Source of the DNA: Phyllobacterium sophorae
GTDB taxonomy: Bacteria; Pseudomonadota; Alphaproteobacteria; Rhizobiales; Rhizobiaceae
Assembly (NCBI RefSeq): GCF_003010965.1
Contig: NZ_PGGM01000008.1
Span: 124,001 to 188,000, forward strand
DNA length: 64,000 bases
Direction of reading: 5' to 3'
Numbering within the stretch: position 1 is the first letter of the stretch; each line of letters opens with the position of its first letter. Of the stretch, positions 1 to 64,000 are shown piece by piece. The notes beneath the pieces were generated by a model. That model did not search any database, had not been told where the DNA came from, and saw nothing but the letters and a program-made list of their open reading frames with translations. The translations under genes were made by a program, and so were the position numbers.

Positions 1-262
1 TCTGCCGATCTTCGTCGTGGCGATCATCCTCCAGACGACAGGCATCTGGAACGACTTCCTGTTCGGCGTCGTCTACACGCGGCCCGACACCTATCCAATG
101 ACCGTACAGCTTAACAACATCGTCAATTCAGTGCAGGGCGTGAAGGAGTACAACGTCAACATGGCCGCAACCATCCTCACCGGCCTGGTGCCGCTAATCG
201 TCTACTTCGTCTCCGGGCGGCTGTTCGTGCGCGGCATCGCCGCCGGCGCGGTGAAAGGCTGA
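1..262 (+). CDS. Carbohydrate ABC transporter permease, MalG type (C-terminal part)
   Basis: The reading frame is open from base 2 of the window to the TGA at 260-262, so the start lies outside. About 86 residues are visible. They contain the end of the inner-membrane domain: a hydrophobic stretch (FVVAIILQTTGIWNDFLFG), a periplasmic loop ending in YNVNMAATI, a last membrane segment (GLVPLIVYFVSGRLF) and the tail FVRGIAAGAVKG. The WNDFLF stretch and the F(V/I)RG near-end are typical of CUT1 MalG/UgpE permeases, which pass the sugar through the membrane. The ATPase gene begins 2 bases after the stop, so the two are co-transcribed. The substrate cannot be told; the downstream isomerase and dehydrogenase suggest a sugar or polyol. 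Confidence 0.9.
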   Translation, partial: LPIFVVAIILQTTGIWNDFLFGVVYTRPDTYPMTVQLNNIVNSVQGVKEYNVNMAATILTGLVPLIVYFVSGRLFVRGIAAGAVKG

Positions 263-264
263 CG

Positions 265-1353
265 ATGACAAGTGTATCGATCAAGGATCTCAGCCTCGAA
301 TTCGGTGCCGTGTCGGTGCTGAAGGACCTCAATCTCGACGTCGGCGATGGTGAGTTCCTGGTGTTGCTCGGGCCGTCGGGTTGCGGCAAGTCGACCTTGC
401 TGAACTGCATTGCGGGCCTGCTCGATATTACGGATGGGCAGATCTTCATCAAGGGCAAGAACGTCACCTGGGAGGAGCCAAAGGACCGCGGCATCGGCAT
501 GGTGTTTCAGTCCTATGCGCTCTATCCGCAAATGAGCGTGCGCGGCAACCTGACCTTCGGGCTTAAGAATGCCGGCGTGCCGCGAGACGAGATCGCGCGG
601 CGCATCGAGCGCGCGGCCAACATCTTGCAGATCGAGCCGCTGCTGGACCGCAGGCCGGGCCAGCTTTCCGGCGGCCAGCGACAGCGCGTCGCCATCGGCC
701 GCGCACTGGTCCGCGACGTCGACGTCTTCCTGTTCGACGAACCGTTGTCCAATCTCGACGCCAAGCTGCGCTCGGAACTGCGGGTGGAGATCAAGCGGTT
801 GCACCAGCAGCTGGCCAATACCATGATCTATGTAACGCACGACCAGATCGAGGCCCTCACGCTTGCCGATCGAATCGCGGTGATGAAGGGCGGGCTGATC
901 CAGCAGCTCGACGAGCCGCTGACGATCTATAACAGGCCGCGCAATCTTTTCGTCGCCAGCTTCATCGGCTCCCCGGCGATGAACTTCATCAAAGGCGAGA
1001 TCACCGGGACGAACGGCTCACCGGTCTTCAGGGCCGGCGATCTGACCATATCGCTGGCTGGCTACGAGACCCAGCAATCCCTGGCGCCTGGCCATTGCGT
1101 CATCTTGGGCTTCCGTCCAGAACACATCACCATCAGTGATGTGCCTGGCCCCGCCGGCCGCTCGTGCGAGGCCGTGGTCGATCTGGATGAACCCATGGGT
1201 GCGGACAGTCTGGTCTGGCTGAAAGTCGCCGGAAAGGCCATCTCGGTTCGGGTCGATTCCGGCAGGCGCTACCAGCCAGGCGAAAAAGTGTTCCTGATCT
1301 TCAATCCCGCGATGGCCTCGCTTTTCGACGTCGCGACCGAAAACCGCATCTAA
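265..1353 (+). CDS. Sugar ABC transporter ATP-binding protein (UgpC/MalK type)
   Basis: This 362-residue cytoplasmic ATPase powers the upstream permease. It has Walker [10 protein letters not shown] at about residues 36-44, Q-loop QSYALYPQM, signature [15 protein letters not shown] near 135, Walker B VFLFDEP near 157, and the H-loop YVTHD. A C-terminal TOBE-like domain of about 120 residues follows (FRPEHITI, then VVDLDEPMGADSLVW), which marks the MalK/UgpC subfamily and often carries regulatory contacts. The ATG at 265 lies 2 bases after the permease stop. It is followed 27 bases later by an isomerase gene, so it sits in the middle of a sugar uptake and catabolism operon. Confidence 0.95.
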   Translation: MTSVSIKDLSLEFGAVSVLKDLNLDVGDGEFLVLLGPSGCGKSTLLNCIAGLLDITDGQIFIKGKNVTWEEPKDRGIGMVFQSYALYPQMSVRGNLTFGLKNAGVPRDEIARRIERAANILQIEPLLDRRPGQLSGGQRQRVAIGRALVRDVDVFLFDEPLSNLDAKLRSELRVEIKRLHQQLANTMIYVTHDQIEALTLADRIAVMKGGLIQQLDEPLTIYNRPRNLFVASFIGSPAMNFIKGEITGTNGSPVFRAGDLTISLAGYETQQSLAPGHCVILGFRPEHITISDVPGPAGRSCEAVVDLDEPMGADSLVWLKVAGKAISVRVDSGRRYQPGEKVFLIFNPAMASLFDVATENRI

Positions 1354-1380
1354 ATTTCCCAAGCATCACGGAGAAATAAA

Positions 1381-2127
1381 GTGACCGACCTTTCCTACCA
1401 GCTCTACAGCTCCCGCAACTTCCCGCCGCTTCACCAGACGCTCGAAATGTTGCAGCGCAACGGTTACAGGCAGGTTGAGGGTTATGGCGGTGTTTATGCC
1501 GACGCGAAAGCAACAAGAAGTGCGCTCGATGCCAATGGTCTGACCATGCCGACAGGTCATTTCAGCATCGACCTTCTGGAAAATGACCAACAGAAAGTTC
1601 TCGATCTCGCACAGACACTCGGCATGAAGGCGATATACTGCCCACACCTGGCGGTCGATCTTCGTCCCTCTGATGCCGCCGGCTGGTCGGCGTTCGGTGA
1701 GCGGCTGGAAGCGGCACACGCCACTTACAGCAAGGCCGGATATATTTTCGGCTGGCACAATCACGACTTTGAGTTCAAGGCACTTGCTGATGGTTCGATC
1801 CCGCAAAAGCTGATCTTCGATGCCGCCCCGAGCATATCCTGGGAAGCGGACATCGCCTGGATCATTCGCGGCGGCGGCGATCCATTCGAATGGATCGAGA
1901 ATTACGGGTCACGCATCAGCGCGGTGCACGTCAAGGACATCGCTTCTCCCGGTCAAAACACCAATGAGGACGGCTGGGCCGATGTCGGCTATGGAAGCGT
2001 CGACTGGAAAGCCCTGATGACGGTCCTGAAAGATACACCGGCCCGCTATTTCATCATGGAACACGACAATCCGTCGGATGATGAACGGTTCGCCCGCCGT
2101 TCCATCGCCACCGTCAAGACATTGTGA
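1381..2127 (+). CDS. Sugar phosphate isomerase/epimerase family TIM-barrel protein
   Basis: This 248-residue protein belongs to the xylose isomerase-like TIM-barrel family (AP_endonuc_2 fold: IolE, IolI, hydroxypyruvate isomerase and others). Visible barrel motifs are GWHNHDFEF (His ligands, about residue 120-128), a DIAWIIRGG strand, SAVHVKDI and FIMEHDNP near the end, which supply the metal-binding His, Asp and Glu residues of the family. The start is GTG at 1381, preceded by GGAGAAATAAA. Its stop overlaps the start region of the next gene, a Gfo/Idh/MocA dehydrogenase. This pairing is common in pathways that oxidise a cyclitol or sugar and then isomerise the keto product. The exact substrate is unknown. 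Confidence 0.88.
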   Translation: MTDLSYQLYSSRNFPPLHQTLEMLQRNGYRQVEGYGGVYADAKATRSALDANGLTMPTGHFSIDLLENDQQKVLDLAQTLGMKAIYCPHLAVDLRPSDAAGWSAFGERLEAAHATYSKAGYIFGWHNHDFEFKALADGSIPQKLIFDAAPSISWEADIAWIIRGGGDPFEWIENYGSRISAVHVKDIASPGQNTNEDGWADVGYGSVDWKALMTVLKDTPARYFIMEHDNPSDDERFARRSIATVKTL

Positions 2128-2141
2128 AGAAAGACACTGAC

Positions 2142-3281
2142 ATGGCTAAAACACTTGGGGTCGGCATCGTCGGTGCCGGCAATATCTCCACGACGTATCT
2201 AAGACTTGCCCCGCTGTTCAGGGGAATTGAAATCCGTGCCGTTGCCGACATCAACAAGGCAGCGGCAACTGGGCGTGCATCCGAATATGGCATTGAAGCG
2301 CGCAGCATCGATGGCCTTTTGTCGAGCGAAGACATCGATCTGGTCGTCAACCTGACCGTGCCGGACGCGCATTTCGATGTGTCGAAGCAAATCCTGTCCG
2401 CCGGCAAGCATCTTTATTCGGAAAAGCCGCTGACACTGTCGCTGAAGGACGGTCTGGAATTGCAGAAACTCGCAGCGAAGAAAGCCTTGAAAGCGGGGTG
2501 CGCACCCGACACCTATCTCGGCGGCGCCCACCAGCTGGCGCGCAAGCTGGTCGATGACGGTCAGGTTGGCACGATCACCTCCGGCACGGCGCATGTGATG
2601 AGCCATGGCATGGAGCACTGGCATCCCAACCCGGATTTCTTTTTCCGCCCGGGCGGCGGGCCCATCCTCGATCTTGGTCCGTACTACATTGCCAATCTGA
2701 TCAACCTCATCGGCCCCATCAGGCGGGTGGCAGCGCTGACATCCATGGCCAAACCGACCCGCACTATCTCCAGCGAACCGCGCAAGGGCGAAATCATCAA
2801 GGTGACAACACCGACAACCATTCAGGCGCTGCTTGAATTCGAAAGCGGTGCTTCGGTCACCCTGTCGGCAAGCTGGGACGTCTGGGCCCATCATCATCCC
2901 AATATGGAGCTGTACGGCACGGACGGTTCACTGTTTCTTCCCGATCCGAATTTCTTCGGCGGCGAGGTCAAACTGGCAAAGCCGGGCAAGAAGGCCAGGC
3001 CGGTGAAAGCCTGGGCACATCCGTTTGGCACGCCCAACCAGAAACACTCGGCCGGCATGATGGCCAACTACCGCACGGCCGGTCTTGCCGACATGGCGGC
3101 CGCCATCCTGCAGGGACGCGACATCCGCTGCTCGCTCGAGCGGGCATTGCACGGCGTCGATGTCATGGTCTCCATCCTGCGCTCCGGCGAGGAAAAGAAG
3201 TTTATCGACATCAAGACAACTTGCACACGGCCGCAAGCGCTCGGCATCAAGGAAGCCAAATCGCTGTTGAAAAAGAACTGA
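2142..3281 (+). CDS. Gfo/Idh/MocA family NAD(P)-dependent sugar dehydrogenase
   Basis: The protein has 379 residues from the ATG at 2142. An in-frame GTG at 2124, overlapping the previous stop, would add six residues (MKKDTD), but homologues usually begin a few residues before the Rossmann glycine motif, here GVGIVGAGNIS. The N-terminal NAD(P) domain is followed by SEKPLTLS, which holds the conserved family lysine, and by an alpha/beta C-terminal domain with GGGPILDLGPYYIANLINL. Family members oxidise or reduce sugars and cyclitols. It is the last recognised gene of the transporter-isomerase operon; a G+C-rich hairpin at 3312-3338 follows before tex. Confidence 0.9.
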   Translation: MAKTLGVGIVGAGNISTTYLRLAPLFRGIEIRAVADINKAAATGRASEYGIEARSIDGLLSSEDIDLVVNLTVPDAHFDVSKQILSAGKHLYSEKPLTLSLKDGLELQKLAAKKALKAGCAPDTYLGGAHQLARKLVDDGQVGTITSGTAHVMSHGMEHWHPNPDFFFRPGGGPILDLGPYYIANLINLIGPIRRVAALTSMAKPTRTISSEPRKGEIIKVTTPTTIQALLEFESGASVTLSASWDVWAHHHPNMELYGTDGSLFLPDPNFFGGEVKLAKPGKKARPVKAWAHPFGTPNQKHSAGMMANYRTAGLADMAAAILQGRDIRCSLERALHGVDVMVSILRSGEEKKFIDIKTTCTRPQALGIKEAKSLLKKN

Positions 3282-3311
3282 GTCATCGCTCCCGGGCGAT
3301 TGCGATCATGG

Positions 3312-3338
3312 TCGGGCGCCACTATGTTGGCCGCCCGA
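3312..3338 (+). terminator. Possible terminator hairpin before tex
   Basis: TCGGGCG (3312-3318) and CGCCCGA (3332-3338) form a perfect 7-bp stem around a 13-base loop, 30 bases after the stop of the Gfo/Idh/MocA gene. The following bases are only moderately U-rich (TTGTGATTT), so this is a weak call. It lies close to the tex start at 3348 and could instead affect tex translation. Confidence 0.35.
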
Positions 3339-3347
3339 TTGTGATTT

Positions 3348-5672
3348 ATGGAAATGCCAGTGACCGTTACAAAAACTGCCCGCATCGCACGCCTCATCGC
3401 TGGCGAAATCAATGCGCGACCAGAACAGGCCAATGCGGCGATCGAACTGCTCGATGGCGGCGCAACCGTGCCTTTCATTGCGCGCTACCGCAAGGAAGTG
3501 ACCGGCGGGCTGGATGACACGCAGCTCCGCACGCTTGACGAGCGCCTCATCTATCTGCGCGAACTTGATGCGCGCCGCGACACGATCATCGAGTCGATCC
3601 GCAGCCAGGGTAAGCTCACCGACGAGCTGGAAGGCAAGATCGCCGGGGCCGTCACCAAGGCAGAGCTCGAGGACATTTACCTGCCCTTCAAGCCCAAGCG
3701 GCGGACCAAAGCGGAAATTGCCCGCGAACGCGGTCTTGGTCCGCTGGCAGAAACAATTCTCTCCGACCGGCGCACCATTCCTTCCGAATTGGCAACGAAC
3801 TTCCTCACGGACGAAGTCCCCGATGTGAAGGCTGCGCTTGACGGCGCCCGGGACATTCTCGTCGAGGCCTTCTCGGAAAATGCCGATCTAGTCGGCCGCC
3901 TGCGCAACTACATGAAGGATCGCGCCGTCCTGCGCGCCAAGGTTGTGACGGGAAAAGAGGAAGCCGGCGCAAAGTTCTCAGATTACTTCAATCACTTCGA
4001 ACGCTGGGCAATCGTACCAAGCCACCGTGCGCTGGCCATGCTCCGCGGCCGCAACGAGGAGGTATTGTCGCTCGACCTCGAGGTCGATGCGGAAGACACC
4101 GCCGCCATCAAACCGGTCGAGCGCATGATCGCTGACGCCTATTCGATCCCGGCCAAGGGTGGTGCGGCCGACAGCTGGCTGATGGAGGTCGTGCGCTGGA
4201 CATGGCGTATCCGCCTGTCGCTCAATCTCTCCATCGATCTCATGACCGCCCTGCGCGAACGCGCCGAGGAAGAGGCGATCCATGTCTTTGCCCGCAACCT
4301 GAAGGATCTGCTGCTGGCGGCGCCTGCCGGCTCGCGCGCGACCATGGGTCTCGATCCGGGTATCCGCACCGGTGTGAAAGTTGCGGTCATCGATGGCACC
4401 GGCAAGCTGCTTGATACGGCAACGGTCTATCCTTTCCCGCCGCGCAATGATGTGCGCGGGGCACAAGCGGAATTGGCAAAGCTCATCGTCAACCACAAGA
4501 TCGAGCTGATCGCCATCGGCAATGGCACCGGTAGCCGCGAGACGGAACGCCTCGTCGCCGACATGCTGTCCGACTTGCCATCGCCCAAACCGTTGAAAGT
4601 CATCGTGAGCGAAGCGGGAGCCTCGGTCTATTCCGCATCGGCGACTGCTGCAGCCGAATTTCCCGGGCTCGATGTCTCGCTGCGCGGGGCAGTTTCCATC
4701 GCCCGCCGCCTGCAGGACCCATTGGCGGAACTGGTCAAGATCGAGCCAAAATCCATCGGCGTTGGCCAGTACCAGCATGATGTCGATCAGTACCGCCTCG
4801 CCCGCTCGCTGGAGGGTGTGGTCGAAGACGCAGTGAACGCCGTCGGTGTCGATCTCAACACCGCATCGGCATCGCTGCTCGCCCGCATTTCGGGTCTGGG
4901 CAGCTCGCTCGCCGAAGCGATCATCGCCTATCGCGACGATGTCGGGCCATTCAGGACCCGGCGCGATCTGCTGAAGGTTGCCCGGCTCGGACCACGGGCC
5001 TTTGAACAATGCGCCGGGTTCCTGCGCATTGCGGACGGCACCGAGCCACTGGATGCTTCGGCCGTTCACCCGGAAGCTTATGGTGTTGCCAAGAAGATCG
5101 TCAGCGCCTGCGGCCGCGATGTGCGCTCGCTGATGAATGACAATAGCGCTTTGAAGGCACTCGATCCCCGCGTCTTCGTGGATGAACGTTTCGGGTTACC
5201 GACGGTGCGCGATATCATTGCCGAGCTGGAAAAGCCCGGCCGCGATCCGCGGCCTGAATTCAGGACGGCATCCTTTGCCGATGGCATCGACAACATCAAG
5301 GATTTGAAGCCAGGAATGCTTCTGGAGGGAACAGTGACAAACGTCGCGGCCTTTGGTGCCTTTGTCGATATCGGCGTGCATCAGGACGGCCTCGTGCACC
5401 TTTCGCAACTGGCCGATCGGTTCGTCAAGGATGCGCACGAAGTGGTCAAGGCCGGCGATGTGGTGAAGGTGCGGGTCGTCGATGTCGATGTGAAGCGCAA
5501 TCGCATCGGTTTGACCATGCGCAAGGATGGCGGCGGCCCGCAGCAGCCAAGGGCCCCGAGAGCTGACGACAGCATTCAGCGGCCTCGTACGCACACGCCG
5601 GCGCCGAAGCCACAACCGGTTGCGCAAGGCGCCTTCGGGGCGGCTCTTGCGGACGCGATGCGCAAGAAGTGA
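3348..5672 (+). CDS. tex: Tex family RNA-binding transcription accessory protein
   Basis: At 774 residues this matches full-length Tex, a conserved cytoplasmic nucleic-acid-binding protein linked to transcription. In order it shows the N-terminal helical Tex region ([27 protein letters not shown]), a YqgF/RuvX-like nuclease-fold domain beginning near residue 335 ([16 protein letters not shown]), a helix-hairpin-helix region around 500-545 ([18 protein letters not shown]) and an S1 RNA-binding domain around 650-725 ([21 protein letters not shown]). A Pro/Gln-rich, basic tail follows. The ATG at 3348 is followed by another in-frame ATG at 3354, and the true start could be either. It appears to be a single-gene unit unrelated to the sugar operon before it. 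Confidence 0.96.
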
Positions 5673-5742
5673 TATTGCCGTGTACCAAGCCGAACCTCGA
5701 TCGGCGGTCGCCGCACCATAATGAACTGCTGGGAGAAGCACA

Positions 5743-6729
5743 TTGGATATCCGCAAAATAGGCAAGACGCCGCTCGCCGTGACGCAATTCGGGTTTGGCG
5801 GAGCAGCCATCGGCGGGCTCTATCGCGAGTGCACCCGCGAAGCAGCCATGGATACGCTGCAAACAGCCTGGGATGCCGGCTTACGCTATTTCGACACCGC
5901 GCCGTTTTACGGCTTCGGCCTGTCCGAACGGCGCACCGGCGATTTTCTGCGCAGCAAGCCGCGTGAGACCTATGTTCTGTCGACCAAAGTTGGCCGCCTG
6001 TTGCGGGCCGTCCCTGACGATCAGGTACCCGACCATTCCTATGTCAATCCGCTGCCCTTCACCGTCGACTACGATTACAGCTATGACGGCATCATGCGAT
6101 CGTTCGAGTTCAGCTACGCCCGGCTCGGTTTGAACCAGATCGACATTCTCTACGTCCACGATATTGGCACCCACACGCACGGGAACGAGAAGAATGCGCT
6201 CTATTTGCGTCAGTTGCTCGACAGTGGCATGAAGGCGCTCGACGAATTGAAATCCACTGGCGCGATCTCTGCCTACGGTCTTGGTGTCAACGAGGTCGAA
6301 GTCTGCCTCGATGTAATTGCGAGAAGTCCGATCGACTGCATCCTCCTCGCCGGGCGCTATTCATTGCTGGATCGCTCGGCTGAGCGCGGGCTGCTCGAGG
6401 CGTGCCGCGAGCAACAGATTTCACTGGTGATCGGCGGCGTGTTCAATTCCGGTATCCTCGCAACCGGACCGGTTCCTGGTGCCAATTTCGATTACGGCCC
6501 GGCCTCGGACGATATTCTCGAGCGCGTACGGGCCATGCAGCAGATCGCGCAAGCCAATTCGATGCCGCTTGCCGCTGCGGCCATGCAGTTTCCGTTGCGT
6601 GAACCGGTTGTCGCCAATGTCCTGATCGGCACAGCCAAGCCGTCCAGCCTGACCCGAAACATGGAACTGCTGAACGTGAATGTACCGGAGGCGGCCTATG
6701 CCGCGTTTGAGCCCTTTACAATCCGGTGA
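5743..6729 (+). CDS. Aldo/keto reductase (sugar dehydrogenase type)
   Basis: This 328-residue protein resembles the D-threo-aldose/L-fucose dehydrogenase and pyridoxal 4-dehydrogenase branch of the aldo/keto reductases, which oxidise or reduce sugar carbonyls with NAD(P). The catalytic tetrad is visible: D51 and Y56 in FDTAPFYGFGLSE, K82 in STKVGR and H139 in YVHDIG. The start is TTG at 5743, five bases after a good GGGAGAAG ribosome site, and no better ATG exists at this end of the frame. It lies 70 bases after tex and converges on the isomerase gene at 7692-6772, with a hairpin between them. The natural substrate is not evident. Confidence 0.9.
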   Translation: MDIRKIGKTPLAVTQFGFGGAAIGGLYRECTREAAMDTLQTAWDAGLRYFDTAPFYGFGLSERRTGDFLRSKPRETYVLSTKVGRLLRAVPDDQVPDHSYVNPLPFTVDYDYSYDGIMRSFEFSYARLGLNQIDILYVHDIGTHTHGNEKNALYLRQLLDSGMKALDELKSTGAISAYGLGVNEVEVCLDVIARSPIDCILLAGRYSLLDRSAERGLLEACREQQISLVIGGVFNSGILATGPVPGANFDYGPASDDILERVRAMQQIAQANSMPLAAAAMQFPLREPVVANVLIGTAKPSSLTRNMELLNVNVPEAAYAAFEPFTIR

Positions 6730-6737
6730 GCGGTCAG

Positions 6738-6762
6738 GCGTGGCCCGCGCAAACGGCCACGC
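6738..6762. terminator. Hairpin between convergent genes
   Basis: GCGTGGCC (6738-6745) pairs perfectly with GGCCACGC (6755-6762) around a 9-base loop. It lies in the 42-base gap between the aldo/keto reductase and the oppositely oriented isomerase, the expected place for a bidirectional terminator. No clear U-run follows on either strand. Confidence 0.5.
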
Positions 6763-6771
6763 CCAACAACA

Positions 6772-7692
6772 TCATGCTGCAAGCCGGCGGCTATTGACCA
6801 GGTCCACAAGCTTCAGCGCGCGAGCAAGACTGTCGGCCTGTTCGCTGGCAAATCGCTCTCCCGTGATCTCCATAATCAGCATGGTATCCGGCAGGAAGGT
6901 GAGTTCGGAAAAGATCTCTTGCCAGGGAATGTCGCCCCATCCAATTGGCAGATGCAGATCGCCGATACCGAGCGCCGTCGCTTCGGCCGGGTGATAGAAC
7001 TTCGTCATGCTGTAGGGACGACCGAAGCTGTCATGCACATGCAGATGTCCGGAAACCGGCGCCATCGCCCGGATCTGCTCGCGCCAGTTGAGGCCGAGGC
7101 GCGTACATTCGATATAAGCATGGCTGAAGTCGATCAGGCCGCAGAGATTGGGGCTGTTGACAGCCTTGACCGTCTCGCCGACCTTTTCCGGCGTCTGACG
7201 GTATTCCGCATCGCTCAGCGCAAAGATGTTTTCAAGCGCGATACGCACGCCATATCCCTTGGCGATCTCGGCCATTTCGGCCAGCGCATCGCGCTCCATC
7301 TGGTCAAGCTCGCCAATGCGTGTCAGCGCCGGCATCTTCGCCTGGCCGCCATGATGAACGAGAATGCCAGCCTCGGCACGATTGCAAAGTTCGAGCATGG
7401 CGCGAACGACGGTCTTCTGCAGGTCGAGATGTTCGCGGTCCATGAAGTTGGAAACGATCTGTCCGTGCACGCTGTAGCGCAGGTCGAACTGGCGGGTAAT
7501 CTCGACCAGGCGCTCCGCACGACCGGGAACAATGCGGCCGCCGGCAATCAGTTCTTCGCCATAAAGTGACAGTTCGGCAGCGGTCGCGCCGAGATCGCTG
7601 ATCGTGCGCAGCGAGGCTTGGAGCGTATCGAAATTGCCGCCGCCCGTATGGGTACAGAAACCGACGGAAGTAATAGTAGAGGCTGAGTTCAT
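6772..7692 (-). CDS. Sugar phosphate isomerase/epimerase family protein linked to the ugp operon
   Basis: The protein has 306 residues from the ATG at 7692, which is preceded by AAAGGA; an in-frame TTG at 7707 is a weaker alternative. It has the xylose isomerase-like TIM-barrel fold, with GILVHHGGQAK (paired His), RIALENIFAL (Glu), GLIDFSHAYIE (Asp/His), SGHLHVHDSFG and LIMEITGERF marking successive metal-binding strand ends. It begins 20 bases after the ugpC-type ATPase stop and is the last gene of that operon, in the place where a glycerophosphodiesterase (ugpQ) stands in enterobacteria. The exact reaction is unknown; a role on a phosphorylated or cyclic polyol imported by the transporter is an inference. 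Confidence 0.87.
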   Translation of the reverse strand: MNSASTITSVGFCTHTGGGNFDTLQASLRTISDLGATAAELSLYGEELIAGGRIVPGRAERLVEITRQFDLRYSVHGQIVSNFMDREHLDLQKTVVRAMLELCNRAEAGILVHHGGQAKMPALTRIGELDQMERDALAEMAEIAKGYGVRIALENIFALSDAEYRQTPEKVGETVKAVNSPNLCGLIDFSHAYIECTRLGLNWREQIRAMAPVSGHLHVHDSFGRPYSMTKFYHPAEATALGIGDLHLPIGWGDIPWQEIFSELTFLPDTMLIMEITGERFASEQADSLARALKLVDLVNSRRLAA

Positions 7693-7712
7693 GATCGATC
7701 CTTTCAAGCGGG

Positions 7713-8831
7713 TCAGGCCGCCACGGTTGTTTTGATTGTACGCTTTACTGCGGGCACGTCATCAAGGCGCAGGCCGGTTTGCAGCGAGAAAAGGTGAATA
7801 TGCGCGGCAGGCAGCTGCAGGCCGACCGTTGTTCCCGCTTCGACGAGTTGCCCCTCATCCATGGCGACAGCAAAGTCCCGCCCGTCGATCTCGACGTGAA
7901 CGATGCGGCCCGAACCCAGCTCTTCGACAAAATCGACAGTCGCCGGCACGCTGCTTGCAGTTCCCGCCGCAACCAGCCGGCAATGCTCGGGCCGGATACC
8001 GGCAGAAACGGCACTGCCTGCATTGTCGCCGCCGAGCGCCGGGTCGATCGCCAACCGAATGCCGTCAAGCAGCACGAAATCGCCGCCCGGCGCGACGGTG
8101 CTGTCGAAAAAGTTCATGGCCGGGGAGCCGATGAACGAGCCGACAAAACGGGTCCGCGGCCGTTGGTAGATTTCCAGAGGCGTGCCGACCTGCTCGACAT
8201 TGCCCTTGTTCATCACGATCAGCTTGTCGGCCAGTGTCATCGCCTCGACCTGGTCGTGGGTCACGAAGACCGAGGTGGCCGACAGCCGCTTGTGGAGACG
8301 GCGGATTTCCACGCGCATCTGCACGCGCAGCTTGGCATCGAGGTTGGAGAGCGGCTCGTCGAATAGGAAGACCTTGGGTTCGCGAATGATGGCGCGGCCC
8401 ATGGCGACGCGCTGGCGTTGGCCACCGGAAAGCTCGGCCGGCTTGCGGTCCAGCAGTTCCTCGAGCCCGACGATACGGGCGGTTTCGACGATGCGACGGG
8501 TGCGCTCGGCGCGCGGAACACCCGCTACCTTCAGCGCATAGCCGATATTCGCCGCCACGTTCATATGCGGGTAAAGCGCGTAGTTCTGGAAAACCATCGA
8601 GCAGCCGCGATCGCGTGGCTCAAGCTCGTTGACAACCACGCCATCAATCGAGATTTCCCCGCCAGTGATTTCCTCAAGCCCGGCGATCATGCGCAGCAGG
8701 GTCGACTTGCCGCAACCCGATGGGCCAAGAATGACGACGAATTCTCCGGCTCTGAAATTGAGATCGACACCATGCAGGATTTGCGTTCGGCCGTATGATT
8801 TGCAAACGTCCTTGATACTGATTTCAGCCAT
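7713..8831 (-). CDS. ugpC: Glycerol-3-phosphate-type ABC transporter ATP-binding protein UgpC
   Basis: The protein has 372 residues from the ATG at 8831 ([14 protein letters not shown]); the frame is open further upstream, but the extra 75 residues would overlap the permease gene. Walker [13 protein letters not shown]-loop QNYALYPHM, signature [15 protein letters not shown], Walker [13 protein letters not shown] and H-loop FVTHD are intact. The C-terminal MalK-like regulatory domain contains [11 protein letters not shown] and [15 protein letters not shown]. It is the fourth gene of a B-A-E-C ordered operon. The order and the strong UgpB similarity support the name, although UgpC-type ATPases can serve several permeases. 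Confidence 0.9.
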
Positions 8832-8842
8832 GGTTTTTTCCT

Positions 8843-9730
8843 TTATTTCTCTGCCGAGACAAGACCGCGTATAAACCAGCGCTGCAGAACAGCGACGACG
8901 ATGAGCGGTGGTGCCATGATGATGAGGGCACCGGCCATGGAGATATTCCATTCCGGCAGGCTGTTCACCGAAGGGACGAGGGTTCGCATCGCCACCATCG
9001 CGGTCTGGTAATCGACTTCCGTCGTCATCAGCTTTGGCCAGAGATACTGGTTCCACGCATAGACAAACATGATCGTTGCCAGCGCCAGCATATTGGTGCG
9101 CGATAGCGGCAGGAGGATATCGATGAAGAAGCGCAGGGGCCGCGCTCCATCCATCTTTGCCGCCTCCGCCAGTTCATCGGGCAGGGTCATGTAGAACTGC
9201 CGGTAGAGGAACGTGCCTGTCGCTGTCGCGATAAGAGGCAGAACCAGACCGGAATAGGAGTTCAGCAAGTTCCACTGCAACGACAATTCAATACCGGTGA
9301 GCGTCTGGATCAGCCAGCGCACCGGTTCGAAAACATCGGCTGCAATATTATAAGTGGGGATCACCCGCACTTCGAGCGGCAGCATCAAGGTCAGGAACAC
9401 CATCCAGAAGAACACATGGCGCAGCGGACTGCGGAAATAGACGATTGCAAAGGCGCTCAGCGCTGCAAGCACGATTTTGCCCGTCATGACCAGCAGCGAC
9501 GTGATGAGGCTGTTGAGCAAAGCAGGGCCAAGATTGGCCCTGTGCCAGGCCTCTTGAAGATTGTGCAGGAAATCCGCACCCGGCGTGAAATTGAACGGAA
9601 CGGCGTTGACCTGTGCCAATGATTGCGTCGATGCCGCGAAAATCATCCAGAACGGGCCGAGAATGACAAGCAGGCCGAGACACATGATGAAGTACGTCAC
9701 GGCGTTGAGGACGGGAGTGCGTTCAATCAT
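8843..9730 (-). CDS. ugpE: ABC transporter permease UgpE
   Basis: This 295-residue inner-membrane protein has about six hydrophobic segments (for example [19 protein letters not shown] at the N-terminus and [18 protein letters not shown] near the C-terminus). The EAA loop that docks on the ATPase is [20 protein letters not shown]. The short C-terminal [10 protein letters not shown] is typical of CUT1 second permeases. It starts 9 bases after the ugpA-type gene and ends 11 bases before the ATPase gene, so all are co-transcribed. It forms the translocation pore with the UgpA homologue. Confidence 0.93.
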
Positions 9731-9739
9731 CGCTGATTC

Positions 9740-10636
9740 CTACTTGTAATGCACACGCCGCTCGACGTAGCGGAACTGGATGAAGGTGAAGACCATGATC
9801 AGGGCGATGAGAATAAGGCTCTGCGCCGCCGCACCCGAATAGTTCAGGCCGCGAAATGCTTCGCTGACGATGCGATAGACCATGACATTGGTGGCTTTGT
9901 TCGGTCCGCCTTCGGTCGTCAGGTCGACAATGCCGTAGGTATCGGGCCCAACGAAGCTTTCGGTCAGGTTGAGAACCAGCAGGAAGAACAAAGTCGGCGC
10001 AAGCAGCGGGATCTGCAAATCGAGCGCCCTGCGGACCGGGCCCGATCCGTCCATCGACGAGGCTTCGATCAGGCTGCGGGGAATCGACTGAAGACCCGCC
10101 GTCATGAAGATGAAATTGTAACCGATCCATTTCCACGCAAAACAGATGATTACCAGGACCATTGCGTGGCTGCCGAATTTGGCCGGATTCCACAGATCAG
10201 GTGACCAGGTGTTGACCACAGCGATCAGACCGCTCTCGGGAGCGAAGATGAACCGGAAAGCAAGTCCAACGGCCGGGGCGGCAATCGCATAGGGCCAGAT
10301 ATAAAAGAAGCGGAACAGACCCGACCCTTTCAGCTGGCGGTCAACGCAAATGGCAAGCACAAAAGCGACAAACATCGAAAGGGCCGTGGCGCTGAAGGCA
10401 AAAAACAGGCTGAGAGAAACCGACTGCCAATATTCGGTGTCGGCAAAGACGTCGCGGAAATTGTCCCAGCCAACGAACAACCGCTCGCCTACCCCGCCAA
10501 ATGCCGGCTCCAGCGAAAAGGCCCAGGTGAGCACCGACGTTGCCGGCCAATAGAAGAAAAACAAAATCAGCAGGAGTTGCGGAAACGCAAAAAGGATCGG
10601 CAACCACCAGCTTTTGAAGACAGCGCGCTTGTTCAT
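9740..10636 (-). CDS. ugpA: ABC transporter permease UgpA
   Basis: The protein has 298 residues from the ATG at 10636 (MNKRAVFKSWWLPILFAFPQ); an upstream open stretch of 24 codons has no membrane or family features. Six membrane segments are apparent. The ATPase-docking loop reads IEASSMDGSGPVRRALDLQIPLL, slightly divergent from the EAA consensus but normal for UgpA proteins. GPDTYGIVDLTTEGGPNKATNVMVY precedes the last segment and also fits the family. It follows the binding protein gene after an 87-base gap with no clear hairpin. Confidence 0.93.
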   Translation of the reverse strand: MNKRAVFKSWWLPILFAFPQLLLILFFFYWPATSVLTWAFSLEPAFGGVGERLFVGWDNFRDVFADTEYWQSVSLSLFFAFSATALSMFVAFVLAICVDRQLKGSGLFRFFYIWPYAIAAPAVGLAFRFIFAPESGLIAVVNTWSPDLWNPAKFGSHAMVLVIICFAWKWIGYNFIFMTAGLQSIPRSLIEASSMDGSGPVRRALDLQIPLLAPTLFFLLVLNLTESFVGPDTYGIVDLTTEGGPNKATNVMVYRIVSEAFRGLNYSGAAAQSLILIALIMVFTFIQFRYVERRVHYK

Positions 10637-10723
10637 GAGATCGTCCGCCTGGCGTCTTGATCGGATGCAAGAATGGCAATGGCCCGGATGCGCTAGGCTC
10701 AGGACCATTGACGAGAACGTTGA

Positions 10724-12067
10724 TCAGTTCAACGCGCGCCCGGCATAGGTCTTTTCGAAGCGGCGAAGAATGGCGTTGCCGCGTTCGACGGCCTGGTCGA
10801 GGCCGGCCTGTACGGTCATCTTGCCAAAGAAGATCCCTTCCATGGCATCGGAGATTTCCTTGCGGATTTGCGGGAAACCGCCAAGGCGAATACCGCGTGT
10901 GTTGGCCGAAGTCGGCGTGAATGTCAGGCTGGCAATGGCCTTGTCGCGACCCTTGTATTCTGGCTTGTCATAAAAGCCGTTGGCCTTCATGGCTTCGAAA
11001 CCCGTCTTTGTAACCGGGATATAGCCGGTCACCGTCGACCACCATTGAACCATATCCGGCTGGGCAATGAAGTTGAGGAAGGCAGCAGCGCCCTTGTACT
11101 CGGCTTGCGGACGATTGTTCAGAACCCAGAGCGACGCGCCGCCGACCAGCGAATTCTGGCGCTCGGTGCCCTTCCAGACCGGAAGCATGGTGACATCCCA
11201 CCTGGTGCCCGGCTTGATGGTCTTGCCGATTGTGCCGTGATCGGCGATCGACGACTGGATCATCTGGCATGTCTCGGAGGTGAATGCCGGAACGACATCC
11301 ATGCCGAGCTGCTTGGTCTTGACGACAAACAACCCTTCATCGGTCATCTTCTTGAAGAAGGTCAGGTGATCGACGAGCTTGGTCTTGTTGATGACGAGTT
11401 CGGCGTCGAGCCCGTCATAACCATTGCTCTTCGTCGCAATTGGCTGGTTATGGATTGCAGAAAATTGCTCAACCGTTGCCCAAGTGTCGAAGCTGAAGCC
11501 GAGTGGACAGGAATATCCTGCAGCCTTCAACTTGCGGGCAGCAGCTTCAACATCTTCCCATGTCTGCGGGGCGCCTTCGATACCCGCCTTGGTGAAGGCA
11601 TCGACATTGTAATAGAACATGGCAGTCGATGAATTGAACGGAAACGAATAGAGTTCGCCCTTCGACGTTGCATAATAGTTGGCGATGCCGCCGAAATAGT
11701 TGGTCCAGTCGATCTTGTAGCCATTGTCCTCCATCAGCTTCTTGGCCGGAACAAAAGCGCCCGATAACATCAGGTCGAGCGTGCCGCCGTCGAATATCTG
11801 TGCGATGGCCGGATGCTTCTTTGCACGGTAGGCAGCGATTGAATTCTGCACCGTCTCGGGATAGCCGTTCTGACTGGTGCAAACGATTTCATAGTCCGCC
11901 TGCGAGTCGTTGAACTTCTTGCATGCATCCTCGACGCGCTCGCCAAGATCACCGCTCAGCCCGTACCAGAATTCGAATTTGGTCTTATCTGCAAGCGCAG
12001 GCGTGGCACCAAGGCCAACGGCCAAGGCAGCGACGGTCAAACTGAATTTGACAGCATGTGTTTTCAT
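10724..12067 (-). CDS. ugpB: sn-Glycerol-3-phosphate-type ABC transporter substrate-binding protein UgpB
   Basis: The protein has 447 residues from the ATG at 12067, with a Sec signal peptide (MKTHAVKFSLTVAALAVGLG, then ATPALA before DKTKF). The upstream open frame is untranslated leader. Several stretches match E. coli UgpB as I remember it: FNSSTAMFYYN, GGASLWVL, TGYIPVTK, RGIRLGGFPQIR and RGNAILRRFEK. These surround the phosphate-binding pocket in UgpB, so glycerol-3-phosphate or a related glycerophosphodiester is the most likely ligand. It is the first gene of ugpBAEC plus an isomerase. The 289-base upstream spacer is shared with a divergent glutathione S-transferase gene; I saw no convincing PhoB box there. 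Confidence 0.9.
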   Translation of the reverse strand: MKTHAVKFSLTVAALAVGLGATPALADKTKFEFWYGLSGDLGERVEDACKKFNDSQADYEIVCTSQNGYPETVQNSIAAYRAKKHPAIAQIFDGGTLDLMLSGAFVPAKKLMEDNGYKIDWTNYFGGIANYYATSKGELYSFPFNSSTAMFYYNVDAFTKAGIEGAPQTWEDVEAAARKLKAAGYSCPLGFSFDTWATVEQFSAIHNQPIATKSNGYDGLDAELVINKTKLVDHLTFFKKMTDEGLFVVKTKQLGMDVVPAFTSETCQMIQSSIADHGTIGKTIKPGTRWDVTMLPVWKGTERQNSLVGGASLWVLNNRPQAEYKGAAAFLNFIAQPDMVQWWSTVTGYIPVTKTGFEAMKANGFYDKPEYKGRDKAIASLTFTPTSANTRGIRLGGFPQIRKEISDAMEGIFFGKMTVQAGLDQAVERGNAILRRFEKTYAGRALN

Positions 12068-12200
12068 CTCAAGTCCCCGTTCCAATGAGTGGCAGCAATT
12101 TGCGGGCAGTTCCAGCAGAACCCTGGCCGCCTCGATCGGGACTATGTCTAGGGTGGCTATGTGAAACTTTGATCGATCTAATGCGAAAGTATTGTGACAA

Positions 12201-12212
12201 TGCACAGCTGCG
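12201..12212. promoter_or_regulatory. Possible operator, TGCACAGCTGCG, between ugpB and the GST gene
   Basis: This 12-mer also occurs at 45241-45252, before the ABC-LacI-phosphoesterase operon. Here it continues as TGCACAGCTGCGTA, an imperfect inverted repeat centred on CAGCTG. It lies 134 bases from the ugpB start and 145 from the GST start. Directly before it is ATTGTGACAAT (12191-12201), a small palindrome of its own. Confidence 0.3.
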
Positions 12213-12356
12213 TAGAAGTGCTTAATAAGCCGGCTACAATCATCCCTTTCTGCCTCGCAGGGGAGCACTTGAAATGACGCGGCCTTCTCCTTCATAAGGC
12301 GAGTGCTGCCACAATTCCGTGCTTGGCTGCGGGAACACTGAAACCGGGAGATACCC

Positions 12357-13079
12357 ATGTCCTTCGAACTTTATTATTGGGATGGAATTCAAGGCCGCGG
12401 CGAATTTGTCCGGCTTGCGCTTGAAGAAGCCGCAGCAGACTATATCGATGTCGCACGCCGGCCGGACGGCATGGCAGCGATGATGAAGCTGCTCAAAAGC
12501 AGGACCGAGCCTCACATACCTTTTGCGCCGCCTTTCCTGAAGGATGGCGATCTCATCGTATCGCACGTCGCCAACATTTTGTTCTATCTTGGTCCGAAAC
12601 TTGGACTTGCACCTAAGAACGAGCCTTTGCGCTTTATTGCCAATGGCCTGCAACTGACCATCACCGACTTTGTTGCCGAGGTTCACGACACGCATCATCC
12701 TCTTTCAACAAACCTTTATTACGAAGATCAGAAGGAAGCGGCAAAGCAGCGCGCGGCAGATTTCATTACGCATCGCATTCCAAAGTTCATGGGCCATTTC
12801 GAGCGGGTACTGGCGCAAAATCCGCAAGGCAACAAGCATACGGTCGGCCGCGGGCTGACCTACGTAGATCTCTCGCTGTTTCAGATTGTCGAAGGGTTGC
12901 GCTACGCTTTTCCGCGGGCCACCAAAGATATTGGCAAACGCTATCCGGCACTTGTCGCCTTGCATGATGCCATTGAGCAGCGCCCCAACATAGAAAAATA
13001 TCTCACCTCCGAACGCCGGCTCGATTTCAATGAATCAGGCATCTTCCGTCACTATCCCGAGCTTGACCAGGACGCCTGA
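12357..13079 (+). CDS. Glutathione S-transferase family protein
   Basis: This 240-residue protein has the N-terminal thioredoxin-like GST fold (FELYYWDGIQGRGEFVRLALEEA) followed by an all-helical C-terminal domain (ADFITHRIPKFMGHFERVL, then the capping motif LTYVDLSLFQIVEGL). A proline in the loop before the glutathione-binding strand (FAPPFLKDGDLIVSHVANILFYL) is as expected. The Tyr residues near the N-terminus are candidates for thiolate activation. ATG at 12357 follows CGGGAG. It is divergent from ugpB and is followed 106 bases later by gamma-glutamyltransferase, so both neighbours concern glutathione, although they may be separate transcripts. Confidence 0.9.
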   Translation: MSFELYYWDGIQGRGEFVRLALEEAAADYIDVARRPDGMAAMMKLLKSRTEPHIPFAPPFLKDGDLIVSHVANILFYLGPKLGLAPKNEPLRFIANGLQLTITDFVAEVHDTHHPLSTNLYYEDQKEAAKQRAADFITHRIPKFMGHFERVLAQNPQGNKHTVGRGLTYVDLSLFQIVEGLRYAFPRATKDIGKRYPALVALHDAIEQRPNIEKYLTSERRLDFNESGIFRHYPELDQDA

Positions 13080-13185
13080 GTAAGGCCAGATACCGCCGTA
13101 TCCGGACTGCGCCGTCACTTTTGCTGGACATGGCGTGCCGGACAGGTTCCAGTAGCCCATTCAATCCTTTTTTGGAGGAACGACC

Positions 13186-14931
13186 ATGGATTATCGCTCT
13201 ATGAAAGCTTGTGCTTTCGCCGTTGCACTGAGTGTCGGCCTTGCACCGGCTGCCTCCGTGTTTGCAGCCTCACCGGAACCGGTCGAGGCCGACCACGGCA
13301 TGGTCGTCACTGCCCAGCATCTTGCGTCGCAAGTCGGTGTCGATGTTCTAAAAAACGGTGGCAACGCGGTCGATGCCGCCGTGGCCGTTGGCTATGCGCT
13401 GGCCGTCGTCTACCCGACGGCTGGCAATATTGGCGGTGGTGGCTTCATGACCATTCGCTTGAAAGACGGCAAGACGACCTTCCTCGATTTCCGCGAGCGC
13501 GCGCCGCTCGGCTCGACCAAGACAATGTATCTCGACGATAAAGGCAACATGGTCAAAGGCCTCAGCACCGATGGCTATCTGGCAGTCGGCGTGCCCGGTT
13601 CCGTTCTCGGCTTTGAAACCGCCAGGACGAAATACGGCACCAGGCCGCGCGAAGAGCTGATGGGGCCGGCAATTCGCTTTGCCCGGGATGGCTTCGTGCT
13701 CAACCAGGGCGATGTCACCTCGCTTCAGGGCGGTGCAAAGAAACTCGCCAAGGACAGGGCTGCCGCCGAGATCTTCCTGAAGCCGGACGGCAAGACCTAT
13801 GCGATTGGCGAGACGCTGGTCCAATCCGATCTGGCAGCAACCCTATCGGCTATTTCCGAGCAAGGTCCGGAAGCATTTTATAAAGGCGCGACCGCCGATG
13901 CCATCGTCAAGGCCAGCCAGGCAGGCGGCGGCATTCTTGCCAAGGGCGATTTCGAACAATATTCCGTACGCGAACTTGAGCCCGTGAAGTGCAATTATCG
14001 CGGCTATGACATTGTATCCTCACCGCCTCCAAGCTCCGGCGGCGTGATTATCTGCGAGATTCTGAACATTCTCGAAGGTTACCCGCTCGGTTATCTCGGC
14101 TATGGTTCGGCCGAAACGGTCCACGCCATGGTCGAAGCAATGCGTTATGCCTATGTCGATCGCAATGCTTCGCTCGGCGATCCTGATTTTGTCGACAACC
14201 CGGTGACGAAACTGCTCGACAAACAATATGCGAAGGATATTCGTGAGAAGATCAGCCCGTTCAAGGCAGGCGAGTCGCAGCAATTGATGCCGAAGGGTTT
14301 TGGCGAGAGCAAAGAAACCACGCATTACTCCATCGTCGACGATGAAGGCAATGCGGTGGCCGTCACCTATACGCTGAACGGTTCATTCGGTGCGGGTGTC
14401 GTCGCGCCGGGAACCGGCATCCTGCTCAACAACGAGATGGATGATTTCACCGCCAAGCCGGGTGTTCCCAACCTCTACGGGCTTGTCCAGGGTGAAGCCA
14501 ACGCCATCGAGCCGAAAAAGACGCCGCTGTCATCCATGAGCCCGACAATCATCTCCAAGGATGGCAAGCCGTTCATGGTCATCGGCAGCCCCGGCGGTGC
14601 CCGCATCATCACAATTACGCTTGAAGCGATCATCAATGTCATCGATCACGGCATGAATATCCAGGAAGCCATCGACGCCCCGCGCATCCACCATCAGTGG
14701 CTCCCGGACAAGGTCTATATGGAGCCCTATGCCCTTTCCGCTGATACGCGCAAAATCCTCACCGAAATGGGCCACGACGTCGAGATCGACAAGAGCTGGA
14801 CGATCTGGGGCCAGGCAGCGGGTATCCTGGTTGGCGGAAAAAGCTTGACTGAAATCGAGAAAGGCGACGGCGCACGCTATAACGGCGCTATCGACAGCCG
14901 TTCCGGCTCAGGGGAGGCGCTCGGTTACTGA
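13186..14931 (+). CDS. ggt: Gamma-glutamyltransferase precursor
   Basis: The protein has 581 residues with a signal peptide ending near VFA at residue 27, so it is periplasmic. It cleaves glutathione and other gamma-glutamyl compounds and is made as a proenzyme that cuts itself before a catalytic threonine. That residue is T378 in ETTHYSIVDDEGNAVAVTYT, which aligns with T391 of E. coli Ggt. The large-subunit hallmark GGNAVDAAVAVGYAL and the small-subunit loops LLNNEMDDFTAKPG, PLSSMSPTI and GSPGGARIIT are present. ATG at 13186 follows TTTTTTGGAGGAA. A long hairpin at 14952-14989 follows the stop. Confidence 0.96.
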   Translation: MDYRSMKACAFAVALSVGLAPAASVFAASPEPVEADHGMVVTAQHLASQVGVDVLKNGGNAVDAAVAVGYALAVVYPTAGNIGGGGFMTIRLKDGKTTFLDFRERAPLGSTKTMYLDDKGNMVKGLSTDGYLAVGVPGSVLGFETARTKYGTRPREELMGPAIRFARDGFVLNQGDVTSLQGGAKKLAKDRAAAEIFLKPDGKTYAIGETLVQSDLAATLSAISEQGPEAFYKGATADAIVKASQAGGGILAKGDFEQYSVRELEPVKCNYRGYDIVSSPPPSSGGVIICEILNILEGYPLGYLGYGSAETVHAMVEAMRYAYVDRNASLGDPDFVDNPVTKLLDKQYAKDIREKISPFKAGESQQLMPKGFGESKETTHYSIVDDEGNAVAVTYTLNGSFGAGVVAPGTGILLNNEMDDFTAKPGVPNLYGLVQGEANAIEPKKTPLSSMSPTIISKDGKPFMVIGSPGGARIITITLEAIINVIDHGMNIQEAIDAPRIHHQWLPDKVYMEPYALSADTRKILTEMGHDVEIDKSWTIWGQAAGILVGGKSLTEIEKGDGARYNGAIDSRSGSGEALGY

Positions 14932-14951
14932 TCTACATCGTGCGGCAAAAT

Positions 14952-14989
14952 CATCGTGCGTGGTGCGGCGGGCCCACCCCGGCACGATG
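14952..14989. terminator. Bidirectional terminator hairpin
   Basis: CATCGTGC (14952-14959) pairs with GCACGATG (14982-14989), and an inner GTGG/CCAC extends the stem. It lies in the 75-base gap between ggt and the convergent aminotransferase gene. No poly-U run follows, so termination would depend on the hairpin or on Rho. Confidence 0.5.
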
Positions 14990-15006
14990 GATTGCGGCAG
15001 CTGATC

Positions 15007-16182
15007 CTACAAGCGGAATTCGACCATACGCTCGCGCAGTTGCCGGATCGTTGTCGCATCAGCGTTGGCAAAGGCAAAACGCAGGAACTGAGTATGGCGC
15101 ACGCCAAAGTACTCGCCGGGTATGGCAAGAATTCCTGCCCGCTTGGCCAGTTGTTCGGCCACTTCCGTTGACGACCGGTCTGCAAATGGATGGCGGATAA
15201 AGGCGAAATAGGCGCCGATCGCCTCAAGCTTCCAGCCGGCAAGATCCGTCATCACTTCGCGCAGTGCATCGGCACGCATGTCAATCTCGTGCCGGTTGGC
15301 GGCCCGCCATTCAACGAGCGCCGGCAAAGCCCGGGCGACTGCGCCCTGCGCCGCCCGGGGTGCGCAGATCTGCAGATTATCCATGATCTTGGCGATTTCT
15401 TCGACGACCTTTTCGCCGGCCGTCACGGCGCCAAGCCGGTGTCCCGGTATGCAAAAGGATTTGGAGAAACTGTAGAGCTGGATGAGATTGTCGTGCCAAT
15501 GCTCTTCATGCAACAGGCCATGCGGGGCGCCAGAACCCTCCGGCAGGAAATCGCGGTACGTTTCGTCGAGGATGAGCCATAGGCCATGCGCCTTGCACAC
15601 GTCGAAGATCGCCTTCAACTGCTCCGGCGGATAGATGGCTCCCGTCGGGTTGTTCGGGGTTACCAGTGCAAGCGCCCGCACCCCGGGTGTCATCGCGCGT
15701 TCAACCGCATCGGCTGTTGGCACAAAGCCATTGTCGGCATCGCAGGCGACAAAGCCGGTCTTGATTCCGAGCATCGCCAGTGTGGTTTCGTGATTGAAAT
15801 AGAACGGATCGCTCATCAGCACGGTATCACCCGCTGCCGCCACCGCCATGGCCGCGCAGATAAAGGCCTGGTTGCAGCCGGAAGTGATGTGGATATTGCC
15901 AGCGCCAATCTTCGTCCCGTACAGGTCCGAGACATGCGCCGCGTAGGCATCGCGTAGCGGCGTCTCGCCCTCGATCGGCCCGTAATTGGTATAGGCCAGC
16001 GATGAAGCCGCCTCGCCCAGCCATTGCAGCATATCGGCATGCGGTGGATAGCCGGGTACCGCCTGTGACAGGTCAATGAGCGGGCCATGGTCGCCGCCAT
16101 AGGTTTTCCCCCAGGCCTGCACCGCCGGTATCGGCGGCGGCGACAGACGGGTGACAAGTGAATTGAGCAGTGCAGCGGTCAT
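15007..16182 (-). CDS. Class I/II PLP-dependent aminotransferase
   Basis: The protein has 391 residues from the ATG at 16182; a TTG two codons upstream is less likely. The fold-type I signature is complete: NNPTGAIYP with N178, DETYRDF with D206 and Y209, the PLP lysine K241 in YSFSKSFCIPGHRLG, and R249 nearby. It is most like aspartate/aromatic aminotransferase-type enzymes, but the amino donor is not readable. It starts 11 bases after the stop of a LysR regulator on the same strand, so the regulator and enzyme are probably co-transcribed. Given the divergent agmatinase/guanidinobutyrase gene, a role in arginine or GABA transamination is a reasonable inference. Confidence 0.92.
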   Translation of the reverse strand: MTAALLNSLVTRLSPPPIPAVQAWGKTYGGDHGPLIDLSQAVPGYPPHADMLQWLGEAASSLAYTNYGPIEGETPLRDAYAAHVSDLYGTKIGAGNIHITSGCNQAFICAAMAVAAAGDTVLMSDPFYFNHETTLAMLGIKTGFVACDADNGFVPTADAVERAMTPGVRALALVTPNNPTGAIYPPEQLKAIFDVCKAHGLWLILDETYRDFLPEGSGAPHGLLHEEHWHDNLIQLYSFSKSFCIPGHRLGAVTAGEKVVEEIAKIMDNLQICAPRAAQGAVARALPALVEWRAANRHEIDMRADALREVMTDLAGWKLEAIGAYFAFIRHPFADRSSTEVAEQLAKRAGILAIPGEYFGVRHTQFLRFAFANADATTIRQLRERMVEFRL

Positions 16183-16193
16183 GGGCAAAAGTC

Positions 16194-17240
16194 CTATCGG
16201 ATATCAATCTTGGCCCGGCGCTTGTGCGAACGATCGGGGCGTCTTGGGCGTGTCGTCGGAATGGAGGGTGGTGCCGCGAGGCGCTCCGGTGCGCTCACCT
16301 TGCCGTTGCGGCGGCGGATGATCCGGCGTGCCGACGTTTGCGGCTCGGTGATCGTATCGGCTTCCAGCGAGGCAAAGAGCCAGTCGATGAAAACCTTGAC
16401 GATGGGCGCGTTGCGCACCTCGTTGCGGCAGGCGACATAGAAGGCATTGTTCGCGGGTACCGTGAGATCGAACGGCACGATCAGTTCGCCTTTGGCAATA
16501 AGGTTGCTTGCCGTGATCGTATCGCCGAGCGCAACGCCCTGGCCGTAAAGGGCAGCCTCGGTGGAGAGGCGAGCATCGCTCATGAAATGCTGGGCCCCGC
16601 GGGCATGCTCGGTCGCGTCGGCCGCGGCCAGCCAGGTGTTCCACTCGCGTCCATCATCACCATGCAGGAGAACATGGTTGCGCAAGTCGCGCACGGACCG
16701 TAACGGCCGCATGTTGAGCAGAGTCGGACTGGCGACAGGAAAAAGTTTCAGCGTGGTCCAAAGCCGTATCCAGCAATCGGTCCAATTGCCATGCCCGTAC
16801 AGCACACAGACATCGACATCCGCCGAGCGCAGATGGTCGGGCTCGTTTGCGGCGATCAGCGTCAGGCGGATATCCGGATATTGCTCGGTAAACTGGTTCA
16901 TGCGCGGGATGAGCCAGAGCGACAGAAGTGCCGGTACGCAGGTGACGGTCAGCTCGCCACTCGTCGTCGGGCGTTTGATCAGCGCCGTCGTGCTTGCAAT
17001 GTCCTCGAATGCCCTCGAAACGGTCGGAAGAAGCAATGCCCCCTGCGGGGTGAGCTTCAGGCGCTGCGCGCCACGTTCGAACAGCTGGACATCAAGGATT
17101 GCCTCCAATGCCTTGATCTGATGGCTGATCGCGCCATGCGTGACATTGAGTTCACGCGCAGCGGCCGTCACGGAGCCATGGCGTGCCGTCGCCTCGAAGG
17201 CGCGCAAGGGGTTCAGCGGGGGCAAGCGGCCTGGCGTCAT
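16194..17240 (-). CDS. LysR-type regulator (GcvA-like) with a basic C-terminal tail
   Basis: This 348-residue regulator begins with PPLNPLRAFEATARHGSVTAAARELNVTHGAISHQIKALE, a typical GcvA-branch winged helix-turn-helix, followed by a substrate-binding domain (GELTVTCVPALLSLWLIPRM and so on). The family is normally about 300 residues. Here some 50 additional residues rich in Arg, Lys and Pro (RRIIRRRNGK, then RPRRPDRSHKRRAK) follow the effector domain. It is divergent from the agmatinase gene across a 212-base spacer that holds a dyad with a T-N11-A core (17275-17291), and is therefore the likely regulator of that operon. In Pseudomonas, LysR regulators next to guanidinobutyrase genes act this way. 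Confidence 0.92.
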   Translation of the reverse strand: MTPGRLPPLNPLRAFEATARHGSVTAAARELNVTHGAISHQIKALEAILDVQLFERGAQRLKLTPQGALLLPTVSRAFEDIASTTALIKRPTTSGELTVTCVPALLSLWLIPRMNQFTEQYPDIRLTLIAANEPDHLRSADVDVCVLYGHGNWTDCWIRLWTTLKLFPVASPTLLNMRPLRSVRDLRNHVLLHGDDGREWNTWLAAADATEHARGAQHFMSDARLSTEAALYGQGVALGDTITASNLIAKGELIVPFDLTVPANNAFYVACRNEVRNAPIVKVFIDWLFASLEADTITEPQTSARRIIRRRNGKVSAPERLAAPPSIPTTRPRRPDRSHKRRAKIDIR

Positions 17241-17274
17241 AGGACTCCATTAGCGGTCAAACGCGATAAAGTCA

Positions 17275-17291
17275 TGTGAGATTTTCTCACA
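17275..17291. promoter_or_regulatory. Probable LysR operator, TGTGAGATTTTCTCACA
   Basis: This is a perfect 7+7 inverted repeat with a 3-base centre. Its core TGAGATTTTCTCA fits the LysR T-N11-A pattern with internal dyad symmetry. It lies 35 bases upstream of the LysR start and about 160 upstream of the divergent agmatinase start, in the position of an autoregulatory site. Confidence 0.6.
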
Positions 17292-17452
17292 ATGGAGGCT
17301 ATAACAATGTCAATTGCTTTTCTATCTGATTTGCAATGATAATGCTGCCAACGAGGCAAAATGCCCGGGGAACAGACGGCGACGGATTATCTGGCATTCT
17401 TCGCATTTCAATCCGCTCCTACCCCCGCGCATGAAGACAATGGGATACCGTC

Positions 17453-18514
17453 ATGGCATCATGGGACGAAAAGAAGCTGAGCGAGTTGCGCGCCAAGTAT
17501 GGCGAGAGCCATGGCGGTGAATTGTTCGACCCGACATTCCGCAAGGTTGCAGACAAGATCTTTTCCAAGAGCGGTACACGCCTTGCCCCCTATGCCGGCG
17601 TTCCGACCTTCCTGACTGCGCCCCACATGCCCGTCGATGCCACCAATCCGGATTTCGGTAATCTTCAGGTCGCCATGATCGGTGTGCCGATGGACCTTGG
17701 CGTTACCAACCGCACCGGCTCGCGTTTCGGTCCGCGGGCACTGCGCACCATTGAGCGCATTGGCCCCTACAATCATGTTCTCCAATGCGCCCCGGTATTC
17801 GACCTGCGCGTTGCCGATATTGGTGATGTGCCCTTCGCCAGCCGCTACCGGCTGGAGCAGAGCCATGACGATATCGAGCGCCGCATCAATCAGATCGTCG
17901 ATGCCGGCGTGGTCCCCCTTTCGGTCGGCGGCGACCATTCGATCACGCATCCGATCATGAAGGCCGTCGGCAAGCAGCGTCCTGTCGGCATGATTCACAT
18001 CGATGCGCATTGCGACACGGGCGGCGCATTCGACCAGACGAAATTCCATCATGGCGGTCCTTTCCGCAACGCGGTTCTCGACGGCGTGCTCGACCCGAGC
18101 CGCACGATCCAGATCGGCATTCGCGGCTCTGCGGAATATTTGTGGGAATTCTCCTACGAATCGGGAATGACCGTGATCCACGCGGAAGAAGTGACTGGTC
18201 TTGGCATTCCCGCCATTATCGAAAAGGCGCGAGCCATCGTCGGCGACGGCCCAACCTATCTTTCTTTTGACGTTGACAGCCTCGATCCAAGTTTTGCGCC
18301 AGGTACCGGCACGCCGGAAGTCGGCGGCCTGACGACACGTGAAGTGCTGGAGCTCATCCGCGGCCTCAAGGGTATCAATCTCGTCGGCGGCGACGTGGTC
18401 GAAGTCGCACCGCAATATGACGCGACGACGAACACTGCCCATGCCGGCGCGCAGGTTCTGTTCGAGATTCTCAGCCTGATGGTGTTCAGCCCGTTTGTTC
18501 AGGGTAAGGGATGA
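17453..18514 (+). CDS. speB: Agmatinase/guanidinobutyrase family ureohydrolase
   Basis: This 353-residue protein is a manganese ureohydrolase that removes urea from a guanidino compound. The metal ligands are all visible: H162 in GGDHS, D184/H186/D188 in IDAHCDT, and D273/D275 in SFDVDSLDP. The N-terminus is about 60 residues longer than in E. coli agmatinase, as is common in proteins annotated as agmatinase, guanidinobutyrase or guanidinopropionase in alphaproteobacteria and pseudomonads. The neighbourhood (LysR divergent, aminotransferase, D-arginine-dehydrogenase-like gene) favours 4-guanidinobutyrate or agmatine, but sequence alone does not separate these. It starts an operon running to 26546. 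Confidence 0.9.
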   Translation: MASWDEKKLSELRAKYGESHGGELFDPTFRKVADKIFSKSGTRLAPYAGVPTFLTAPHMPVDATNPDFGNLQVAMIGVPMDLGVTNRTGSRFGPRALRTIERIGPYNHVLQCAPVFDLRVADIGDVPFASRYRLEQSHDDIERRINQIVDAGVVPLSVGGDHSITHPIMKAVGKQRPVGMIHIDAHCDTGGAFDQTKFHHGGPFRNAVLDGVLDPSRTIQIGIRGSAEYLWEFSYESGMTVIHAEEVTGLGIPAIIEKARAIVGDGPTYLSFDVDSLDPSFAPGTGTPEVGGLTTREVLELIRGLKGINLVGGDVVEVAPQYDATTNTAHAGAQVLFEILSLMVFSPFVQGKG

Positions 18515-18610
18515 TGTCCATGCAACTGCAAAGCCAGCGAATGATGAGGCTTTTAATGGCGTAACAGCCGGATTGTCCTCATCGATCAAATAACAATGAA
18601 GGGGAATAAA

Positions 18611-19420
18611 ATGACAATCTACAAGACACTGCGATCATCTTTTGCAGCCTTGCTGCTGCTCAGCGGCGCGAGCATCGGCATTGCCACGAATGCGGCCCAG
18701 GCCGATGCGATCGACGACATCACCAAGGCGGGCGTGCTTAATGTCGGCGTTTTTTCTGATTTCCCGCCTTTCTCTTCAGCCAGTGCGGACATGACGCTGA
18801 AGGGCTACGACATGGATGTAGCACAAGCTCTCGCTGATGCGCTGAAGGTCAAGCTCAATCCTGTCGCGGTGACCGGCCAGAACCGCATTCCCTACCTGAC
18901 GGAACACCGCGTCGACCTGCTGATGAGCGTCGGCTACAGCAAGGAACGCGAACAGGTCATCGATTTTGCGGCGGCCTACGCACCTTACTATATTGCGGTC
19001 ATTGGCCCAAAGGCGCTTGAGGTGAAGGGCAAGGACGACCTTGCCGGCAAGAGCATCGCCGTCAATCGCGGCACGCTGGAGGATACGTCGCTAACCGCGG
19101 TGGTTCCCGCCTCTGCCGACGTCAAGCGCTTCGACAACTACAACTCGGTGATCCAGGCCTTCATTTCCGGGCAAACACAGCTGATGGTTGTCGGCAATGA
19201 TGTCGGAGCACAGGTTCTTGCCCGACAGGAGGCGCTTGCTCCCGAACAGAAGTTCCAGCTCTTGACATCGCCATCCCACATTGCGCTCAACAAGAAAGAG
19301 GATCGTCTCAAGCAGGCCATCAACGATACCGTTGCCAAGATGCTGACTGACGGAAGCCTGAACAAGAGCTCGCAAGCCTGGCTGAAGACACCGCTCAATC
19401 CCGAGAACCTCAAGGATTAG
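18611..19420 (+). CDS. Polar amino acid ABC transporter substrate-binding protein
   Basis: The protein has 269 residues from the ATG at 18611, which is preceded by AGGGGA; an in-frame ATG at 18596 overlaps this ribosome site and is less likely. A Sec signal peptide ends near AAQADA. The SBP_bac_3 fold of glutamine/lysine/arginine/ornithine binding proteins is clear: GVLNVGVFSDFPPFS, GYDMDVAQALAD, and DLLMSVGYSKEREQVIDFAAAY with the usual Arg/Asp ligand region. It is followed after 3 bases by two matching permeases, but no HisP/GlnQ-type ATPase gene is present in this operon. Confidence 0.92.
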   Translation: MTIYKTLRSSFAALLLLSGASIGIATNAAQADAIDDITKAGVLNVGVFSDFPPFSSASADMTLKGYDMDVAQALADALKVKLNPVAVTGQNRIPYLTEHRVDLLMSVGYSKEREQVIDFAAAYAPYYIAVIGPKALEVKGKDDLAGKSIAVNRGTLEDTSLTAVVPASADVKRFDNYNSVIQAFISGQTQLMVVGNDVGAQVLARQEALAPEQKFQLLTSPSHIALNKKEDRLKQAINDTVAKMLTDGSLNKSSQAWLKTPLNPENLKD

Positions 19421-19423
19421 GCG

Positions 19424-20092
19424 GTGGGCTACGCGCTCGACTTTGGCTGGTTGAATGGCGCACTCGGGATGATCGCCAGTGGCGCGGCCATGACGATCTT
19501 CCTGATCGTCGTGACCTCCGTCATTGGCACGATCCTGAGCATTTTTGGAGCGACTGCCCGGCGCAGCCGCTACCCGATCCTGCAAAAAGCCGTCGGCGCT
19601 TATGTCGAGCTCATTCGCAATACACCCTTTCTGGTGCAGCTGTTCTTCATTTTCTTCGGCCTGCCCCGGCTCGGAATACGGCTCGACCCTGTCGTAGCCG
19701 CCATGCTGGCCATGACGCTGAACATGGCCGCCTACACGACGGAGATCGTCGGCGCCGGTCTTGACGCCGTGCCCAAAGGCCAGAAGGAAGCAGCCGCCGC
19801 ATTGGGCCTGCAGCCCTGGCTGGTGTTCGTCAAGATCGTGCTGCCGCAGGCGCTGAAAGTCATCTTTCCGGCTCTCACCAGCCAGATCGTCATCATGATG
19901 CTGGAGTCAGCCGTCGTCTCGCAGATCGCGGTGCGCGAACTGACATATGAGGCCGACATGCTGCAGGCCCGGACCTTCCGTGCCTTCGAAACCTATTTCA
20001 TCGTCACGCTGGTCTATCTCGCGATGAGCATTGGCCTGCGCCGGTTGCTGTTTGCGGCCGGGCGCCGCGCGATCGCCGGAGGCATGGCATGA
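19424..20092 (+). CDS. Amino acid ABC transporter permease (HisQ/HisM type)
   Basis: The protein has 222 residues and starts with GTG at 19424, 3 bases after the binding protein stop. It has several membrane spans; the family motif region reads VELIRNTPFLVQLFFIFFGLPRLG, and the EAA loop is KEAAAALGLQPWLVFVKIVLPQALKVIFPAL. These features define the polar amino acid uptake permeases. Its TGA overlaps the ATG of the next permease (ATGA), so the two probably form a heterodimer. Confidence 0.94.
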   Translation: MGYALDFGWLNGALGMIASGAAMTIFLIVVTSVIGTILSIFGATARRSRYPILQKAVGAYVELIRNTPFLVQLFFIFFGLPRLGIRLDPVVAAMLAMTLNMAAYTTEIVGAGLDAVPKGQKEAAAALGLQPWLVFVKIVLPQALKVIFPALTSQIVIMMLESAVVSQIAVRELTYEADMLQARTFRAFETYFIVTLVYLAMSIGLRRLLFAAGRRAIAGGMA

Positions 20093-20739
20093 TCGAGTTC
20101 ACCTTCTGGGACATACTGCGCAATCTCCTGCTGGCAGCCCGCTGGACGATCCTGCTCTCCATTGTCGCTTTTGCCGGCGGAGCGATTGCCGGCGTGGCAA
20201 TCCTGCTGCTGCGCATATCCAAGCGGCGCTGGCTGCGGCGCGCCGGCGAATATTACATCGGCCTCTTTCAGGGGACACCGCTGCTGATGCAGCTGTTCCT
20301 GCTGTTTTTCGGTCTGCCGCTGTTGGGTTTCCGCATCGAGGCGTGGACGGCTGCCGTTCTTGGATTGACACTTTGCGCCAGCGCCTATCTTGCTGAAATC
20401 TGGCGCGGCGGTGTGCAATCCCTGCCAAACGGACAATGGGACGCGGGGAGCAGTCTCGGTTTGCACTATGTCGCACAGCTGCGGCTCATCATCCTGCCGC
20501 AGGCGTTTGCCATCACGCGCGCACCCACTGTGGGCTTTCTGGTGCAGCTGATCAAAAGCACTGCGCTGACCTCCATCATCGGATTCGAAGAATTGGTCCG
20601 CACTTCAAATGCCATCAACAATGCAACTTTTGCACCTTTTACAGTCTACGGGCTGGTAGCTCTGATCTATTTTGTTCTGTGCTACCCGCTGACGCGCTAT
20701 ACAAAGATATTGGAGCTTCGGACCGCGCGCCAGCATTGA
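20089..20739 (+). CDS. Amino acid ABC transporter permease (second subunit)
   Basis: The protein has 216 residues and overlaps the preceding permease gene by 4 bases. IGLFQGTPLLMQLFLLFFGLPLLG and the loop WDAGSSLGLHYVAQLRLIILPQAF (a variant of the EAA motif) assign it to the same HisMQ family. Pairing with the upstream permease is inferred from the overlap. The next gene is a binding protein of a different family, so the amino-acid set ends here without its own ATPase. Confidence 0.93.
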   Translation: MIEFTFWDILRNLLLAARWTILLSIVAFAGGAIAGVAILLLRISKRRWLRRAGEYYIGLFQGTPLLMQLFLLFFGLPLLGFRIEAWTAAVLGLTLCASAYLAEIWRGGVQSLPNGQWDAGSSLGLHYVAQLRLIILPQAFAITRAPTVGFLVQLIKSTALTSIIGFEELVRTSNAINNATFAPFTVYGLVALIYFVLCYPLTRYTKILELRTARQH

Positions 20740-20778
20740 ATTGCGGGATGAGATTAGACAAAAACAGAAGAGGGAATC

Positions 20779-20794
20779 GGCCAGAGAACTGGCC
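20779..20794 (+). promoter_or_regulatory. Small hairpin before the polyamine-type binding protein
   Basis: GGCCAG-AGAA-CTGGCC forms a perfect 6-bp stem with a tetraloop. It lies just upstream of AAGGAG, the ribosome site for the start at 20814, inside a 74-base intercistronic gap. It may separate translation or stability of the two transporter modules. Confidence 0.4.
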
Positions 20795-20813
20795 TGAAAA
20801 GGAGATTAAGAGA

Positions 20814-21902
20814 ATGGACAATATTCTGAAAAAAAGCGTCAGCCGCCGCGCGGTGCTCGGTACCGGTGTCATGGCCGCTGCCGTTCTGGCCATGCCCAGT
20901 ATCCTGCGGGCGCAGGACAAGTCCCTGAAGGTGGGCGTCTATGGCGGCTACTTCAAGGATTCCTTCGACAAGAACATCTTCCCGGAATTCACCAAGGCGA
21001 CAGGCATTGCGGTTGAATCCGTGGCCGAGCCGACCGGCGAAGCCTGGCTGGTGCAGCTTGAACAGGCCTCCAAGGCGGGCGCCGCTCCCGCAGATATCTC
21101 GATGATGTCACAGGTGGCCATGCTCAAGGGCCAGACGACCAAGCTGTGGACCCCGCTCGATATGGCGAAAATCCCCAACGCGAAGAACCTGCTCGATCGC
21201 TTCGTCAACAAGTATCCGGATGGAGCCGTGGCCGGTATCGGGGCGGTCTCGTGGTACATCACGCTGGTGACCAATACTGATGTCTACAAGGAAGCACCGA
21301 CCTCATGGGCGGCCTTCTGGGACAAGGCCAATGCCGACAAGCTCGGCCTGCTGGCCCTGGTTTCCAATTCCTTTCTCCTGGAAATCACCGCAAAGACCTT
21401 CTTCGGCGGCACCAACGCTCTCGACACGGAAGAGGGCCTGTTGAAAGCCTTCGACAAGCTGGCCGAAGTCAAGCCGAATGTGCGTCTTTGGTATCGCGAT
21501 GAAGCCCAGTTCGAGCAGTCGCTGAAGTCCGGTGAAATCCCGATGGGCCAGTACTATCACGACGTCACAGGTCTCGCCGCTTCGGAAGGTCACCCGGTTC
21601 GCTCGACTTTCCCGAAAGAAGGCGGTGTGCAGGATTCGGGTTGCTGGGCGCTGTCTCGCGCATCGAAGAAGGTCGAGGAGGCCCATATCTTCATCGACTA
21701 TATGAGCCAGCCTGCCATCCAGGCGACGCTATCGCGCAAGGTCGGCACGTCGCCGACGGTCAAGCGCGAGTTGCTTGATCTGAACGACAAGGAATTTGCC
21801 GCAGTCTCGTCAGATATCGAGCCCATCATTCCACGCTACGACCTCTATACCACCAAGGCCGACTGGCTGAACCAGAAATGGACTGAGCTGATCGTTGGAT
21901 AA
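20814..21902 (+). CDS. Spermidine/putrescine-type ABC transporter binding protein with a Tat signal
   Basis: The protein has 362 residues from the ATG at 20814, preceded by AAGGAG. The N-terminus has a twin-arginine signal (VSRRAVLGTGVMAAAVLAMP, ending near LRAQ), so it is exported folded through Tat. The mature part has the SBP_bac_8/PotD-like pattern: LKVGVYGGYFKDSFDKNIFPEF, then EAWLVQLEQASKAGAAPADIS and VTNTDVYKEAPTSWAAFWD. Substrates of this family are polyamines, opines or other cationic amines, which would fit agmatinase as first gene of the operon. A very stable hairpin (21915-21947) follows the stop. Confidence 0.9.
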   Translation: MDNILKKSVSRRAVLGTGVMAAAVLAMPSILRAQDKSLKVGVYGGYFKDSFDKNIFPEFTKATGIAVESVAEPTGEAWLVQLEQASKAGAAPADISMMSQVAMLKGQTTKLWTPLDMAKIPNAKNLLDRFVNKYPDGAVAGIGAVSWYITLVTNTDVYKEAPTSWAAFWDKANADKLGLLALVSNSFLLEITAKTFFGGTNALDTEEGLLKAFDKLAEVKPNVRLWYRDEAQFEQSLKSGEIPMGQYYHDVTGLAASEGHPVRSTFPKEGGVQDSGCWALSRASKKVEEAHIFIDYMSQPAIQATLSRKVGTSPTVKRELLDLNDKEFAAVSSDIEPIIPRYDLYTTKADWLNQKWTELIVG

Positions 21903-21914
21903 CGCTTTGCCTCA

Positions 21915-21947
21915 CGCCACCCTTTGTCCCACGGACGAAGGGTGGCG
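21915..21947 (+). promoter_or_regulatory. Stable intercistronic hairpin after a binding-protein gene
   Basis: CGCCACCCTTTGTCC (21915-21929) pairs with 21933-21947 around the loop CAC, giving about 15 bp with one T-G wobble. It begins 13 bases after the binding protein stop and ends 29 bases before the ATPase start. No U-run follows, so it is more likely an mRNA 3'-end stabiliser or a partial terminator that sets a high binding-protein dose than a full stop. Confidence 0.6.
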
Positions 21948-21975
21948 CTGACGACAATCAAAGGATGAGGGACCG

Positions 21976-23013
21976 ATGTCCGGACTGGTATTGAACAATG
22001 TCACCAAGCAATTCGGGACATTCACCGCAGTGGAGAATGTTCAGCTGGCCGTGCCGCACGGGACATTCGTGTGCCTGCTTGGGCCGTCGGGTTGCGGCAA
22101 GACCACGCTGTTGCGCATGATCGCCGGGCTTGAGGATCCGACCAACGGTGCCATCCTGCTTGATGGCGCCGACATTACCCGCGTACCGACACACAAGCGC
22201 AATCTTGGCATGGTGTTTCAATCTCTGGCACTCTTCCCGCATCTGAGCGTGGGCGAAAACATTGCCTACCCGCTACGCATTCGCGGTGCTCCTCGCGCGG
22301 ACCAGCAAAAGCGCGTCGACGAATTGCTCACGCTGATCCACCTGTCCGGCTATGGCGGCCGGCCCGTGTCGAAATTGTCCGGGGGCCAGCGCCAGCGCGT
22401 AGCCATCGCCCGGGCACTGGCGCTTTCACCAAGGCTTTTCCTGCTCGACGAACCGCTGTCCGCCCTCGACGCAAAACTGCGCGAGGCCATGCAGGTCGAA
22501 CTGCGCCAGCTTCAGCAGAAGCTCGGCATCACCACCATTGTTGTCACCCATGATCAGCGCGAGGCTATGACCATGGCCGATACGGTCGTGGTCATGAATG
22601 GCGGGCATATCCGGCAGGCCGCTTCGCCGATCGAAATCTACCGCAAGCCCGCTGATACATTTGTGGCCGACTTTATCGGGTCGACCAACCTCATAGAGAC
22701 CCGAGCCGACAGCTCCGGTGCGGCCACCATATTCGGCCACCGCGTCCAGGGCCTGGTCCTTCCGGCAGGGGCACAAAAGGCCACCATATCCGTGCGGCCG
22801 GAAGACGTGCATCTGACCGCGCCGGGTAATGGCTCGATCGATGGAACAGTCACCTTCGTCCGCGACCTTGGCGGCACCATCGAAACCTTTGTCGAAGCCG
22901 GCGGCCAGCAGATTATTGCGGTGTCGACGCCGCGCGAGCGGCCCGAGGTCGTTGCCGGACAAGCCGTCGGCATCTCCCTGTCGCCCGACGTTTGCGTGGT
23001 ACTGAAGCAATGA
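21976..23013 (+). CDS. Polyamine-type ABC transporter ATP-binding protein (PotA-like)
   Basis: The protein has 345 residues with Walker A GPSGCGKTTLL, Q-loop QSLALFPHL, signature [17 protein letters not shown], Walker B LFLLDEPLSALD and H-loop VVTHDQREA. A C-terminal TOBE_2 domain begins near ATISVRPEDVHLT. The ATG at 21976 is preceded by AAAGGATGAGG. It is the only ATPase gene between 18611 and 26546, so it might also energise the preceding amino-acid permeases, though the families normally do not mix. It overlaps the following permease gene by 4 bases. Confidence 0.94.
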   Translation: MSGLVLNNVTKQFGTFTAVENVQLAVPHGTFVCLLGPSGCGKTTLLRMIAGLEDPTNGAILLDGADITRVPTHKRNLGMVFQSLALFPHLSVGENIAYPLRIRGAPRADQQKRVDELLTLIHLSGYGGRPVSKLSGGQRQRVAIARALALSPRLFLLDEPLSALDAKLREAMQVELRQLQQKLGITTIVVTHDQREAMTMADTVVVMNGGHIRQAASPIEIYRKPADTFVADFIGSTNLIETRADSSGAATIFGHRVQGLVLPAGAQKATISVRPEDVHLTAPGNGSIDGTVTFVRDLGGTIETFVEAGGQQIIAVSTPRERPEVVAGQAVGISLSPDVCVVLKQ

Positions 23014-23864
23014 AGCGCGAGCCTCCCCAAACCGTCGCCGATTATGGGCCGCTGTTCTTCCCTGCCGGCATGTTGCTGCTCTTTTTTGTCGTCCCGTTTG
23101 GCACGATGATTGCCGTCAGCTTTTTTCAGCGCCAGGAAGGTGGTTTCTACACACCGGCATTCGTGTTGTCCAATTATGAGCGCTTTCTCAGTGCCTTTTT
23201 TGGCGGCGTACTTGGCTTTTCGCTGATGCTTGCCATTACGGTCGCCATCTGCTGTGTGGTGCTGGCACTGCCCTTCACCTATCTTCTCAGCAGGCTGACA
23301 CGGCGCCTTCAGGTGTTCTGGCTCGTGGCGCTGCTGTCAGTGCTATCGCTGTCGGAAGTCATCATCGGCTTCGCCTGGTCGACGCTGCTCTCCCGCACAG
23401 CTGGTCTCAGCAACCTGTTGGTAAAGATTGGCCTCCTCGATCAGCCTGTTGCATTGTTCCCGAGTTTTGGCGCTGTCCTCACCGGCATGGTCTATCAGGC
23501 CCTGCCCTACACGATCCTTGTGCTTTATCCCGCCATCGTGCGGCTTGATCCAACCCTGATGGAAGCAGCACGAACGCTGGGATCTTCGCCGATCCGCGCC
23601 TTTTTCAATGTACTGGTGCCAGCGCTGCGCAACACCATCATGGCGACGCTGATCATGGTGTTCATCTTCGCGCTTGGCTCCTACCTCCTGCCGCAAATCC
23701 TCGGCCGCCCGCAGCATTGGACCCTTTCGGTGCTCATCACCGATCAGGCGATCTATCAATCCAACATGCCGTTCGCCGCGGCGATGGCAGTGTTTCTTGT
23801 GCTCGTCACGCTCGGGCTCGTGGCGCTGACATTGCTTATCGGACGCAAGGGAGAAAAGGCATGA
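23010..23864 (+). CDS. ABC transporter permease, PotB type
   Basis: The protein has 284 residues from the ATG at 23010, which overlaps the ATPase stop as ATGA. Six membrane segments are apparent, starting with YGPLFFPAGMLLLFFVVPFG. The cytoplasmic loop MEAARTLGSSPIRAFFNVLVPAL is the EAA motif that docks on the ATPase. Length and layout fit the first permease of spermidine/putrescine-type transporters. Its stop overlaps the next permease start. Confidence 0.93.
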   Translation: MKREPPQTVADYGPLFFPAGMLLLFFVVPFGTMIAVSFFQRQEGGFYTPAFVLSNYERFLSAFFGGVLGFSLMLAITVAICCVVLALPFTYLLSRLTRRLQVFWLVALLSVLSLSEVIIGFAWSTLLSRTAGLSNLLVKIGLLDQPVALFPSFGAVLTGMVYQALPYTILVLYPAIVRLDPTLMEAARTLGSSPIRAFFNVLVPALRNTIMATLIMVFIFALGSYLLPQILGRPQHWTLSVLITDQAIYQSNMPFAAAMAVFLVLVTLGLVALTLLIGRKGEKA

Positions 23865-24661
23865 TGCTCTGGCTCAGACGCTTTTATTTCCTGGTCATCG
23901 GCCTTTTTCTCAGCTTGCCCCTGATCGTGGTGGCCGGCGTATCCGTCAATGCCAAGCAGACGCTGGCCTTCCCGCCGCAAGGTTTTTCGCTCAGCTGGTA
24001 CGGTGAGATCTTTAGCAACCCTGAATGGCGCGCTGCCCTCGTTGCGTCTGTCGTTCTGGCCACGACGTCTGCCGCGCTGGCAGTGCTGATTGCATTGCCG
24101 CTGTCGTGGTTTTTGTGGCGGCGCATAGCGCCCTGGGCGAATATCTTCCAGGTGCTGGGCATCGCGCCCTTCACGCTGCCACCGGTTATCACGGCTCTCG
24201 GCCTTTTGACTTTCTGGGCAACAACGGGTTTCTATGGTCAGCCCTGGACGGCGGTGATCGGCCACGCAATCTTTTTCGTGACGCTGCCACTGGTAACGCT
24301 TTCGCTTGGCTTTTCCGCCATCGACCGTTCCTTCGTGGAGGCAGCAGCAACGATGGGGGCCGATGACCGTACGGTATTCCGCACGGTCGTTTTGCCGTTG
24401 ATCCTGCCCTATCTGGTCTCCGGCTATGCCTTCGCCTTCGTGCTATCGCTTAACGAGTATATCGTTGCCTATATGACGGTAGGGTTCACTCTGGAAACAT
24501 TGCCGATCAAGATTTTCAACGCACTGCGCTATGGTTACACCCCGACGATGGCCTCTGTCACGATCCTGTTCGTCGCCACAGCCGCCGTGATCTTTTCGCT
24601 CGTTGCCAAGTTCGGTGATCTGCCCAAGCTGCTTGGGGCCATGGCTTCGGATGATTCATGA
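23861..24661 (+). CDS. ABC transporter permease, PotC type
   Basis: The protein has 266 residues from the ATG at 23861 (ATGATG, overlapping the previous TGA). It has hydrophobic spans throughout, with VEAAATMGADDRTVFRTVVLPLILP as the EAA loop and FAFVLSLNEYIVAYMTVGFTLETLP typical of PotC. It completes a binding protein, ATPase and two-permease set. Its stop overlaps the start of the amidase gene, showing that uptake and hydrolysis are translationally linked. Confidence 0.93.
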   Translation: MMLWLRRFYFLVIGLFLSLPLIVVAGVSVNAKQTLAFPPQGFSLSWYGEIFSNPEWRAALVASVVLATTSAALAVLIALPLSWFLWRRIAPWANIFQVLGIAPFTLPPVITALGLLTFWATTGFYGQPWTAVIGHAIFFVTLPLVTLSLGFSAIDRSFVEAAATMGADDRTVFRTVVLPLILPYLVSGYAFAFVLSLNEYIVAYMTVGFTLETLPIKIFNALRYGYTPTMASVTILFVATAAVIFSLVAKFGDLPKLLGAMASDDS

Positions 24662-25437
24662 TGCGTATCGCGGCACTGCAAATGCAATCGGTCACCAGCG
24701 ACGTGCAAGCCAATCTTGCACGCATCGAGCGCACTGCCACCGAGGCGGCAAAGGGTGGCGCTGAGCTGCTGATTACGCCTGAACTTTGCCTCCCTGGCTA
24801 TGGTGCGGGTGACGCCATCACGGCGTTGGCAGAGCCGGCGAACGGCGTGCAGGTCAAGACGCTACAGGCAATATCGATGGCAACAGGCATCGCCATCATC
24901 GCCGGGTTCGCCGAGCGCGATGGTGCAGACGTTTATAACAGCGCGGCATTCGTCAATGGCAGTGCTCAGCCTTCGATCTATCGCAAGTCGCACCTTTATG
25001 GTGATTATGAGCGATCCCTGTTCAAGCCGGCAAGGCCCGCCAATTGCCTGGTCGAGTTGGGGGGGCTGAAGCTTGGCATGCTCATCTGTTACGATGTGGA
25101 ATTCCCCGAAAATGTCCGTCGTCTTGCTCTAGGTGGCGCTGACATCGTTCTCGTTCCCACTGCCCTGCCCGCCGGTCCGTCCGGCACTTTCATCGCCACT
25201 CACATGATTCAGGTGCGCGCCTTCGAGAACCAGATTTTCGTTGCCTATGTTAATCACGCCGGCGCGGACGGCCGCTTTACGTTTGCCGGTCTCTCGCGCA
25301 TCGCCGCTCCCGATGGCCGGCTGATAGCGGCTTGCGACGATGACACAGAGCAACTGATCTTCGCTGATATCGATCCTGCCGCCTTTGCCGCCTCGATCAA
25401 CGGCAATCCCTATTTGAAAGATCTGGGTACAGCATGA
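24658..25437 (+). CDS. Carbon-nitrogen hydrolase (nitrilase superfamily amidase)
   Basis: This 259-residue cytoplasmic hydrolase has the full Glu-Lys-Cys triad: E42 in LLITPELCLPGYG, K110 in SIYRKSHLYG and C144 in GMLICYDVEFPENVR. The family includes N-carbamoylputrescine amidase, omega-amidase and aliphatic amidases. N-carbamoylputrescine or a guanidino-derived amide would suit the surrounding genes, but the family is broad. The start overlaps the previous permease stop by 4 bases and the stop overlaps the next gene start by 4 bases, so it lies deep in the operon. Confidence 0.9.
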   Translation: MMRIAALQMQSVTSDVQANLARIERTATEAAKGGAELLITPELCLPGYGAGDAITALAEPANGVQVKTLQAISMATGIAIIAGFAERDGADVYNSAAFVNGSAQPSIYRKSHLYGDYERSLFKPARPANCLVELGGLKLGMLICYDVEFPENVRRLALGGADIVLVPTALPAGPSGTFIATHMIQVRAFENQIFVAYVNHAGADGRFTFAGLSRIAAPDGRLIAACDDDTEQLIFADIDPAAFAASINGNPYLKDLGTA

Positions 25438-26546
25438 CCGAAACAATCGAAACGGACGTTCTCATCATTGGTGCAGGTATCGCAGGGGCTGGCGTGGCCG
25501 CGGCTTTGGCCGACACCCACAAGATCGTGATCCTCGAGCGCGAAAGCCAGCCAGGCTATCATTCTACCGGGCGGTCTGCGGCAATCTTCCTTCCCAATTA
25601 CGGCAACGACGTCATTCGCGCACTCAACCATGCCAGCGCTCCGATGTTTGAACATCGCGACATCAGCCTGTTTCCTGAGCCGCTGCTGAGCAAGCGCGGC
25701 TCGCTGACGGTTGCGGACGAGAGCGGCGTCGAGGATTGCGAAGAGTTCGTGCGCAATGGTGTTGGGGTAGTGGCCATTGACGTCGATGCCGCAATCGCCA
25801 TGGTGCCGATCCTCAACCGCGACTATATCAAAGCCGCCTGTTATCAGGCCGATGCCTGGGACATCGATGTCAATGCCCTGCATCAGGGTTGGTTGCGCAA
25901 AGCCGCGGCACTCGGCGTTCAAGTTTTTACGAAGTCGGACATCGCGAGCGCCCGGCACATTGCCGGGCAATGGCGGGTCGAAACGGCCAACCGGACATTC
26001 CGCGCCCAAACGGTGGTCAATGCATCGGGCGCCTGGGCCGACATGACCGCGCAGCGCTTCGGGGTTCAGCCGCTTGGCTTCACGCCCATGCGCCGGACCA
26101 TCGCCGTGCTGCCGGCTCCGGATAATTACGACACAAGGGGCTGGCCGCTGGTCGATGACGTCAATGAGGCCTGGTACATGAAGCCGGATGGCGGACGGCT
26201 GTTCGTCTCGCCTTGCGACGAAACCCCGGTGGAACCGCATGACGCCTTTGTTGACGACATGATCCTTGCCGAAGGGCTCTATCGTTACGAGCAGGCCGTC
26301 ACCACACCGGTTACCCGCGTCGAGAGCAGCTGGGCGGGTTTGCGCACCTTCGCACCGGACCGCACGCCGGTGGCAGGTTTTGACCGCAAGGTCGGCGGAT
26401 TCTTCTGGCTCGCCGGGCAAGGCGGTTACGGGATCCAGACGGCCCCAGCCCTTTCTGCTCTTGCCGCAGCGCTTATCCGCGGTCACGCGCCAGAGACAGC
26501 AGTTGAAACGCTTCTCCCACTGCTGTCTCCTGCCCGCTTTGCCTGA
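25434..26546 (+). CDS. FAD-dependent D-amino acid dehydrogenase (D-arginine dehydrogenase-like)
   Basis: The protein has 370 residues of the DAO fold with an N-terminal FAD motif, DVLIIGAGIAGAGVAAAL, followed by LERESQPGYHSTGRSAA. Several stretches closely match P. aeruginosa D-arginine dehydrogenase as I remember it: QPGYHSTGRSAA, DID-NALHQG-LR, WAGLR-F and GGYGIQT. It would oxidise a D-amino acid or related amine to an imino/keto acid, passing electrons to the respiratory chain. With arginine as substrate the product would be 2-ketoarginine, upstream of 4-guanidinobutyrate. It is the last gene of the agmatinase operon and abuts the convergent LysR gene with no gap. Confidence 0.88.
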   Translation: MTETIETDVLIIGAGIAGAGVAAALADTHKIVILERESQPGYHSTGRSAAIFLPNYGNDVIRALNHASAPMFEHRDISLFPEPLLSKRGSLTVADESGVEDCEEFVRNGVGVVAIDVDAAIAMVPILNRDYIKAACYQADAWDIDVNALHQGWLRKAAALGVQVFTKSDIASARHIAGQWRVETANRTFRAQTVVNASGAWADMTAQRFGVQPLGFTPMRRTIAVLPAPDNYDTRGWPLVDDVNEAWYMKPDGGRLFVSPCDETPVEPHDAFVDDMILAEGLYRYEQAVTTPVTRVESSWAGLRTFAPDRTPVAGFDRKVGGFFWLAGQGGYGIQTAPALSALAAALIRGHAPETAVETLLPLLSPARFA

Positions 26547-27458
26547 TCAGTCCAGAAGCGGTTGACCGGCAAAGATTGCCGCCTGGCTTTCCAGCTCCGA
26601 CTTGATGAAGTTGCTCAAGGCGCGTATGCGCGGCGTGCTGACGATATCGTCATGGCAGATCAACCAGTAATCGCGATTGAGGTGCAACTGCTGAGGCATG
26701 ACTGGCACGAGCTCCGGATAGTTGCAGGCAATATAATAGGGCAGAATGCAAAGCCCAAAGCCTGTTCGCGTCGCACTGAGCTGGGCGAAAATACTGGAAC
26801 TTTGATAGGACGCGCGCAACCCAGGCAGGATCTCCCGCATATAATCGAGACCCGGCGTAAAGATCATGTCTTCGATATAGCCGATGAACCGGTGGCTGGA
26901 GAGATCGGATTGCTGCCGGATCGCTGGATGGCGGGAGAGATAATCCTGCGAACCGTAGATAAACAGGCGGTAGGGCATCAGCTTTTCCTGATAGTACGGA
27001 CCTGTTCTCGTGGCATGCAGGGTAATGGACAAATCCGCTTCACGCCGTGACAGCGACACGATCTGCTGGATCGTCACCATTTCAACGGACAGACCGGGAT
27101 AGGACTGCGCCATGATTGGCAGGCGGTCAGCCAGAAAGAAATTGGCAAACCCTTCCAGGATGCTCAAGCGAACGACGCCGCTGAGTGAAATTGTTCCCCC
27201 CGACGCTTCGTTCTGGAAGCGATCAGCCTCACGTTCCATGATTTCGGCGGATTCAATCAGTTTTTCGCCGAGCGCCGTCAGGATATAGCCGCGCGGGTTC
27301 CGTTCGAACAGGCGCGCCGACAGGGCCTCCTCCAACCGGTCGATCCGCCGTGAAACCGTGACATGGTTGGTGCGCAGCCGCCGTGCAGCGGTGGTCAATT
27401 GTCCAGTACGGGCGACAGCAAGGAAGTACTGCAAATCATCCCAGGTGAATTGACGCAT
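26547..27458 (-). CDS. LysR-type transcriptional regulator
   Basis: The protein has about 303 residues if it starts at the ATG near 27458 (MRQFTWDDLQYFLAVARTG); an in-frame ATG at 27482 would add eight residues but has no ribosome site. The helix-turn-helix is QLTTAARRLRTNHVTVSRRIDRLEEALSARLFERNPRGY, followed by a typical effector domain. It is divergent from the Liv-type binding protein gene and so probably controls that operon. Its stop codon starts at the base after the flavoprotein stop, on the other strand, leaving no room for a terminator. Confidence 0.92.
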   Translation of the reverse strand: MRQFTWDDLQYFLAVARTGQLTTAARRLRTNHVTVSRRIDRLEEALSARLFERNPRGYILTALGEKLIESAEIMEREADRFQNEASGGTISLSGVVRLSILEGFANFFLADRLPIMAQSYPGLSVEMVTIQQIVSLSRREADLSITLHATRTGPYYQEKLMPYRLFIYGSQDYLSRHPAIRQQSDLSSHRFIGYIEDMIFTPGLDYMREILPGLRASYQSSSIFAQLSATRTGFGLCILPYYIACNYPELVPVMPQQLHLNRDYWLICHDDIVSTPRIRALSNFIKSELESQAAIFAGQPLLD

Positions 27459-27760
27459 CGCCTGCTTTCGCTCTGTGTGCATTTTTGTACTTATTATGTG
27501 CGAAAATAGATGTTTGTGTACCTATTTGTCAATGTTACAGTTTTTTCCAACAGCATGGTTGCCGGTCGGGAGAAACAGGGCAATCATGGGGTGAGTATTT
27601 GTCCGGCGCGAAAACAAGCTGCCGGACCGAGGAGGAGAATAGCAGCGAGACGCGGCAATATCCGCACGGTCTCTATCGCATTTTTCAATTGAGCCAGTTC
27701 GTCCGCGACAGCCATCATGGGATGGACCTGTGAGCGGTCAATTTTTGGGAGGAAGTACGG
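27459..27760. promoter_or_regulatory. Divergent promoter region, LysR / Liv-type operon
   Basis: This spacer of about 300 bases has no credible gene; the one open frame (27485-27733) lacks a ribosome site and family features. The first 75 bases are A+T-rich and probably hold both promoters. GTCCGGC (27601-27607) and GCCGGAC (27621-27627) form a 7-bp hairpin in the leader. I see no clear T-N11-A dyad. GGGAGGAAG directly before 27761 is a strong ribosome site. Confidence 0.5.
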
Positions 27761-28966
27761 ATGAAATTACTAACGATTGCAACGGCGGCGCTGATGGCGG
27801 CGACGGTTATTCCCGCAGCAAGTGCGGAACTTTCCGACGGCAAGGTCAAGATCGGCATCCTCAATGACCAGTCCGGCGTTTATGCGGATTTTGGTGGCAA
27901 ATGGTCCTATGAAGCAGCAAAAATGGCTGCCGAGGATTTCGGCGGCAAGGTGCTGGACGCACCCATTGAGATTATTACCGCCGACCACCAGAACAAGGCG
28001 GACATTGCCTCCAATATCGCCCGTCAATGGTATGATACGGAACAGGTCGACTCCATCATGGAATTGACCACGTCTTCCGTGGCACTCGCCGTGCAGGGCA
28101 TTTCCAGGGAAAAGAAGAAGATCGACCTTGTCACTGGCGCAGCCACCACAGAGCTGACCGGCAAGCAATGTTCGCCCTTTGGCTTTCATTGGGCCTATGA
28201 CACGCATGCCCTCGCTGTGGGTACCGGCGGCGCATTGGTCGCCCAGGGTGGTGACAGCTGGTTTTTTCTCACCGCCGATTATGCCTTCGGTTATTCCCTT
28301 GAAGAACAGACATCCAAGTTCGTAACCTCCAAGGGCGGTAAGGTGGTCGGCACCGTGCGCCATCCGCTGGCAACGACAGACTACTCCTCATTCCTGCTGC
28401 AGGCCCAATCGTCCGGCGCCAAGGTCATCGGCCTCGCCAATGCTGGCCTGGACACCGCCAACGCGATCAAACAGGCTGCGGAATTTGGCATCGTCTCCGG
28501 CGGCCAGCGCCTGGCCGCGCTCCTCTTTACCCTGGCCGAAGTGAACGGCCTCGGCCTTGAGGCAGCGCAAGGGCTGACGCTAACGGAGAGCTTCTACTGG
28601 GATCGCGACGATCAATCGCGGGAGTTTGGCCAGAAGTACTTCAAGCGTACCGGACGCATGCCGAACATGATCCAGGCCGCCACTTATTCGGGCGTAACGC
28701 AATATTTGAAGGCCATTCAGAAAGTCGGCACGGACGACACTGAAAAGGTCGCGGCGGCAATGCATGAAATGCCTGTCGACGACGTCTTTGGCCGTGGTGC
28801 CAAAGTCGGCGCCAACGGCCGGCTGATCAGCGACGTCTTCCTGATGGAAGTCAAAAAGCCCGATGAGAGCAAAGCCCCGTGGGATTACTACAAGGTTCTT
28901 GCGACGGTCCCGGGTGATGAGGCCTATATCAAACCAGCCGAAAGCGGCTGCCCGCTGGTCAACTAA
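27761..28966 (+). CDS. Liv-type (branched amino acid/amide) ABC transporter substrate-binding protein
   Basis: The protein has 401 residues with a Sec signal peptide (MKLLTIATAALMAATVIPAA, then SAELSDG). The mature part has the periplasmic-binding Peripla_BP_6 pattern: KIGILNDQSGVYADFGG, MAAEDFGGKVLDAPIEIITADHQNKADIA, and WFFLTADYAFGYSLEEQ in the second lobe. This family binds branched amino acids, urea, amides or aromatic acids, and the ligand cannot be read here. It heads a classical five-gene cluster with a GMC oxidoreductase at the end. Confidence 0.93.
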   Translation: MKLLTIATAALMAATVIPAASAELSDGKVKIGILNDQSGVYADFGGKWSYEAAKMAAEDFGGKVLDAPIEIITADHQNKADIASNIARQWYDTEQVDSIMELTTSSVALAVQGISREKKKIDLVTGAATTELTGKQCSPFGFHWAYDTHALAVGTGGALVAQGGDSWFFLTADYAFGYSLEEQTSKFVTSKGGKVVGTVRHPLATTDYSSFLLQAQSSGAKVIGLANAGLDTANAIKQAAEFGIVSGGQRLAALLFTLAEVNGLGLEAAQGLTLTESFYWDRDDQSREFGQKYFKRTGRMPNMIQAATYSGVTQYLKAIQKVGTDDTEKVAAAMHEMPVDDVFGRGAKVGANGRLISDVFLMEVKKPDESKAPWDYYKVLATVPGDEAYIKPAESGCPLVN

Positions 28967-28969
28967 CGC

Positions 28970-29783
28970 ATGACGGCTTCATTGACCAATACCGCGTTCG
29001 GGGGAGGACAATCCTCTCCCGGCGCCGGCGATGATCAGGGATCGCGCGTCGTCCTGTCTGCCCGTGGCTTGCGCCGTGATTTCGGCGGCTTCATCGCCGT
29101 CAACAATGTGGATCTCGATGTGCATCATGCAAAGGTTCACGCATTGATCGGTCCGAACGGCGCGGGTAAGACCACGGTCTTCAACCTGCTCACCAAATTC
29201 CTTCAGCCATCGAGCGGAACAATCACCCTGCTTGATCATGACATAACGAAAACCGACCCTGCCAAGGTGGCCCGCATGGGTCTTGTCCGTTCGTTCCAGA
29301 TCTCGGCGGTGTTTCCCCATCTTACCGTTCTTGACAATGTTCGCGTTGCCCTTCAGCGCCCCGGTGGTCTTTCCACCCAGTTCTGGCTGCCCATGCGCGC
29401 GCTGGACCGGCTCAATGAACGGGCAATGGAATTGATCGAGGCGGTCGGGTTGCAGGATGCGCGCAACAATCTTGCCGCAGACCTCTCCTATGGCCGCAAG
29501 CGGGTTCTTGAAATCGCCACGACACTGGCGCTCGATCCGAAGGTGCTGCTGCTCGACGAGCCGATGGCGGGCATGGGTCATGAGGACGTCCACATCGTCT
29601 CCGATATCATCCGCGAAGTGGCCAAGGACCGCGCCATACTGATGGTTGAGCACAATCTCAAAGTCGTCGCCGACCTTTGCGACAAGGTGACGGTGCTTCA
29701 GCGCGGTGAAATCCTCACCTCGGGTGACTATCGGACTGTCAGCCAGGATGAACGCGTGCGCGTCGCCTATATGGGAACCGAAC

Positions 29784-29791
<8 letters not shown>
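28970..29791 (+). CDS. Liv-type ABC transporter ATP-binding protein (LivG-like)
   Basis: The protein has 273 residues, starting 3 bases after the binding protein stop. A glycine-rich N-terminal extension of about 30 residues precedes the ATPase domain. Walker A is GPNGAGKTTVFNLLTKF, the signature is LSYGRKRVLEIATTLAL (LSYG is normal for LivG proteins), Walker B is VLLLDEPMAGMG and the H-loop is LMVEHNL. Its stop overlaps the start of the second ATPase gene. Confidence 0.93.
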
Positions 29792-30494
<703 letters not shown>

Positions 30495-30498
30495 CGAT

Positions 30499-31386
30499 AT
30501 GACCATGATCTTCGGCGTTCCACTCCAAGCGTTCCTTGGGCAATTGCTGATCGGCCTGATCAACGGCTCGTTCTATGCCATGCTCAGCCTCGGGCTGGCG
30601 ATCATCTTCGGCCTGTTGCGCGTCATCAATTTCGCCCACGGTGCGCAGTATATGCTCGGTGCATTCGTCGGCTATCTATTGCTGGCCGAACTTGGCATCG
30701 GCTACTGGCCCGCACTCATCCTTGCACCATTGGTGGTGGGTATTGCGGGTGCCTTCGTCGAACGGGTTGCCTTGTCGCGCCTTTACAATCTGGATCACCT
30801 GTATGGTCTGCTCTTCACCTTCGGGCTTGCCCTCGTGATCGAAGGCACATTCCGTTATTATTACGGTGCGGCGGGACAACCCTATGCAGTGCCAAGTGCC
30901 CTGGCCGGCGGTTACAATCTCGGCTTCATGTTTCTGCCGAAATATCGCGCCTGGGTCGTCGTCGCTTCGCTCGTCATTTGCCTTGGCACGTGGCTGCTGA
31001 TCGAGAAAACCCGCCTTGGCTCTTACTTGCGTGCGGCGACGGAGAACCCGACGCTGGTGCGGGCGTTTGGCATCAATGTCCCGCTGCTGCTGACCTTCAC
31101 CTATGGTCTGGGTGCAGGGCTCGCAGGGCTCGCAGGCATCATGGCGGCACCCATCTATCAGGTCAGTCCGCTCATGGGCTCCAACATGATCATCGTGGTC
31201 TTTGCCGTCGTCGTCGTCGGTGGCATGGGATCCATTCTTGGCGCCATCGTCACCGGCTATATGCTCGGGATTTTCGAAGGGCTGACCAAGGTGTTTTATC
31301 CGGAAGCGTCGAACATCGTCATCTTCGTCATCATGGCGATCGTGCTTCTCGTTCGCCCCGCAGGCCTGTTCGGAAAGGAGGTCTGA
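30499..31386 (+). CDS. Liv-type ABC transporter permease (LivH-like)
   Basis: This 295-residue membrane protein begins IFGVPLQAFLGQLLIGLIN and contains the LivH hallmark GLALIFGLLRVINFAHGA (here GLAIIFGLLRVINFAHGA) near residue 33. About eight membrane spans are visible. TRLGSYLRAATENPTLVRAFGINV is the cytoplasmic coupling loop. The ATG at 30499 lies four bases after the LivF-like stop. It forms a pore with the LivM-like subunit. Confidence 0.94.
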   Translation: MTMIFGVPLQAFLGQLLIGLINGSFYAMLSLGLAIIFGLLRVINFAHGAQYMLGAFVGYLLLAELGIGYWPALILAPLVVGIAGAFVERVALSRLYNLDHLYGLLFTFGLALVIEGTFRYYYGAAGQPYAVPSALAGGYNLGFMFLPKYRAWVVVASLVICLGTWLLIEKTRLGSYLRAATENPTLVRAFGINVPLLLTFTYGLGAGLAGLAGIMAAPIYQVSPLMGSNMIIVVFAVVVVGGMGSILGAIVTGYMLGIFEGLTKVFYPEASNIVIFVIMAIVLLVRPAGLFGKEV

Positions 31387-31387
31387 C

Positions 31388-32371
31388 ATGACCGATGCGA
31401 CCATTTCTGCTGCTGCAAAGGGCCGGTTTCTCACGCTGGAAATGGCGCTGATCCTCATCGGCATTGCCTTGCTGATCCTCGCGCCCTTCCATTTCTACCC
31501 AGTGTTCCTGATGAAGGTGCTATGCTTTGCGCTTTTCGCCTGCGCCTTTAACCTTCTGCTCGGCTATACCGGCATTTTGTCCTTCGGTCATGCCGCCTTT
31601 TTCGGTGGGGCAGCCTATTTCACCGCTCATGCCGTCAAGGAATGGGGCCTCTCGCCCGAGCTGGGTATTCTTGTTGGCGTGGCGGGGGCGACTGTCCTTG
31701 GACTCATCATCGGTTTTTTTGCGATCCGGCGCCAGGGTATCTACTCGACGATGATCACCCTGGCACTGGCACAGATGTTTTCTTTCTTCTGCCTGCAGGC
31801 TTCTTTCACACATGGCGAGGACGGCATTCAGGGTGTTCCGCGCGGCCACCTGTTTGGCTTCATCGATCTCAACCAGCCGCTGAACATGTATTTCTTCGTC
31901 CTCGCGGTCTTCCTGATCGGCATTTTCATCATCTGGCGGATCATCAATTCGCCCTTCGGCATGATCCTCAAATCCGTTCGCGAGAACGAGAACCGCGCAA
32001 TATCGCTTGGCTACTCGGTCGCCCGCTATAAGCTCGCCGCGTTCGTCATGTCCGCTGCGCTGACCGGTCTTGCCGGCGGGTTGAAAGCGATCGTCTTCCA
32101 GTTCGCCACCCTTACCGACGTCAGCTGGCAGATGTCAGGCGAAGTGGTTCTCATGACATTGCTCGGTGGTATCGGAACTCTCGTCGGACCGATCTTTGGC
32201 GCCGCCCTTGTTGCTGCGCTGGAAAACTATCTTGCAACCTCCGAGTTCCCGGTTACCGTCATTACGGGCATTATCTTCATGGTCTGTGTCCTCGTCTTTC
32301 GCCGTGGCATCGTTGGCGAGCTCTACGCCTCGCGATTTGGCAAGAAGCTCGAAAGCACGCCTGAGAATTGA
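31388..32371 (+). CDS. Liv-type ABC transporter permease (LivM-like)
   Basis: The protein has 327 residues and begins one base after the LivH-like stop. CAFNLLLGYTGILSFGHAAFFGGAAYF is the signature of LivM permeases, and SPFGMILKSVRENENRAISLGYSV is the coupling loop. Its C-terminus has VLVFRRGIVGEL, as usual. The GMC oxidoreductase gene begins 5 bases later, so a substrate taken up here may be oxidised by that enzyme. Confidence 0.94.
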   Translation: MTDATISAAAKGRFLTLEMALILIGIALLILAPFHFYPVFLMKVLCFALFACAFNLLLGYTGILSFGHAAFFGGAAYFTAHAVKEWGLSPELGILVGVAGATVLGLIIGFFAIRRQGIYSTMITLALAQMFSFFCLQASFTHGEDGIQGVPRGHLFGFIDLNQPLNMYFFVLAVFLIGIFIIWRIINSPFGMILKSVRENENRAISLGYSVARYKLAAFVMSAALTGLAGGLKAIVFQFATLTDVSWQMSGEVVLMTLLGGIGTLVGPIFGAALVAALENYLATSEFPVTVITGIIFMVCVLVFRRGIVGELYASRFGKKLESTPEN

Positions 32372-32376
32372 CCCCA

Positions 32377-33969
32377 ATGACAACCGCATACGACTATATC
32401 ATCGTCGGAGCTGGAACGGCGGGCTGCACGCTCGCCAACCGTCTTTCGGAAAACAGGGACGTCTCAGTTCTTCTGCTTGAGGCTGGCGGCAGGGACAATT
32501 ACCCCTGGATCCATATTCCGGTCGGCTATCTCTATTGCATCTCGAATCCCCGGACGGACTGGTGTTTTTCAACCGAGTCAGAACCCGGCCTGAACGGCCG
32601 CGTGCTCAACTATCCGCGCGGCAAGGTGCTGGGTGGGTGCTCCTCGATCAATGGCATGATCTATATGCGTGGACAGGCCCGCGATTATGACCTTTGGCGT
32701 CAGGCCGGGTGTAGCGGCTGGGGCTGGGACGATGTCCTGCCCTATTTCAAGAAATCGGAAGACTATTACCTCGGCGGCGATGATTTCCACGGTTCCGGCG
32801 GCGAATGGCGCGTCGAGGAAGCACGTTTGCATTGGGACATCCTCGATGCCTTTCGTGATGCGGCCGAAGCCGCAGGCATACCGCGCACCGATGATTTCAA
32901 CCGTGGCGACAATGAAGGCTCATCCTATTTCAAGGTAAACCAGAAACGGGGTATTCGCTGGAATACGGCAAAAGCCTTTTTGCGCCCTGCCCGCAAGCGA
33001 GTGAACTTGACGGTGGAAACGGGCGCCCACGTCCGCAAGCTGGTCCTCGATGGATTGAAGGTCAACGGCGTTGAGATCGAGCAGGCCGGCGAAATTCGCC
33101 AGGTTCAATGCCGGCGCGAAGTCATACTCGCGGCTGGCGCAATCGGCTCGCCGCATATTCTCGAACTTTCTGGCATCGGTCGCGGTGATGTCCTGCAGGC
33201 TGCAGGCATCGACCCGGTTCTGGAACGACGCTGCGTCGGCGAGAACTTGCAGGACCATCTGCAACTGCGCTGTGCCTACAAAGTCACCGGCATTCCGACG
33301 CTCAACGAGAAGGCCAACCGGCTCCTTGGCAAGGCGTCAATTGCGTTCGAGTATCTGCTCAACCAGTCGGGCCCGATGTCGATGGCACCGAGCCAGCTTG
33401 GGGTGTTCACCCGCTCCGACCCATCTTTCGACACGGCCAACCTGCAGTATCACGTGCAGCCCTTGTCGCTGGAAAAGTTCGGTGAGAACGTTCATGCCTT
33501 CCCGGCCTTTACTGCGAGCGTTTGCAATCTGCGTCCCGACAGCCGCGGAACGGTGCATCTCAAAACGCCCGATCACCGCGCCCAACCGGCGATCCAGCCC
33601 AACTACCTCACGACGGCAAGCGATCGTCACGTGGCAGCCGATTCCATTCGCATCACCCGCAATATTGTCGCGCAAAAGCCGCTGCAGCGGTTCAAGCCCG
33701 AAGAATTCAAACCGGGCGCAGAATATCGCAGCGAAGAAGAACTCATTGAAGCTGCCGGCGCGATCGGCACGACGATCTTCCATCCCGTCGGAACCTGCCG
33801 CATGGGGGCTGATGCAGAGGCCGTGGTCGATCCGCAGTTGCGCGTGCGCGGCATTCAAGGGTTGCGCGTGGCTGATGCTTCGATCATGCCATCAATCACC
33901 TCTGGCAATACCAATTCGCCGACAATCATGATTGCAGAGAAAGCCGCTGAGACGATCGCCAGGGGATGA
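32377..33969 (+). CDS. GMC family FAD-dependent oxidoreductase (choline/alcohol dehydrogenase-like)
   Basis: The protein has 530 residues from the ATG at 32377; an upstream TTG at 32368 overlapping the previous stop is less likely. The FAD motif YDYIIVGAGTAGCTLANRLS, GMC signature 1 (PRGKVLGGCSSINGMIY), signature 2 (AAGAIGSPHILELSGIG) and the catalytic histidine in FHPVGTCRMG, with the partner Asn in SGNTNSPT, are all present. These enzymes oxidise alcohols, including choline and polyethylene glycols. The gene is the last in the Liv-type operon and ends 24 bases before the convergent tonB gene. Confidence 0.93.
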   Translation: MTTAYDYIIVGAGTAGCTLANRLSENRDVSVLLLEAGGRDNYPWIHIPVGYLYCISNPRTDWCFSTESEPGLNGRVLNYPRGKVLGGCSSINGMIYMRGQARDYDLWRQAGCSGWGWDDVLPYFKKSEDYYLGGDDFHGSGGEWRVEEARLHWDILDAFRDAAEAAGIPRTDDFNRGDNEGSSYFKVNQKRGIRWNTAKAFLRPARKRVNLTVETGAHVRKLVLDGLKVNGVEIEQAGEIRQVQCRREVILAAGAIGSPHILELSGIGRGDVLQAAGIDPVLERRCVGENLQDHLQLRCAYKVTGIPTLNEKANRLLGKASIAFEYLLNQSGPMSMAPSQLGVFTRSDPSFDTANLQYHVQPLSLEKFGENVHAFPAFTASVCNLRPDSRGTVHLKTPDHRAQPAIQPNYLTTASDRHVAADSIRITRNIVAQKPLQRFKPEEFKPGAEYRSEEELIEAAGAIGTTIFHPVGTCRMGADAEAVVDPQLRVRGIQGLRVADASIMPSITSGNTNSPTIMIAEKAAETIARG

Positions 33970-33993
33970 TTTTGAGCAGCCATTCAATAACTC

Positions 33994-34896
33994 TTACCGG
34001 ACCCGGATTGTCACATTAAAGCGTCTCTCGGCACTGGACAGACCCGAAGGGGGCATCGGAGTTGCGGGCGCACGGCTCACTGCTTGCCTCACGCTTTGAT
34101 CTACCTCCTGATCCCCTGAAGCCGCGGCGAGGCCGACAGACACGATGTCGCCGCTTTCACTCACGACAACAACCAAACCGACCGATTTTCCCTTGCCTCG
34201 CACTCTTGCTCGCTGCGCGTAGCGAGCAATATGGGCTCGCACCCTGGAATTCCAATCCTCCTTTTCTCCGCGCGAAGTACTGGGAGAGGCTGCTGGCTGG
34301 CGTTTTGCCTCGCGCGGCGCTTCGTCCCTGACGGCAGCCTCCGTCGCCTTCATCGGCTTGCGGGCGGATTTCTCGACGATCCGCTTCTTGGAAATGTCAG
34401 GCCTGGTGGGTTGCGGGCGCACAACAGGCAGGGGCACCTCGACCTTCGGCAGCTCCACCAGTTTTTCCGCCTGCTCGTCCAAAGGTTCCGCTTCTTCCGG
34501 TTCGGGCGATACCGCTTCGGCCAGGTCCGGCTCGGGTTGGTCTGGCGTGATCTCCTCGAGGGGCTGAATTTGCGGCTCCGGCTCCGCTTGGACTTGCTCC
34601 AAAGGCTCAGGTGCTGCCGCCTCCTGTTGGACAGGTTCGGGGTTTACCGGCTCCGGTTCGACAGGCAGTTCTTGCCTTACGGGCTGTGCCGCGACCGGTG
34701 CCGGCAGCGGTTCCATGTCGATCATCACCGCTGCGGCAATATCGGAGGAGGGTTCATCAGGCTGAATATTCTGCAAGGACCAGGCCGCGCCCGCATGAAT
34801 ACACACTATGACAAGACCGGCAGCTGACCACAAACCAATCTCGCGCCAATCGGGGCAAAAGAACCCTCTCCTGGTCGTTGTTGGCTCTCCTTGCAT
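33994..34896 (-). CDS. tonB: TonB energy transducer
   Basis: The protein has 300 residues. A single membrane anchor (IGLWSAAGLVIVCIHAGAAW) is followed by a long Pro/Glu-rich spacer (residues about 60-165) that spans the periplasm, a Lys/Arg-rich stretch, and a C-terminal TonB domain (GLVVVVSESGDIVSVGLAAASGDQEVDQSVRQAV, then RFNVTIRVR). It transmits proton-motive energy from ExbB/ExbD to outer-membrane receptors for iron chelators or vitamin B12. It is the last gene of exbB-exbD-tonB; its ATG overlaps the exbD stop by one base (TAATG). No TonB-dependent receptor gene is in the window. Confidence 0.92.
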   Translation of the reverse strand: MQGEPTTTRRGFFCPDWREIGLWSAAGLVIVCIHAGAAWSLQNIQPDEPSSDIAAAVMIDMEPLPAPVAAQPVRQELPVEPEPVNPEPVQQEAAAPEPLEQVQAEPEPQIQPLEEITPDQPEPDLAEAVSPEPEEAEPLDEQAEKLVELPKVEVPLPVVRPQPTRPDISKKRIVEKSARKPMKATEAAVRDEAPREAKRQPAASPSTSRGEKEDWNSRVRAHIARYAQRARVRGKGKSVGLVVVVSESGDIVSVGLAAASGDQEVDQSVRQAVSRAPATPMPPSGLSSAERRFNVTIRVR

Positions 34897-35354
34897 TATT
34901 GCGCGCTTCCGCTTGGGGCAATCTGTTGGTTCGGCGCGCTTTCAAGCCCGACAAGAGCGACCTTGAGATAGCCGCTATCCCTCAGCGCGTTCATGAGATC
35001 CATCAAGGAACCGTAATCGACGGATTTGTCCGCACGCAAGAATATCCGCGTTTCCTTCTCGCTTTGCGTGCGTTGATCAAGGAAACGTCCGAGCGTTTCA
35101 CGCGCAGCCGTATCGTCGCCAATAGCGATGGATTTATCTCCCTTAAGCGTCAGCCAGACGGGTTTTTCCGGCCGTGGTGCGGACTGCGCGGTCGAGGCGG
35201 GCAAATCAACGTTGATATCGACCGTGGCAAGCGGCGCTGCCACCATGAAAATGATGAGCAGAACCAGCATGACGTCGATAAACGGCGTCACATTGATCTC
35301 ATGGTTTTCCTGCAGGTCGTCGTCCGACGCGTTGTGTCTGGTACCGCCAGCCAT
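34896..35354 (-). CDS. exbD: Biopolymer transport protein ExbD
   Basis: The protein has 152 residues from the ATG at 35354 (MAGGTRHNASDDDLQENHE). The frame continues upstream into exbB, but only this start gives the normal ExbD length. The single membrane helix INVTPFIDVMLVLLIIFMVAAP contains the essential Asp in the proton channel. A periplasmic alpha/beta domain follows (IFLRADKSVDYGSLMDLMNALRDSGY). It forms the stator with ExbB, whose gene ends 10 bases upstream. Confidence 0.95.
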   Translation of the reverse strand: MAGGTRHNASDDDLQENHEINVTPFIDVMLVLLIIFMVAAPLATVDINVDLPASTAQSAPRPEKPVWLTLKGDKSIAIGDDTAARETLGRFLDQRTQSEKETRIFLRADKSVDYGSLMDLMNALRDSGYLKVALVGLESAPNQQIAPSGSAQ

Positions 35355-35364
35355 GACCGGGTTC

Positions 35365-36333
35365 CTACTCTGCCGCTGCGGCACGGGGATGTTGCGCTTT
35401 TGGCACCAGCGCAAAATCCACGTCACGACTGACCAGGCGCTCAACGCCTGCGGATGCGTCCGCAAGCAGCTGCCGGTAGCCGGTGATTGAGCGTGCGAAG
35501 ACGTTGTAGATGACGACTGCCGGGATAGCGGCAACAAGACCGATCGCCGTTGCCAGCAAAGCTTCGGCAATACCTGGCGCAACGATTGCAAGATTTGTCG
35601 TCTGTGATTCCGAAATGCCGATAAAGGCATTCATGATGCCCCAGACCGTACCAAACAGACCGACGAAGGGTGCTGTGGAGCCGATGGTCGCAAGGACGCC
35701 TGTGCCGCGGCTCATACGGCGGCCCGCCTGTGCTTCGATGCGTGCCAATCGCGATGCCACCCGCTCTTTCAGCCCGTCCGCGCTGGCGTGTTCCTGCACA
35801 TCGATCGACATGCGCACCTCTTCGCGGGCGGCGCTGACGAACAATGCGCCCGGCCCGCCCCGGCCTTCCAGTGCCCGCTCGGCATCGCGCAGCGTACGGG
35901 CATTGCCAATGGCGTTGAGCGCCCGGTAGGCGCGAACCCTCGCTCCGGCAAGCTCAAGCGTCTTTGCCAGCCAGACAGTCCAGGTGACGAGCGATGCGAA
36001 AGCAAGGCCGATCATGACCGCCTTAACCACCCAATCCGCCGCCATGAACATGCCCCATGGCGAAAGGTTGTGTGGAAGAGAACCCACAGCTTTCTGGTCG
36101 GGTTGCGCAGTTTCGGCGGGCACAGCCGACGGCACTGCTGGCGCCGTTGTTACTTCAGGTGTGGTTGCTGGCTGCGGCGCGACTTCCGACTGCGGTGCAG
36201 GTGTTGCGGGTTCTTGAGCATAAGCTGCCGGAGCCACAAAACAGGGAAGAACCAACGTACAACCCAATGCCCCTGCCCTCAGGCCCGCCATGAAACGATC
36301 GGCTCTCGCTTGCCCGTTTGATGTTGCTCGCAT
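35365..36333 (-). CDS. exbB: Biopolymer transport protein ExbB with N-terminal extension
   Basis: The protein has 322 residues from the ATG at 36333, preceded by GCGGAG; an internal ATG at 36291 is the alternative. It is longer than E. coli ExbB (about 244 residues) because of a signal-like segment (GCTLVLPCFVAPAAYA) and an Ala/Pro/Thr-rich periplasmic stretch before the first membrane helix, an arrangement usual in alphaproteobacteria. The MotA/ExbB core reads GVLATIGSTAPFVGLFGTVWGIMNAF and EALLATAIGLVAAIPAVVIYNVF. It is the first gene of the TonB energising operon. Confidence 0.93.
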   Translation of the reverse strand: MRATSNGQARADRFMAGLRAGALGCTLVLPCFVAPAAYAQEPATPAPQSEVAPQPATTPEVTTAPAVPSAVPAETAQPDQKAVGSLPHNLSPWGMFMAADWVVKAVMIGLAFASLVTWTVWLAKTLELAGARVRAYRALNAIGNARTLRDAERALEGRGGPGALFVSAAREEVRMSIDVQEHASADGLKERVASRLARIEAQAGRRMSRGTGVLATIGSTAPFVGLFGTVWGIMNAFIGISESQTTNLAIVAPGIAEALLATAIGLVAAIPAVVIYNVFARSITGYRQLLADASAGVERLVSRDVDFALVPKAQHPRAAAAE

Positions 36334-36441
36334 GGCTCCGCAATCCTTCAATACGTTCACCGCTAAGACCTGCAATTGGAGTGACTGGGCCGGGTTTCGG
36401 CAGCGCGGCGATATGTTCAGTTGAGAGCGGCTTAGTATTTA

Positions 36442-36456
36442 TGAGTAAAACAATCA
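36442..36456. promoter_or_regulatory. Possible iron-responsive (IRO) box before exbB
   Basis: TGAGTAAAACAATCA fits the TGA-N9-TCA pattern described for RirA-type iron boxes in rhizobia. It lies 109 bases upstream of the exbB start, in an A+T-rich stretch. The pattern has only six fixed bases, so a chance match in a spacer of this size is not rare. Confidence 0.3.
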
Positions 36457-36495
36457 ACTATTTTTTGAAACGAAATTTGCGTCTGACAGCCGGCT

Positions 36496-37695
36496 TCATA
36501 CGATGCCCCAAGCGCGATAACGGCCCCTGCCTGTCATTTCGCGCACCCCAAGCTCGGCAATAAGATTGAGTGCACCACGCTGTGTCACCTTCAGCTCCTT
36601 GGCAATCAATGCGGTCGACACCATGGGTCTCGACAAAATGAGATCGATCATGCCCGGCAAGCTCGACGTGGAACGCCGATCCTTCAGTTTCCGCTCCATT
36701 TGCAGCCGCGCAAGGCTCAATCGCTCTATTTCCCTCAGGCTTGCCACACTCGACACTTGGACCGCCTCCAGAAATGCAATCAGCCGGGTGGTGCGATCGC
36801 GGGCCCGGCGGCGATCTCTAGGTATGGTGCGCAGGCCCGCGTTGAAAGCGGCGAGGTGTGATCTGGTCTTTCCGCGCTCCCGCAGCATCGCAGAAACCAG
36901 CATGGGGCCCAGCCAATGCTGATGTTGCAGCGGCTCGATATCCTCCCATGCATCCCACACGACCGCGGCGCCAAGGAGGGGCGGCAGATCGCGCGCCTGG
37001 TCATGAACCATGAACCATCGCTCCATGCGCTTGTCTTCGTTCCATTCGGGATCGTAGACAAGCGGGTCTCCGTCCGGAGTAACCTCGGCCGAAGCTACGG
37101 TCTTCTCTCCCCTGCCCTTCTTGAACGTTTCATCCTTGACCGAAGGCTGCGCCAGAAGCCGCGCCGACCGGTCAAGCAGGGCATCAAGCCGTGCCAATTC
37201 ATCTTCGAACTCATTTTCGGCTTCGGATTTGTTCTCTTGCTCAATGGATGTTTCCAGCTCGATCGCCGGTGCGCTTTCCACTGCCACAATCAAGGCGTCC
37301 GTTGCCGCCCGTCCTCGAAGACTGGCAATCCCTTTCGCACTGAGCGCCCAGGCTGGCGCACCAGCAGCGATCTGGCGCCGGATGCGCAGGATCGCATGGG
37401 CTCTCGTCAATTCGTGGGTTGGCGTGCGGATATCCATGCGTGCATCATGGAGTACCAAATCTTCGACATGGACCAGTTCACCGGCAAGCCACAATGCATT
37501 GCACGCTTCCATGAAATGCGACCGGGCAATCCAGCCGTCGTTCTCGCGCAGCAATCCCTCACGCGAGCGGCGGCTGCCTTCGCCGAAATCGCCCTTGCGG
37601 CTCACCCGGTCATCGAGCCGCGCCAATGCATCCTCGGCCGCGACCAGAGGCCGGAGCAGATCACTGAGGGATATATTGCCAGAATCATAAACCAT
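36496..37695 (-). CDS. DUF1612 / RHE_PE00001 family protein with a C-terminal helix-turn-helix
   Basis: This 399-residue protein of unknown function belongs to a family I recognise from rhizobial plasmids and chromids. The typical N-terminal block reads WIARSHFMEACNALWLAGEL, then VEDLVLHDARMDIRTPTHEL and TRAHAILRIRRQIA. The C-terminal block (SSLPGMIDLILSRPMVSTALIAKELKVTQRGALNLIAELGVREMTGRGRYRAWGIV) looks like a winged helix-turn-helix. The middle (about 160-200) is acidic and likely unstructured. It is preceded 111 bases upstream by an L,D-transpeptidase gene on the same strand, and parS-like palindromes lie 1 kb away. It may be a DNA-binding protein; no function is established. Confidence 0.85.
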   Translation of the reverse strand: MVYDSGNISLSDLLRPLVAAEDALARLDDRVSRKGDFGEGSRRSREGLLRENDGWIARSHFMEACNALWLAGELVHVEDLVLHDARMDIRTPTHELTRAHAILRIRRQIAAGAPAWALSAKGIASLRGRAATDALIVAVESAPAIELETSIEQENKSEAENEFEDELARLDALLDRSARLLAQPSVKDETFKKGRGEKTVASAEVTPDGDPLVYDPEWNEDKRMERWFMVHDQARDLPPLLGAAVVWDAWEDIEPLQHQHWLGPMLVSAMLRERGKTRSHLAAFNAGLRTIPRDRRRARDRTTRLIAFLEAVQVSSVASLREIERLSLARLQMERKLKDRRSTSSLPGMIDLILSRPMVSTALIAKELKVTQRGALNLIAELGVREMTGRGRYRAWGIV

Positions 37696-37806
37696 TCAAA
37701 ACATGGTAAACGATTGGTGAAGCGGAAAACATAGTGGAGTTAACTTCCACTCGCCGGCGCCGATCCAGTGGACGCCTTCGAGTGACTTTGAGCCTATTGG
37801 ATGCCG

Positions 37807-38547
37807 TTAGCCAACCACAACCGTGGCTTTTCCGGGCACGCGATTGTAAAGATCGATAATATCCTGATTGATGAGACGCACACATCCCGATGACATGGAC
37901 TGACCTATCGACCACCACTCGGGCGATCCGTGGATGCGGTATCCGGTATCGGCACCATCCTTGAATATATAAAGCGCACGGGCGCCCAAAGGATTGTCAG
38001 GGCCGGGCTCCATTCCGTTCTCGTACTTCACCAGTTCCGGCTTGCGCTGAATCATTTCTCGTGGCGGCGTCCAGCGTGGCCATTCTTTCTTGTATTGGAT
38101 ATTGGCGCGGCCATTCCACAGGAATCCGGCCTTGCCAATCCCGACACCATAGCGAATGGCATCGCCGCCCGGCTGAACGAGATACAGATAGCGTTCCTGC
38201 AGGCGCACGACGATGGTCCCCGGCTGCTCGCCCGTGGGATCGACCACAATCTGCCGGCGGAATTGCGCCGGAATTTTTTGATAGGGAATTGCCGGCAAGG
38301 AATAAGGTCCTTCCTGGACAGCTGCGTACATCACGTCCGGAACGGTGACGGCTTTGTCAATACTGATCTGCGGACGAATACCGCTCGTCGGCATTGCATC
38401 GATGTTCATCTCCGGCAGATCGAAGGTGGTTTGGGTGCAACCAGATACGCCCAACACGGCCAATGAACCCGCGCCAAGCAAAAGGTGGCGGCGGGATATC
38501 GCGGGAGCCTGCAATCCGGGGGTGGCTGCCTGTTTACGCTGGGACAA
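37807..38547 (-). CDS. L,D-transpeptidase (YkuD family), predicted Tat lipoprotein
   Basis: The protein has 246 residues. The only early start is TTG at 38547, without a strong ribosome site. The N-terminus combines a twin-arginine motif (ISRRHLLLGAGSLAVLG) with a lipobox (VSGC, lipidated C37). The catalytic YkuD motif is complete: H206 in RIHGSPEWW and C222 in SMSSGCVRL. Such enzymes make 3-3 cross-links in peptidoglycan or attach proteins to it in the periplasm; rhizobia often carry many copies. It runs away from the palindrome-rich spacer at 38548-38893. Confidence 0.92.
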   Translation of the reverse strand: MSQRKQAATPGLQAPAISRRHLLLGAGSLAVLGVSGCTQTTFDLPEMNIDAMPTSGIRPQISIDKAVTVPDVMYAAVQEGPYSLPAIPYQKIPAQFRRQIVVDPTGEQPGTIVVRLQERYLYLVQPGGDAIRYGVGIGKAGFLWNGRANIQYKKEWPRWTPPREMIQRKPELVKYENGMEPGPDNPLGARALYIFKDGADTGYRIHGSPEWWSIGQSMSSGCVRLINQDIIDLYNRVPGKATVVVG

Positions 38548-38652
38548 TTTTTTACTCGCTTACAACTGATGGCAATGCTTCAAACTGTATGGAAATGTGG
38601 TTTACAAAACGTGAAGCGGAACAGTCGCGCCTTAACGAATAAGCCTCGCTCG

Positions 38653-38678
38653 GTGCTGTTGACAGCTGTCAACAGCAC
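38653..38678. repeat. Palindrome 1, core GTTGACAGCTGTCAAC, parS-like
   Basis: A perfect 26-bp palindrome is centred at 38665/38666, with the 16-bp core GTTGACAGCTGTCAAC (38658-38673). The core recurs exactly 88 bases downstream. It fits GTTNNCNNNNGNNAAC, the pattern I recall for centromere (parS) sites of repABC replicons in alphaproteobacteria. An operator role is the alternative. Confidence 0.55.
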
Positions 38679-38745
38679 ATGATGGAGGGCGCGAGGCGCC
38701 CACCCGGCGTCGTGCGCACTCGCTGGAAGCGCAAGCGCACTGCCA

Positions 38746-38761
38746 GTTGACAGCTGTCAAC
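38746..38761. repeat. Palindrome 2, GTTGACAGCTGTCAAC, parS-like
   Basis: This is an exact second copy of the 16-bp palindromic core at 38658-38673. Symmetry stops at the 16-bp core here. Flanking bases differ between the copies, so it is the core that is conserved and not a longer duplicated segment. Confidence 0.55.
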
Positions 38762-38893
38762 CGCTCATACAGGAAATGTCCGAGTAGCTTTAAATCCAGG
38801 ACGAATTATGCAATCGTGCGTTTTAGATTTAATCCTTTTCTACGTATGATTGTATTTCGAGTTTAGGATAACACGAGATCAGGGCTTTCTTCG

Positions 38894-39337
38894 ATGGCAG
38901 ATGACACGGCTAACAGCTTTTGGCCGAATACACCGGTGGTAAAGACGACAGAACTATTGGCTGAATGCACCGGTAAATCTGCGCGCGATCCACAAAAACA
39001 GTTGCTTTTGGCTGAAGAGTTCATCCGCAGCAATATCTACAATCCCGTGAGTATTGCAGATATTGCGACAGCCTCAGGAGTCAATATCCGCAGCTTGCAG
39101 CGGCTTTTCCGGAAACACCGTGGCATCACACCCGTTCGGGCCCTGTTGAACTTCCGTATTGCTGCCGCGCATGAAATTATTCTCAGCCGCAAGGCCCCGT
39201 CGGTCCGGGACCTTGCCGCCACATTTCACTTCTCCAATCCCGGCCGTTTCTCCAAGCTCTACCGCCAGACCTATTCCTGTACCCCTTCTGAAGAAATCCG
39301 CTCTTGGCGGAGCCGTGTGCCGACACGATCCGGGTAA
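38894..39337 (+). CDS. AraC-type DNA-binding protein, single-domain
   Basis: The protein has 147 residues from the ATG at 38894. Residues about 38-140 form the complete double helix-turn-helix of the AraC/XylS family: VSIADIATASGVNIRSLQRLFRKHRGITPVRALLNFRI for the first half and SVRDLAATFHFSNPGRFSKLYRQTYSCTPSEEIR for the second. Only about 37 residues precede it, so there is no effector-binding domain. It is either a MarA/SoxS-like stand-alone regulator or the remaining C-terminal half of a longer one. Its upstream spacer contains the two palindromes. Its targets are unknown. Confidence 0.88.
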   Translation: MADDTANSFWPNTPVVKTTELLAECTGKSARDPQKQLLLAEEFIRSNIYNPVSIADIATASGVNIRSLQRLFRKHRGITPVRALLNFRIAAAHEIILSRKAPSVRDLAATFHFSNPGRFSKLYRQTYSCTPSEEIRSWRSRVPTRSG

Positions 39338-39373
39338 CACCCCTGCCGACCCGCCGGTTCTTCAGCCACCAGA

Positions 39374-40147
39374 TCAGCGGTAGCTGGCCGTCTGATCCAG
39401 AAAATCGTGGAAGTGCGCAATGACGCTGCTGCGGTCGATAAATATCACCGCATAGGCCGGAGGCTCGTGCGTGACGGCAATCCTGTCTGGTGAGAAATCG
39501 AGCGCCGACTGATGATTGGTGCCGCGCAGCACACTGACGGGAATGCCTCGCCAACTGCCGGCAATCGGCCGATGTGCATGGCCAGCAAAGATGTGTCGAA
39601 CGTTGCCGTGCTGTTTCAGGAGTTCATAGAGCGCATCCGCCTCGATAATGCCCATCCTGTCCAGGAGTGGCATGTGAATGGGAAAAGGCGGATGGTGAGC
39701 AAAGAGGAACACCGGGCGATCCATTGCCTCTTCAAGACGCTGCTGCAGCCAGTGCAAGCGCGCTTCGTCCAATCGGCCCTCTGGCCTGCCAGGAAGCAGC
39801 GTATCGAGCATGATCAATCGTCCCTCCCTGGTGTCTTCCACGCCGTGGACGAAGCCATCCTCTGATCGGATCCCGTCAAAGACGTCAAGGAATGCATTTC
39901 GATCGTCATGATTGCCAAGCATCAATCTGGCAGGCGGACCAAGCTTGAGCAGTTCGACAGCCAGGGCGCGATAGGTGGCTTTCTCGCCCGTCTCACTCAG
40001 ATCACCGGTAAAAATCACCAGCTCAGCGTCCGAATGATTCCGATTGATGTCGGCGATGCACGCCTGAAGCCGCGCTAAAGGATCAAGACCGCACAAGATC
40101 TGACCCGGCGTTACGAGATGCAGATCAGTCACCTGGATAATTTTCAT
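39374..40147 (-). CDS. Metallophosphoesterase (CpdA/GpdQ-like phosphodiesterase)
   Basis: The protein has 257 residues from the ATG at 40147 (MKIIQVTDLHLVTPG). The class III calcineurin-like motifs are all present: TDLHL, FTGDLSETG, LMLGNHDD, FAHHPPF and FAGHAHRPIAG, which supply the two-metal site. Relatives are cAMP phosphodiesterases (CpdA, SpdA) and the glycerophosphodiesterase GpdQ. It is the last gene of an operon with an ABC transporter and LacI regulator, which favours a nutritional role on an imported phosphodiester over cAMP signalling; this is inference. It begins 21 bases after the lacI-type stop. Confidence 0.9.
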   Translation of the reverse strand: MKIIQVTDLHLVTPGQILCGLDPLARLQACIADINRNHSDAELVIFTGDLSETGEKATYRALAVELLKLGPPARLMLGNHDDRNAFLDVFDGIRSEDGFVHGVEDTREGRLIMLDTLLPGRPEGRLDEARLHWLQQRLEEAMDRPVFLFAHHPPFPIHMPLLDRMGIIEADALYELLKQHGNVRHIFAGHAHRPIAGSWRGIPVSVLRGTNHQSALDFSPDRIAVTHEPPAYAVIFIDRSSVIAHFHDFLDQTASYR

Positions 40148-40168
40148 GGTTTGTCTCGACAAGAATGG

Positions 40169-41215
40169 TCAGGGGTGCAATGCCGCGGGGACGCGTGTGC
40201 TGGCACGCTGAATAAGGCGCGTGCTCAAGCGTTCGTGTACGGGCGGGTGATCTGGATCTGCCTCGCGGCGATCAAGCAAAGCCACGGCATGGGCGGCCAT
40301 GACGGAAGCATCCTGCTTGAATGTCGTCAGATTATAGGCATCCCAGGCAGCTTCAGGGATGTCGTCAAATCCGATGACGGAAAGGTCGTCAGGGATCGAC
40401 ATCCTGGTATGCCGCCGGGCATAATCGATCAAACCGAAGGCCACCAGATCATTCACACAGAACACAGCATCCGGCCTGGTCTCGCTTGAAAGCAGCTGTT
40501 GAGCCGCTTCCTGGCCGCCAGCATAATTTGAATTGCTGCCGTTGCCGATCATCACGGCGGCGCCATGCAGCTCTGCCTCCTGGCGGAAACCATATTCGCG
40601 CTCGACTGTTGTCGGTGTGCGCGACAGCGCCCCTGCGAAAGCAAGTCTCCTGTGCCCGCCGGCCAGGAAAAACCGGGCCGCCTCGCGGCCTGCACCTTCA
40701 TTGTCAATGTTGACGTCATCGGCACCGGTTTCCGAACGCCCAAGCACGATCAATGGCTGTCCATTGCGGCGGGCGAGATCGACAAAGGACGAGGGCGGCG
40801 AACCGGACAGAATGATCGTCGCTTCGGCTCGATAGCCAAACAACGTTTTCTGTGCTGCGACGAGTTCCTCCTCCGTGCGTCCGGTATTGATGACGATGGG
40901 GACACTGCCGCGATGGATGAGCGCCTTGGTGAGGGCTGCGACGAGGTGGGACCGGTAACCGAGCTCGGGATTGGTAACCACAAGCCCGACAAGCCGGCTC
41001 TTGCGTGCAAGGAGGCCGCGTGCCAGGTCGTTAACCTGATAACCCAGCGCTTCGGCGGCTTCGAGGATTTTCACGCGCTTCTTGGCCGAGACACTCGCGC
41101 CGGGCGTGAAGGCCCGCGAGACCGCCGAACGCGACACGCCCGCATGTTTTGCCACCTGCAGCGCGCTGACATATTGTTTGTCGTCCCTCGACGATTTCTT
41201 ACCCTTGGAACTCAT
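40169..41215 (-). CDS. LacI family transcriptional regulator
   Basis: The protein has 348 residues from the ATG at 41215 (MSSKGKKSSRDDKQ). The N-terminal helix-turn-helix reads VSALQVAKHAGVSRSAVSRAFTPGASVSAKKRVKILEAAEALGYQVN, with a YQVN-LAR hinge. The periplasmic-binding-like effector domain contains GLVVTNPELGYRSHLVAALTKAL and ends with the dimer region PDAVFCVNDLVAFGLIDYAR and SVIGFDDIPEA. It lies 4 bases after the permease stop in the operon it probably controls. TGCACAGCTGCG, an imperfect dyad just before the first gene (45239-45256), is a candidate operator. Confidence 0.93.
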   Translation of the reverse strand: MSSKGKKSSRDDKQYVSALQVAKHAGVSRSAVSRAFTPGASVSAKKRVKILEAAEALGYQVNDLARGLLARKSRLVGLVVTNPELGYRSHLVAALTKALIHRGSVPIVINTGRTEEELVAAQKTLFGYRAEATIILSGSPPSSFVDLARRNGQPLIVLGRSETGADDVNIDNEGAGREAARFFLAGGHRRLAFAGALSRTPTTVEREYGFRQEAELHGAAVMIGNGSNSNYAGGQEAAQQLLSSETRPDAVFCVNDLVAFGLIDYARRHTRMSIPDDLSVIGFDDIPEAAWDAYNLTTFKQDASVMAAHAVALLDRREADPDHPPVHERLSTRLIQRASTRVPAALHP

Positions 41216-41219
41216 TTGT

Positions 41220-42032
41220 CTAATGCCCAACCTTGGAAAGCACATCCGCGCGCAAGAATCGCTCTACAACCAGCATGAAGCCTATCGAGGGAACGAGCAA
41301 CAACAGAGCGGTGATCGAAGCGATCTGATAATTGCCTCCCGACCCCGCCGTGTAGAGCAGCAATGGCAGCGTGTTCACATCCGGCGCACCGACAAAATAA
41401 CTGCCAGTGAATTCATCGAGCGATTCGAGAAAGACGAAAATGGCGCTCGCCATCAGGCCGGGTGCGGCAAGGGGGAGCGTCACATCGCGAAAGGCACGGA
41501 ACGGACCCGCACCAATGGAACGAGCCGCTTCCTCAAGGTCGATGTCGACGGCGGAGAACGCCGCAGTCGCGATCCACACAGCATAAACAAGTCCGTGCGT
41601 GACATGCACCATCACCACGCCGGCAATCGTTCCGTTAAGTCCGATCTGGTAGAAAAACCGGGCAATATTCACATAGACCGGAAGGTTGGGAAACGCCTGC
41701 GGGATCAGAAATGCCAGCAGGATCAGTCCTCTGAACGGCAACTTCAATCGCGACAGCGCATAGCCCGCCGGAATTGCCAGTGCCAGCGAGGCAATGACAG
41801 TCAGCGCCGCGATCACAATACTCGTCATGAGCGATTCCATGGCATTGCCGCGCGGCGAAAATACCCGCTGCCAGAAACTGAAGCCATATTCCAGCGGCAG
41901 CATGTGCGGGAAGTACCATTTCTCCGCCACCGTCCATAGAACGAGATTCGTCAGCGGGCCAAAAATGACGAATGCGAGAAGACCAAGGACGAATGCGCGT
42001 GGGAGCCACCAAAAATCGACGCGAGCCATCAT
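41220..42032 (-). CDS. ABC transporter permease, PotC-like
   Basis: The protein has 270 residues from the ATG at 42032, overlapping the upstream permease stop. Six membrane spans are visible. The coupling loop LEEAARSIGAGPFRAFRDVTLPLAAPGL is the EAA motif. NLPVYVNIARFFYQIGLNGTI and FLESLDEFTGSYFVGAPDVNTLP fit the spermidine/putrescine and iron/thiamine permease superfamily. It works with the permease encoded at 42850-42029. Confidence 0.92.
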   Translation of the reverse strand: MMARVDFWWLPRAFVLGLLAFVIFGPLTNLVLWTVAEKWYFPHMLPLEYGFSFWQRVFSPRGNAMESLMTSIVIAALTVIASLALAIPAGYALSRLKLPFRGLILLAFLIPQAFPNLPVYVNIARFFYQIGLNGTIAGVVMVHVTHGLVYAVWIATAAFSAVDIDLEEAARSIGAGPFRAFRDVTLPLAAPGLMASAIFVFLESLDEFTGSYFVGAPDVNTLPLLLYTAGSGGNYQIASITALLLLVPSIGFMLVVERFLRADVLSKVGH

Positions 42033-42850
42033 GCGCGCTCCTTCATCGATTGCCGCAGATAGATCAGCGCGACGCCGGCTGTGAGCAACAACGAAATCAG
42101 ACCCAGCGCATTGGCCACGCCATAGTCACCATGCGCGTTGATGCGGAAGGCGATATCGGCCGTGAGCATCGTCGGCGATTGCGCGTTGATCATCAACGGG
42201 ACGGAAAGGACGGACATCATTGTGACGAAGGACAGTATCAACCCCACCAGCAAAGTCGGGGCGACCTGTGGCAGCACAATTTCAATCAGGATGCGCAATC
42301 GTGAAGCACCGAGATTGCGGGCAGCTTCAATGGTGCTGCGATCAAGCGAGGCCATGGCCCCGGCAAGGAGAAGGGTGACAAAGGGCGTCTGCTTCCAGAC
42401 GAAGGCGATGACGATTCCGCGCCAGTCGAGAAAACCCACCGTCTGCAGCGGGGTCAATATGCCAAGACTGACGAGGACATTGTTCATCAGGCCATTCTTG
42501 GCCAGGAACGTTCGCAGGACCTGGCCGACGACAATGAAGGGAATGAACATGGGCCAGCGATAGAGCCAGCGCAGCAGTGCAACGGCGCGCGGGTTTTCAC
42601 CAAGCGTCAGATAGCCACCGATCGCGATTGAAAAAAACCCGATTAGCAGTGTTGAAACCGCGACAATGACGACGGTGAAAATCATGTCGCTGGAATAAAG
42701 CTCAAATGATTTACTGAAATTGCCTAAGCCGAAGGTTTCGCCAACCTCGAATGCACCAACAATGGAAGCGAAAAGCGGCACGATGAAAAACAGCACGATC
42801 ATGACCAGTGCCGGCAGGACCAGGAGAAGAGCAAGAAGGCGTTTCGGCAT
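42029..42850 (-). CDS. ABC transporter permease, PotB-like
   Basis: The protein has 273 residues. The N-terminal span is RLLALLLVLPALVMIVLFFIVPL, and the EAA loop is IEAARNLGASRLRILIEIVLPQVAPTLL. It begins 13 bases after a strong palindromic hairpin (42872-42895) that follows the binding protein gene, so its expression may be tuned below that of the binding protein. It overlaps the second permease by 4 bases. Confidence 0.92.
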   Translation of the reverse strand: MPKRLLALLLVLPALVMIVLFFIVPLFASIVGAFEVGETFGLGNFSKSFELYSSDMIFTVVIVAVSTLLIGFFSIAIGGYLTLGENPRAVALLRWLYRWPMFIPFIVVGQVLRTFLAKNGLMNNVLVSLGILTPLQTVGFLDWRGIVIAFVWKQTPFVTLLLAGAMASLDRSTIEAARNLGASRLRILIEIVLPQVAPTLLVGLILSFVTMMSVLSVPLMINAQSPTMLTADIAFRINAHGDYGVANALGLISLLLTAGVALIYLRQSMKERA

Positions 42851-42871
42851 CGAGATATCCGGGAAAGGGAA

Positions 42872-42895
42872 GGGGATCGCCGATCGGCAATCCCC
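42872..42895 (-). promoter_or_regulatory. Stable intercistronic hairpin after a binding-protein gene
   Basis: On the minus strand GGGGATTGCC and GGCGATCCCC pair along their whole length around GATC, with one T-G wobble. It begins 13 bases after the binding protein stop and ends 21 bases before the permease start. The following bases are UUCCCUUUCCC and not a U-run, so mRNA stabilisation or partial termination is more likely than a full stop. Confidence 0.6.
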
Positions 42896-42908
42896 GAATT
42901 CATAAAAC

Positions 42909-44042
42909 TTAGTTGGCTACATTCTTTTCGTAAGCTTCGAGAATGGCCGAGTTATAGGGTGCAATCGGGAATGGCTTGCCCTTGGTGGCCAGATCGTCTG
43001 GCGATATATCCACGAACAGCTTGTCCCAGCTCGCCTTGTCGAGTTCCGGCTGAACATATTTGGCGTCGATGCCCGGATACCAGTTGAAGCGCTTGACGAT
43101 GCCTTCTGCCTGAATCTTGGGGCTGGTGGCGAGAGCCACGAATTTCTCGGCCAGTTCCGTGTTCGGGCTCTTGGCCGGAATGACGTAGTGCATGGGCTGG
43201 CCCGGCATGCCTGGTGCTGGCAGGAACAGCTTCATCTCCGGCGGCAGCTTGCCGTCGGCCTGCCAGGAATAGAACATGTCAACCCAGACCGGTCCCATGG
43301 CAATCTCGCCGCGGCTCAGCATATCCAGTGTCCCGGCATTTCCCGGGGTGAGGGTGGCATTGGTAGTGAAATCCTTCAGGCCCGCAAAGGCCTTGTCCCA
43401 CTTCTTTGTCTCGGCTTCCTCGAACGGTCCGTTCATCAGCTTGGCATCGCCCTCGCCAAAGGCATAGATCCAGCCCATGACGAAGCTGACGCCGGAAGCG
43501 CCGCCCTTGATGCCGTTATAGCCGAACTGCTTGGGGTTCTGCTTGGCCCAGGCAACGAGTTCTTCGTAACTCTTGGGCGGATTGGGGATCAGCGCGGGAT
43601 TATAGGCGATGGCGGTCTGGCTGGCGAACATCGGCATGACATAGCCATCGACATTGGCACCGAGCGCCATTTTGGCTTTCTCGCTGGTGACCATTTCGCC
43701 GGAAGGAATCTTGGCGCGGTAGGATTCAAGATAGCCTTGCTTGACCAAGGGGCCTGCGAATTTTTCGTGGACGACGGCAACATCCGCATCCCATTTATCC
43801 ACATTGGCCTTTGCCTGCGCGTCGAAACGCTCGACGATTTTCTGTGACCCGGCGTCACCGGGTCCCGTTCCAACCACGCGCACTTTCGTGCCCGGATTTT
43901 CCTTCTCGAAAATCGGCCCGAGGTAGTCGTTGACGTAATCGACCATGTTCTGGTCGCCGGCCGTCAAAACCGTAAGATCGGCGGCACCAGCGGGTGCTGC
44001 CGCCAGAGAGAGGAAAAGGGAAACCTGTAGAAGCTTTTTCAT
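42909..44042 (-). CDS. ABC transporter substrate-binding protein (SBP_bac_1/8 type)
   Basis: The protein has 377 residues from the ATG at 44042; the frame is open 6 codons upstream without a ribosome site. A Sec signal peptide reads MKKLLQVSLFLSLAAAPAGA before ADLTVLTAG. The mature part has VLTAGDQNMVDYVNDYLGPIFEKENPG, AIAYNPALIPNPPKSYEEL and GPVWVDMFYSWQ, a pattern shared by polyamine, thiamine and YnjB-like binding proteins. The ligand is unknown. The phosphoesterase in the same operon suggests a phosphorylated compound, as an inference. Confidence 0.9.
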   Translation of the reverse strand: MKKLLQVSLFLSLAAAPAGAADLTVLTAGDQNMVDYVNDYLGPIFEKENPGTKVRVVGTGPGDAGSQKIVERFDAQAKANVDKWDADVAVVHEKFAGPLVKQGYLESYRAKIPSGEMVTSEKAKMALGANVDGYVMPMFASQTAIAYNPALIPNPPKSYEELVAWAKQNPKQFGYNGIKGGASGVSFVMGWIYAFGEGDAKLMNGPFEEAETKKWDKAFAGLKDFTTNATLTPGNAGTLDMLSRGEIAMGPVWVDMFYSWQADGKLPPEMKLFLPAPGMPGQPMHYVIPAKSPNTELAEKFVALATSPKIQAEGIVKRFNWYPGIDAKYVQPELDKASWDKLFVDISPDDLATKGKPFPIAPYNSAILEAYEKNVAN

Positions 44043-44116
44043 TGTGAACTCCCTGAGCAAACATGGTTAAGTGGCACTCTTGTGGATGGCAGCCTGTTCA
44101 TGGACTGCCAAATTTC

Positions 44117-45226
44117 TCAAAACGTATGCGGGCCCGCCGGGCCTTCCGGCGTATTGAAGATGAACAGCGATTGCGCGGGAATACGCACTTTGACGGTCGC
44201 TCCCTGATCAAAGGGGGTATCGGCGTCGACAAGGATCTCATCCTTGCCGAGACGCACTGCATGGCGCCAATGCCCGCCAGGATAGCTGACACTCGCCACC
44301 TGTCCGCGCAATTCCAGCGCGCCCGGTTCGAGGGCTGCACCATCACCATTGCCTGTGAGGCTTGCTGCCTCCGCACGGAACCGCAGTTCAACTGGGCCCG
44401 TAGCCAACCTTCGTCCGGCACGGGCCGTCACCGTGGCAGCATTGAACGCGCCTTCCTGCAATTCGATCTGTTCGCCCTTAACGCTCACCTGCATGGACAA
44501 AACGTTCTCGGCCCCCATGAAGGCAGCGACGAAAGGGGTGGCGGGCTTGTTGTAAACCTCTTCCGGCGATCCTTGCTGCTCGATCCTTCCCGCATTCATG
44601 ATGACGATACGGTCCGCCATCACCATGGCTTCCTCACGGTCATGGGTGACATGGATCGCCGTGATGCCAAGACGCTTTTGCAGCGAACGGATTTCATGGC
44701 GCACCGTCAGCCTTATACGTGCGTCAAGATTGGACAGCGGCTCGTCGAGCAGAAGAATCTCCGGATCCACCGCCAGCGCGCGGCCGAGTGCTACCCGCTG
44801 CCGTTGGCCACCGGAAAGCTGTCCCGGCTTGCGATTGCCGAGACCGGAAAGGCCGAGCAGGTTCTGCATTTCTGAAACACGGGCGTCGATATCGCCGCGG
44901 GAGTGTTTCTGCAATTTCAGGCCGTAGCCGATATTCTGAGCGACGGTCATATGCGGCCACAACGCATAGGACTGAAAGACCAGCGCCATGCCGCGTTTGT
45001 CCGGTGGCATCTGGGTGACATCGCGATCAGCAACCTGGATGGAACCTGCAAAGGGCTTGGCAAAGCCAGCAATCGTGCGCAGCAATGTCGTCTTGCCGCA
45101 GCCGGACGAGCCGAGAAGAGCGACGAATTCTCCCTTTTCAATACCAAGGTCAAGTTTGTCGAGGACCGTCGTTGTGCCATAGCCGACGCTCATCTTCTCC
45201 ACCTTGAGGAAAGCCCGCATATCCAT
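44117..45226 (-). CDS. ABC transporter ATP-binding protein (PotA/UgpC-like)
   Basis: This 369-residue protein is the first gene of the operon. Walker A GSSGCGKTTLL (Ser instead of Pro at the second place), Q-loop QSYALWPHM, signature [15 protein letters not shown], Walker [13 protein letters not shown] and H-loop HVTHDREEA are intact. The C-terminal TOBE-type domain includes VELRFRAEAASLT and QVASVSYPGGHWRHAVRL. An ATG two codons inside (45220) is an equal candidate. A dyad centred on CAGCTG (45239-45256) lies 13 bases before the start. The 74-base gap after it has no strong hairpin. Confidence 0.93.
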   Translation of the reverse strand: MDMRAFLKVEKMSVGYGTTTVLDKLDLGIEKGEFVALLGSSGCGKTTLLRTIAGFAKPFAGSIQVADRDVTQMPPDKRGMALVFQSYALWPHMTVAQNIGYGLKLQKHSRGDIDARVSEMQNLLGLSGLGNRKPGQLSGGQRQRVALGRALAVDPEILLLDEPLSNLDARIRLTVRHEIRSLQKRLGITAIHVTHDREEAMVMADRIVIMNAGRIEQQGSPEEVYNKPATPFVAAFMGAENVLSMQVSVKGEQIELQEGAFNAATVTARAGRRLATGPVELRFRAEAASLTGNGDGAALEPGALELRGQVASVSYPGGHWRHAVRLGKDEILVDADTPFDQGATVKVRIPAQSLFIFNTPEGPAGPHTF

Positions 45227-45238
45227 GTTTCATCCCCG

Positions 45239-45256
45239 ATTGCACAGCTGCGCAAT
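45239..45256. promoter_or_regulatory. Possible LacI operator, dyad centred on CAGCTG
   Basis: ATTGCACAGCTGCGCAAT is an 18-bp palindrome with one mismatched pair, 13 bases upstream of the ATPase start. Its TGCACAGCTGCG core is repeated at 12201-12212 before ugpB. A second small dyad, TGAAAAATTTTCA (45298-45310), lies in the same 231-base divergent spacer. Confidence 0.45.
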
Positions 45257-45457
45257 TTTTTCTTTGTAATGTCTGTTTATAACAGCGGCGTGACAAGTGA
45301 AAAATTTTCATCGGAGCGTGCACCAGCCGTCCAGGCTCGACAGGATCATAGTTTTTTACGAATGTCATAGAACCGTTATCCGGCTTGTATAGAGGTGGCC
45401 GATCATTATGAACCTGCACTCGTCCGTAGCGGGTTCCATCATCCACAAGGGGTTATC

Positions 45458-46432
45458 ATGCGCCAACTTCTCGCTGCCACCATCTTCTTGGCCGCAGGCC
45501 TGCACCCGGCATTTGCGGCCGAAGGCACGCTTTTCCTATATACAAGCCAACCCAATACCGATGCTCAGCAGACCGCCGATGCTTTCATGGCCAAGAACCC
45601 GGGCATCAAGGTCGAATGGGTGCGCGACGGTACCCCCAAGATCATGGCGAAGCTGCGCGCCGAAATCGAAGCAGGCAATCCCCAGCCAGACGTCCTGTTG
45701 ATCTCGGATGTCGTCACAATGGAAGGGTTGAAGAAGGAAGGGCGCCTGCTTCCATTCAAGGACGCCGATACCAAAGGCATCGACCCGGCTCTGATTGACA
45801 AGGACGGAACCTATTTTTCCACCAAGCTGATCACCACAGGTATTGTCTATAACGCCAAGGCTCCATTCGTTCCGACAAGCTGGAGCGATCTGACGAAGCC
45901 GGAAGCCAAGAACCTTGTCAGCATGCCGAGCCCGCTCAGTTCCGGCGCGGCGATGATCCACACCGTGACGCTGACCGGCAATCTTTCGCAAGGTTGGGAT
46001 TATTATGCTGAACTCGCCAAGAACGGTGCTCAGCCAGCCGGAGGCAATGGCGATGTATTGAAGGCTGTCAGCGGCGGCGACAAGCTCTATGGCATGATCG
46101 TCGACTACATGCCGATCCGCGAAAAGGCCAAGGGCGCACCGGTCGAGTTCGTCTTCCCGAAAGAGGGCGTTTCTGCCGTCACCGAGCCGGTTGCCATTCT
46201 CTCGAGCGCAAAGAACCCGCAAGCGGCAAAAGCATTCGTCAATTTCCTCCTATCGGAGGAAGGTCAGAAAGTCGCCGTGAAGCAGGGCTATATTCCGGCG
46301 CGCGCCGATGCCGGCCTGCCGGCCGGCTATCCGGACCGTTCATCGATCAAGGTCCTGACCTACGACGCCGCCGCCGCATTGGCCAATGATACGGCCAACA
46401 AGGAAAAATTCAGCGAAGTCATGGGGCAGTAG
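45458..46432 (+). CDS. Fbp/AfuA-type ABC transporter substrate-binding protein
   Basis: The protein has 324 residues from the ATG at 45458, after AAGGGG. A Sec signal peptide ends near AFA before AEGTLFLYTSQPN. The mature part has the type II binding-protein pattern of ferric, phosphonate and hexose-phosphate binders: KVEWVRDGTPKIMAKLRAEIEAGNPQPDVLLISD and AKAFVNFLLSEEGQKVAVKQGYIP. The tandem tyrosines of ferric-binding proteins are not evident at the usual place, so an organic phosphate ligand is as likely as iron. The permease gene follows after 6 bases; the matching ATPase gene is on the other strand. Confidence 0.88.
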   Translation: MRQLLAATIFLAAGLHPAFAAEGTLFLYTSQPNTDAQQTADAFMAKNPGIKVEWVRDGTPKIMAKLRAEIEAGNPQPDVLLISDVVTMEGLKKEGRLLPFKDADTKGIDPALIDKDGTYFSTKLITTGIVYNAKAPFVPTSWSDLTKPEAKNLVSMPSPLSSGAAMIHTVTLTGNLSQGWDYYAELAKNGAQPAGGNGDVLKAVSGGDKLYGMIVDYMPIREKAKGAPVEFVFPKEGVSAVTEPVAILSSAKNPQAAKAFVNFLLSEEGQKVAVKQGYIPARADAGLPAGYPDRSSIKVLTYDAAAALANDTANKEKFSEVMGQ

Positions 46433-46438
46433 GCATCC

Positions 46439-48190
46439 TTGACTGTCACCCAATCCATAAGCGACCACAAAGGGCCCGCATCCATCGATGCGGGCCTGCT
46501 GGCAAAGATCTGGCAAAAACTCTCGCGCAACGTCCAGCTCTCGAGCCTTGTCATTCTCGCCATCATTTTCCTGTTGAGCTTGCTCCCGGTCCTGCGCCTG
46601 TTGCTCACAGCGATTGCACCCGGCGGAGAAATCGACCTTGCAGCCCTTGGCAGCCGTCTCACGGGCCCCTCGGCCGTCCGTGCCACGTTGAATACACTGG
46701 ACACTGCCTTTTTCGGCGCCTTGCTGGCGCTGGTAATCGGCGCGCCCTTCTCGGTCGCCGTTGCAATGACCGATCTGCCCGGACGCCGGACGCTGGGCTT
46801 TATGCTTCTGCTGCCGCTCATGATCGCGCCTCAGGTCATGGCGCTCTCCTGGCTGCATCTGTTTGGGCCATCCAGCACGCTATTGGGTGCCTTTGGCCTT
46901 GCGCCAACACCCGGTACGGCCAATCCACTGCTCGGGCGCGATGGCATCATCCTTCTTTATGCCATCCAGCATGCGCCCATTGTTTTCGTCACGCTGCGCG
47001 CAGGGCTTTCCCGGGTACCGCGAGATCTGGTGGAGGCGGCGCGCTCATCCGGTTCATCACCGCGCCTCGCGCTGCTGACGATCGTTCTGCCAATGGTCCG
47101 CCCCTACCTCGTCGCCGCCACTGCCCTGGCATTTGTTTCCGGCGTGGGCAATTTCGGTATTCCTGCGCTTCTCGGCATGCCGGTCAACTATCTGACGCTG
47201 ACCACACTGATCTATCAACGGATCGCCAGTTTCGGTCCGAGCGTCCTGCCGCAGGTAGCGGCACTTTCGGTTTTGATCGCCATGCTTGCTCTGCTTGGTA
47301 TAACGCTGCAAGCATTGGCGATGCGGCGCACGGGTCATCGTTTCACCGCAGGCATGCCCGCGCGCTTTGCCCTTGGGCGCTGGCGGCTGCCACTCGCATT
47401 GCTTGGCTGGCTGGCCATCCTGTTCATGCTGATCCTGCCAGCTTTGGCATTGGTAACCACGGCGCTCATTCCATCTTTCGGCGTGCCGCTCACCTGGTCA
47501 ACGGTGACATTCTCCAATTTCGAGGAAGTTCTCTTCCGTCAGGCCTCGACCAGCCGTGCCTTGCGCAATTCGGCCATGCTCGCAGGAAGTGCTGCACTGA
47601 TCCTCGCCTTTGGTACTATTCCCCTGGCAATCGGCATCGAGCGGTTCTCACGCCTGTCGCAACGGGTGCTGCACGGTGTCATCGAACTGCCTTACGCATT
47701 GCCGGGCATCGTTCTCGCCATCGCCTGCATTCTTCTGTTCCTGCGGCCGTTGCCCCTATTGGGTAGCCTTTACGGCACGGCTTGGATCATCCTCGCTGCC
47801 TACCTCATGCGTTTCTTTGCACTGGCAATGAAGCCTGTCGCCACCGCCGTTGGACAAATTTCCCGTGACCTTGATGAAGCGGCGGCCGTCTCAGGCGCTC
47901 GCCCCTTGCGCCGTATGCTGACGATCACTGCGCCGCTGGCCGCACCAGCAGCTGTTGCAGGCGCGCTGCTTGTCTTCATGAGTGCCTTCAATGAACTGAC
48001 CGTCTCGGCACTGCTATGGTCCAGCGGCAATGAGACGCTCGGCGTCGTGCTGTTCAGCCTGGAGGAGGCCGGTCTCGGCACCCAGGCGGCGGCAATAGCC
48101 GTCACCACGATTATTGTCGTGACCCTGCTGCTGTTCCTTCTCGACCGGCTTGGAAAAAAGCTGCCCGCAGGCGTTTTGCCCTGGCGCTAG
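46439..48190 (+). CDS. Fused two-domain ABC transporter permease (FbpB/AfuB type)
   Basis: The protein has 583 residues, starting with TTG at 46439, six bases after the binding protein stop. Two permease domains are joined in one chain: the first coupling loop is LVEAARSSGSSPRLALLTIVLPMVRP and the second is LDEAAAVSGARPLRRMLTITAPLAAPA. About twelve membrane spans are visible. This fused form is typical of iron, 2-aminoethylphosphonate and hexose-phosphate importers. Its TAG stop is followed at the very next base by the stop of the ATPase gene on the opposite strand. Confidence 0.92.
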   Translation: MTVTQSISDHKGPASIDAGLLAKIWQKLSRNVQLSSLVILAIIFLLSLLPVLRLLLTAIAPGGEIDLAALGSRLTGPSAVRATLNTLDTAFFGALLALVIGAPFSVAVAMTDLPGRRTLGFMLLLPLMIAPQVMALSWLHLFGPSSTLLGAFGLAPTPGTANPLLGRDGIILLYAIQHAPIVFVTLRAGLSRVPRDLVEAARSSGSSPRLALLTIVLPMVRPYLVAATALAFVSGVGNFGIPALLGMPVNYLTLTTLIYQRIASFGPSVLPQVAALSVLIAMLALLGITLQALAMRRTGHRFTAGMPARFALGRWRLPLALLGWLAILFMLILPALALVTTALIPSFGVPLTWSTVTFSNFEEVLFRQASTSRALRNSAMLAGSAALILAFGTIPLAIGIERFSRLSQRVLHGVIELPYALPGIVLAIACILLFLRPLPLLGSLYGTAWIILAAYLMRFFALAMKPVATAVGQISRDLDEAAAVSGARPLRRMLTITAPLAAPAAVAGALLVFMSAFNELTVSALLWSSGNETLGVVLFSLEEAGLGTQAAAIAVTTIIVVTLLLFLLDRLGKKLPAGVLPWR

Positions 48191-49225
48191 TTATGGAATG
48201 ATCCAGGCGTCGCTGACGGCAACGCGCACTTTTTCGCCAATCGCGACCGCCGTGGAGCAATCGAGAGTCAAGCGTTCCCCATTGATAAGTTCCAACTGCG
48301 TTTCGTGCACTGGGCCTCGATAGGTCGTTTCCTTCACAATCGCAGCAAGGCCTTCATCGGAAAGGATAATCGCTTCCGGTCTCAGCAAAACCTGCACCCG
48401 GTCAGCGCCGTGGGCTTGACCGCGCGCTTTCACCCAATGGCCGTCAATGTCGAGAACGGTCGACGACCCATTGCGCTGCATGACCGTTGCGGACACAACC
48501 GCACCGCGCCCGATGAACCCGGCAACGGCCTGGTCCGATGGAGAATGATAGACTTCGGCAGGGGAGGCGACCTGCAGTATGTTTCCCGCATTCATCACAG
48601 CGATGCGGTCGGAGAGTGCCAATGCCTCCGACTGATCGTGCGTGACATAAACGATCGTCGCGCGCGTGCGGCGATGAATATCACGGAATGCTTCGACCAT
48701 GGAGGCCCTCAGGTGCATATCGAGATTGGCAAGCGGCTCGTCGAAGAGAATGATCCTGGCATCCGCCACCAGGCAACGGGCGAGAGCGACGCGCTGGCGC
48801 TGGCCGCCGGACAGTTCCTCAATCCGCCGCTTGGCGTAGCCGGTAAGACCCACACTCTCAAGCACGGCATCGACGCGGCCGGCAATTTCAGTGCGGGCAA
48901 CTTTGCGTGTCTTTAGCGGGTAGGCGACGTTTTCGGCCACATCCATATGAGGCCACAACGCATAGGACTGGAACACCACGCCGACACCCCGCTCTTCCGG
49001 CAATTTTTGCTGCCGGGCATCGGCAATCACCTCATCCCCAAATGCAATCTGCCCGGCATCCGGCGCTTCAAAGCCGGCCAGCACGCGCAGCAACGTCGTC
49101 TTACCGCAACCGGAGGGACCGAGGAGCGAGGTAAACGAGCCGGTTGGAAAACTGAGCGAGACATCGTTAAGCGCGACGATTCCGCCGAAGCGTTTCGTCA
49201 GGTTCTGGACAGAAATTTCGGTCAT
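48191..49225 (-). CDS. ABC transporter ATP-binding protein (FbpC type), convergent with its permease
   Basis: The protein has 344 residues from the ATG at 49225; the upstream open frame has no family features. Walker A GPSGCGKTTLLRVLAGF, Q-loop QSYALWPHM, signature [15 protein letters not shown], Walker B IILFDEPLANLD and H-loop YVTHDQSEA are present, with a TOBE-type C-terminus (VLLRPEAIILSDEG). It is the natural partner of the fused permease, but it is transcribed in the opposite direction and ends at the base next to that gene's stop. It therefore needs its own promoter, in the spacer shared with the RND operon. Confidence 0.93.
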   Translation of the reverse strand: MTEISVQNLTKRFGGIVALNDVSLSFPTGSFTSLLGPSGCGKTTLLRVLAGFEAPDAGQIAFGDEVIADARQQKLPEERGVGVVFQSYALWPHMDVAENVAYPLKTRKVARTEIAGRVDAVLESVGLTGYAKRRIEELSGGQRQRVALARCLVADARIILFDEPLANLDMHLRASMVEAFRDIHRRTRATIVYVTHDQSEALALSDRIAVMNAGNILQVASPAEVYHSPSDQAVAGFIGRGAVVSATVMQRNGSSTVLDIDGHWVKARGQAHGADRVQVLLRPEAIILSDEGLAAIVKETTYRGPVHETQLELINGERLTLDCSTAVAIGEKVRVAVSDAWIIP

Positions 49226-49380
49226 GCGCTGCTTTTCAATTTTGTCTGAAACATCACCCCGCCTATGGCCCGAAGCTGTAACAAATGTGTGACGAGCATT
49301 TGATGTCGATACGCTATCCGGCGAAAAACCCAATCGGCGCCTATACCTGGCATAGAAAGAGCGGCCACGCAGCCACAAAT

Positions 49381-49405
49381 CATTACAAAACTATAATTTG
49401 TAATG
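49381..49405. promoter_or_regulatory. Operator-like inverted repeat overlapping a TATAAT box, RND operon
   Basis: CATTACAAA (49381-49389) and TTTGTAATG (49397-49405) form a perfect 9+9 inverted repeat with a 7-base centre. The centre and first base of the right arm contain TATAAT at 49392-49397, a perfect -10 box, 68 bases before the adaptor start. The -35 region is poor. Repressors of the TetR or MarR families bind sites of this kind; no such gene is adjacent. Confidence 0.6.
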
Positions 49406-49465
49406 GTTGGCAGAGGGATTAGTGCTGAGGCATTGGGTGCACCTTCCAAGGAAGAGAAATATCTC

Positions 49466-50710
49466 ATGAAGCGCATCGGCCTTGTGATTGCTATCCCGGT
49501 CATAGTCGGCGTCGGCTCTTTCCTTGCCTACCCCGAGTTGCGTGCGTCTGCACCCGATACACGGGCGCTGCCTTCCGCCTCGCTCTCAGTGTCGAACAGT
49601 GATGCGGCACCCGCTGGGAAAAGGCGCAAAGGTTCCGCCATACCCCTTGTCGTTGTCGCCGAGGCGAAGGCGGAGGACGTCCCTGTCACCAAAACCGTCG
49701 TGGGGACAATCGAGCCCGTGGATACGGTCGCCATACGGCCGCAAATCGACGGTGTTGTCATTGCCGACAACGTTACTGACGGCCAGATGGTCAAGGCCGG
49801 CGATGTGCTCTTTCGTCTCGATGACCGGGCCATCCGCGCCATGATCGACAAGGATCAGGCTCAGCTTGCCAAGGACGAGGCCAGCCTGGTCGCAGCCAAT
49901 CTCGATCTGTCCGGTGCGCAGGATCTTGAAAAACGCCATGTCGATACGACCCAGCAGGTCTATCAGGCCGAAGCCGCCGTAAAGGTGCTCGAAGCCTCCA
50001 TCGCCATGGACAAGGCGCAGATCGAAGCCGATCAGGTCCAGCTGTCCTATATGACGATCAGTGCGCCGATCGACGGACGTGTCGGTGTCGTCAACACCTC
50101 GATAGGCAATCTGGTTCGCACGGCCGACACCGGAAACGGCCTCTTGACGATCACCAGGATGAAGCCGCTGCGCGTCTCTTTCACCGTGGCCGAAAGCGAC
50201 CTGCCGGCGTTTAGGGGAGCCGTAGCCGATCATCCGGCCAATGTTCAAATCAAGTTACCCGGGAGCAAGGATACGATTGCAGCCGGCACATTGAACTTTA
50301 TCGATTCCAGCGTCGATACCGCCTCAGGCACCGTCGTGCTGAAGGCCGGCCTGCCCAATGACGACGGGGCGCTTTGGCCCGGTCAATATGTGACCGCAAT
50401 TGTCGATCTGAGCGTTCACAAGAATGCCACGACGGTGCCATTGATCGCTGTCCAGCAGGGGAACGACGGATCCTTCGTCTTCCTCGTCCATGCGGACAAG
50501 ACCGTCGCGATGCAGCCGGTCACCCTTGCCACCACCGTTGGCGATATCGCTGTCATAGCGTCCGGCATCAAGCCGGGAGATCAGGTTGTCGTTGATGGGC
50601 AGCTGCATCTGCAGGATGGAGCCACGGTGCACACGACCCTGGCACAAGCGTCTGGAACCCCGCCGCCTGCCGACAAAGACAATTCAGCCTCAGTCGAGGC
50701 CTCGAGATGA
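49466..50710 (+). CDS. RND efflux system periplasmic adaptor subunit (MFP)
   Basis: The protein has 414 residues from the ATG at 49466 (MKRIGLVIAIPVIVGVGSFL), preceded by AAGGAAGAG. An in-frame ATG at 49403 lies inside the promoter dyad and is rejected. After a membrane anchor come the barrel-sandwich half motif (VDTVAIRPQIDGVVIADNVTDGQMVKAGDVLFRLDD), a long alpha-hairpin coiled coil (about 145-205), the second half (LSYMTISAPIDGRVGVVNTSIGN) and a beta-barrel domain. It links the inner-membrane pump to an outer-membrane channel, not encoded here. It overlaps the pump gene by 4 bases. Confidence 0.94.
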   Translation: MKRIGLVIAIPVIVGVGSFLAYPELRASAPDTRALPSASLSVSNSDAAPAGKRRKGSAIPLVVVAEAKAEDVPVTKTVVGTIEPVDTVAIRPQIDGVVIADNVTDGQMVKAGDVLFRLDDRAIRAMIDKDQAQLAKDEASLVAANLDLSGAQDLEKRHVDTTQQVYQAEAAVKVLEASIAMDKAQIEADQVQLSYMTISAPIDGRVGVVNTSIGNLVRTADTGNGLLTITRMKPLRVSFTVAESDLPAFRGAVADHPANVQIKLPGSKDTIAAGTLNFIDSSVDTASGTVVLKAGLPNDDGALWPGQYVTAIVDLSVHKNATTVPLIAVQQGNDGSFVFLVHADKTVAMQPVTLATTVGDIAVIASGIKPGDQVVVDGQLHLQDGATVHTTLAQASGTPPPADKDNSASVEASR

Positions 50711-53700
50711 ATATTTCATCCATTTTCATCCGGCGGCCCATTGCGACGATTCTGCTTTCAGTTGCGCTTGCCGCCTCCGGCCTTTTTGCCTACAGGTTCC
50801 TGCCGGTGGCTGCCCTGCCGGAGGTCGATTTTCCGATCATAACGGTCTCGGCCAAACTTCCGGGCGCTGCCCCGGACACGATGGCCAACGCGGTGGCGAC
50901 GCCGCTTATCAAACAGTTTTCGACAATCCAGGCCATTTCCACGATCAGTGCGACCAGCACGCTCGGCTCAACCCAGATCACCCTGGAATTTGATCTCAAC
51001 CGCAATATCGACCAAGCGGCGGCTGACGTCGAGGCAGCCATCGCCAGCACCCTGCGGCGATTGCCGGCCAACATGACCACACCGCCCAGCTACAGGAAGA
51101 CCAATCCGGCCGATGCGCCGGTGGTTCTTGTCGCATTGCAAAGTGACACGATGCAGCTGTCAAAACTGGATGACTATGCCGAGAACGTGATGTCACCGGC
51201 GTTTTCGACAATTACGGGTGTGGGCGAAGTCCAGGTGCTCGGCGCCAAGCAATATGCGGTGCGCGTCGAGGTCGATCCCCATGCGGCAACGGCGCGTGGG
51301 ATTGGTCTGGACGAATTGACGAACGCCGTGGCCGCCAACAATTCGATTGCACCCGTCGGAACGATATCGAGCCCGACACAGCAGATGGCGATCGAGGCCG
51401 ATACCCAAGCCCAAAATGCCGATACGTTCCGCCAGATCATCGTTGCGTCCCCGAACGGCAAGCTTGTTCGTCTTGGCGACGTGGCGCGGGTCGTCGATTC
51501 AGTCGCCACCACCCAGACCGAAAGCAGATATGATGGCAAGCAATCGCTGGTTCTGGCGGTATTTCGCCAGCCCGGTGCCAATACGGTCGATGTCGTGGAT
51601 CGTGTCAAAGCCATACTCCCGCAGTTTACGCAGGACCTTGGCCCGTCAGCCAGTATCCACATCCTCAACGATCGCTCGGCCTCGATCCGGCAGGCAGTTT
51701 CGGACGTGCAGTTTACACTCATCCTCACCATTGGCCTGGTGATCATGGTCATCTTCGTATTTCTGCGCCGCCTGTCAGCGACCATGATCCCGATCATTGC
51801 GGTGCCGCTTTCGCTGATTGCGACGCTGGGCGCGATGTATGTGATGGGCTTTTCAATCGACAACATTTCCCTTCTCGGCCTGACGCTGTCCGTAGGATTG
51901 GTCGTCGACGACGCAATCGTCATGCTGGAAAATATAACGCGGCACATTGAGGACGGTATGTCGCCGCGCGATGCGGCATTAAAGGGCAGCGCGGAGATTG
52001 GTTTCACCATCATCTCGATCACGACATCGCTCGTTGCGGTGTTTATTCCCATTCTGCTCATGGGCGGCGTTGTCGGGCGCATCTTCAATGAATTCGCTGT
52101 CGTTGTTACCGTCGCCATTATCGCCTCGGCGCTGATATCACTGACCTTGACACCCATGTTGTGCAGCCATTTGCGCAATGAAAAGCATAGCGTCGGCGCA
52201 AGGAGGCCATTTACGGAACGCGTTTTCGACGTCGTTCAGGCCGGCTATATGCGGGTCCTTGATCTTTGCCTCGCCTTCCGCCCGGTCATTCTGACCGTGT
52301 TTCTGCTCACGGTGGTGGCAACAGCCTATCTTTTTGATACCATCAACAAGGGCTTCCTGCCGACCGAAGATATCGGCCAATTGTCGATCTCGACCGAAGC
52401 GCGGCAGGACATCTCGTTCGATGCGATGGTGGCGCTGCAAAAACAGGTGGCCGATGCGATCTCCAGCCGGCCCTACGTCGCACACCTCGTCTCCAATGTT
52501 GGTGGCGGCTTCAATTCGTCCAGTCTCAATCAGGGGCGTTTCTTTGTCGAGTTGAAACCGAAAGCGGAGCGTGCGCCGCTTGAGAGCGTTCTGAGCGATC
52601 TTCGCCGGACGCTGGCGAAAGTACCGGGGATCAACAGCTATCCCGTTGCGGTGCAAAATCTGCGCATTGGCGGCGTATCGTCCAACGCCGCATATCAATA
52701 TGTCCTTCAAAGCGTCAACGCCGCTGATCTTTATCCCTGGTCGCAAAAATTCATGCTGGCAATGCAGCAGGAACGGAGCGTCTTCGTCGACGTCTCCAGC
52801 AACCTGCAGAACAATGCGCTGCAGGCCAATCTCGTTATCGACCAGGACAAGGCGCAACTGTTCGGCGTCAGTTCGGACCAACTTCGCAACACGCTGTATT
52901 ACGGGTTCGGTACCAATCAGGCGTCGACAATCTTCTCCACCGGCGACAGCTACCAGGTCATTCTCGAACTCGATCCCGCAATTCCATGGACTGCCGACAA
53001 ACTCGATCAGGTACAGATCCGCTCGACGACGACCAGCAAGCTGATACCGTTTTCGGCATTCGCACATGTGGAGCGCAAGACGGGTTTGCTTGCGGTCAAT
53101 CAGCTGGGCCAGCTGCCCGCCGTCACCATCTCCTTCAATCTGCCGCAGGGCGTGGCGCTAGGGCAGGCGTTGCAGGAACTCGACACGCTGAAGACACAGC
53201 TTAACGTCCCCAATACCATCACTTCGAGTTTCACCGGCACTGCCAAAGTGTTCGAGCAGTCACTTGCCAATCAGGGCCTGCTCGTCGGCGCGGCAATCCT
53301 GACGATCTATATCGTGCTGGGAATACTCTATGAAAGTTTCGTCCACCCGCTCACCATCCTCACCGGTCTGCCGGCGGCGGCCGCAGGTGCGCTCGCCACG
53401 CTGGAAGTGTTCGGCTACGACCTCAGCGTCATTGCGATTATCGGCATCCTCATGCTGATCGGTATCGTCAAGAAGAATGCCATCATGATGATTGATTTTG
53501 CGCTTGCCCGTCAAAGGGCGGGCGAGACCTCGTTCGATGCCATACGGGAGGCCTGCCTCGTGCGTTTCCGCCCCATCATGATGACGACGTTCGCCGCCCT
53601 GATGGGTACCATTCCCATCGCCATAGGCGCCGGCGCGAGCTCCGAACTGCGCCAGCCACTTGGTGTGGCCGTGGTCGGCGGACTTATGGTTTCGCAGGTT

Positions 53701-53817
53701 TTGACATTGTTCATTACGCCAGTCATCTTCCTTTACATGGAAGATCTGTCCCGGGCACTGGGCAAATTCGGCAACCGGATTTTCGGCGGGCACGCATCTC
53801 CGGCCCCAGCGGAGTGA
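50707..53817 (+). CDS. RND efflux pump permease, HAE-1 type (MdtB/MdtC-like)
   Basis: At 1036 residues this is a full-length hydrophobe/amphiphile efflux pump. It has the N-terminal helix (FIRRPIATILLSVALAASGL), two large periplasmic loops, and the proton relay helix GLVVDDAIVMLENITRH with the paired Asp. The second half contains LYESFVHPLTILTGLPAAAAGALA and GIVKKNAIMMIDFALARQRAGE, with the relay Lys region, and ends RPIMMTTFAALMGTIPIA. Similarity is closest to MdtB/MdtC-type pumps that export drugs, bile salts or similar compounds. A strong hairpin follows at 53853-53882. Confidence 0.96.
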   Translation: MNISSIFIRRPIATILLSVALAASGLFAYRFLPVAALPEVDFPIITVSAKLPGAAPDTMANAVATPLIKQFSTIQAISTISATSTLGSTQITLEFDLNRNIDQAAADVEAAIASTLRRLPANMTTPPSYRKTNPADAPVVLVALQSDTMQLSKLDDYAENVMSPAFSTITGVGEVQVLGAKQYAVRVEVDPHAATARGIGLDELTNAVAANNSIAPVGTISSPTQQMAIEADTQAQNADTFRQIIVASPNGKLVRLGDVARVVDSVATTQTESRYDGKQSLVLAVFRQPGANTVDVVDRVKAILPQFTQDLGPSASIHILNDRSASIRQAVSDVQFTLILTIGLVIMVIFVFLRRLSATMIPIIAVPLSLIATLGAMYVMGFSIDNISLLGLTLSVGLVVDDAIVMLENITRHIEDGMSPRDAALKGSAEIGFTIISITTSLVAVFIPILLMGGVVGRIFNEFAVVVTVAIIASALISLTLTPMLCSHLRNEKHSVGARRPFTERVFDVVQAGYMRVLDLCLAFRPVILTVFLLTVVATAYLFDTINKGFLPTEDIGQLSISTEARQDISFDAMVALQKQVADAISSRPYVAHLVSNVGGGFNSSSLNQGRFFVELKPKAERAPLESVLSDLRRTLAKVPGINSYPVAVQNLRIGGVSSNAAYQYVLQSVNAADLYPWSQKFMLAMQQERSVFVDVSSNLQNNALQANLVIDQDKAQLFGVSSDQLRNTLYYGFGTNQASTIFSTGDSYQVILELDPAIPWTADKLDQVQIRSTTTSKLIPFSAFAHVERKTGLLAVNQLGQLPAVTISFNLPQGVALGQALQELDTLKTQLNVPNTITSSFTGTAKVFEQSLANQGLLVGAAILTIYIVLGILYESFVHPLTILTGLPAAAAGALATLEVFGYDLSVIAIIGILMLIGIVKKNAIMMIDFALARQRAGETSFDAIREACLVRFRPIMMTTFAALMGTIPIAIGAGASSELRQPLGVAVVGGLMVSQVLTLFITPVIFLYMEDLSRALGKFGNRIFGGHASPAPAE

Positions 53818-53852
53818 CCGGAGCAGAGGTTCTGTCTTGACCACAGGAAACC

Positions 53853-53882
53853 GGCTGTCGCATCAAACTCCATGCGACAGCC
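53853..53882. terminator. Bidirectional terminator hairpin
   Basis: GGCTGTCGCAT (53853-53863) pairs perfectly with ATGCGACAGCC (53872-53882), an 11-bp stem with an 8-base loop. It lies in the 73-base gap between the convergent RND pump and formate dehydrogenase genes. On the minus strand the stem is followed by GGTTTCC, on the plus strand by no U-run. Confidence 0.65.
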
Positions 53883-53890
53883 CCATGAGA

Positions 53891-55090
53891 TCATTTCTTG
53901 AAACGCACTGCCTCTTCGGACCCGCCTGTGGCATCACCGGCACTGTAGGAATGTGCACCGGCGCCTGCGAGCTTCCCGCCGTCGACGATCAGATACTCTT
54001 CACGGATGGGGCGCCCTTCGAACCAGCATTCAAGAATTTCTCGCGTTCCAGCGGCGTAACGCGCCTGGGCAGACAAGGATGTCCCGGAGACGTGCGGCGT
54101 CATTCCATGATAGGGCATGGTTCGCCACGGATGATCCTTCGGTGCCGGTTGCGGGAACCAGACGTCACCCGCATAGCCTGCCAGCTGGCCGCTTTTCAGT
54201 GCCCTTGCGATGGCATCGCGATCGCAAATTTTGCCACGGGCTGTATTCACCAAATAGGCGCCGCGTTTCATCTTCGAGAGCATTTTCTCGTTGAACAGGT
54301 TTTCCGTTTCCGGGTGTAGCGGGCAGTTGATTGTCACGACATCGCATACCTTTACCATATCCTCGACCGTATCGTGCCAAGTCACGTCAAGTTCTTTTTC
54401 GACAGCATCCGGCAGCCGGTGCCGGTCATGATAATGAAGGTGCATGTCAAAGGGCTTGAGCCGGCGCAACACGGCAAGACCGATACGCCCAGCGGCAACA
54501 GTTCCAACATGCATTCCCTCAACATCGTAAGAGCGGGCAACACAGTCAGCAATATTCCAGCCTCCGTTGACGACCCATTGATAGGAAGGAATGTAGTTTC
54601 TCACCAGAGCGAGGATCATCATCACAACATGTTCGGAGACGCTGATGGAATTGCAATAGGTGACTTCCGCAACGGTAATGCCGCGGTCGATAGCGGCCTG
54701 GAGATCGACGTGGTCAGACCCTATCCCCGCCGTGAGCGCCAATTTGAGGTTCGATGCCTTGGCGATGCGCTCTGCAGTCAGATATGCGGGCCAGAATGGC
54801 TGCGAGATCACTATTTCAGCATCAGGCAATTCCTTCTCGAATGCAGAGTCCGGGCCATCCTTGTCTGAGGTGACAACAAGAGTGTGGCCAAGCGATTCAA
54901 GATATTTTCGCAGACCCAGTTCCCCTGAAACGCTTCCGAGCAACATTCCGGGTTGAAAGTCGATCGCCTTGGGCGAGGGGAGTGTCTGGCCGCCGGGATA
55001 ATGTTCCATTTTTGGAAGACCGTCGCGTGCATAAGACTTTGGATATCCGTCGACCGGATCATCATAGAGAACACAGACTATTTTTGCCAT
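53891..55090 (-). CDS. fdh: NAD-dependent formate dehydrogenase
   Basis: The protein has 399 residues from the ATG at 55090 ([17 protein letters not shown]). It is a metal-free D-2-hydroxyacid dehydrogenase-type enzyme that oxidises formate to CO2 with NAD. It matches the Pseudomonas sp. 101 enzyme in length and active site: N147 (TYCNS), R285 (NTARGK), Q314 (WFPQPAP) and H333 (TPHVSGTS), plus the Rossmann motif GTVAAGRIG and D222 (YHDRHRLP), which favours NAD over NADP. It is transcribed alone, divergent from a LacI-controlled sugar operon. Formate may come from one-carbon or methylated-compound catabolism elsewhere. Confidence 0.95.
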
Positions 55091-55401
55091 GATCGTTTCC
55101 TTTCCGACAGCAAACACCCTCGACAGAGCTCGAAGCAAAGTCAGGGCAATGGAACGCCATGAAGTGAGCGGGAGGTTCTCAGATCGAGCCCGAGAGACTC
55201 CGGCCCATTGTGTTTCCCCGTTCTGCTATCGCCTCGCTGCGTGAGGCCTGTCTGCAAAACACCGAATTCTCTCACGATAGTTGAGCGCATTCAAATCAAA
55301 GGTTCGAAATGAAAGGCAACACGATTTCCCATCAAATCCACTCAAAAAGAGTTGCACACCTCATTTGAGTGATTTAATACTTTGGCCGGAGGAATTTTCT
55401 C
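55091..55401. promoter_or_regulatory. Divergent promoter region, fdh / LacI sugar operon, with inverted repeat
   Basis: This 311-base spacer has no gene. The half near fdh is of average composition; the last 110 bases before the LacI gene are A+T-rich. CACTCAAA (55339-55346) and TTTGAGTG (55364-55371) form a perfect 8+8 inverted repeat with a 17-base centre, 31 bases before the GTG start, placed well for autoregulation. GGAGGA at 55388-55393 is the ribosome site. Confidence 0.4.
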
Positions 55402-56427
55402 GTGGTTAAAATGACGCTCGAAGACGTCGCCCGAGAAGCCGGTGTCAGTCTTGCAACGGTTGATCGTGTCGTGAATGGGAGGATCGGTGTGCATGCGCGC
55501 ACCATCGAACGCGTCAACGCGGCCATCAAACAGCTCGGCTTTCTGCCCGATCCGCATGCCTCCCGTCTTGCGCGCGGGCGTGACTATGATTTCCGCATCA
55601 TTTTGCCGACCGGCGAAAATGAATTCATGCAGGCGCTTGCCGCCGAGTTCCGCGCCACGCGCGAACGGCAATTGCAGGAACGGGTGCGCCTTTCGATCCA
55701 GCACGTCGATACGTTCGACGGCATTGCACTTGCCGCCGCGCTGGAAAAGCTGCCATCGGGGATTGATGGTGTCGCTGTGGTCGCGCTCGATCATCCCGCC
55801 GTTACCGAGGCCATCAATACATTGGCCGATGCCGGCGTCGTCGTCCTCACGCTCGTTTCCGACGTGCCAAATTCGCGCCGGGCACATTTTGTCGGCATCG
55901 ACAATTTTGCCGCCGGCCGCACAGCCGCCTCGCTGATCGGCCGCTTCGTAGGCCCGCGCAAGGGCAAGGTCGGCATGATCGCCGGCTCGCTCGCCTTGCG
56001 CGACCACATCGAGCGCCAGTTCGGCTTCGAGCAGATCATTTCACGCGAATATCCCAATCTCGAAGTGCTGCCCGTGCGCGAGGCGCGTGACGAGAACGCG
56101 CGGGTTGAAGCGGTCAGCCGTTCGCTTTTGCAGGATCACCCCGACCTCGTGGCGATTTACAACGCGGGCGGCGGGCAGTCGGGCGTCATCGCTGCACTGG
56201 AGGCATCAGGCCGGGTATCAGACGTCATTTTCGTCGCACATGAACTGACCCCCTCGACCCGGCGCCATCTGGTGCGCGGCACCGTCGACGCTCTCATCAA
56301 TCAGGACGCCGGCCACATGGCGCGCAGCACGGCGCGAATATTGACTGCCTTGCGCGAGGGGCGCCCGATCGTTCCCGGGCAGGAACATATCCGCATCGAC
56401 ATCTTCCTCAGGGACAACATGCCCTGA
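55402..56427 (+). CDS. LacI family transcriptional regulator of a sugar operon
   Basis: The protein has 341 residues and starts with GTG at 55402, eight bases after GGAGGA; an ATG at 55411 is possible. The helix-turn-helix is MTLEDVAREAGVSLATVDRVVNGRIGVHARTIERVNAAIKQLGF. The effector domain resembles ribose-type periplasmic binding proteins (VDGVAVVALDHPAVTEAINTLADAGV in outline, then HFVGIDNFAAGRTAASLIGRF). The hinge region is short. It is the first gene before an isomerase, dehydrogenase and Rbs-type transporter, and so is their likely repressor. Confidence 0.93.
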   Translation: MVKMTLEDVAREAGVSLATVDRVVNGRIGVHARTIERVNAAIKQLGFLPDPHASRLARGRDYDFRIILPTGENEFMQALAAEFRATRERQLQERVRLSIQHVDTFDGIALAAALEKLPSGIDGVAVVALDHPAVTEAINTLADAGVVVLTLVSDVPNSRRAHFVGIDNFAAGRTAASLIGRFVGPRKGKVGMIAGSLALRDHIERQFGFEQIISREYPNLEVLPVREARDENARVEAVSRSLLQDHPDLVAIYNAGGGQSGVIAALEASGRVSDVIFVAHELTPSTRRHLVRGTVDALINQDAGHMARSTARILTALREGRPIVPGQEHIRIDIFLRDNMP

Positions 56428-56454
56428 CGGCAGGCACATTGAAGGAGGAGACTA

Positions 56455-57510
56455 ATGAAGACGATCAAGGGACCAGCCATTTTTCTCGCGCAATTTGCGG
56501 GTGACACGGCACCGTTCAATTCCTTCGACGCGATCTGCAAGTGGGCAGCATCGCTGGGCTATAAGGGTATCCAGATCCCTGCGTGGGATGGCCGTCTGAT
56601 CGATTTGAAGAAAGCCTCCGACTCAAAGGACTATTGTGATGAGCTTGCCGGTGTGGCAGCTTCGCATGGCCTGACCATCACCGAACTGTCCACCCATCTT
56701 CAGGGGCAGCTTGTTGCGGTGCATCCGGTCTATGATGAGCTCATGGATGGCTTTGCCGCACCCGAAGTGCACGGCAATCCAAAAGCCCGGCAGGAATGGG
56801 CGGTGGACCAGCTCAAGCGTGCTGCGCGCGCTTCGAAGCATCTCGGCCTCAAGGTCATGCCGACCTTCTCCGGCGCGCTTGCCTGGCCGTTCCTTTATCC
56901 CTTTCCGCAGCGTCCGGCAGGGTTGGTCGAAGCAGCCTTCGACGAACTTGCCAAACGCTGGACGCCGATCCTCAACTATCTCGACGAGCAGGGTGTCGAT
57001 GCCGCCTATGAGATCCATCCGGGCGAGGATCTGCACGACGGCATTACTTACGAGATGTTCCTCGAACGGGTGAAAAATCATCCACGCGCCAACCTGCTCT
57101 ACGACCCTTCACACTTCGTCCTGCAGCAGCTCGATTATCTCGACTATATCGATATCTATCACGAGCGGATCAAAGCCTTCCACGTCAAGGATGCCGAATT
57201 CAACCCGACCGGGCGGCAGGGCGTGTATGGCGGCTTCCAGTCCTGGGTCAACCGAGCCGGCCGGTTCCGCTCGCTTGGCGACGGGCAGGTGGACTTCGGT
57301 GCCGTTTTCTCCAAACTGACCGCCTATGATTTCGATGGCTGGGCAGTGCTGGAATGGGAGTGTGCCCTGAAACATCCGGAGGATGGTGCGCGCGAAGGCG
57401 CTGAGTTCATCAATGCCCACCTGATCCGGGTGACCGAACGGGCCTTCGATGATTTTGCCGGGGCCGGTACTGACGACGCGGCCAATCGCCGTATTCTTGG
57501 TTTGAGTTAA
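56455..57510 (+). CDS. Sugar phosphate isomerase/epimerase family TIM-barrel protein
   Basis: The protein has 351 residues, longer than most family members (about 280). AAGGAGGAG precedes the ATG at 56455. Metal-site motifs are YEIHPGEDLHDG, LLYDPSHFVLQQ, AFHVKDAEFNPTGRQGVYGG and AVLEWECALK. The extra length lies mainly in the loop GFQSWVNRAGRFRSLGDGQVDFG and at the C-terminus. It is followed 12 bases later by a Gfo/Idh/MocA dehydrogenase, the same enzyme pair as at 1381-3281, though the two isomerases are not close copies. Substrate unknown. Confidence 0.9.
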   Translation: MKTIKGPAIFLAQFAGDTAPFNSFDAICKWAASLGYKGIQIPAWDGRLIDLKKASDSKDYCDELAGVAASHGLTITELSTHLQGQLVAVHPVYDELMDGFAAPEVHGNPKARQEWAVDQLKRAARASKHLGLKVMPTFSGALAWPFLYPFPQRPAGLVEAAFDELAKRWTPILNYLDEQGVDAAYEIHPGEDLHDGITYEMFLERVKNHPRANLLYDPSHFVLQQLDYLDYIDIYHERIKAFHVKDAEFNPTGRQGVYGGFQSWVNRAGRFRSLGDGQVDFGAVFSKLTAYDFDGWAVLEWECALKHPEDGAREGAEFINAHLIRVTERAFDDFAGAGTDDAANRRILGLS

Positions 57511-57522
57511 GAGGGTAGACGA

Positions 57523-58695
57523 ATGGCTATTGGAGCATCCAAGGAAAAACCCGCAACCCGGCGCATTCGCATCGGCATGGTCGGTGGAGGGCAGGGCGCC
57601 TTTATCGGCGCGGTGCATCGCATCGCGCTGCGCCTGGACGATCAGTATGAGCTTGTAGCCGGCGCGCTCTCCTCCGATCCGGCACGTGCCAAGGCTTCGG
57701 CGCGCGAAATCGGCATAGCCGACGACCGCGCCTATACTTCGTTCGAAGAAATGGCCAAGGCGGAAGCCAAGCGCCCCGACGGCATCGAAGCGGTTTCCAT
57801 CGTCACGCCCAATCACATGCATGGGCCAGCAGCCAAGGCCTTTCTCAAAGCCGGGATTCATGTCATCTGTGACAAGCCGCTGACAATCACAGTCAAGGAA
57901 GCCAAGGAACTTGTCTCGCTGGTGGCCAAGACCGGCAAGCTTTTCATTCTCACCCACAATTACACCGGCTATCCAATGATCCGTCAGGCCAAGGCCATGG
58001 TGGACAAGGGCCTGCTCGGCACATTACGGCTGGTCCAGGCGGAATATCCGCAGGACTGGATGACCGAAAAGACCGAGGCTACGGGTTCCAAGCAGGCCGA
58101 ATGGCGCGTGGATCCGAAGCGCTCGGGCGCTGGCGGGGCCATAGGCGACATCGGCACGCATGCCTACAATCTCGCTTGCTTCGTCTCCGGCCTCAAGCTC
58201 AAGCAACTGTGTGCCGAACTAACCAGCTTCGGCGAGGGCCGCGTCCTTGATGACGATGTGCAGATTCTCATGCGCTTTGACGGTGGTGCCAAGGGTATGA
58301 TCTGGGCGAGCCAGGTTGCCCCGGGTCATGAGAATGGCCTGAAGTTGCGGGTCTACGGCACCAAAGGCGGGCTCGAATGGACACAGGCTGACCCCAACTA
58401 TCTCTGGTACACGCCGTTCGGCAAACCCAAGCAATTGCTGACCCGTGGCGGAGCTGGCGCATCGCCGGAAGCCGCGCGCGTCACTCGCGTTCCGGGGGGG
58501 CATCCGGAAGGCTATCTGGAGGGTTTTGCCAATATCTACACGGAGGCTGCTCAGGCGATCGTGGCAGCGCGCACCGGCAAGAAGACCCCGAAGGATGTCA
58601 TCTACCCGACCGTCGAGGACGGGCTGGCCGGAATGGAGTTCATCGAAGCTGCCGTCAAGTCTTCAAAGGCTGGCGGCGTCTGGACGAAAGTGTGA
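57523..58695 (+). CDS. Gfo/Idh/MocA family oxidoreductase
   Basis: The protein has 390 residues. The Rossmann motif is RIRIGMVGGGQGAFIGAVHR, the family lysine lies in CDKPLTITVKEAKE, and the catalytic-domain motif GAGGAIGDIGTHAYNLACFVSGL carries the conserved Asp and His. It would oxidise a sugar, sugar acid or cyclitol with NAD(P), with the isomerase acting before or after. Its TGA overlaps the start of the ATPase gene, showing tight coupling of transport and catabolism. Confidence 0.92.
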   Translation: MAIGASKEKPATRRIRIGMVGGGQGAFIGAVHRIALRLDDQYELVAGALSSDPARAKASAREIGIADDRAYTSFEEMAKAEAKRPDGIEAVSIVTPNHMHGPAAKAFLKAGIHVICDKPLTITVKEAKELVSLVAKTGKLFILTHNYTGYPMIRQAKAMVDKGLLGTLRLVQAEYPQDWMTEKTEATGSKQAEWRVDPKRSGAGGAIGDIGTHAYNLACFVSGLKLKQLCAELTSFGEGRVLDDDVQILMRFDGGAKGMIWASQVAPGHENGLKLRVYGTKGGLEWTQADPNYLWYTPFGKPKQLLTRGGAGASPEAARVTRVPGGHPEGYLEGFANIYTEAAQAIVAARTGKKTPKDVIYPTVEDGLAGMEFIEAAVKSSKAGGVWTKV

Positions 58696-60242
58696 TGGGC
58701 GAAAACCAAGCCACAAAGGTTGCAATGCCCGTACTTGAAGCGCGCGGGATTGCCAAGGCGTTCGGGCCGGTCGAGGTGCTGACGGACATCAGTCTCTCGG
58801 TCATGCCCGGCGAAGTGCACGCGATCATCGGCGAAAATGGTGCCGGCAAGTCGACGCTTATGAAGCTCATGAGCGGGCACCTTCAGCCGACACGCGGTAC
58901 CGTGGCGATCGACGGTGAACCGGTGCACTTCGCCGGACCCGTTGACGCCGAACATCGCGGCCTGGTTCTGGTGCATCAGGAGATCCTGCTCGCGCCGGAT
59001 CTCACCGTTGCGCAGAACATCTTCATGGGCCGCGAATTGAAACGCGGTCTCATGGTCAATGACCGCGAGATGAACCGCCAATCCGCCGAAGCCGTGCGCA
59101 GCCTGGGCGCCGACATCGACCCGACGACCCAGATTTCCCGGCTCTCCATCGCGCGCCGCCAGCTCGTCCAGATCGCGCGCGCCCTGCAGGTGCCACACCG
59201 CGTGGTGATTTTCGACGAGCCGACTGCTTCGCTGACGCCGTTCGAAACCGAAGCGCTGCTCAAGGTCATTCGCGATCTGCGCGACAAGGGCGTTGCCGTC
59301 CTCTACATTTCGCATCGCCTGCCCGAAGTGGGAGCAATCGCCGACCGCATCACCGTCTTGCGCGATGGCAAGCTGATCGCAACACGCAATGCCTCGGATT
59401 TGCAGCCGGTCGACATGGCAAGGCTGATGGTCGGGCGGGACATGTCGCAGCTCTATCCCGAGCGCGAGGACACGGCGACCCGCCAGAACGTGCTCGAGGT
59501 GAAGAACTTCGACGTGCCGGGCTATGCCCGTGACGCTTCATTCACCTTGCGTAAAGGCGAAATCCTTGGATTTGCCGGGTTGATCGGCGCCGGGCGTACC
59601 GAGCTCTTCGAAGGGTTGGTGGGGCTTCGCACCGGCCATGGCGAGGTCATGCTGAACGGCAATCCGGTCAAGTTCCACACCGTGCGCGACAGCATGGCGG
59701 CGGGAATTGTCTATCTGAGCGAGGATCGCAAGGGCAAGGGCCTGCTGCTTGCACAGGATCTGCGTACCAACCTGACGCTGGCGACGCTTGGGAAATTCAC
59801 CAAGGGTCCGCTCATCCAGCGCAAACGCGAGGACAACAGCCTCACCAAGGCCATCACCGATTTTGACATTCGCGCCCGCCGCCGCGATCTTCTGGCCGGG
59901 CAGCTTTCCGGCGGTAACCAGCAAAAATTGCTCCTGGCGAAGATGATGCTGCTCGAGCCGAGCATCGTCATCATCGACGAGCCCACGCGGGGCATCGATA
60001 TCGGCACCAAGGAACAGATCTACAAATTCATCGCCGACCTCGCCAAGGCCGGCAAATCCGTTATCGTCATCTCGTCCGAGATGCAGGAACTCATCGGCAT
60101 CTGCCACCGCATTTTGGTCATGCGCTCATCGCGCATCGTCGGCGAGGTAACCGGCGATGCGATGACCGAGGATGAAATCGTCGTCTACGCCACGGGCGTC
60201 AAAATCAACGAAGCAGAGCTTTATAGTGCGGGGAACGCATGA
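58695..60242 (+). CDS. Sugar ABC transporter ATP-binding protein, RbsA type
   Basis: The protein has 515 residues from the ATG at 58695; a GTG directly before it is also possible. Two ATPase domains are fused, as in RbsA/MglA. The first has Walker A GENGAGKSTLMKLMSG and the shortened signature LSIARRQLVQIARAL. The second has a degenerate Walker A region (GLIGAGRTELFEGLVG) and signature LSGGNQQKLLLAKMML with IVIIDEPTRGID. This pattern is normal for CUT2 transporters of monosaccharides and cyclitols. It overlaps both neighbouring genes. Confidence 0.95.
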   Translation: MGENQATKVAMPVLEARGIAKAFGPVEVLTDISLSVMPGEVHAIIGENGAGKSTLMKLMSGHLQPTRGTVAIDGEPVHFAGPVDAEHRGLVLVHQEILLAPDLTVAQNIFMGRELKRGLMVNDREMNRQSAEAVRSLGADIDPTTQISRLSIARRQLVQIARALQVPHRVVIFDEPTASLTPFETEALLKVIRDLRDKGVAVLYISHRLPEVGAIADRITVLRDGKLIATRNASDLQPVDMARLMVGRDMSQLYPEREDTATRQNVLEVKNFDVPGYARDASFTLRKGEILGFAGLIGAGRTELFEGLVGLRTGHGEVMLNGNPVKFHTVRDSMAAGIVYLSEDRKGKGLLLAQDLRTNLTLATLGKFTKGPLIQRKREDNSLTKAITDFDIRARRRDLLAGQLSGGNQQKLLLAKMMLLEPSIVIIDEPTRGIDIGTKEQIYKFIADLAKAGKSVIVISSEMQELIGICHRILVMRSSRIVGEVTGDAMTEDEIVVYATGVKINEAELYSAGNA

Positions 60243-61249
60243 GCGACACAAAGACAATCACCGACACACGCGGTCTTGGCCGCAAATTTGCCGACCTCGA
60301 CAAGACGGCGGTTGCGCCATTCCTCGCGCTCGCAGCGCTCTTTCTCCTCGGCGCACTGGTCAATCCGAACTTCCTGTCAATCGACAATCTGCTCAATGTG
60401 CTGACCCGCTCGTCCTTCATCGCCATCATCGCCGTTGGCGCAACCTTCGTCATCTCTGCAGGCGGACTTGACCTGTCAGTCGGATCGATGGCAGCGCTCG
60501 TCGCCGGCATCATGATCCTCTTCCTGAACTCGGCAGCCATTGACGGCGACACAGCCATGCTGGCCGCCGGCATTGTCGTCGCCATCGGCGTCGGCGCTCT
60601 GGCAGGTCTATTGAACGGCGCTATCATCACCATCGGCAAGATCGAACCTTTCATCGTCACACTGGGCACCATGGCTATCTTTCGTTCGGTTACCGTCTGG
60701 CTGGCCGACGGCGGCTCGATCGCCATGAAATCGATCGCCATGCGTAACATGTTCCGTCCCGTCTATACGGGTGTTTTCCTTGGCCTGCCGTTTCCGGTCT
60801 GGCTCATCATCGCCGTCGGCCTGCTCGGCGCATTCATCCTCTACAAGACGTCGTTCGGACGGCATGTGATCGCCGTCGGTTCGAATGAGGATGTCGCACG
60901 CTACTCCGGTATCCACGTCAACCGCGTGCGCGCCATGACCTATATCCTTCAGGGCATCTGTGTTGCGATTGCCGTAGTGGTCTATGTTCCGCGTCTTGGT
61001 GCTGCCACCACCACGACCGGCATGCTGTGGGAGTTGCAGGCGATTACCGCCGTGGTCATCGGCGGAACCGCGCTGCGCGGTGGCGTCGGCCGCATCTGGG
61101 GTACGATTTGCGGTGCCTTCATGCTGGAGATCGTCGGCAACATCATGGTGCTCTCCAACATCGTCAGCGAATACCTGATCGGTGCCGTGCAGGGCACCAT
61201 CATCATCATCGCCATGCTTGTGCAGCGTACGCTGCAGAAGAAAAAGTGA
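60239..61249 (+). CDS. Sugar ABC transporter permease, RbsC type
   Basis: The protein has 336 residues and starts inside the ATPase stop (ATGA). About eight to ten membrane spans are visible, with VGATFVISAGGLDLSVGSMAALVAG as the CUT2 permease signature. GRHVIAVGSNEDVARYSGIHVNRVRAMTYILQG is the cytoplasmic coupling stretch, and GGTALRGGVGRIWGTICGA follows. It forms the pore as a homodimer. A 117-base gap without obvious signals separates it from the binding protein gene. Confidence 0.95.
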   Translation: MSDTKTITDTRGLGRKFADLDKTAVAPFLALAALFLLGALVNPNFLSIDNLLNVLTRSSFIAIIAVGATFVISAGGLDLSVGSMAALVAGIMILFLNSAAIDGDTAMLAAGIVVAIGVGALAGLLNGAIITIGKIEPFIVTLGTMAIFRSVTVWLADGGSIAMKSIAMRNMFRPVYTGVFLGLPFPVWLIIAVGLLGAFILYKTSFGRHVIAVGSNEDVARYSGIHVNRVRAMTYILQGICVAIAVVVYVPRLGAATTTTGMLWELQAITAVVIGGTALRGGVGRIWGTICGAFMLEIVGNIMVLSNIVSEYLIGAVQGTIIIIAMLVQRTLQKKK

Positions 61250-61366
61250 TCGTTGCGATCACACGAGAAACAGGGGGCGGGAGCTGCTCCTTCTCACGGG
61301 ACGGGGGGAACAAGGGCCACCCACCGAACCGCAATCAAGGCCCACTTGAAAATTGGGAGAAGACTA

Positions 61367-62311
61367 ATGCGTAAACTTTTGGTCGGTCTTGTCGGGGCGG
61401 TTCTCGCTTCGTCGATGACCTTCGCCTACGCCCAGGACAAGAAGGTCAATATCGCCGTGTCCATTCCGGCGGCTGACCATGGCTGGACCGGCGGCGTCGT
61501 CTATCATGCCGAACGTGCCGCCAAGATTCTCGAGGCCAATCATCCGGGTCTGAAGATCACGATCAAGACATCTCCGGACGGAGCTTCGCAGGCCAATGCG
61601 CTGGAAGATCTGACAACACAGGGTATCGATGCATTGGTAACCCTGCCGCACAATTCCGATGAATTGACCGATCCGATCCGCGCCGTCAAGGAAAAGGGCA
61701 TCTTCGTCACCGTGGTTGACCGCGCCCTGTCCGATCCGAGTATCCAGGATCTTTACGTGGCCGGCAATAATCCGGAGCTTGGCCGGGTTGCCGGCGAGTA
61801 CCTCAAGAACACGATGAAGACCGGCGACGTCGTCGTCATCCGCGGCCTGCCGATCGTCATCGATGAAGAGCGTCAGAAGGGCTTTGACGATGCGATTGCC
61901 GGCAGTGGCATCAAGGTCCTCGACAAGCAGTTCGGCAACTGGTCCCGTGATGATGCCTTCAAGATCATGCAGGACTATCTGACCAAGTTCCCGAAGATCG
62001 ACGCCGTATGGTGTCAGGACGACGATATGGCTGTCGGCGTGCTCGAAGCCATCGACCAGGCCAAGCGTACCGATATCAAGCTGGTTATCGGCGGCGCGGG
62101 CATGAAGGACATGATCAAGCGCGTTGCCGATGGCGATGCAATGACACCGATCAACGTCCTCTACCCGCCTTCAATGGTCGCGACAGCCATGGAACTCACC
62201 GTGGCGAATTTCTACGATCAGGTGCCGGTGCGGGGCAAGTACATCCTCGACGCAACGCTCGTCACCAAGGACAATGCCAAGGAGTTCTATTTCCCGGACT
62301 CGCCATTTTGA
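61367..62311 (+). CDS. Sugar ABC transporter substrate-binding protein, RbsB type
   Basis: The protein has 314 residues from the ATG at 61367, after GGGAGAAG; the open frame before it is untranslated. The signal peptide is MRKLLVGLVGAVLASSMTFA, ending near YAQ. The Peripla_BP_4 motifs are VNIAVSIPAADHGWTGGVVYHAE, GIDALVTLPHNSDELTDPI, FVTVVDRAL and DAVWCQDDDMAVGVLEAI. It is last in the operon, while in most Rbs operons it is internal or first. A good intrinsic terminator at 62341-62362 follows. Ligand unknown; the catabolic genes suggest a cyclitol or unusual monosaccharide. Confidence 0.94.
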   Translation: MRKLLVGLVGAVLASSMTFAYAQDKKVNIAVSIPAADHGWTGGVVYHAERAAKILEANHPGLKITIKTSPDGASQANALEDLTTQGIDALVTLPHNSDELTDPIRAVKEKGIFVTVVDRALSDPSIQDLYVAGNNPELGRVAGEYLKNTMKTGDVVVIRGLPIVIDEERQKGFDDAIAGSGIKVLDKQFGNWSRDDAFKIMQDYLTKFPKIDAVWCQDDDMAVGVLEAIDQAKRTDIKLVIGGAGMKDMIKRVADGDAMTPINVLYPPSMVATAMELTVANFYDQVPVRGKYILDATLVTKDNAKEFYFPDSPF

Positions 62312-62340
62312 GGTGAGGTAGGTTGCCATCCGAGAACAGG

Positions 62341-62362
62341 AAAGGCCCGCACGGGCCTTTTC
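62341..62362. terminator. Intrinsic terminator, bidirectional
   Basis: AAAGGCCCG-CA-CGGGCCTTT forms a 9-bp stem whose A/T-rich base gives a U-run on both strands (CCTTTTCATTT on plus). It lies between the rbsB-like stop and the convergent tonB-like stop at 62365, serving both operons. Confidence 0.8.
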
Positions 62363-62364
62363 AT

Positions 62365-63570
62365 TTAACCCCCGAATGCCAGCGGCAGGCTGAAGGCCCA
62401 GACCGATCGTCCCGCGTCGGCGGGGATGGGCGGGAAGGGCGCCGCACGGCGAACCGTATCCACCCCTGCCTTGTCTACGGCGGGATTGCCAGAGCTGCGG
62501 CCAACGCCGAGGCCGGTGACGCTGCCATTGCTGGCAACAACAAACGAGACAACCACCTCACCGCGCAGCCGTCCCTGCCGCCGCAAGGCCCGGCGCAGTT
62601 TCGACGTTACCGCACCGGGATAATTGGATACCGCAGCATTGCCCTGCGCTGACGATTTACCCTTGGCATTTCCATCGGCATTGTTTTCGCCATCGTTCTT
62701 TCCATCGGCGATGCCGCTGCGTGCGCTCCGCTCATTGCTGCCGTCGCGGCCCGATGCTGTTTTGGCCGGCCCTTTCCTTGCCCTTGCCGCGGGCGCTGCT
62801 TTGTTCACCGTCGCTTGCGGTTTTTCAGCCACGCGCTTTTCGGCAACGTGTTTTTCCATCGCGGGCTTCTGCAGCAAGGGCTTTTCTACGCTCGTTACCG
62901 TGGGTTCGTCCTCGACCGGATGTATCACTTCCTTTGTAGGTTGCTGAACCACGTTTTCATCTTGCGTTGGCTGCAGCGGCGTAACGGCAAGAATTTCAGG
63001 CGCCTTGCTTCGTGAAACGTCCGACATTTCCGCCACAACCGGATCAGCGGCCGCTGGCGGCGTGCCCTCGACAGGAGTGATGCTTTCTACCGGCTCAGCC
63101 GCCTCGACGGGCTTTGCTGTTTCGACCTCCCTGGCCGGCACCGGCTTGGGCATCGCCATCGTCACCAATGAAACGTTCATCGCCTCGGGATTGGCCGGAT
63201 CGGGCGCTCCGGAGGCAATCGCGTCCACCGCTCCATCGCCGAGCAGAGCTGCCATCGTATCCTCGCTGCCGGCAATCAGCACTTCATCGGCGACGAAGCC
63301 GATAAGAAGCACGGCTAGAGCCGCATGAAATCCACAGGAGATGACAAGTTGCCGGTACCATTTCGTTGTGGGTCTCTGCGGTTTTCCCGCGATGCTTCCA
63401 TGTTCAACGGCGTCGGAGGAAAGTTCGGGCCGGGCCGTATCGAGGAACTCGACAGCCTCCGGTTCATCCCCGACGTCAAAAGCATCATTCTCAATGACAT
63501 GGAGCGCAGGCGGGTCCGTCCGTTTTGCAACGGCGGAACTTTCGGGTCGGAACGCCAGCGCATAGGCCAT
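62365..63570 (-). CDS. TonB family energy transducer, second copy
   Basis: The protein has 401 residues. An N-terminal cytoplasmic part of about 70 residues, longer than in most TonB proteins, precedes the anchor WYRQLVISCGFHAALAVLLIGFVA. A long spacer rich in Pro, Glu, Val and Lys follows, with the imperfect repeats MEKHVAEKRVAEKPQ, then a Gly/Asn/Asp/Lys-rich stretch (about 290-320). The C-terminal TonB domain reads YPGAVTSKLRRALRRQGRLRGEVVVSFVVASNGSVTGLGV and ends with AFSLPLAFGG. It begins 2 bases after a small exported protein gene. It is not closely related to the TonB at 33994-34896. Confidence 0.9.
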   Translation of the reverse strand: MAYALAFRPESSAVAKRTDPPALHVIENDAFDVGDEPEAVEFLDTARPELSSDAVEHGSIAGKPQRPTTKWYRQLVISCGFHAALAVLLIGFVADEVLIAGSEDTMAALLGDGAVDAIASGAPDPANPEAMNVSLVTMAMPKPVPAREVETAKPVEAAEPVESITPVEGTPPAAADPVVAEMSDVSRSKAPEILAVTPLQPTQDENVVQQPTKEVIHPVEDEPTVTSVEKPLLQKPAMEKHVAEKRVAEKPQATVNKAAPAARARKGPAKTASGRDGSNERSARSGIADGKNDGENNADGNAKGKSSAQGNAAVSNYPGAVTSKLRRALRRQGRLRGEVVVSFVVASNGSVTGLGVGRSSGNPAVDKAGVDTVRRAAPFPPIPADAGRSVWAFSLPLAFGG

Positions 63571-63572
63571 CT

Positions 63573-63992
63573 CTAGTTCCCGAATCGCACGCCGGATTTC
63601 GTCGTTGGATCAAGCTGGCGGATGCAGGCTTTTGGATCGACCCGCGCGCCGGAACATTCGGTCGCATCGTTCACCAGGACACGGGCGATCTTCGAGCAAT
63701 CCGTATCCCCAAGATCGAAACGCCGGACCTTGGTCTTGCCCTGCGGCAGGTCCTTGAAGTCCAGCACCGTAATGCGGTCGACCACCTGGGCGTGATTGAA
63801 CAGGGCAATCTCGAACGCGGCCTTGTCGAGCGGCGCGTTGAGATTGTTGGTGGCGATGAAGGTCAGTCTGCAGCCCTTGTCCGAGGGCTGCAGGGCATTC
63901 AGTTCAAGTGTCAGGGCTGGCGCCGGGGAGGACTCTTGCCCCGACGCCGACCCTGTTGCGGCAAGCAGGAATATGGCTGTAACAGCGGTCAT
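63573..63992 (-). CDS. Hypothetical exported protein upstream of the second tonB (possibly partial)
   Basis: The protein has 139 residues if it starts at the ATG at 63992, eight bases from the window edge. The frame has no stop before the edge, so it could begin outside. A signal peptide-like N-terminus (MTAVTAIFLLAATGSASG) precedes a mature part of about 120 residues with three to four cysteines (KGCRLTF, DTDCSKIARV, TECSG, KACIRQL) that could form disulphides. The beta-strand pattern (LTLELNALQ, LTFIATNNLN, FEIALFNHAQVVDRITVLDF) suggests an immunoglobulin-like fold. No family function is known to me. Its coupling to tonB suggests an accessory periplasmic role. Confidence 0.75.
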   Translation of the reverse strand: MTAVTAIFLLAATGSASGQESSPAPALTLELNALQPSDKGCRLTFIATNNLNAPLDKAAFEIALFNHAQVVDRITVLDFKDLPQGKTKVRRFDLGDTDCSKIARVLVNDATECSGARVDPKACIRQLDPTTKSGVRFGN

Positions 63993-64000
63993 GCCATGGC

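Follow-up and report, generated by a model that had tools for sequence, protein, structure and literature searches.

Twin palindromes as a probable distal centromere (parS) of a repABC-type partition system in Phyllobacterium

The twin palindromes analyzed here are, with a probability of about 0.9, the distal parS (centromere) of a repABC-type partition system, a reading which rests on sequence comparison. The 16-bp sequence GTTGACAGCTGTCAAC is identical to the parS of Paracoccus aminophilus pAMI4, which was bound by RepB in the gel shifts described in PMC9040568; repABC genes are present on the same contig, and relatives of its RepB have the same 16-mer in or beside their repABC operons. On these three grounds the original prediction of candidate parS sites is supported. 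The site itself is already known, and what seems to be new is its distal arrangement throughout the genus Phyllobacterium.

Position, symmetry and rarity of the sites

The window, which is the whole analyzed stretch of 64,000 nucleotides, corresponds to C48:124001-188000 of the genome. The sites and the genes beside them are as follows.

36496..37695, minus strand: RHE_PE00001 family gene (DUF1612 + HTH_13), part of the 3-kb stretch for 14 of the 20 genus genomes
37807..38547, minus strand: L,D-transpeptidase (YkuD) gene, adjoining the sites in 19 of 20 genus genomes
38548..38893, no strand: non-coding spacer with the twin sites, 346 bp
38653..38678, no strand: candidate parS1 copy a, a 26-bp perfect palindrome with the 16-bp core GTTGACAGCTGTCAAC at 38658-38673
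38746..38761, no strand: candidate parS1 copy b, the exact 16-mer GTTGACAGCTGTCAAC
38894..39337, plus strand: short AraC-type HTH protein, adjoining the sites in 15 of 20 genus genomes

The two exact copies of GTTGACAGCTGTCAAC start 88 bp from each other, and the predicted layout, with two exact 16-bp palindromes in a 346-base gene-free spacer and the first of them extending to 26 bp, was found again at the same coordinates. The 16-mer is a 16-bp palindrome of the GTTNNCNNNNGNNAAC form that is required of a repABC parS. The spacer (38548-38893) has a G+C content of 48.6% against 58.5% for the whole window and has no GANTC site.

Matches to the 16-mer with three or fewer mismatches are expected by chance at a mean of 0.23 in the window, and none of 100 shuffles had two matches. 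In the genome (6,354,559 bases, 49 contigs) the exact 16-mer occurs at these two places only and the next best match has two mismatches, so the palindrome is confined to one contig; an even spread over all replicons would have spoken against the prediction. The loose motif GTTNNCNNNNGNNAAC showed no enrichment genome-wide (78 matches, against 101 with the reversed control), and we gave it no weight; the signal therefore rests in the full palindrome and not in the loose consensus. The reading as a chromosomal ParB site was set aside, as the chromosomal consensus differs from the sequence of the twin palindromes.

repABC genes, RepB relatives and genes beside the sites

The original prediction had proposed that the window may lie on a repABC replicon, and repABC genes were indeed found on the same contig, outside the window. 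A profile search of the genome with TIGR03454 (RepB) gave four matches over the cut-off, two of them on the window's contig.

C48:110222-111259: repB1, separated from the sites by about 51 kb, TIGR03454
C48:262994-263968: repB2, part of a complete repA2B2C2, TIGR03454

The window region matches the 1.59-Mb plasmid of Phyllobacterium sp. A18/5-2 at 97.4% identity over 97% of a 10-kb query, and the order of the GTTCCCAGCTGGGAAC pair beside repA2, the 16-mer pair and repB1 is common to this plasmid and the window's contig. The possibility that the molecule has no repABC is thus removed both for the contig and for the circular plasmid of this close relative, which carries the same pair.

In the window's genome repA1B1 has no adjoining repC, and the same holds for the A18/5-2 plasmid; the repC family matches of the window's genome are found on contigs C5 and C25 and beside repB2 only. 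In the loci fetched from other genus genomes repC follows repB1 in 18 of 18 (in L152 the repC match comes in two pieces). In the gap after repB1 of the window's genome, one stretch of 55-85 bases is 72-77% similar to the repB-repC spacer of the relatives (E 3e-5 to 0.001), and this remnant suggests that repC1 was deleted. Separately, the repC of Phyllobacterium sp. 628 (NZ_CP050303.1 295324-296671) is annotated as two overlapping pieces, and the L152 match of G013 is likewise divided.

Twelve records of RepB relatives were fetched (six Phyllobacterium, two Aminobacter, one Nitratireductor, one Pseudochrobactrum and two Sinorhizobium), the other Aminobacter, Nitratireductor and Pseudochrobactrum RepB matches being left out of the record comparison. 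The two Aminobacter plasmids and that of Pseudochrobactrum have the 16-mer upstream of repA and again near the repA 3′ end; the Nitratireductor plasmid has it upstream of repA, with a second site of one mismatch; and in Chelativorans it is inside repA and repC, beside DUF1612. In a RepB tree of 32 hand-picked rows out of 66 extracted, nine of them Phyllobacterium RepB1, the Phyllobacterium RepB1 falls together with Sinorhizobium RepB1 in a branch of 16 rows (support 100/98), five of which (Aminobacter x2, Nitratireductor, Pseudochrobactrum, Chelativorans) carry the exact 16-mer within or next to their repABC. The RepB of pAMI4 is outside this branch, on a long branch of unsure placement.

The alignment was further compared by residue, all columns being scanned after the fact and five rows of unknown parS set aside. 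R218 and L220 are common to 17 of 17 putative users of the 16-mer, pAMI4 included, and among ten RepBs with other sites R is present in one and L in one; A55 is also common to the 17 putative users and is found in two of the ten others. By our reading residues 218-220 would lie within the recognition helix. By its place in the tree, RepB1 ranks as the RepB type predicted to use this 16-mer. Of 397 sampled genomes of the order, 9 have the exact 16-mer and 0 the reversed palindrome, and none of the 20 other sampled genomes from the window's family had the 16-mer. Among eight other genomes of the order with the 16-mer, a repA, repB or repC match lies within 1.5 kb in three; repB is at 4-5 kb in three more and at 15 kb in one, and it is unlinked in one (G292), where the copy is on a contig without a strong RepB match.

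A scan for DUF1612 confirmed 225 loci, and the best 80 of these were analyzed. A perfect GTTnnnnGCnnnnAAC palindrome is present in 36 of the 80 (reversed control 0) and missing from the fetched stretch in the other 44, some stretches stopping at contig ends, and the DUF1612 gene is near repC in 30 of the 80. The 13 Sinorhizobium/Ensifer-type loci among these best 80 have GTTGTCCGCGGACAAC upstream of repA2 and at least two GTTGACAGCTGTCAAC between repC2 and DUF1612, with extra copies elsewhere in a few. In the window 963 bp separate the start of the RHE_PE00001/DUF1612 gene from the first 16-mer, and the proposed tie between this gene and the sites holds in part: the same sites lie beside DUF1612 in Sinorhizobium/Ensifer and in Chelativorans, but 6 of 17 Phyllobacterium-type loci among the best 80 of 225 have no site within 8 kb, which together with the 44 of 80 rules out DUF1612 as a strict partner of the site. 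In R. etli p42e the DUF1612 gene is directly downstream of repC, and it has been reported to be essential (PMC9022086).

An alternative function would be that of an operator at which a local regulator controls the adjoining L,D-transpeptidase or AraC-type gene, without any role in partition. The nearer site precedes the L,D-transpeptidase ORF by ~110 bp, and the two genes are neighbours of the sites in 19/20 and 15/20 genomes respectively, but in the records examined from Aminobacter, Nitratireductor, Pseudochrobactrum and Chelativorans the same 16-mer is found within or next to repABC, in Sinorhizobium it lies between repC2 and DUF1612, and its sequence equals the proven parS of pAMI4. The gap between the copies also ranges from 36 to 272 bp, and one genus genome has a site without the transpeptidase. 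We regard an operator as very improbable. For the AraC-type gene it is ruled out, as five of the 20 genus genomes keep the sites without this gene in the 3-kb stretch; the gene, present beside the sites in only 15 of 20, is not required by them, and the suspicion that they are conserved only alongside it does not hold. The L,D-transpeptidase gene is probably no more than a positional neighbour.

Conservation in the genus and distance from the operon

All 20 genus genomes have the exact 16-mer, as a single cluster with one or two exact copies in each, and the reversed control gave 0 in all. A pair of sites with at most one mismatch, 36-272 bp apart, is present in 19 of 20, and the sites within one mismatch number 39 in the genus, 31 of them exact. 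A footprint comparison without gaps covered 18 of the 20 genomes, G005 with its single site and the window itself being set aside. The sites of these 18 are 98.6% identical to those of the window, a value that is high partly by construction because sites were chosen at one mismatch or less, and the ten bases on each side are 22-31% identical. Four close relatives align with the window across the whole region at 70-71% with gaps.

These data bear on the possibility that the pair is a relic, i.e. an old parS stranded by rearrangement and no longer working, with RepB1 acting on another, unrecognised site. Eight of the 39 genus sites do have one mismatch and G005 retains one copy without a RepB1 orthologue, but two sites within one mismatch persist in 19 of 20 genomes amid adjoining bases of so low an (ungapped) identity, every genome has at least one exact copy, and two plasmids scanned whole (286 and 389 kb) have no other perfect GTT..AAC palindrome. 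A relic is in our estimate a highly unlikely explanation.

The reading as a working distal parS agrees with the distribution of RepB1, whose orthologue was found in 19 of the 20 genomes, the window's own included, the other 18 at 59-80% identity. No genome but G005, where the best RepB1 match is 47%, has a single site, and in no other is the transpeptidase missing from beside the sites. The 19 genomes with RepB1 are also the 19 of 20 with the L,D-transpeptidase next to the sites, so the two links are inseparable within the genus. The sites and repB1 are on one contig in 13 genomes (the window's own included) and on different draft contigs in 6, where they may share a replicon. Among circular Phyllobacterium records, the six that match RepB1 best all have the 16-mer; four of these are the same records as genus genomes, so that the two sets overlap.

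The distance from the sites to repB1 is about 52-266 kb on the 13 shared contigs and 77-167 kb on the six circular plasmids, where the sites lie at 0.10 to 0.92 of the half circle from the repABC operon. The usual Rhizobiales location in or beside the operon, which is not a condition for a parS, is therefore not the one seen in Phyllobacterium. None of the 18 fetched repABC1 loci (10-14 kb; repA, repB and repC present) has a copy of the 16-mer within two mismatches; they hold one match with three mismatches and one unrelated palindrome with one break. In two of the six circular plasmids, scanned whole (W02, 286 kb, and W04, 389 kb), the pair is the sole perfect GTT..AAC palindrome, with one further one-break sequence of another type in each. 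No clear origin or terminus emerged from the GC skew of two complete plasmids, against which parS could have been placed with respect to replication. On an 863508-base contig of P. endophyticum (L157, L174) the transpeptidase-DUF1612 block is roughly 180 kb from a lone parS copy, provided that the two records of this contig have the same numbering, and the same contig has another repABC, with GTTGTCCGCGGACAAC sites.

The least probable of the explanations considered is that the sites belong to the contig's other repABC, repA2B2C2, and not to RepB1: repB2 is on the same contig and the Sinorhizobium 16-mer sits downstream of repA2B2C2, but repA2B2C2 already has its own, different twin palindrome GTTCCCAGCTGGGAAC just upstream, RepB2 is without the two residues common to the putative users of the 16-mer, and the 16-mer and RepB1 are present in 6 of 6 circular Phyllobacterium records, the GTTCCCAGCTGGGAAC pair only in A18/5-2.

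The repABC of contig C5 has two copies of TTTACTGCAGTAAA around repA (L012:4610-4623 and 6067-6080) and the related repABC of P. endophyticum has one (L161:8806-8819); TTTACTGCAGTAAA may be a different parS type. A 20-kb stretch at the C5 repABC has no GTT..AAC-framed palindrome with at most one break allowed. A lone GTTCTCAGCTGAGAAC palindrome (G000:C5:62197-62212), with the same outer form as the other sites, is located ~19 kb from the C5 repB.

Known parS systems and the proposed mechanism

The 16-mer was found again in the plasmid sequence of pAMI4. As PMC9040568 describes it, the distal locus of this plasmid lies 11.5 kb from repC and consists of three copies; it displaces the parental plasmid, and full stability depends on it. 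It resembles the Phyllobacterium locus in having the identical 16-bp sequence in several copies within a non-coding spacer away from the repABC operon, and it differs in that pAMI4 retains an operon parS, whereas no operon-proximal copy was found in Phyllobacterium. It also lies in a 2-kb AT-rich region at 11.5 kb from repC, compared with a 346-bp spacer in the window and about 52-266 kb in Phyllobacterium. Chromosome 2 of Allorhizobium vitis and its relatives is described in the same source (PMC9040568) as lacking a parS in repABC; its two copies lie 30-90 kb downstream of repC, within an AT-rich region of 1.5-2.4 kb, and a further degenerate site is nearer to repC. This is like Phyllobacterium in combining an operon without parS and two repeats tens of kb away, in a neighbourhood different from that of the window, which has the L,D-transpeptidase and DUF1612. 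Aminobacter, Nitratireductor and Pseudochrobactrum share the 16-mer and the RepB branch with Phyllobacterium, but their sites are operon-proximal.

The window's locus has two candidate parS repeats in non-coding DNA apart from the operon, as in the 3parS-like type (on a replicon which here is without repC1), but its spacer of 346 bp at 48.6% G+C is too short for the long (1.5-2.4 kb) AT-rich region of that type, and we therefore describe the locus as resembling the type without filing it there. Published Rhizobiales parS sites are, by the account in PMC9040568, nearly always in or close to repABC. The methods of that survey state that distal copies were looked for in cases where the repABC region had yielded a parS (PMC9040568), and a search starting in this way would miss the Phyllobacterium arrangement. 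The main text of PMC9040568 does not name Phyllobacterium; in the literature searched, GTTGACAGCTGTCAAC was found in this paper only, and among the matches listed for parS/RepB there was no Phyllobacterium occurrence.

In the mechanism that we propose, the ParB-family protein RepB1, whose gene lies some 51 kb from the two sites on the same contig, would bind them and spread from them, and the ATPase RepA1 would move the RepB1-loaded sites so that both daughter cells receive the large secondary replicon, which measures 1.59 Mb in a close relative with a complete genome. Since no operon-proximal copy was found in the genus, the point of segregation would be apart from the repABC1 operon. In the studied members of the repABC family oriV is inside repC, and if this is so here, the point of segregation would be apart from oriV as well. 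In the window's lineage, where repC1 has apparently been deleted, replication would presumably depend on repABC2 with repC2 as the sole initiator, giving a molecule with two partition systems and two types of parS roughly 100 kb apart. The simplest history would start from an ancestral repABC1-parS1-DUF1612 block, as in Chelativorans, with the operon and the centromere drifting apart in Phyllobacterium.

A parallel is offered by two Sinorhizobium pSymB-type replicons (W09, CP050512.1, and W12, NC_012586.1), which like the window's contig have a RepB1-like repA1B1 without adjoining repC and, as in Phyllobacterium, the 16-mer far from repA1B1 and near a DUF1612 gene, here in three copies at a distance of over 100 kb. 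CP050512.1, whose RepB1 is 52% identical to that of Phyllobacterium, also has a complete repA2B2C2, as does the window's contig. It differs from Phyllobacterium in having a one-mismatch copy near the start of repB1 and two distal copies between repC2 and the DUF1612 frames, separated from each other by a glycosyltransferase gene, whereas the Phyllobacterium sites are not beside repABC.

Taken together, it is about an even chance that the only centromere of the Phyllobacterium secondary replicons has moved far from the repABC operon, that the window's lineage is dicentric, with repA1B1 and parS1 persisting without repC1 beside a full repA2B2C2 and parS2, and that loss of repC is a recurrent route to chromids. 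The similar end state in the Sinorhizobium pSymB-type replicons is what links the last part, for loss of repC with the old centromere kept may have led repeatedly from a fused megaplasmid to a chromid.

ParB-family centromeres are usually near the origin, so that newly copied origins part first. A recognisable repABC centromere at 50-270 kb from its operon, and in one plasmid nearly opposite to it, provides a natural test of this near-origin rule, and Phyllobacterium may also serve for testing how repAB expression is controlled without an operon-proximal parS. Surveys starting at the repABC operon can miss distal centromeres of this kind. The DUF1612 family is placed beside centromeres in several genera; in the S. 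meliloti plasmid CP050512.1 (L162:8825-9983) the DUF1612 gene beside the distal parS seems to be split into separate frames and is absent from the annotation listed.
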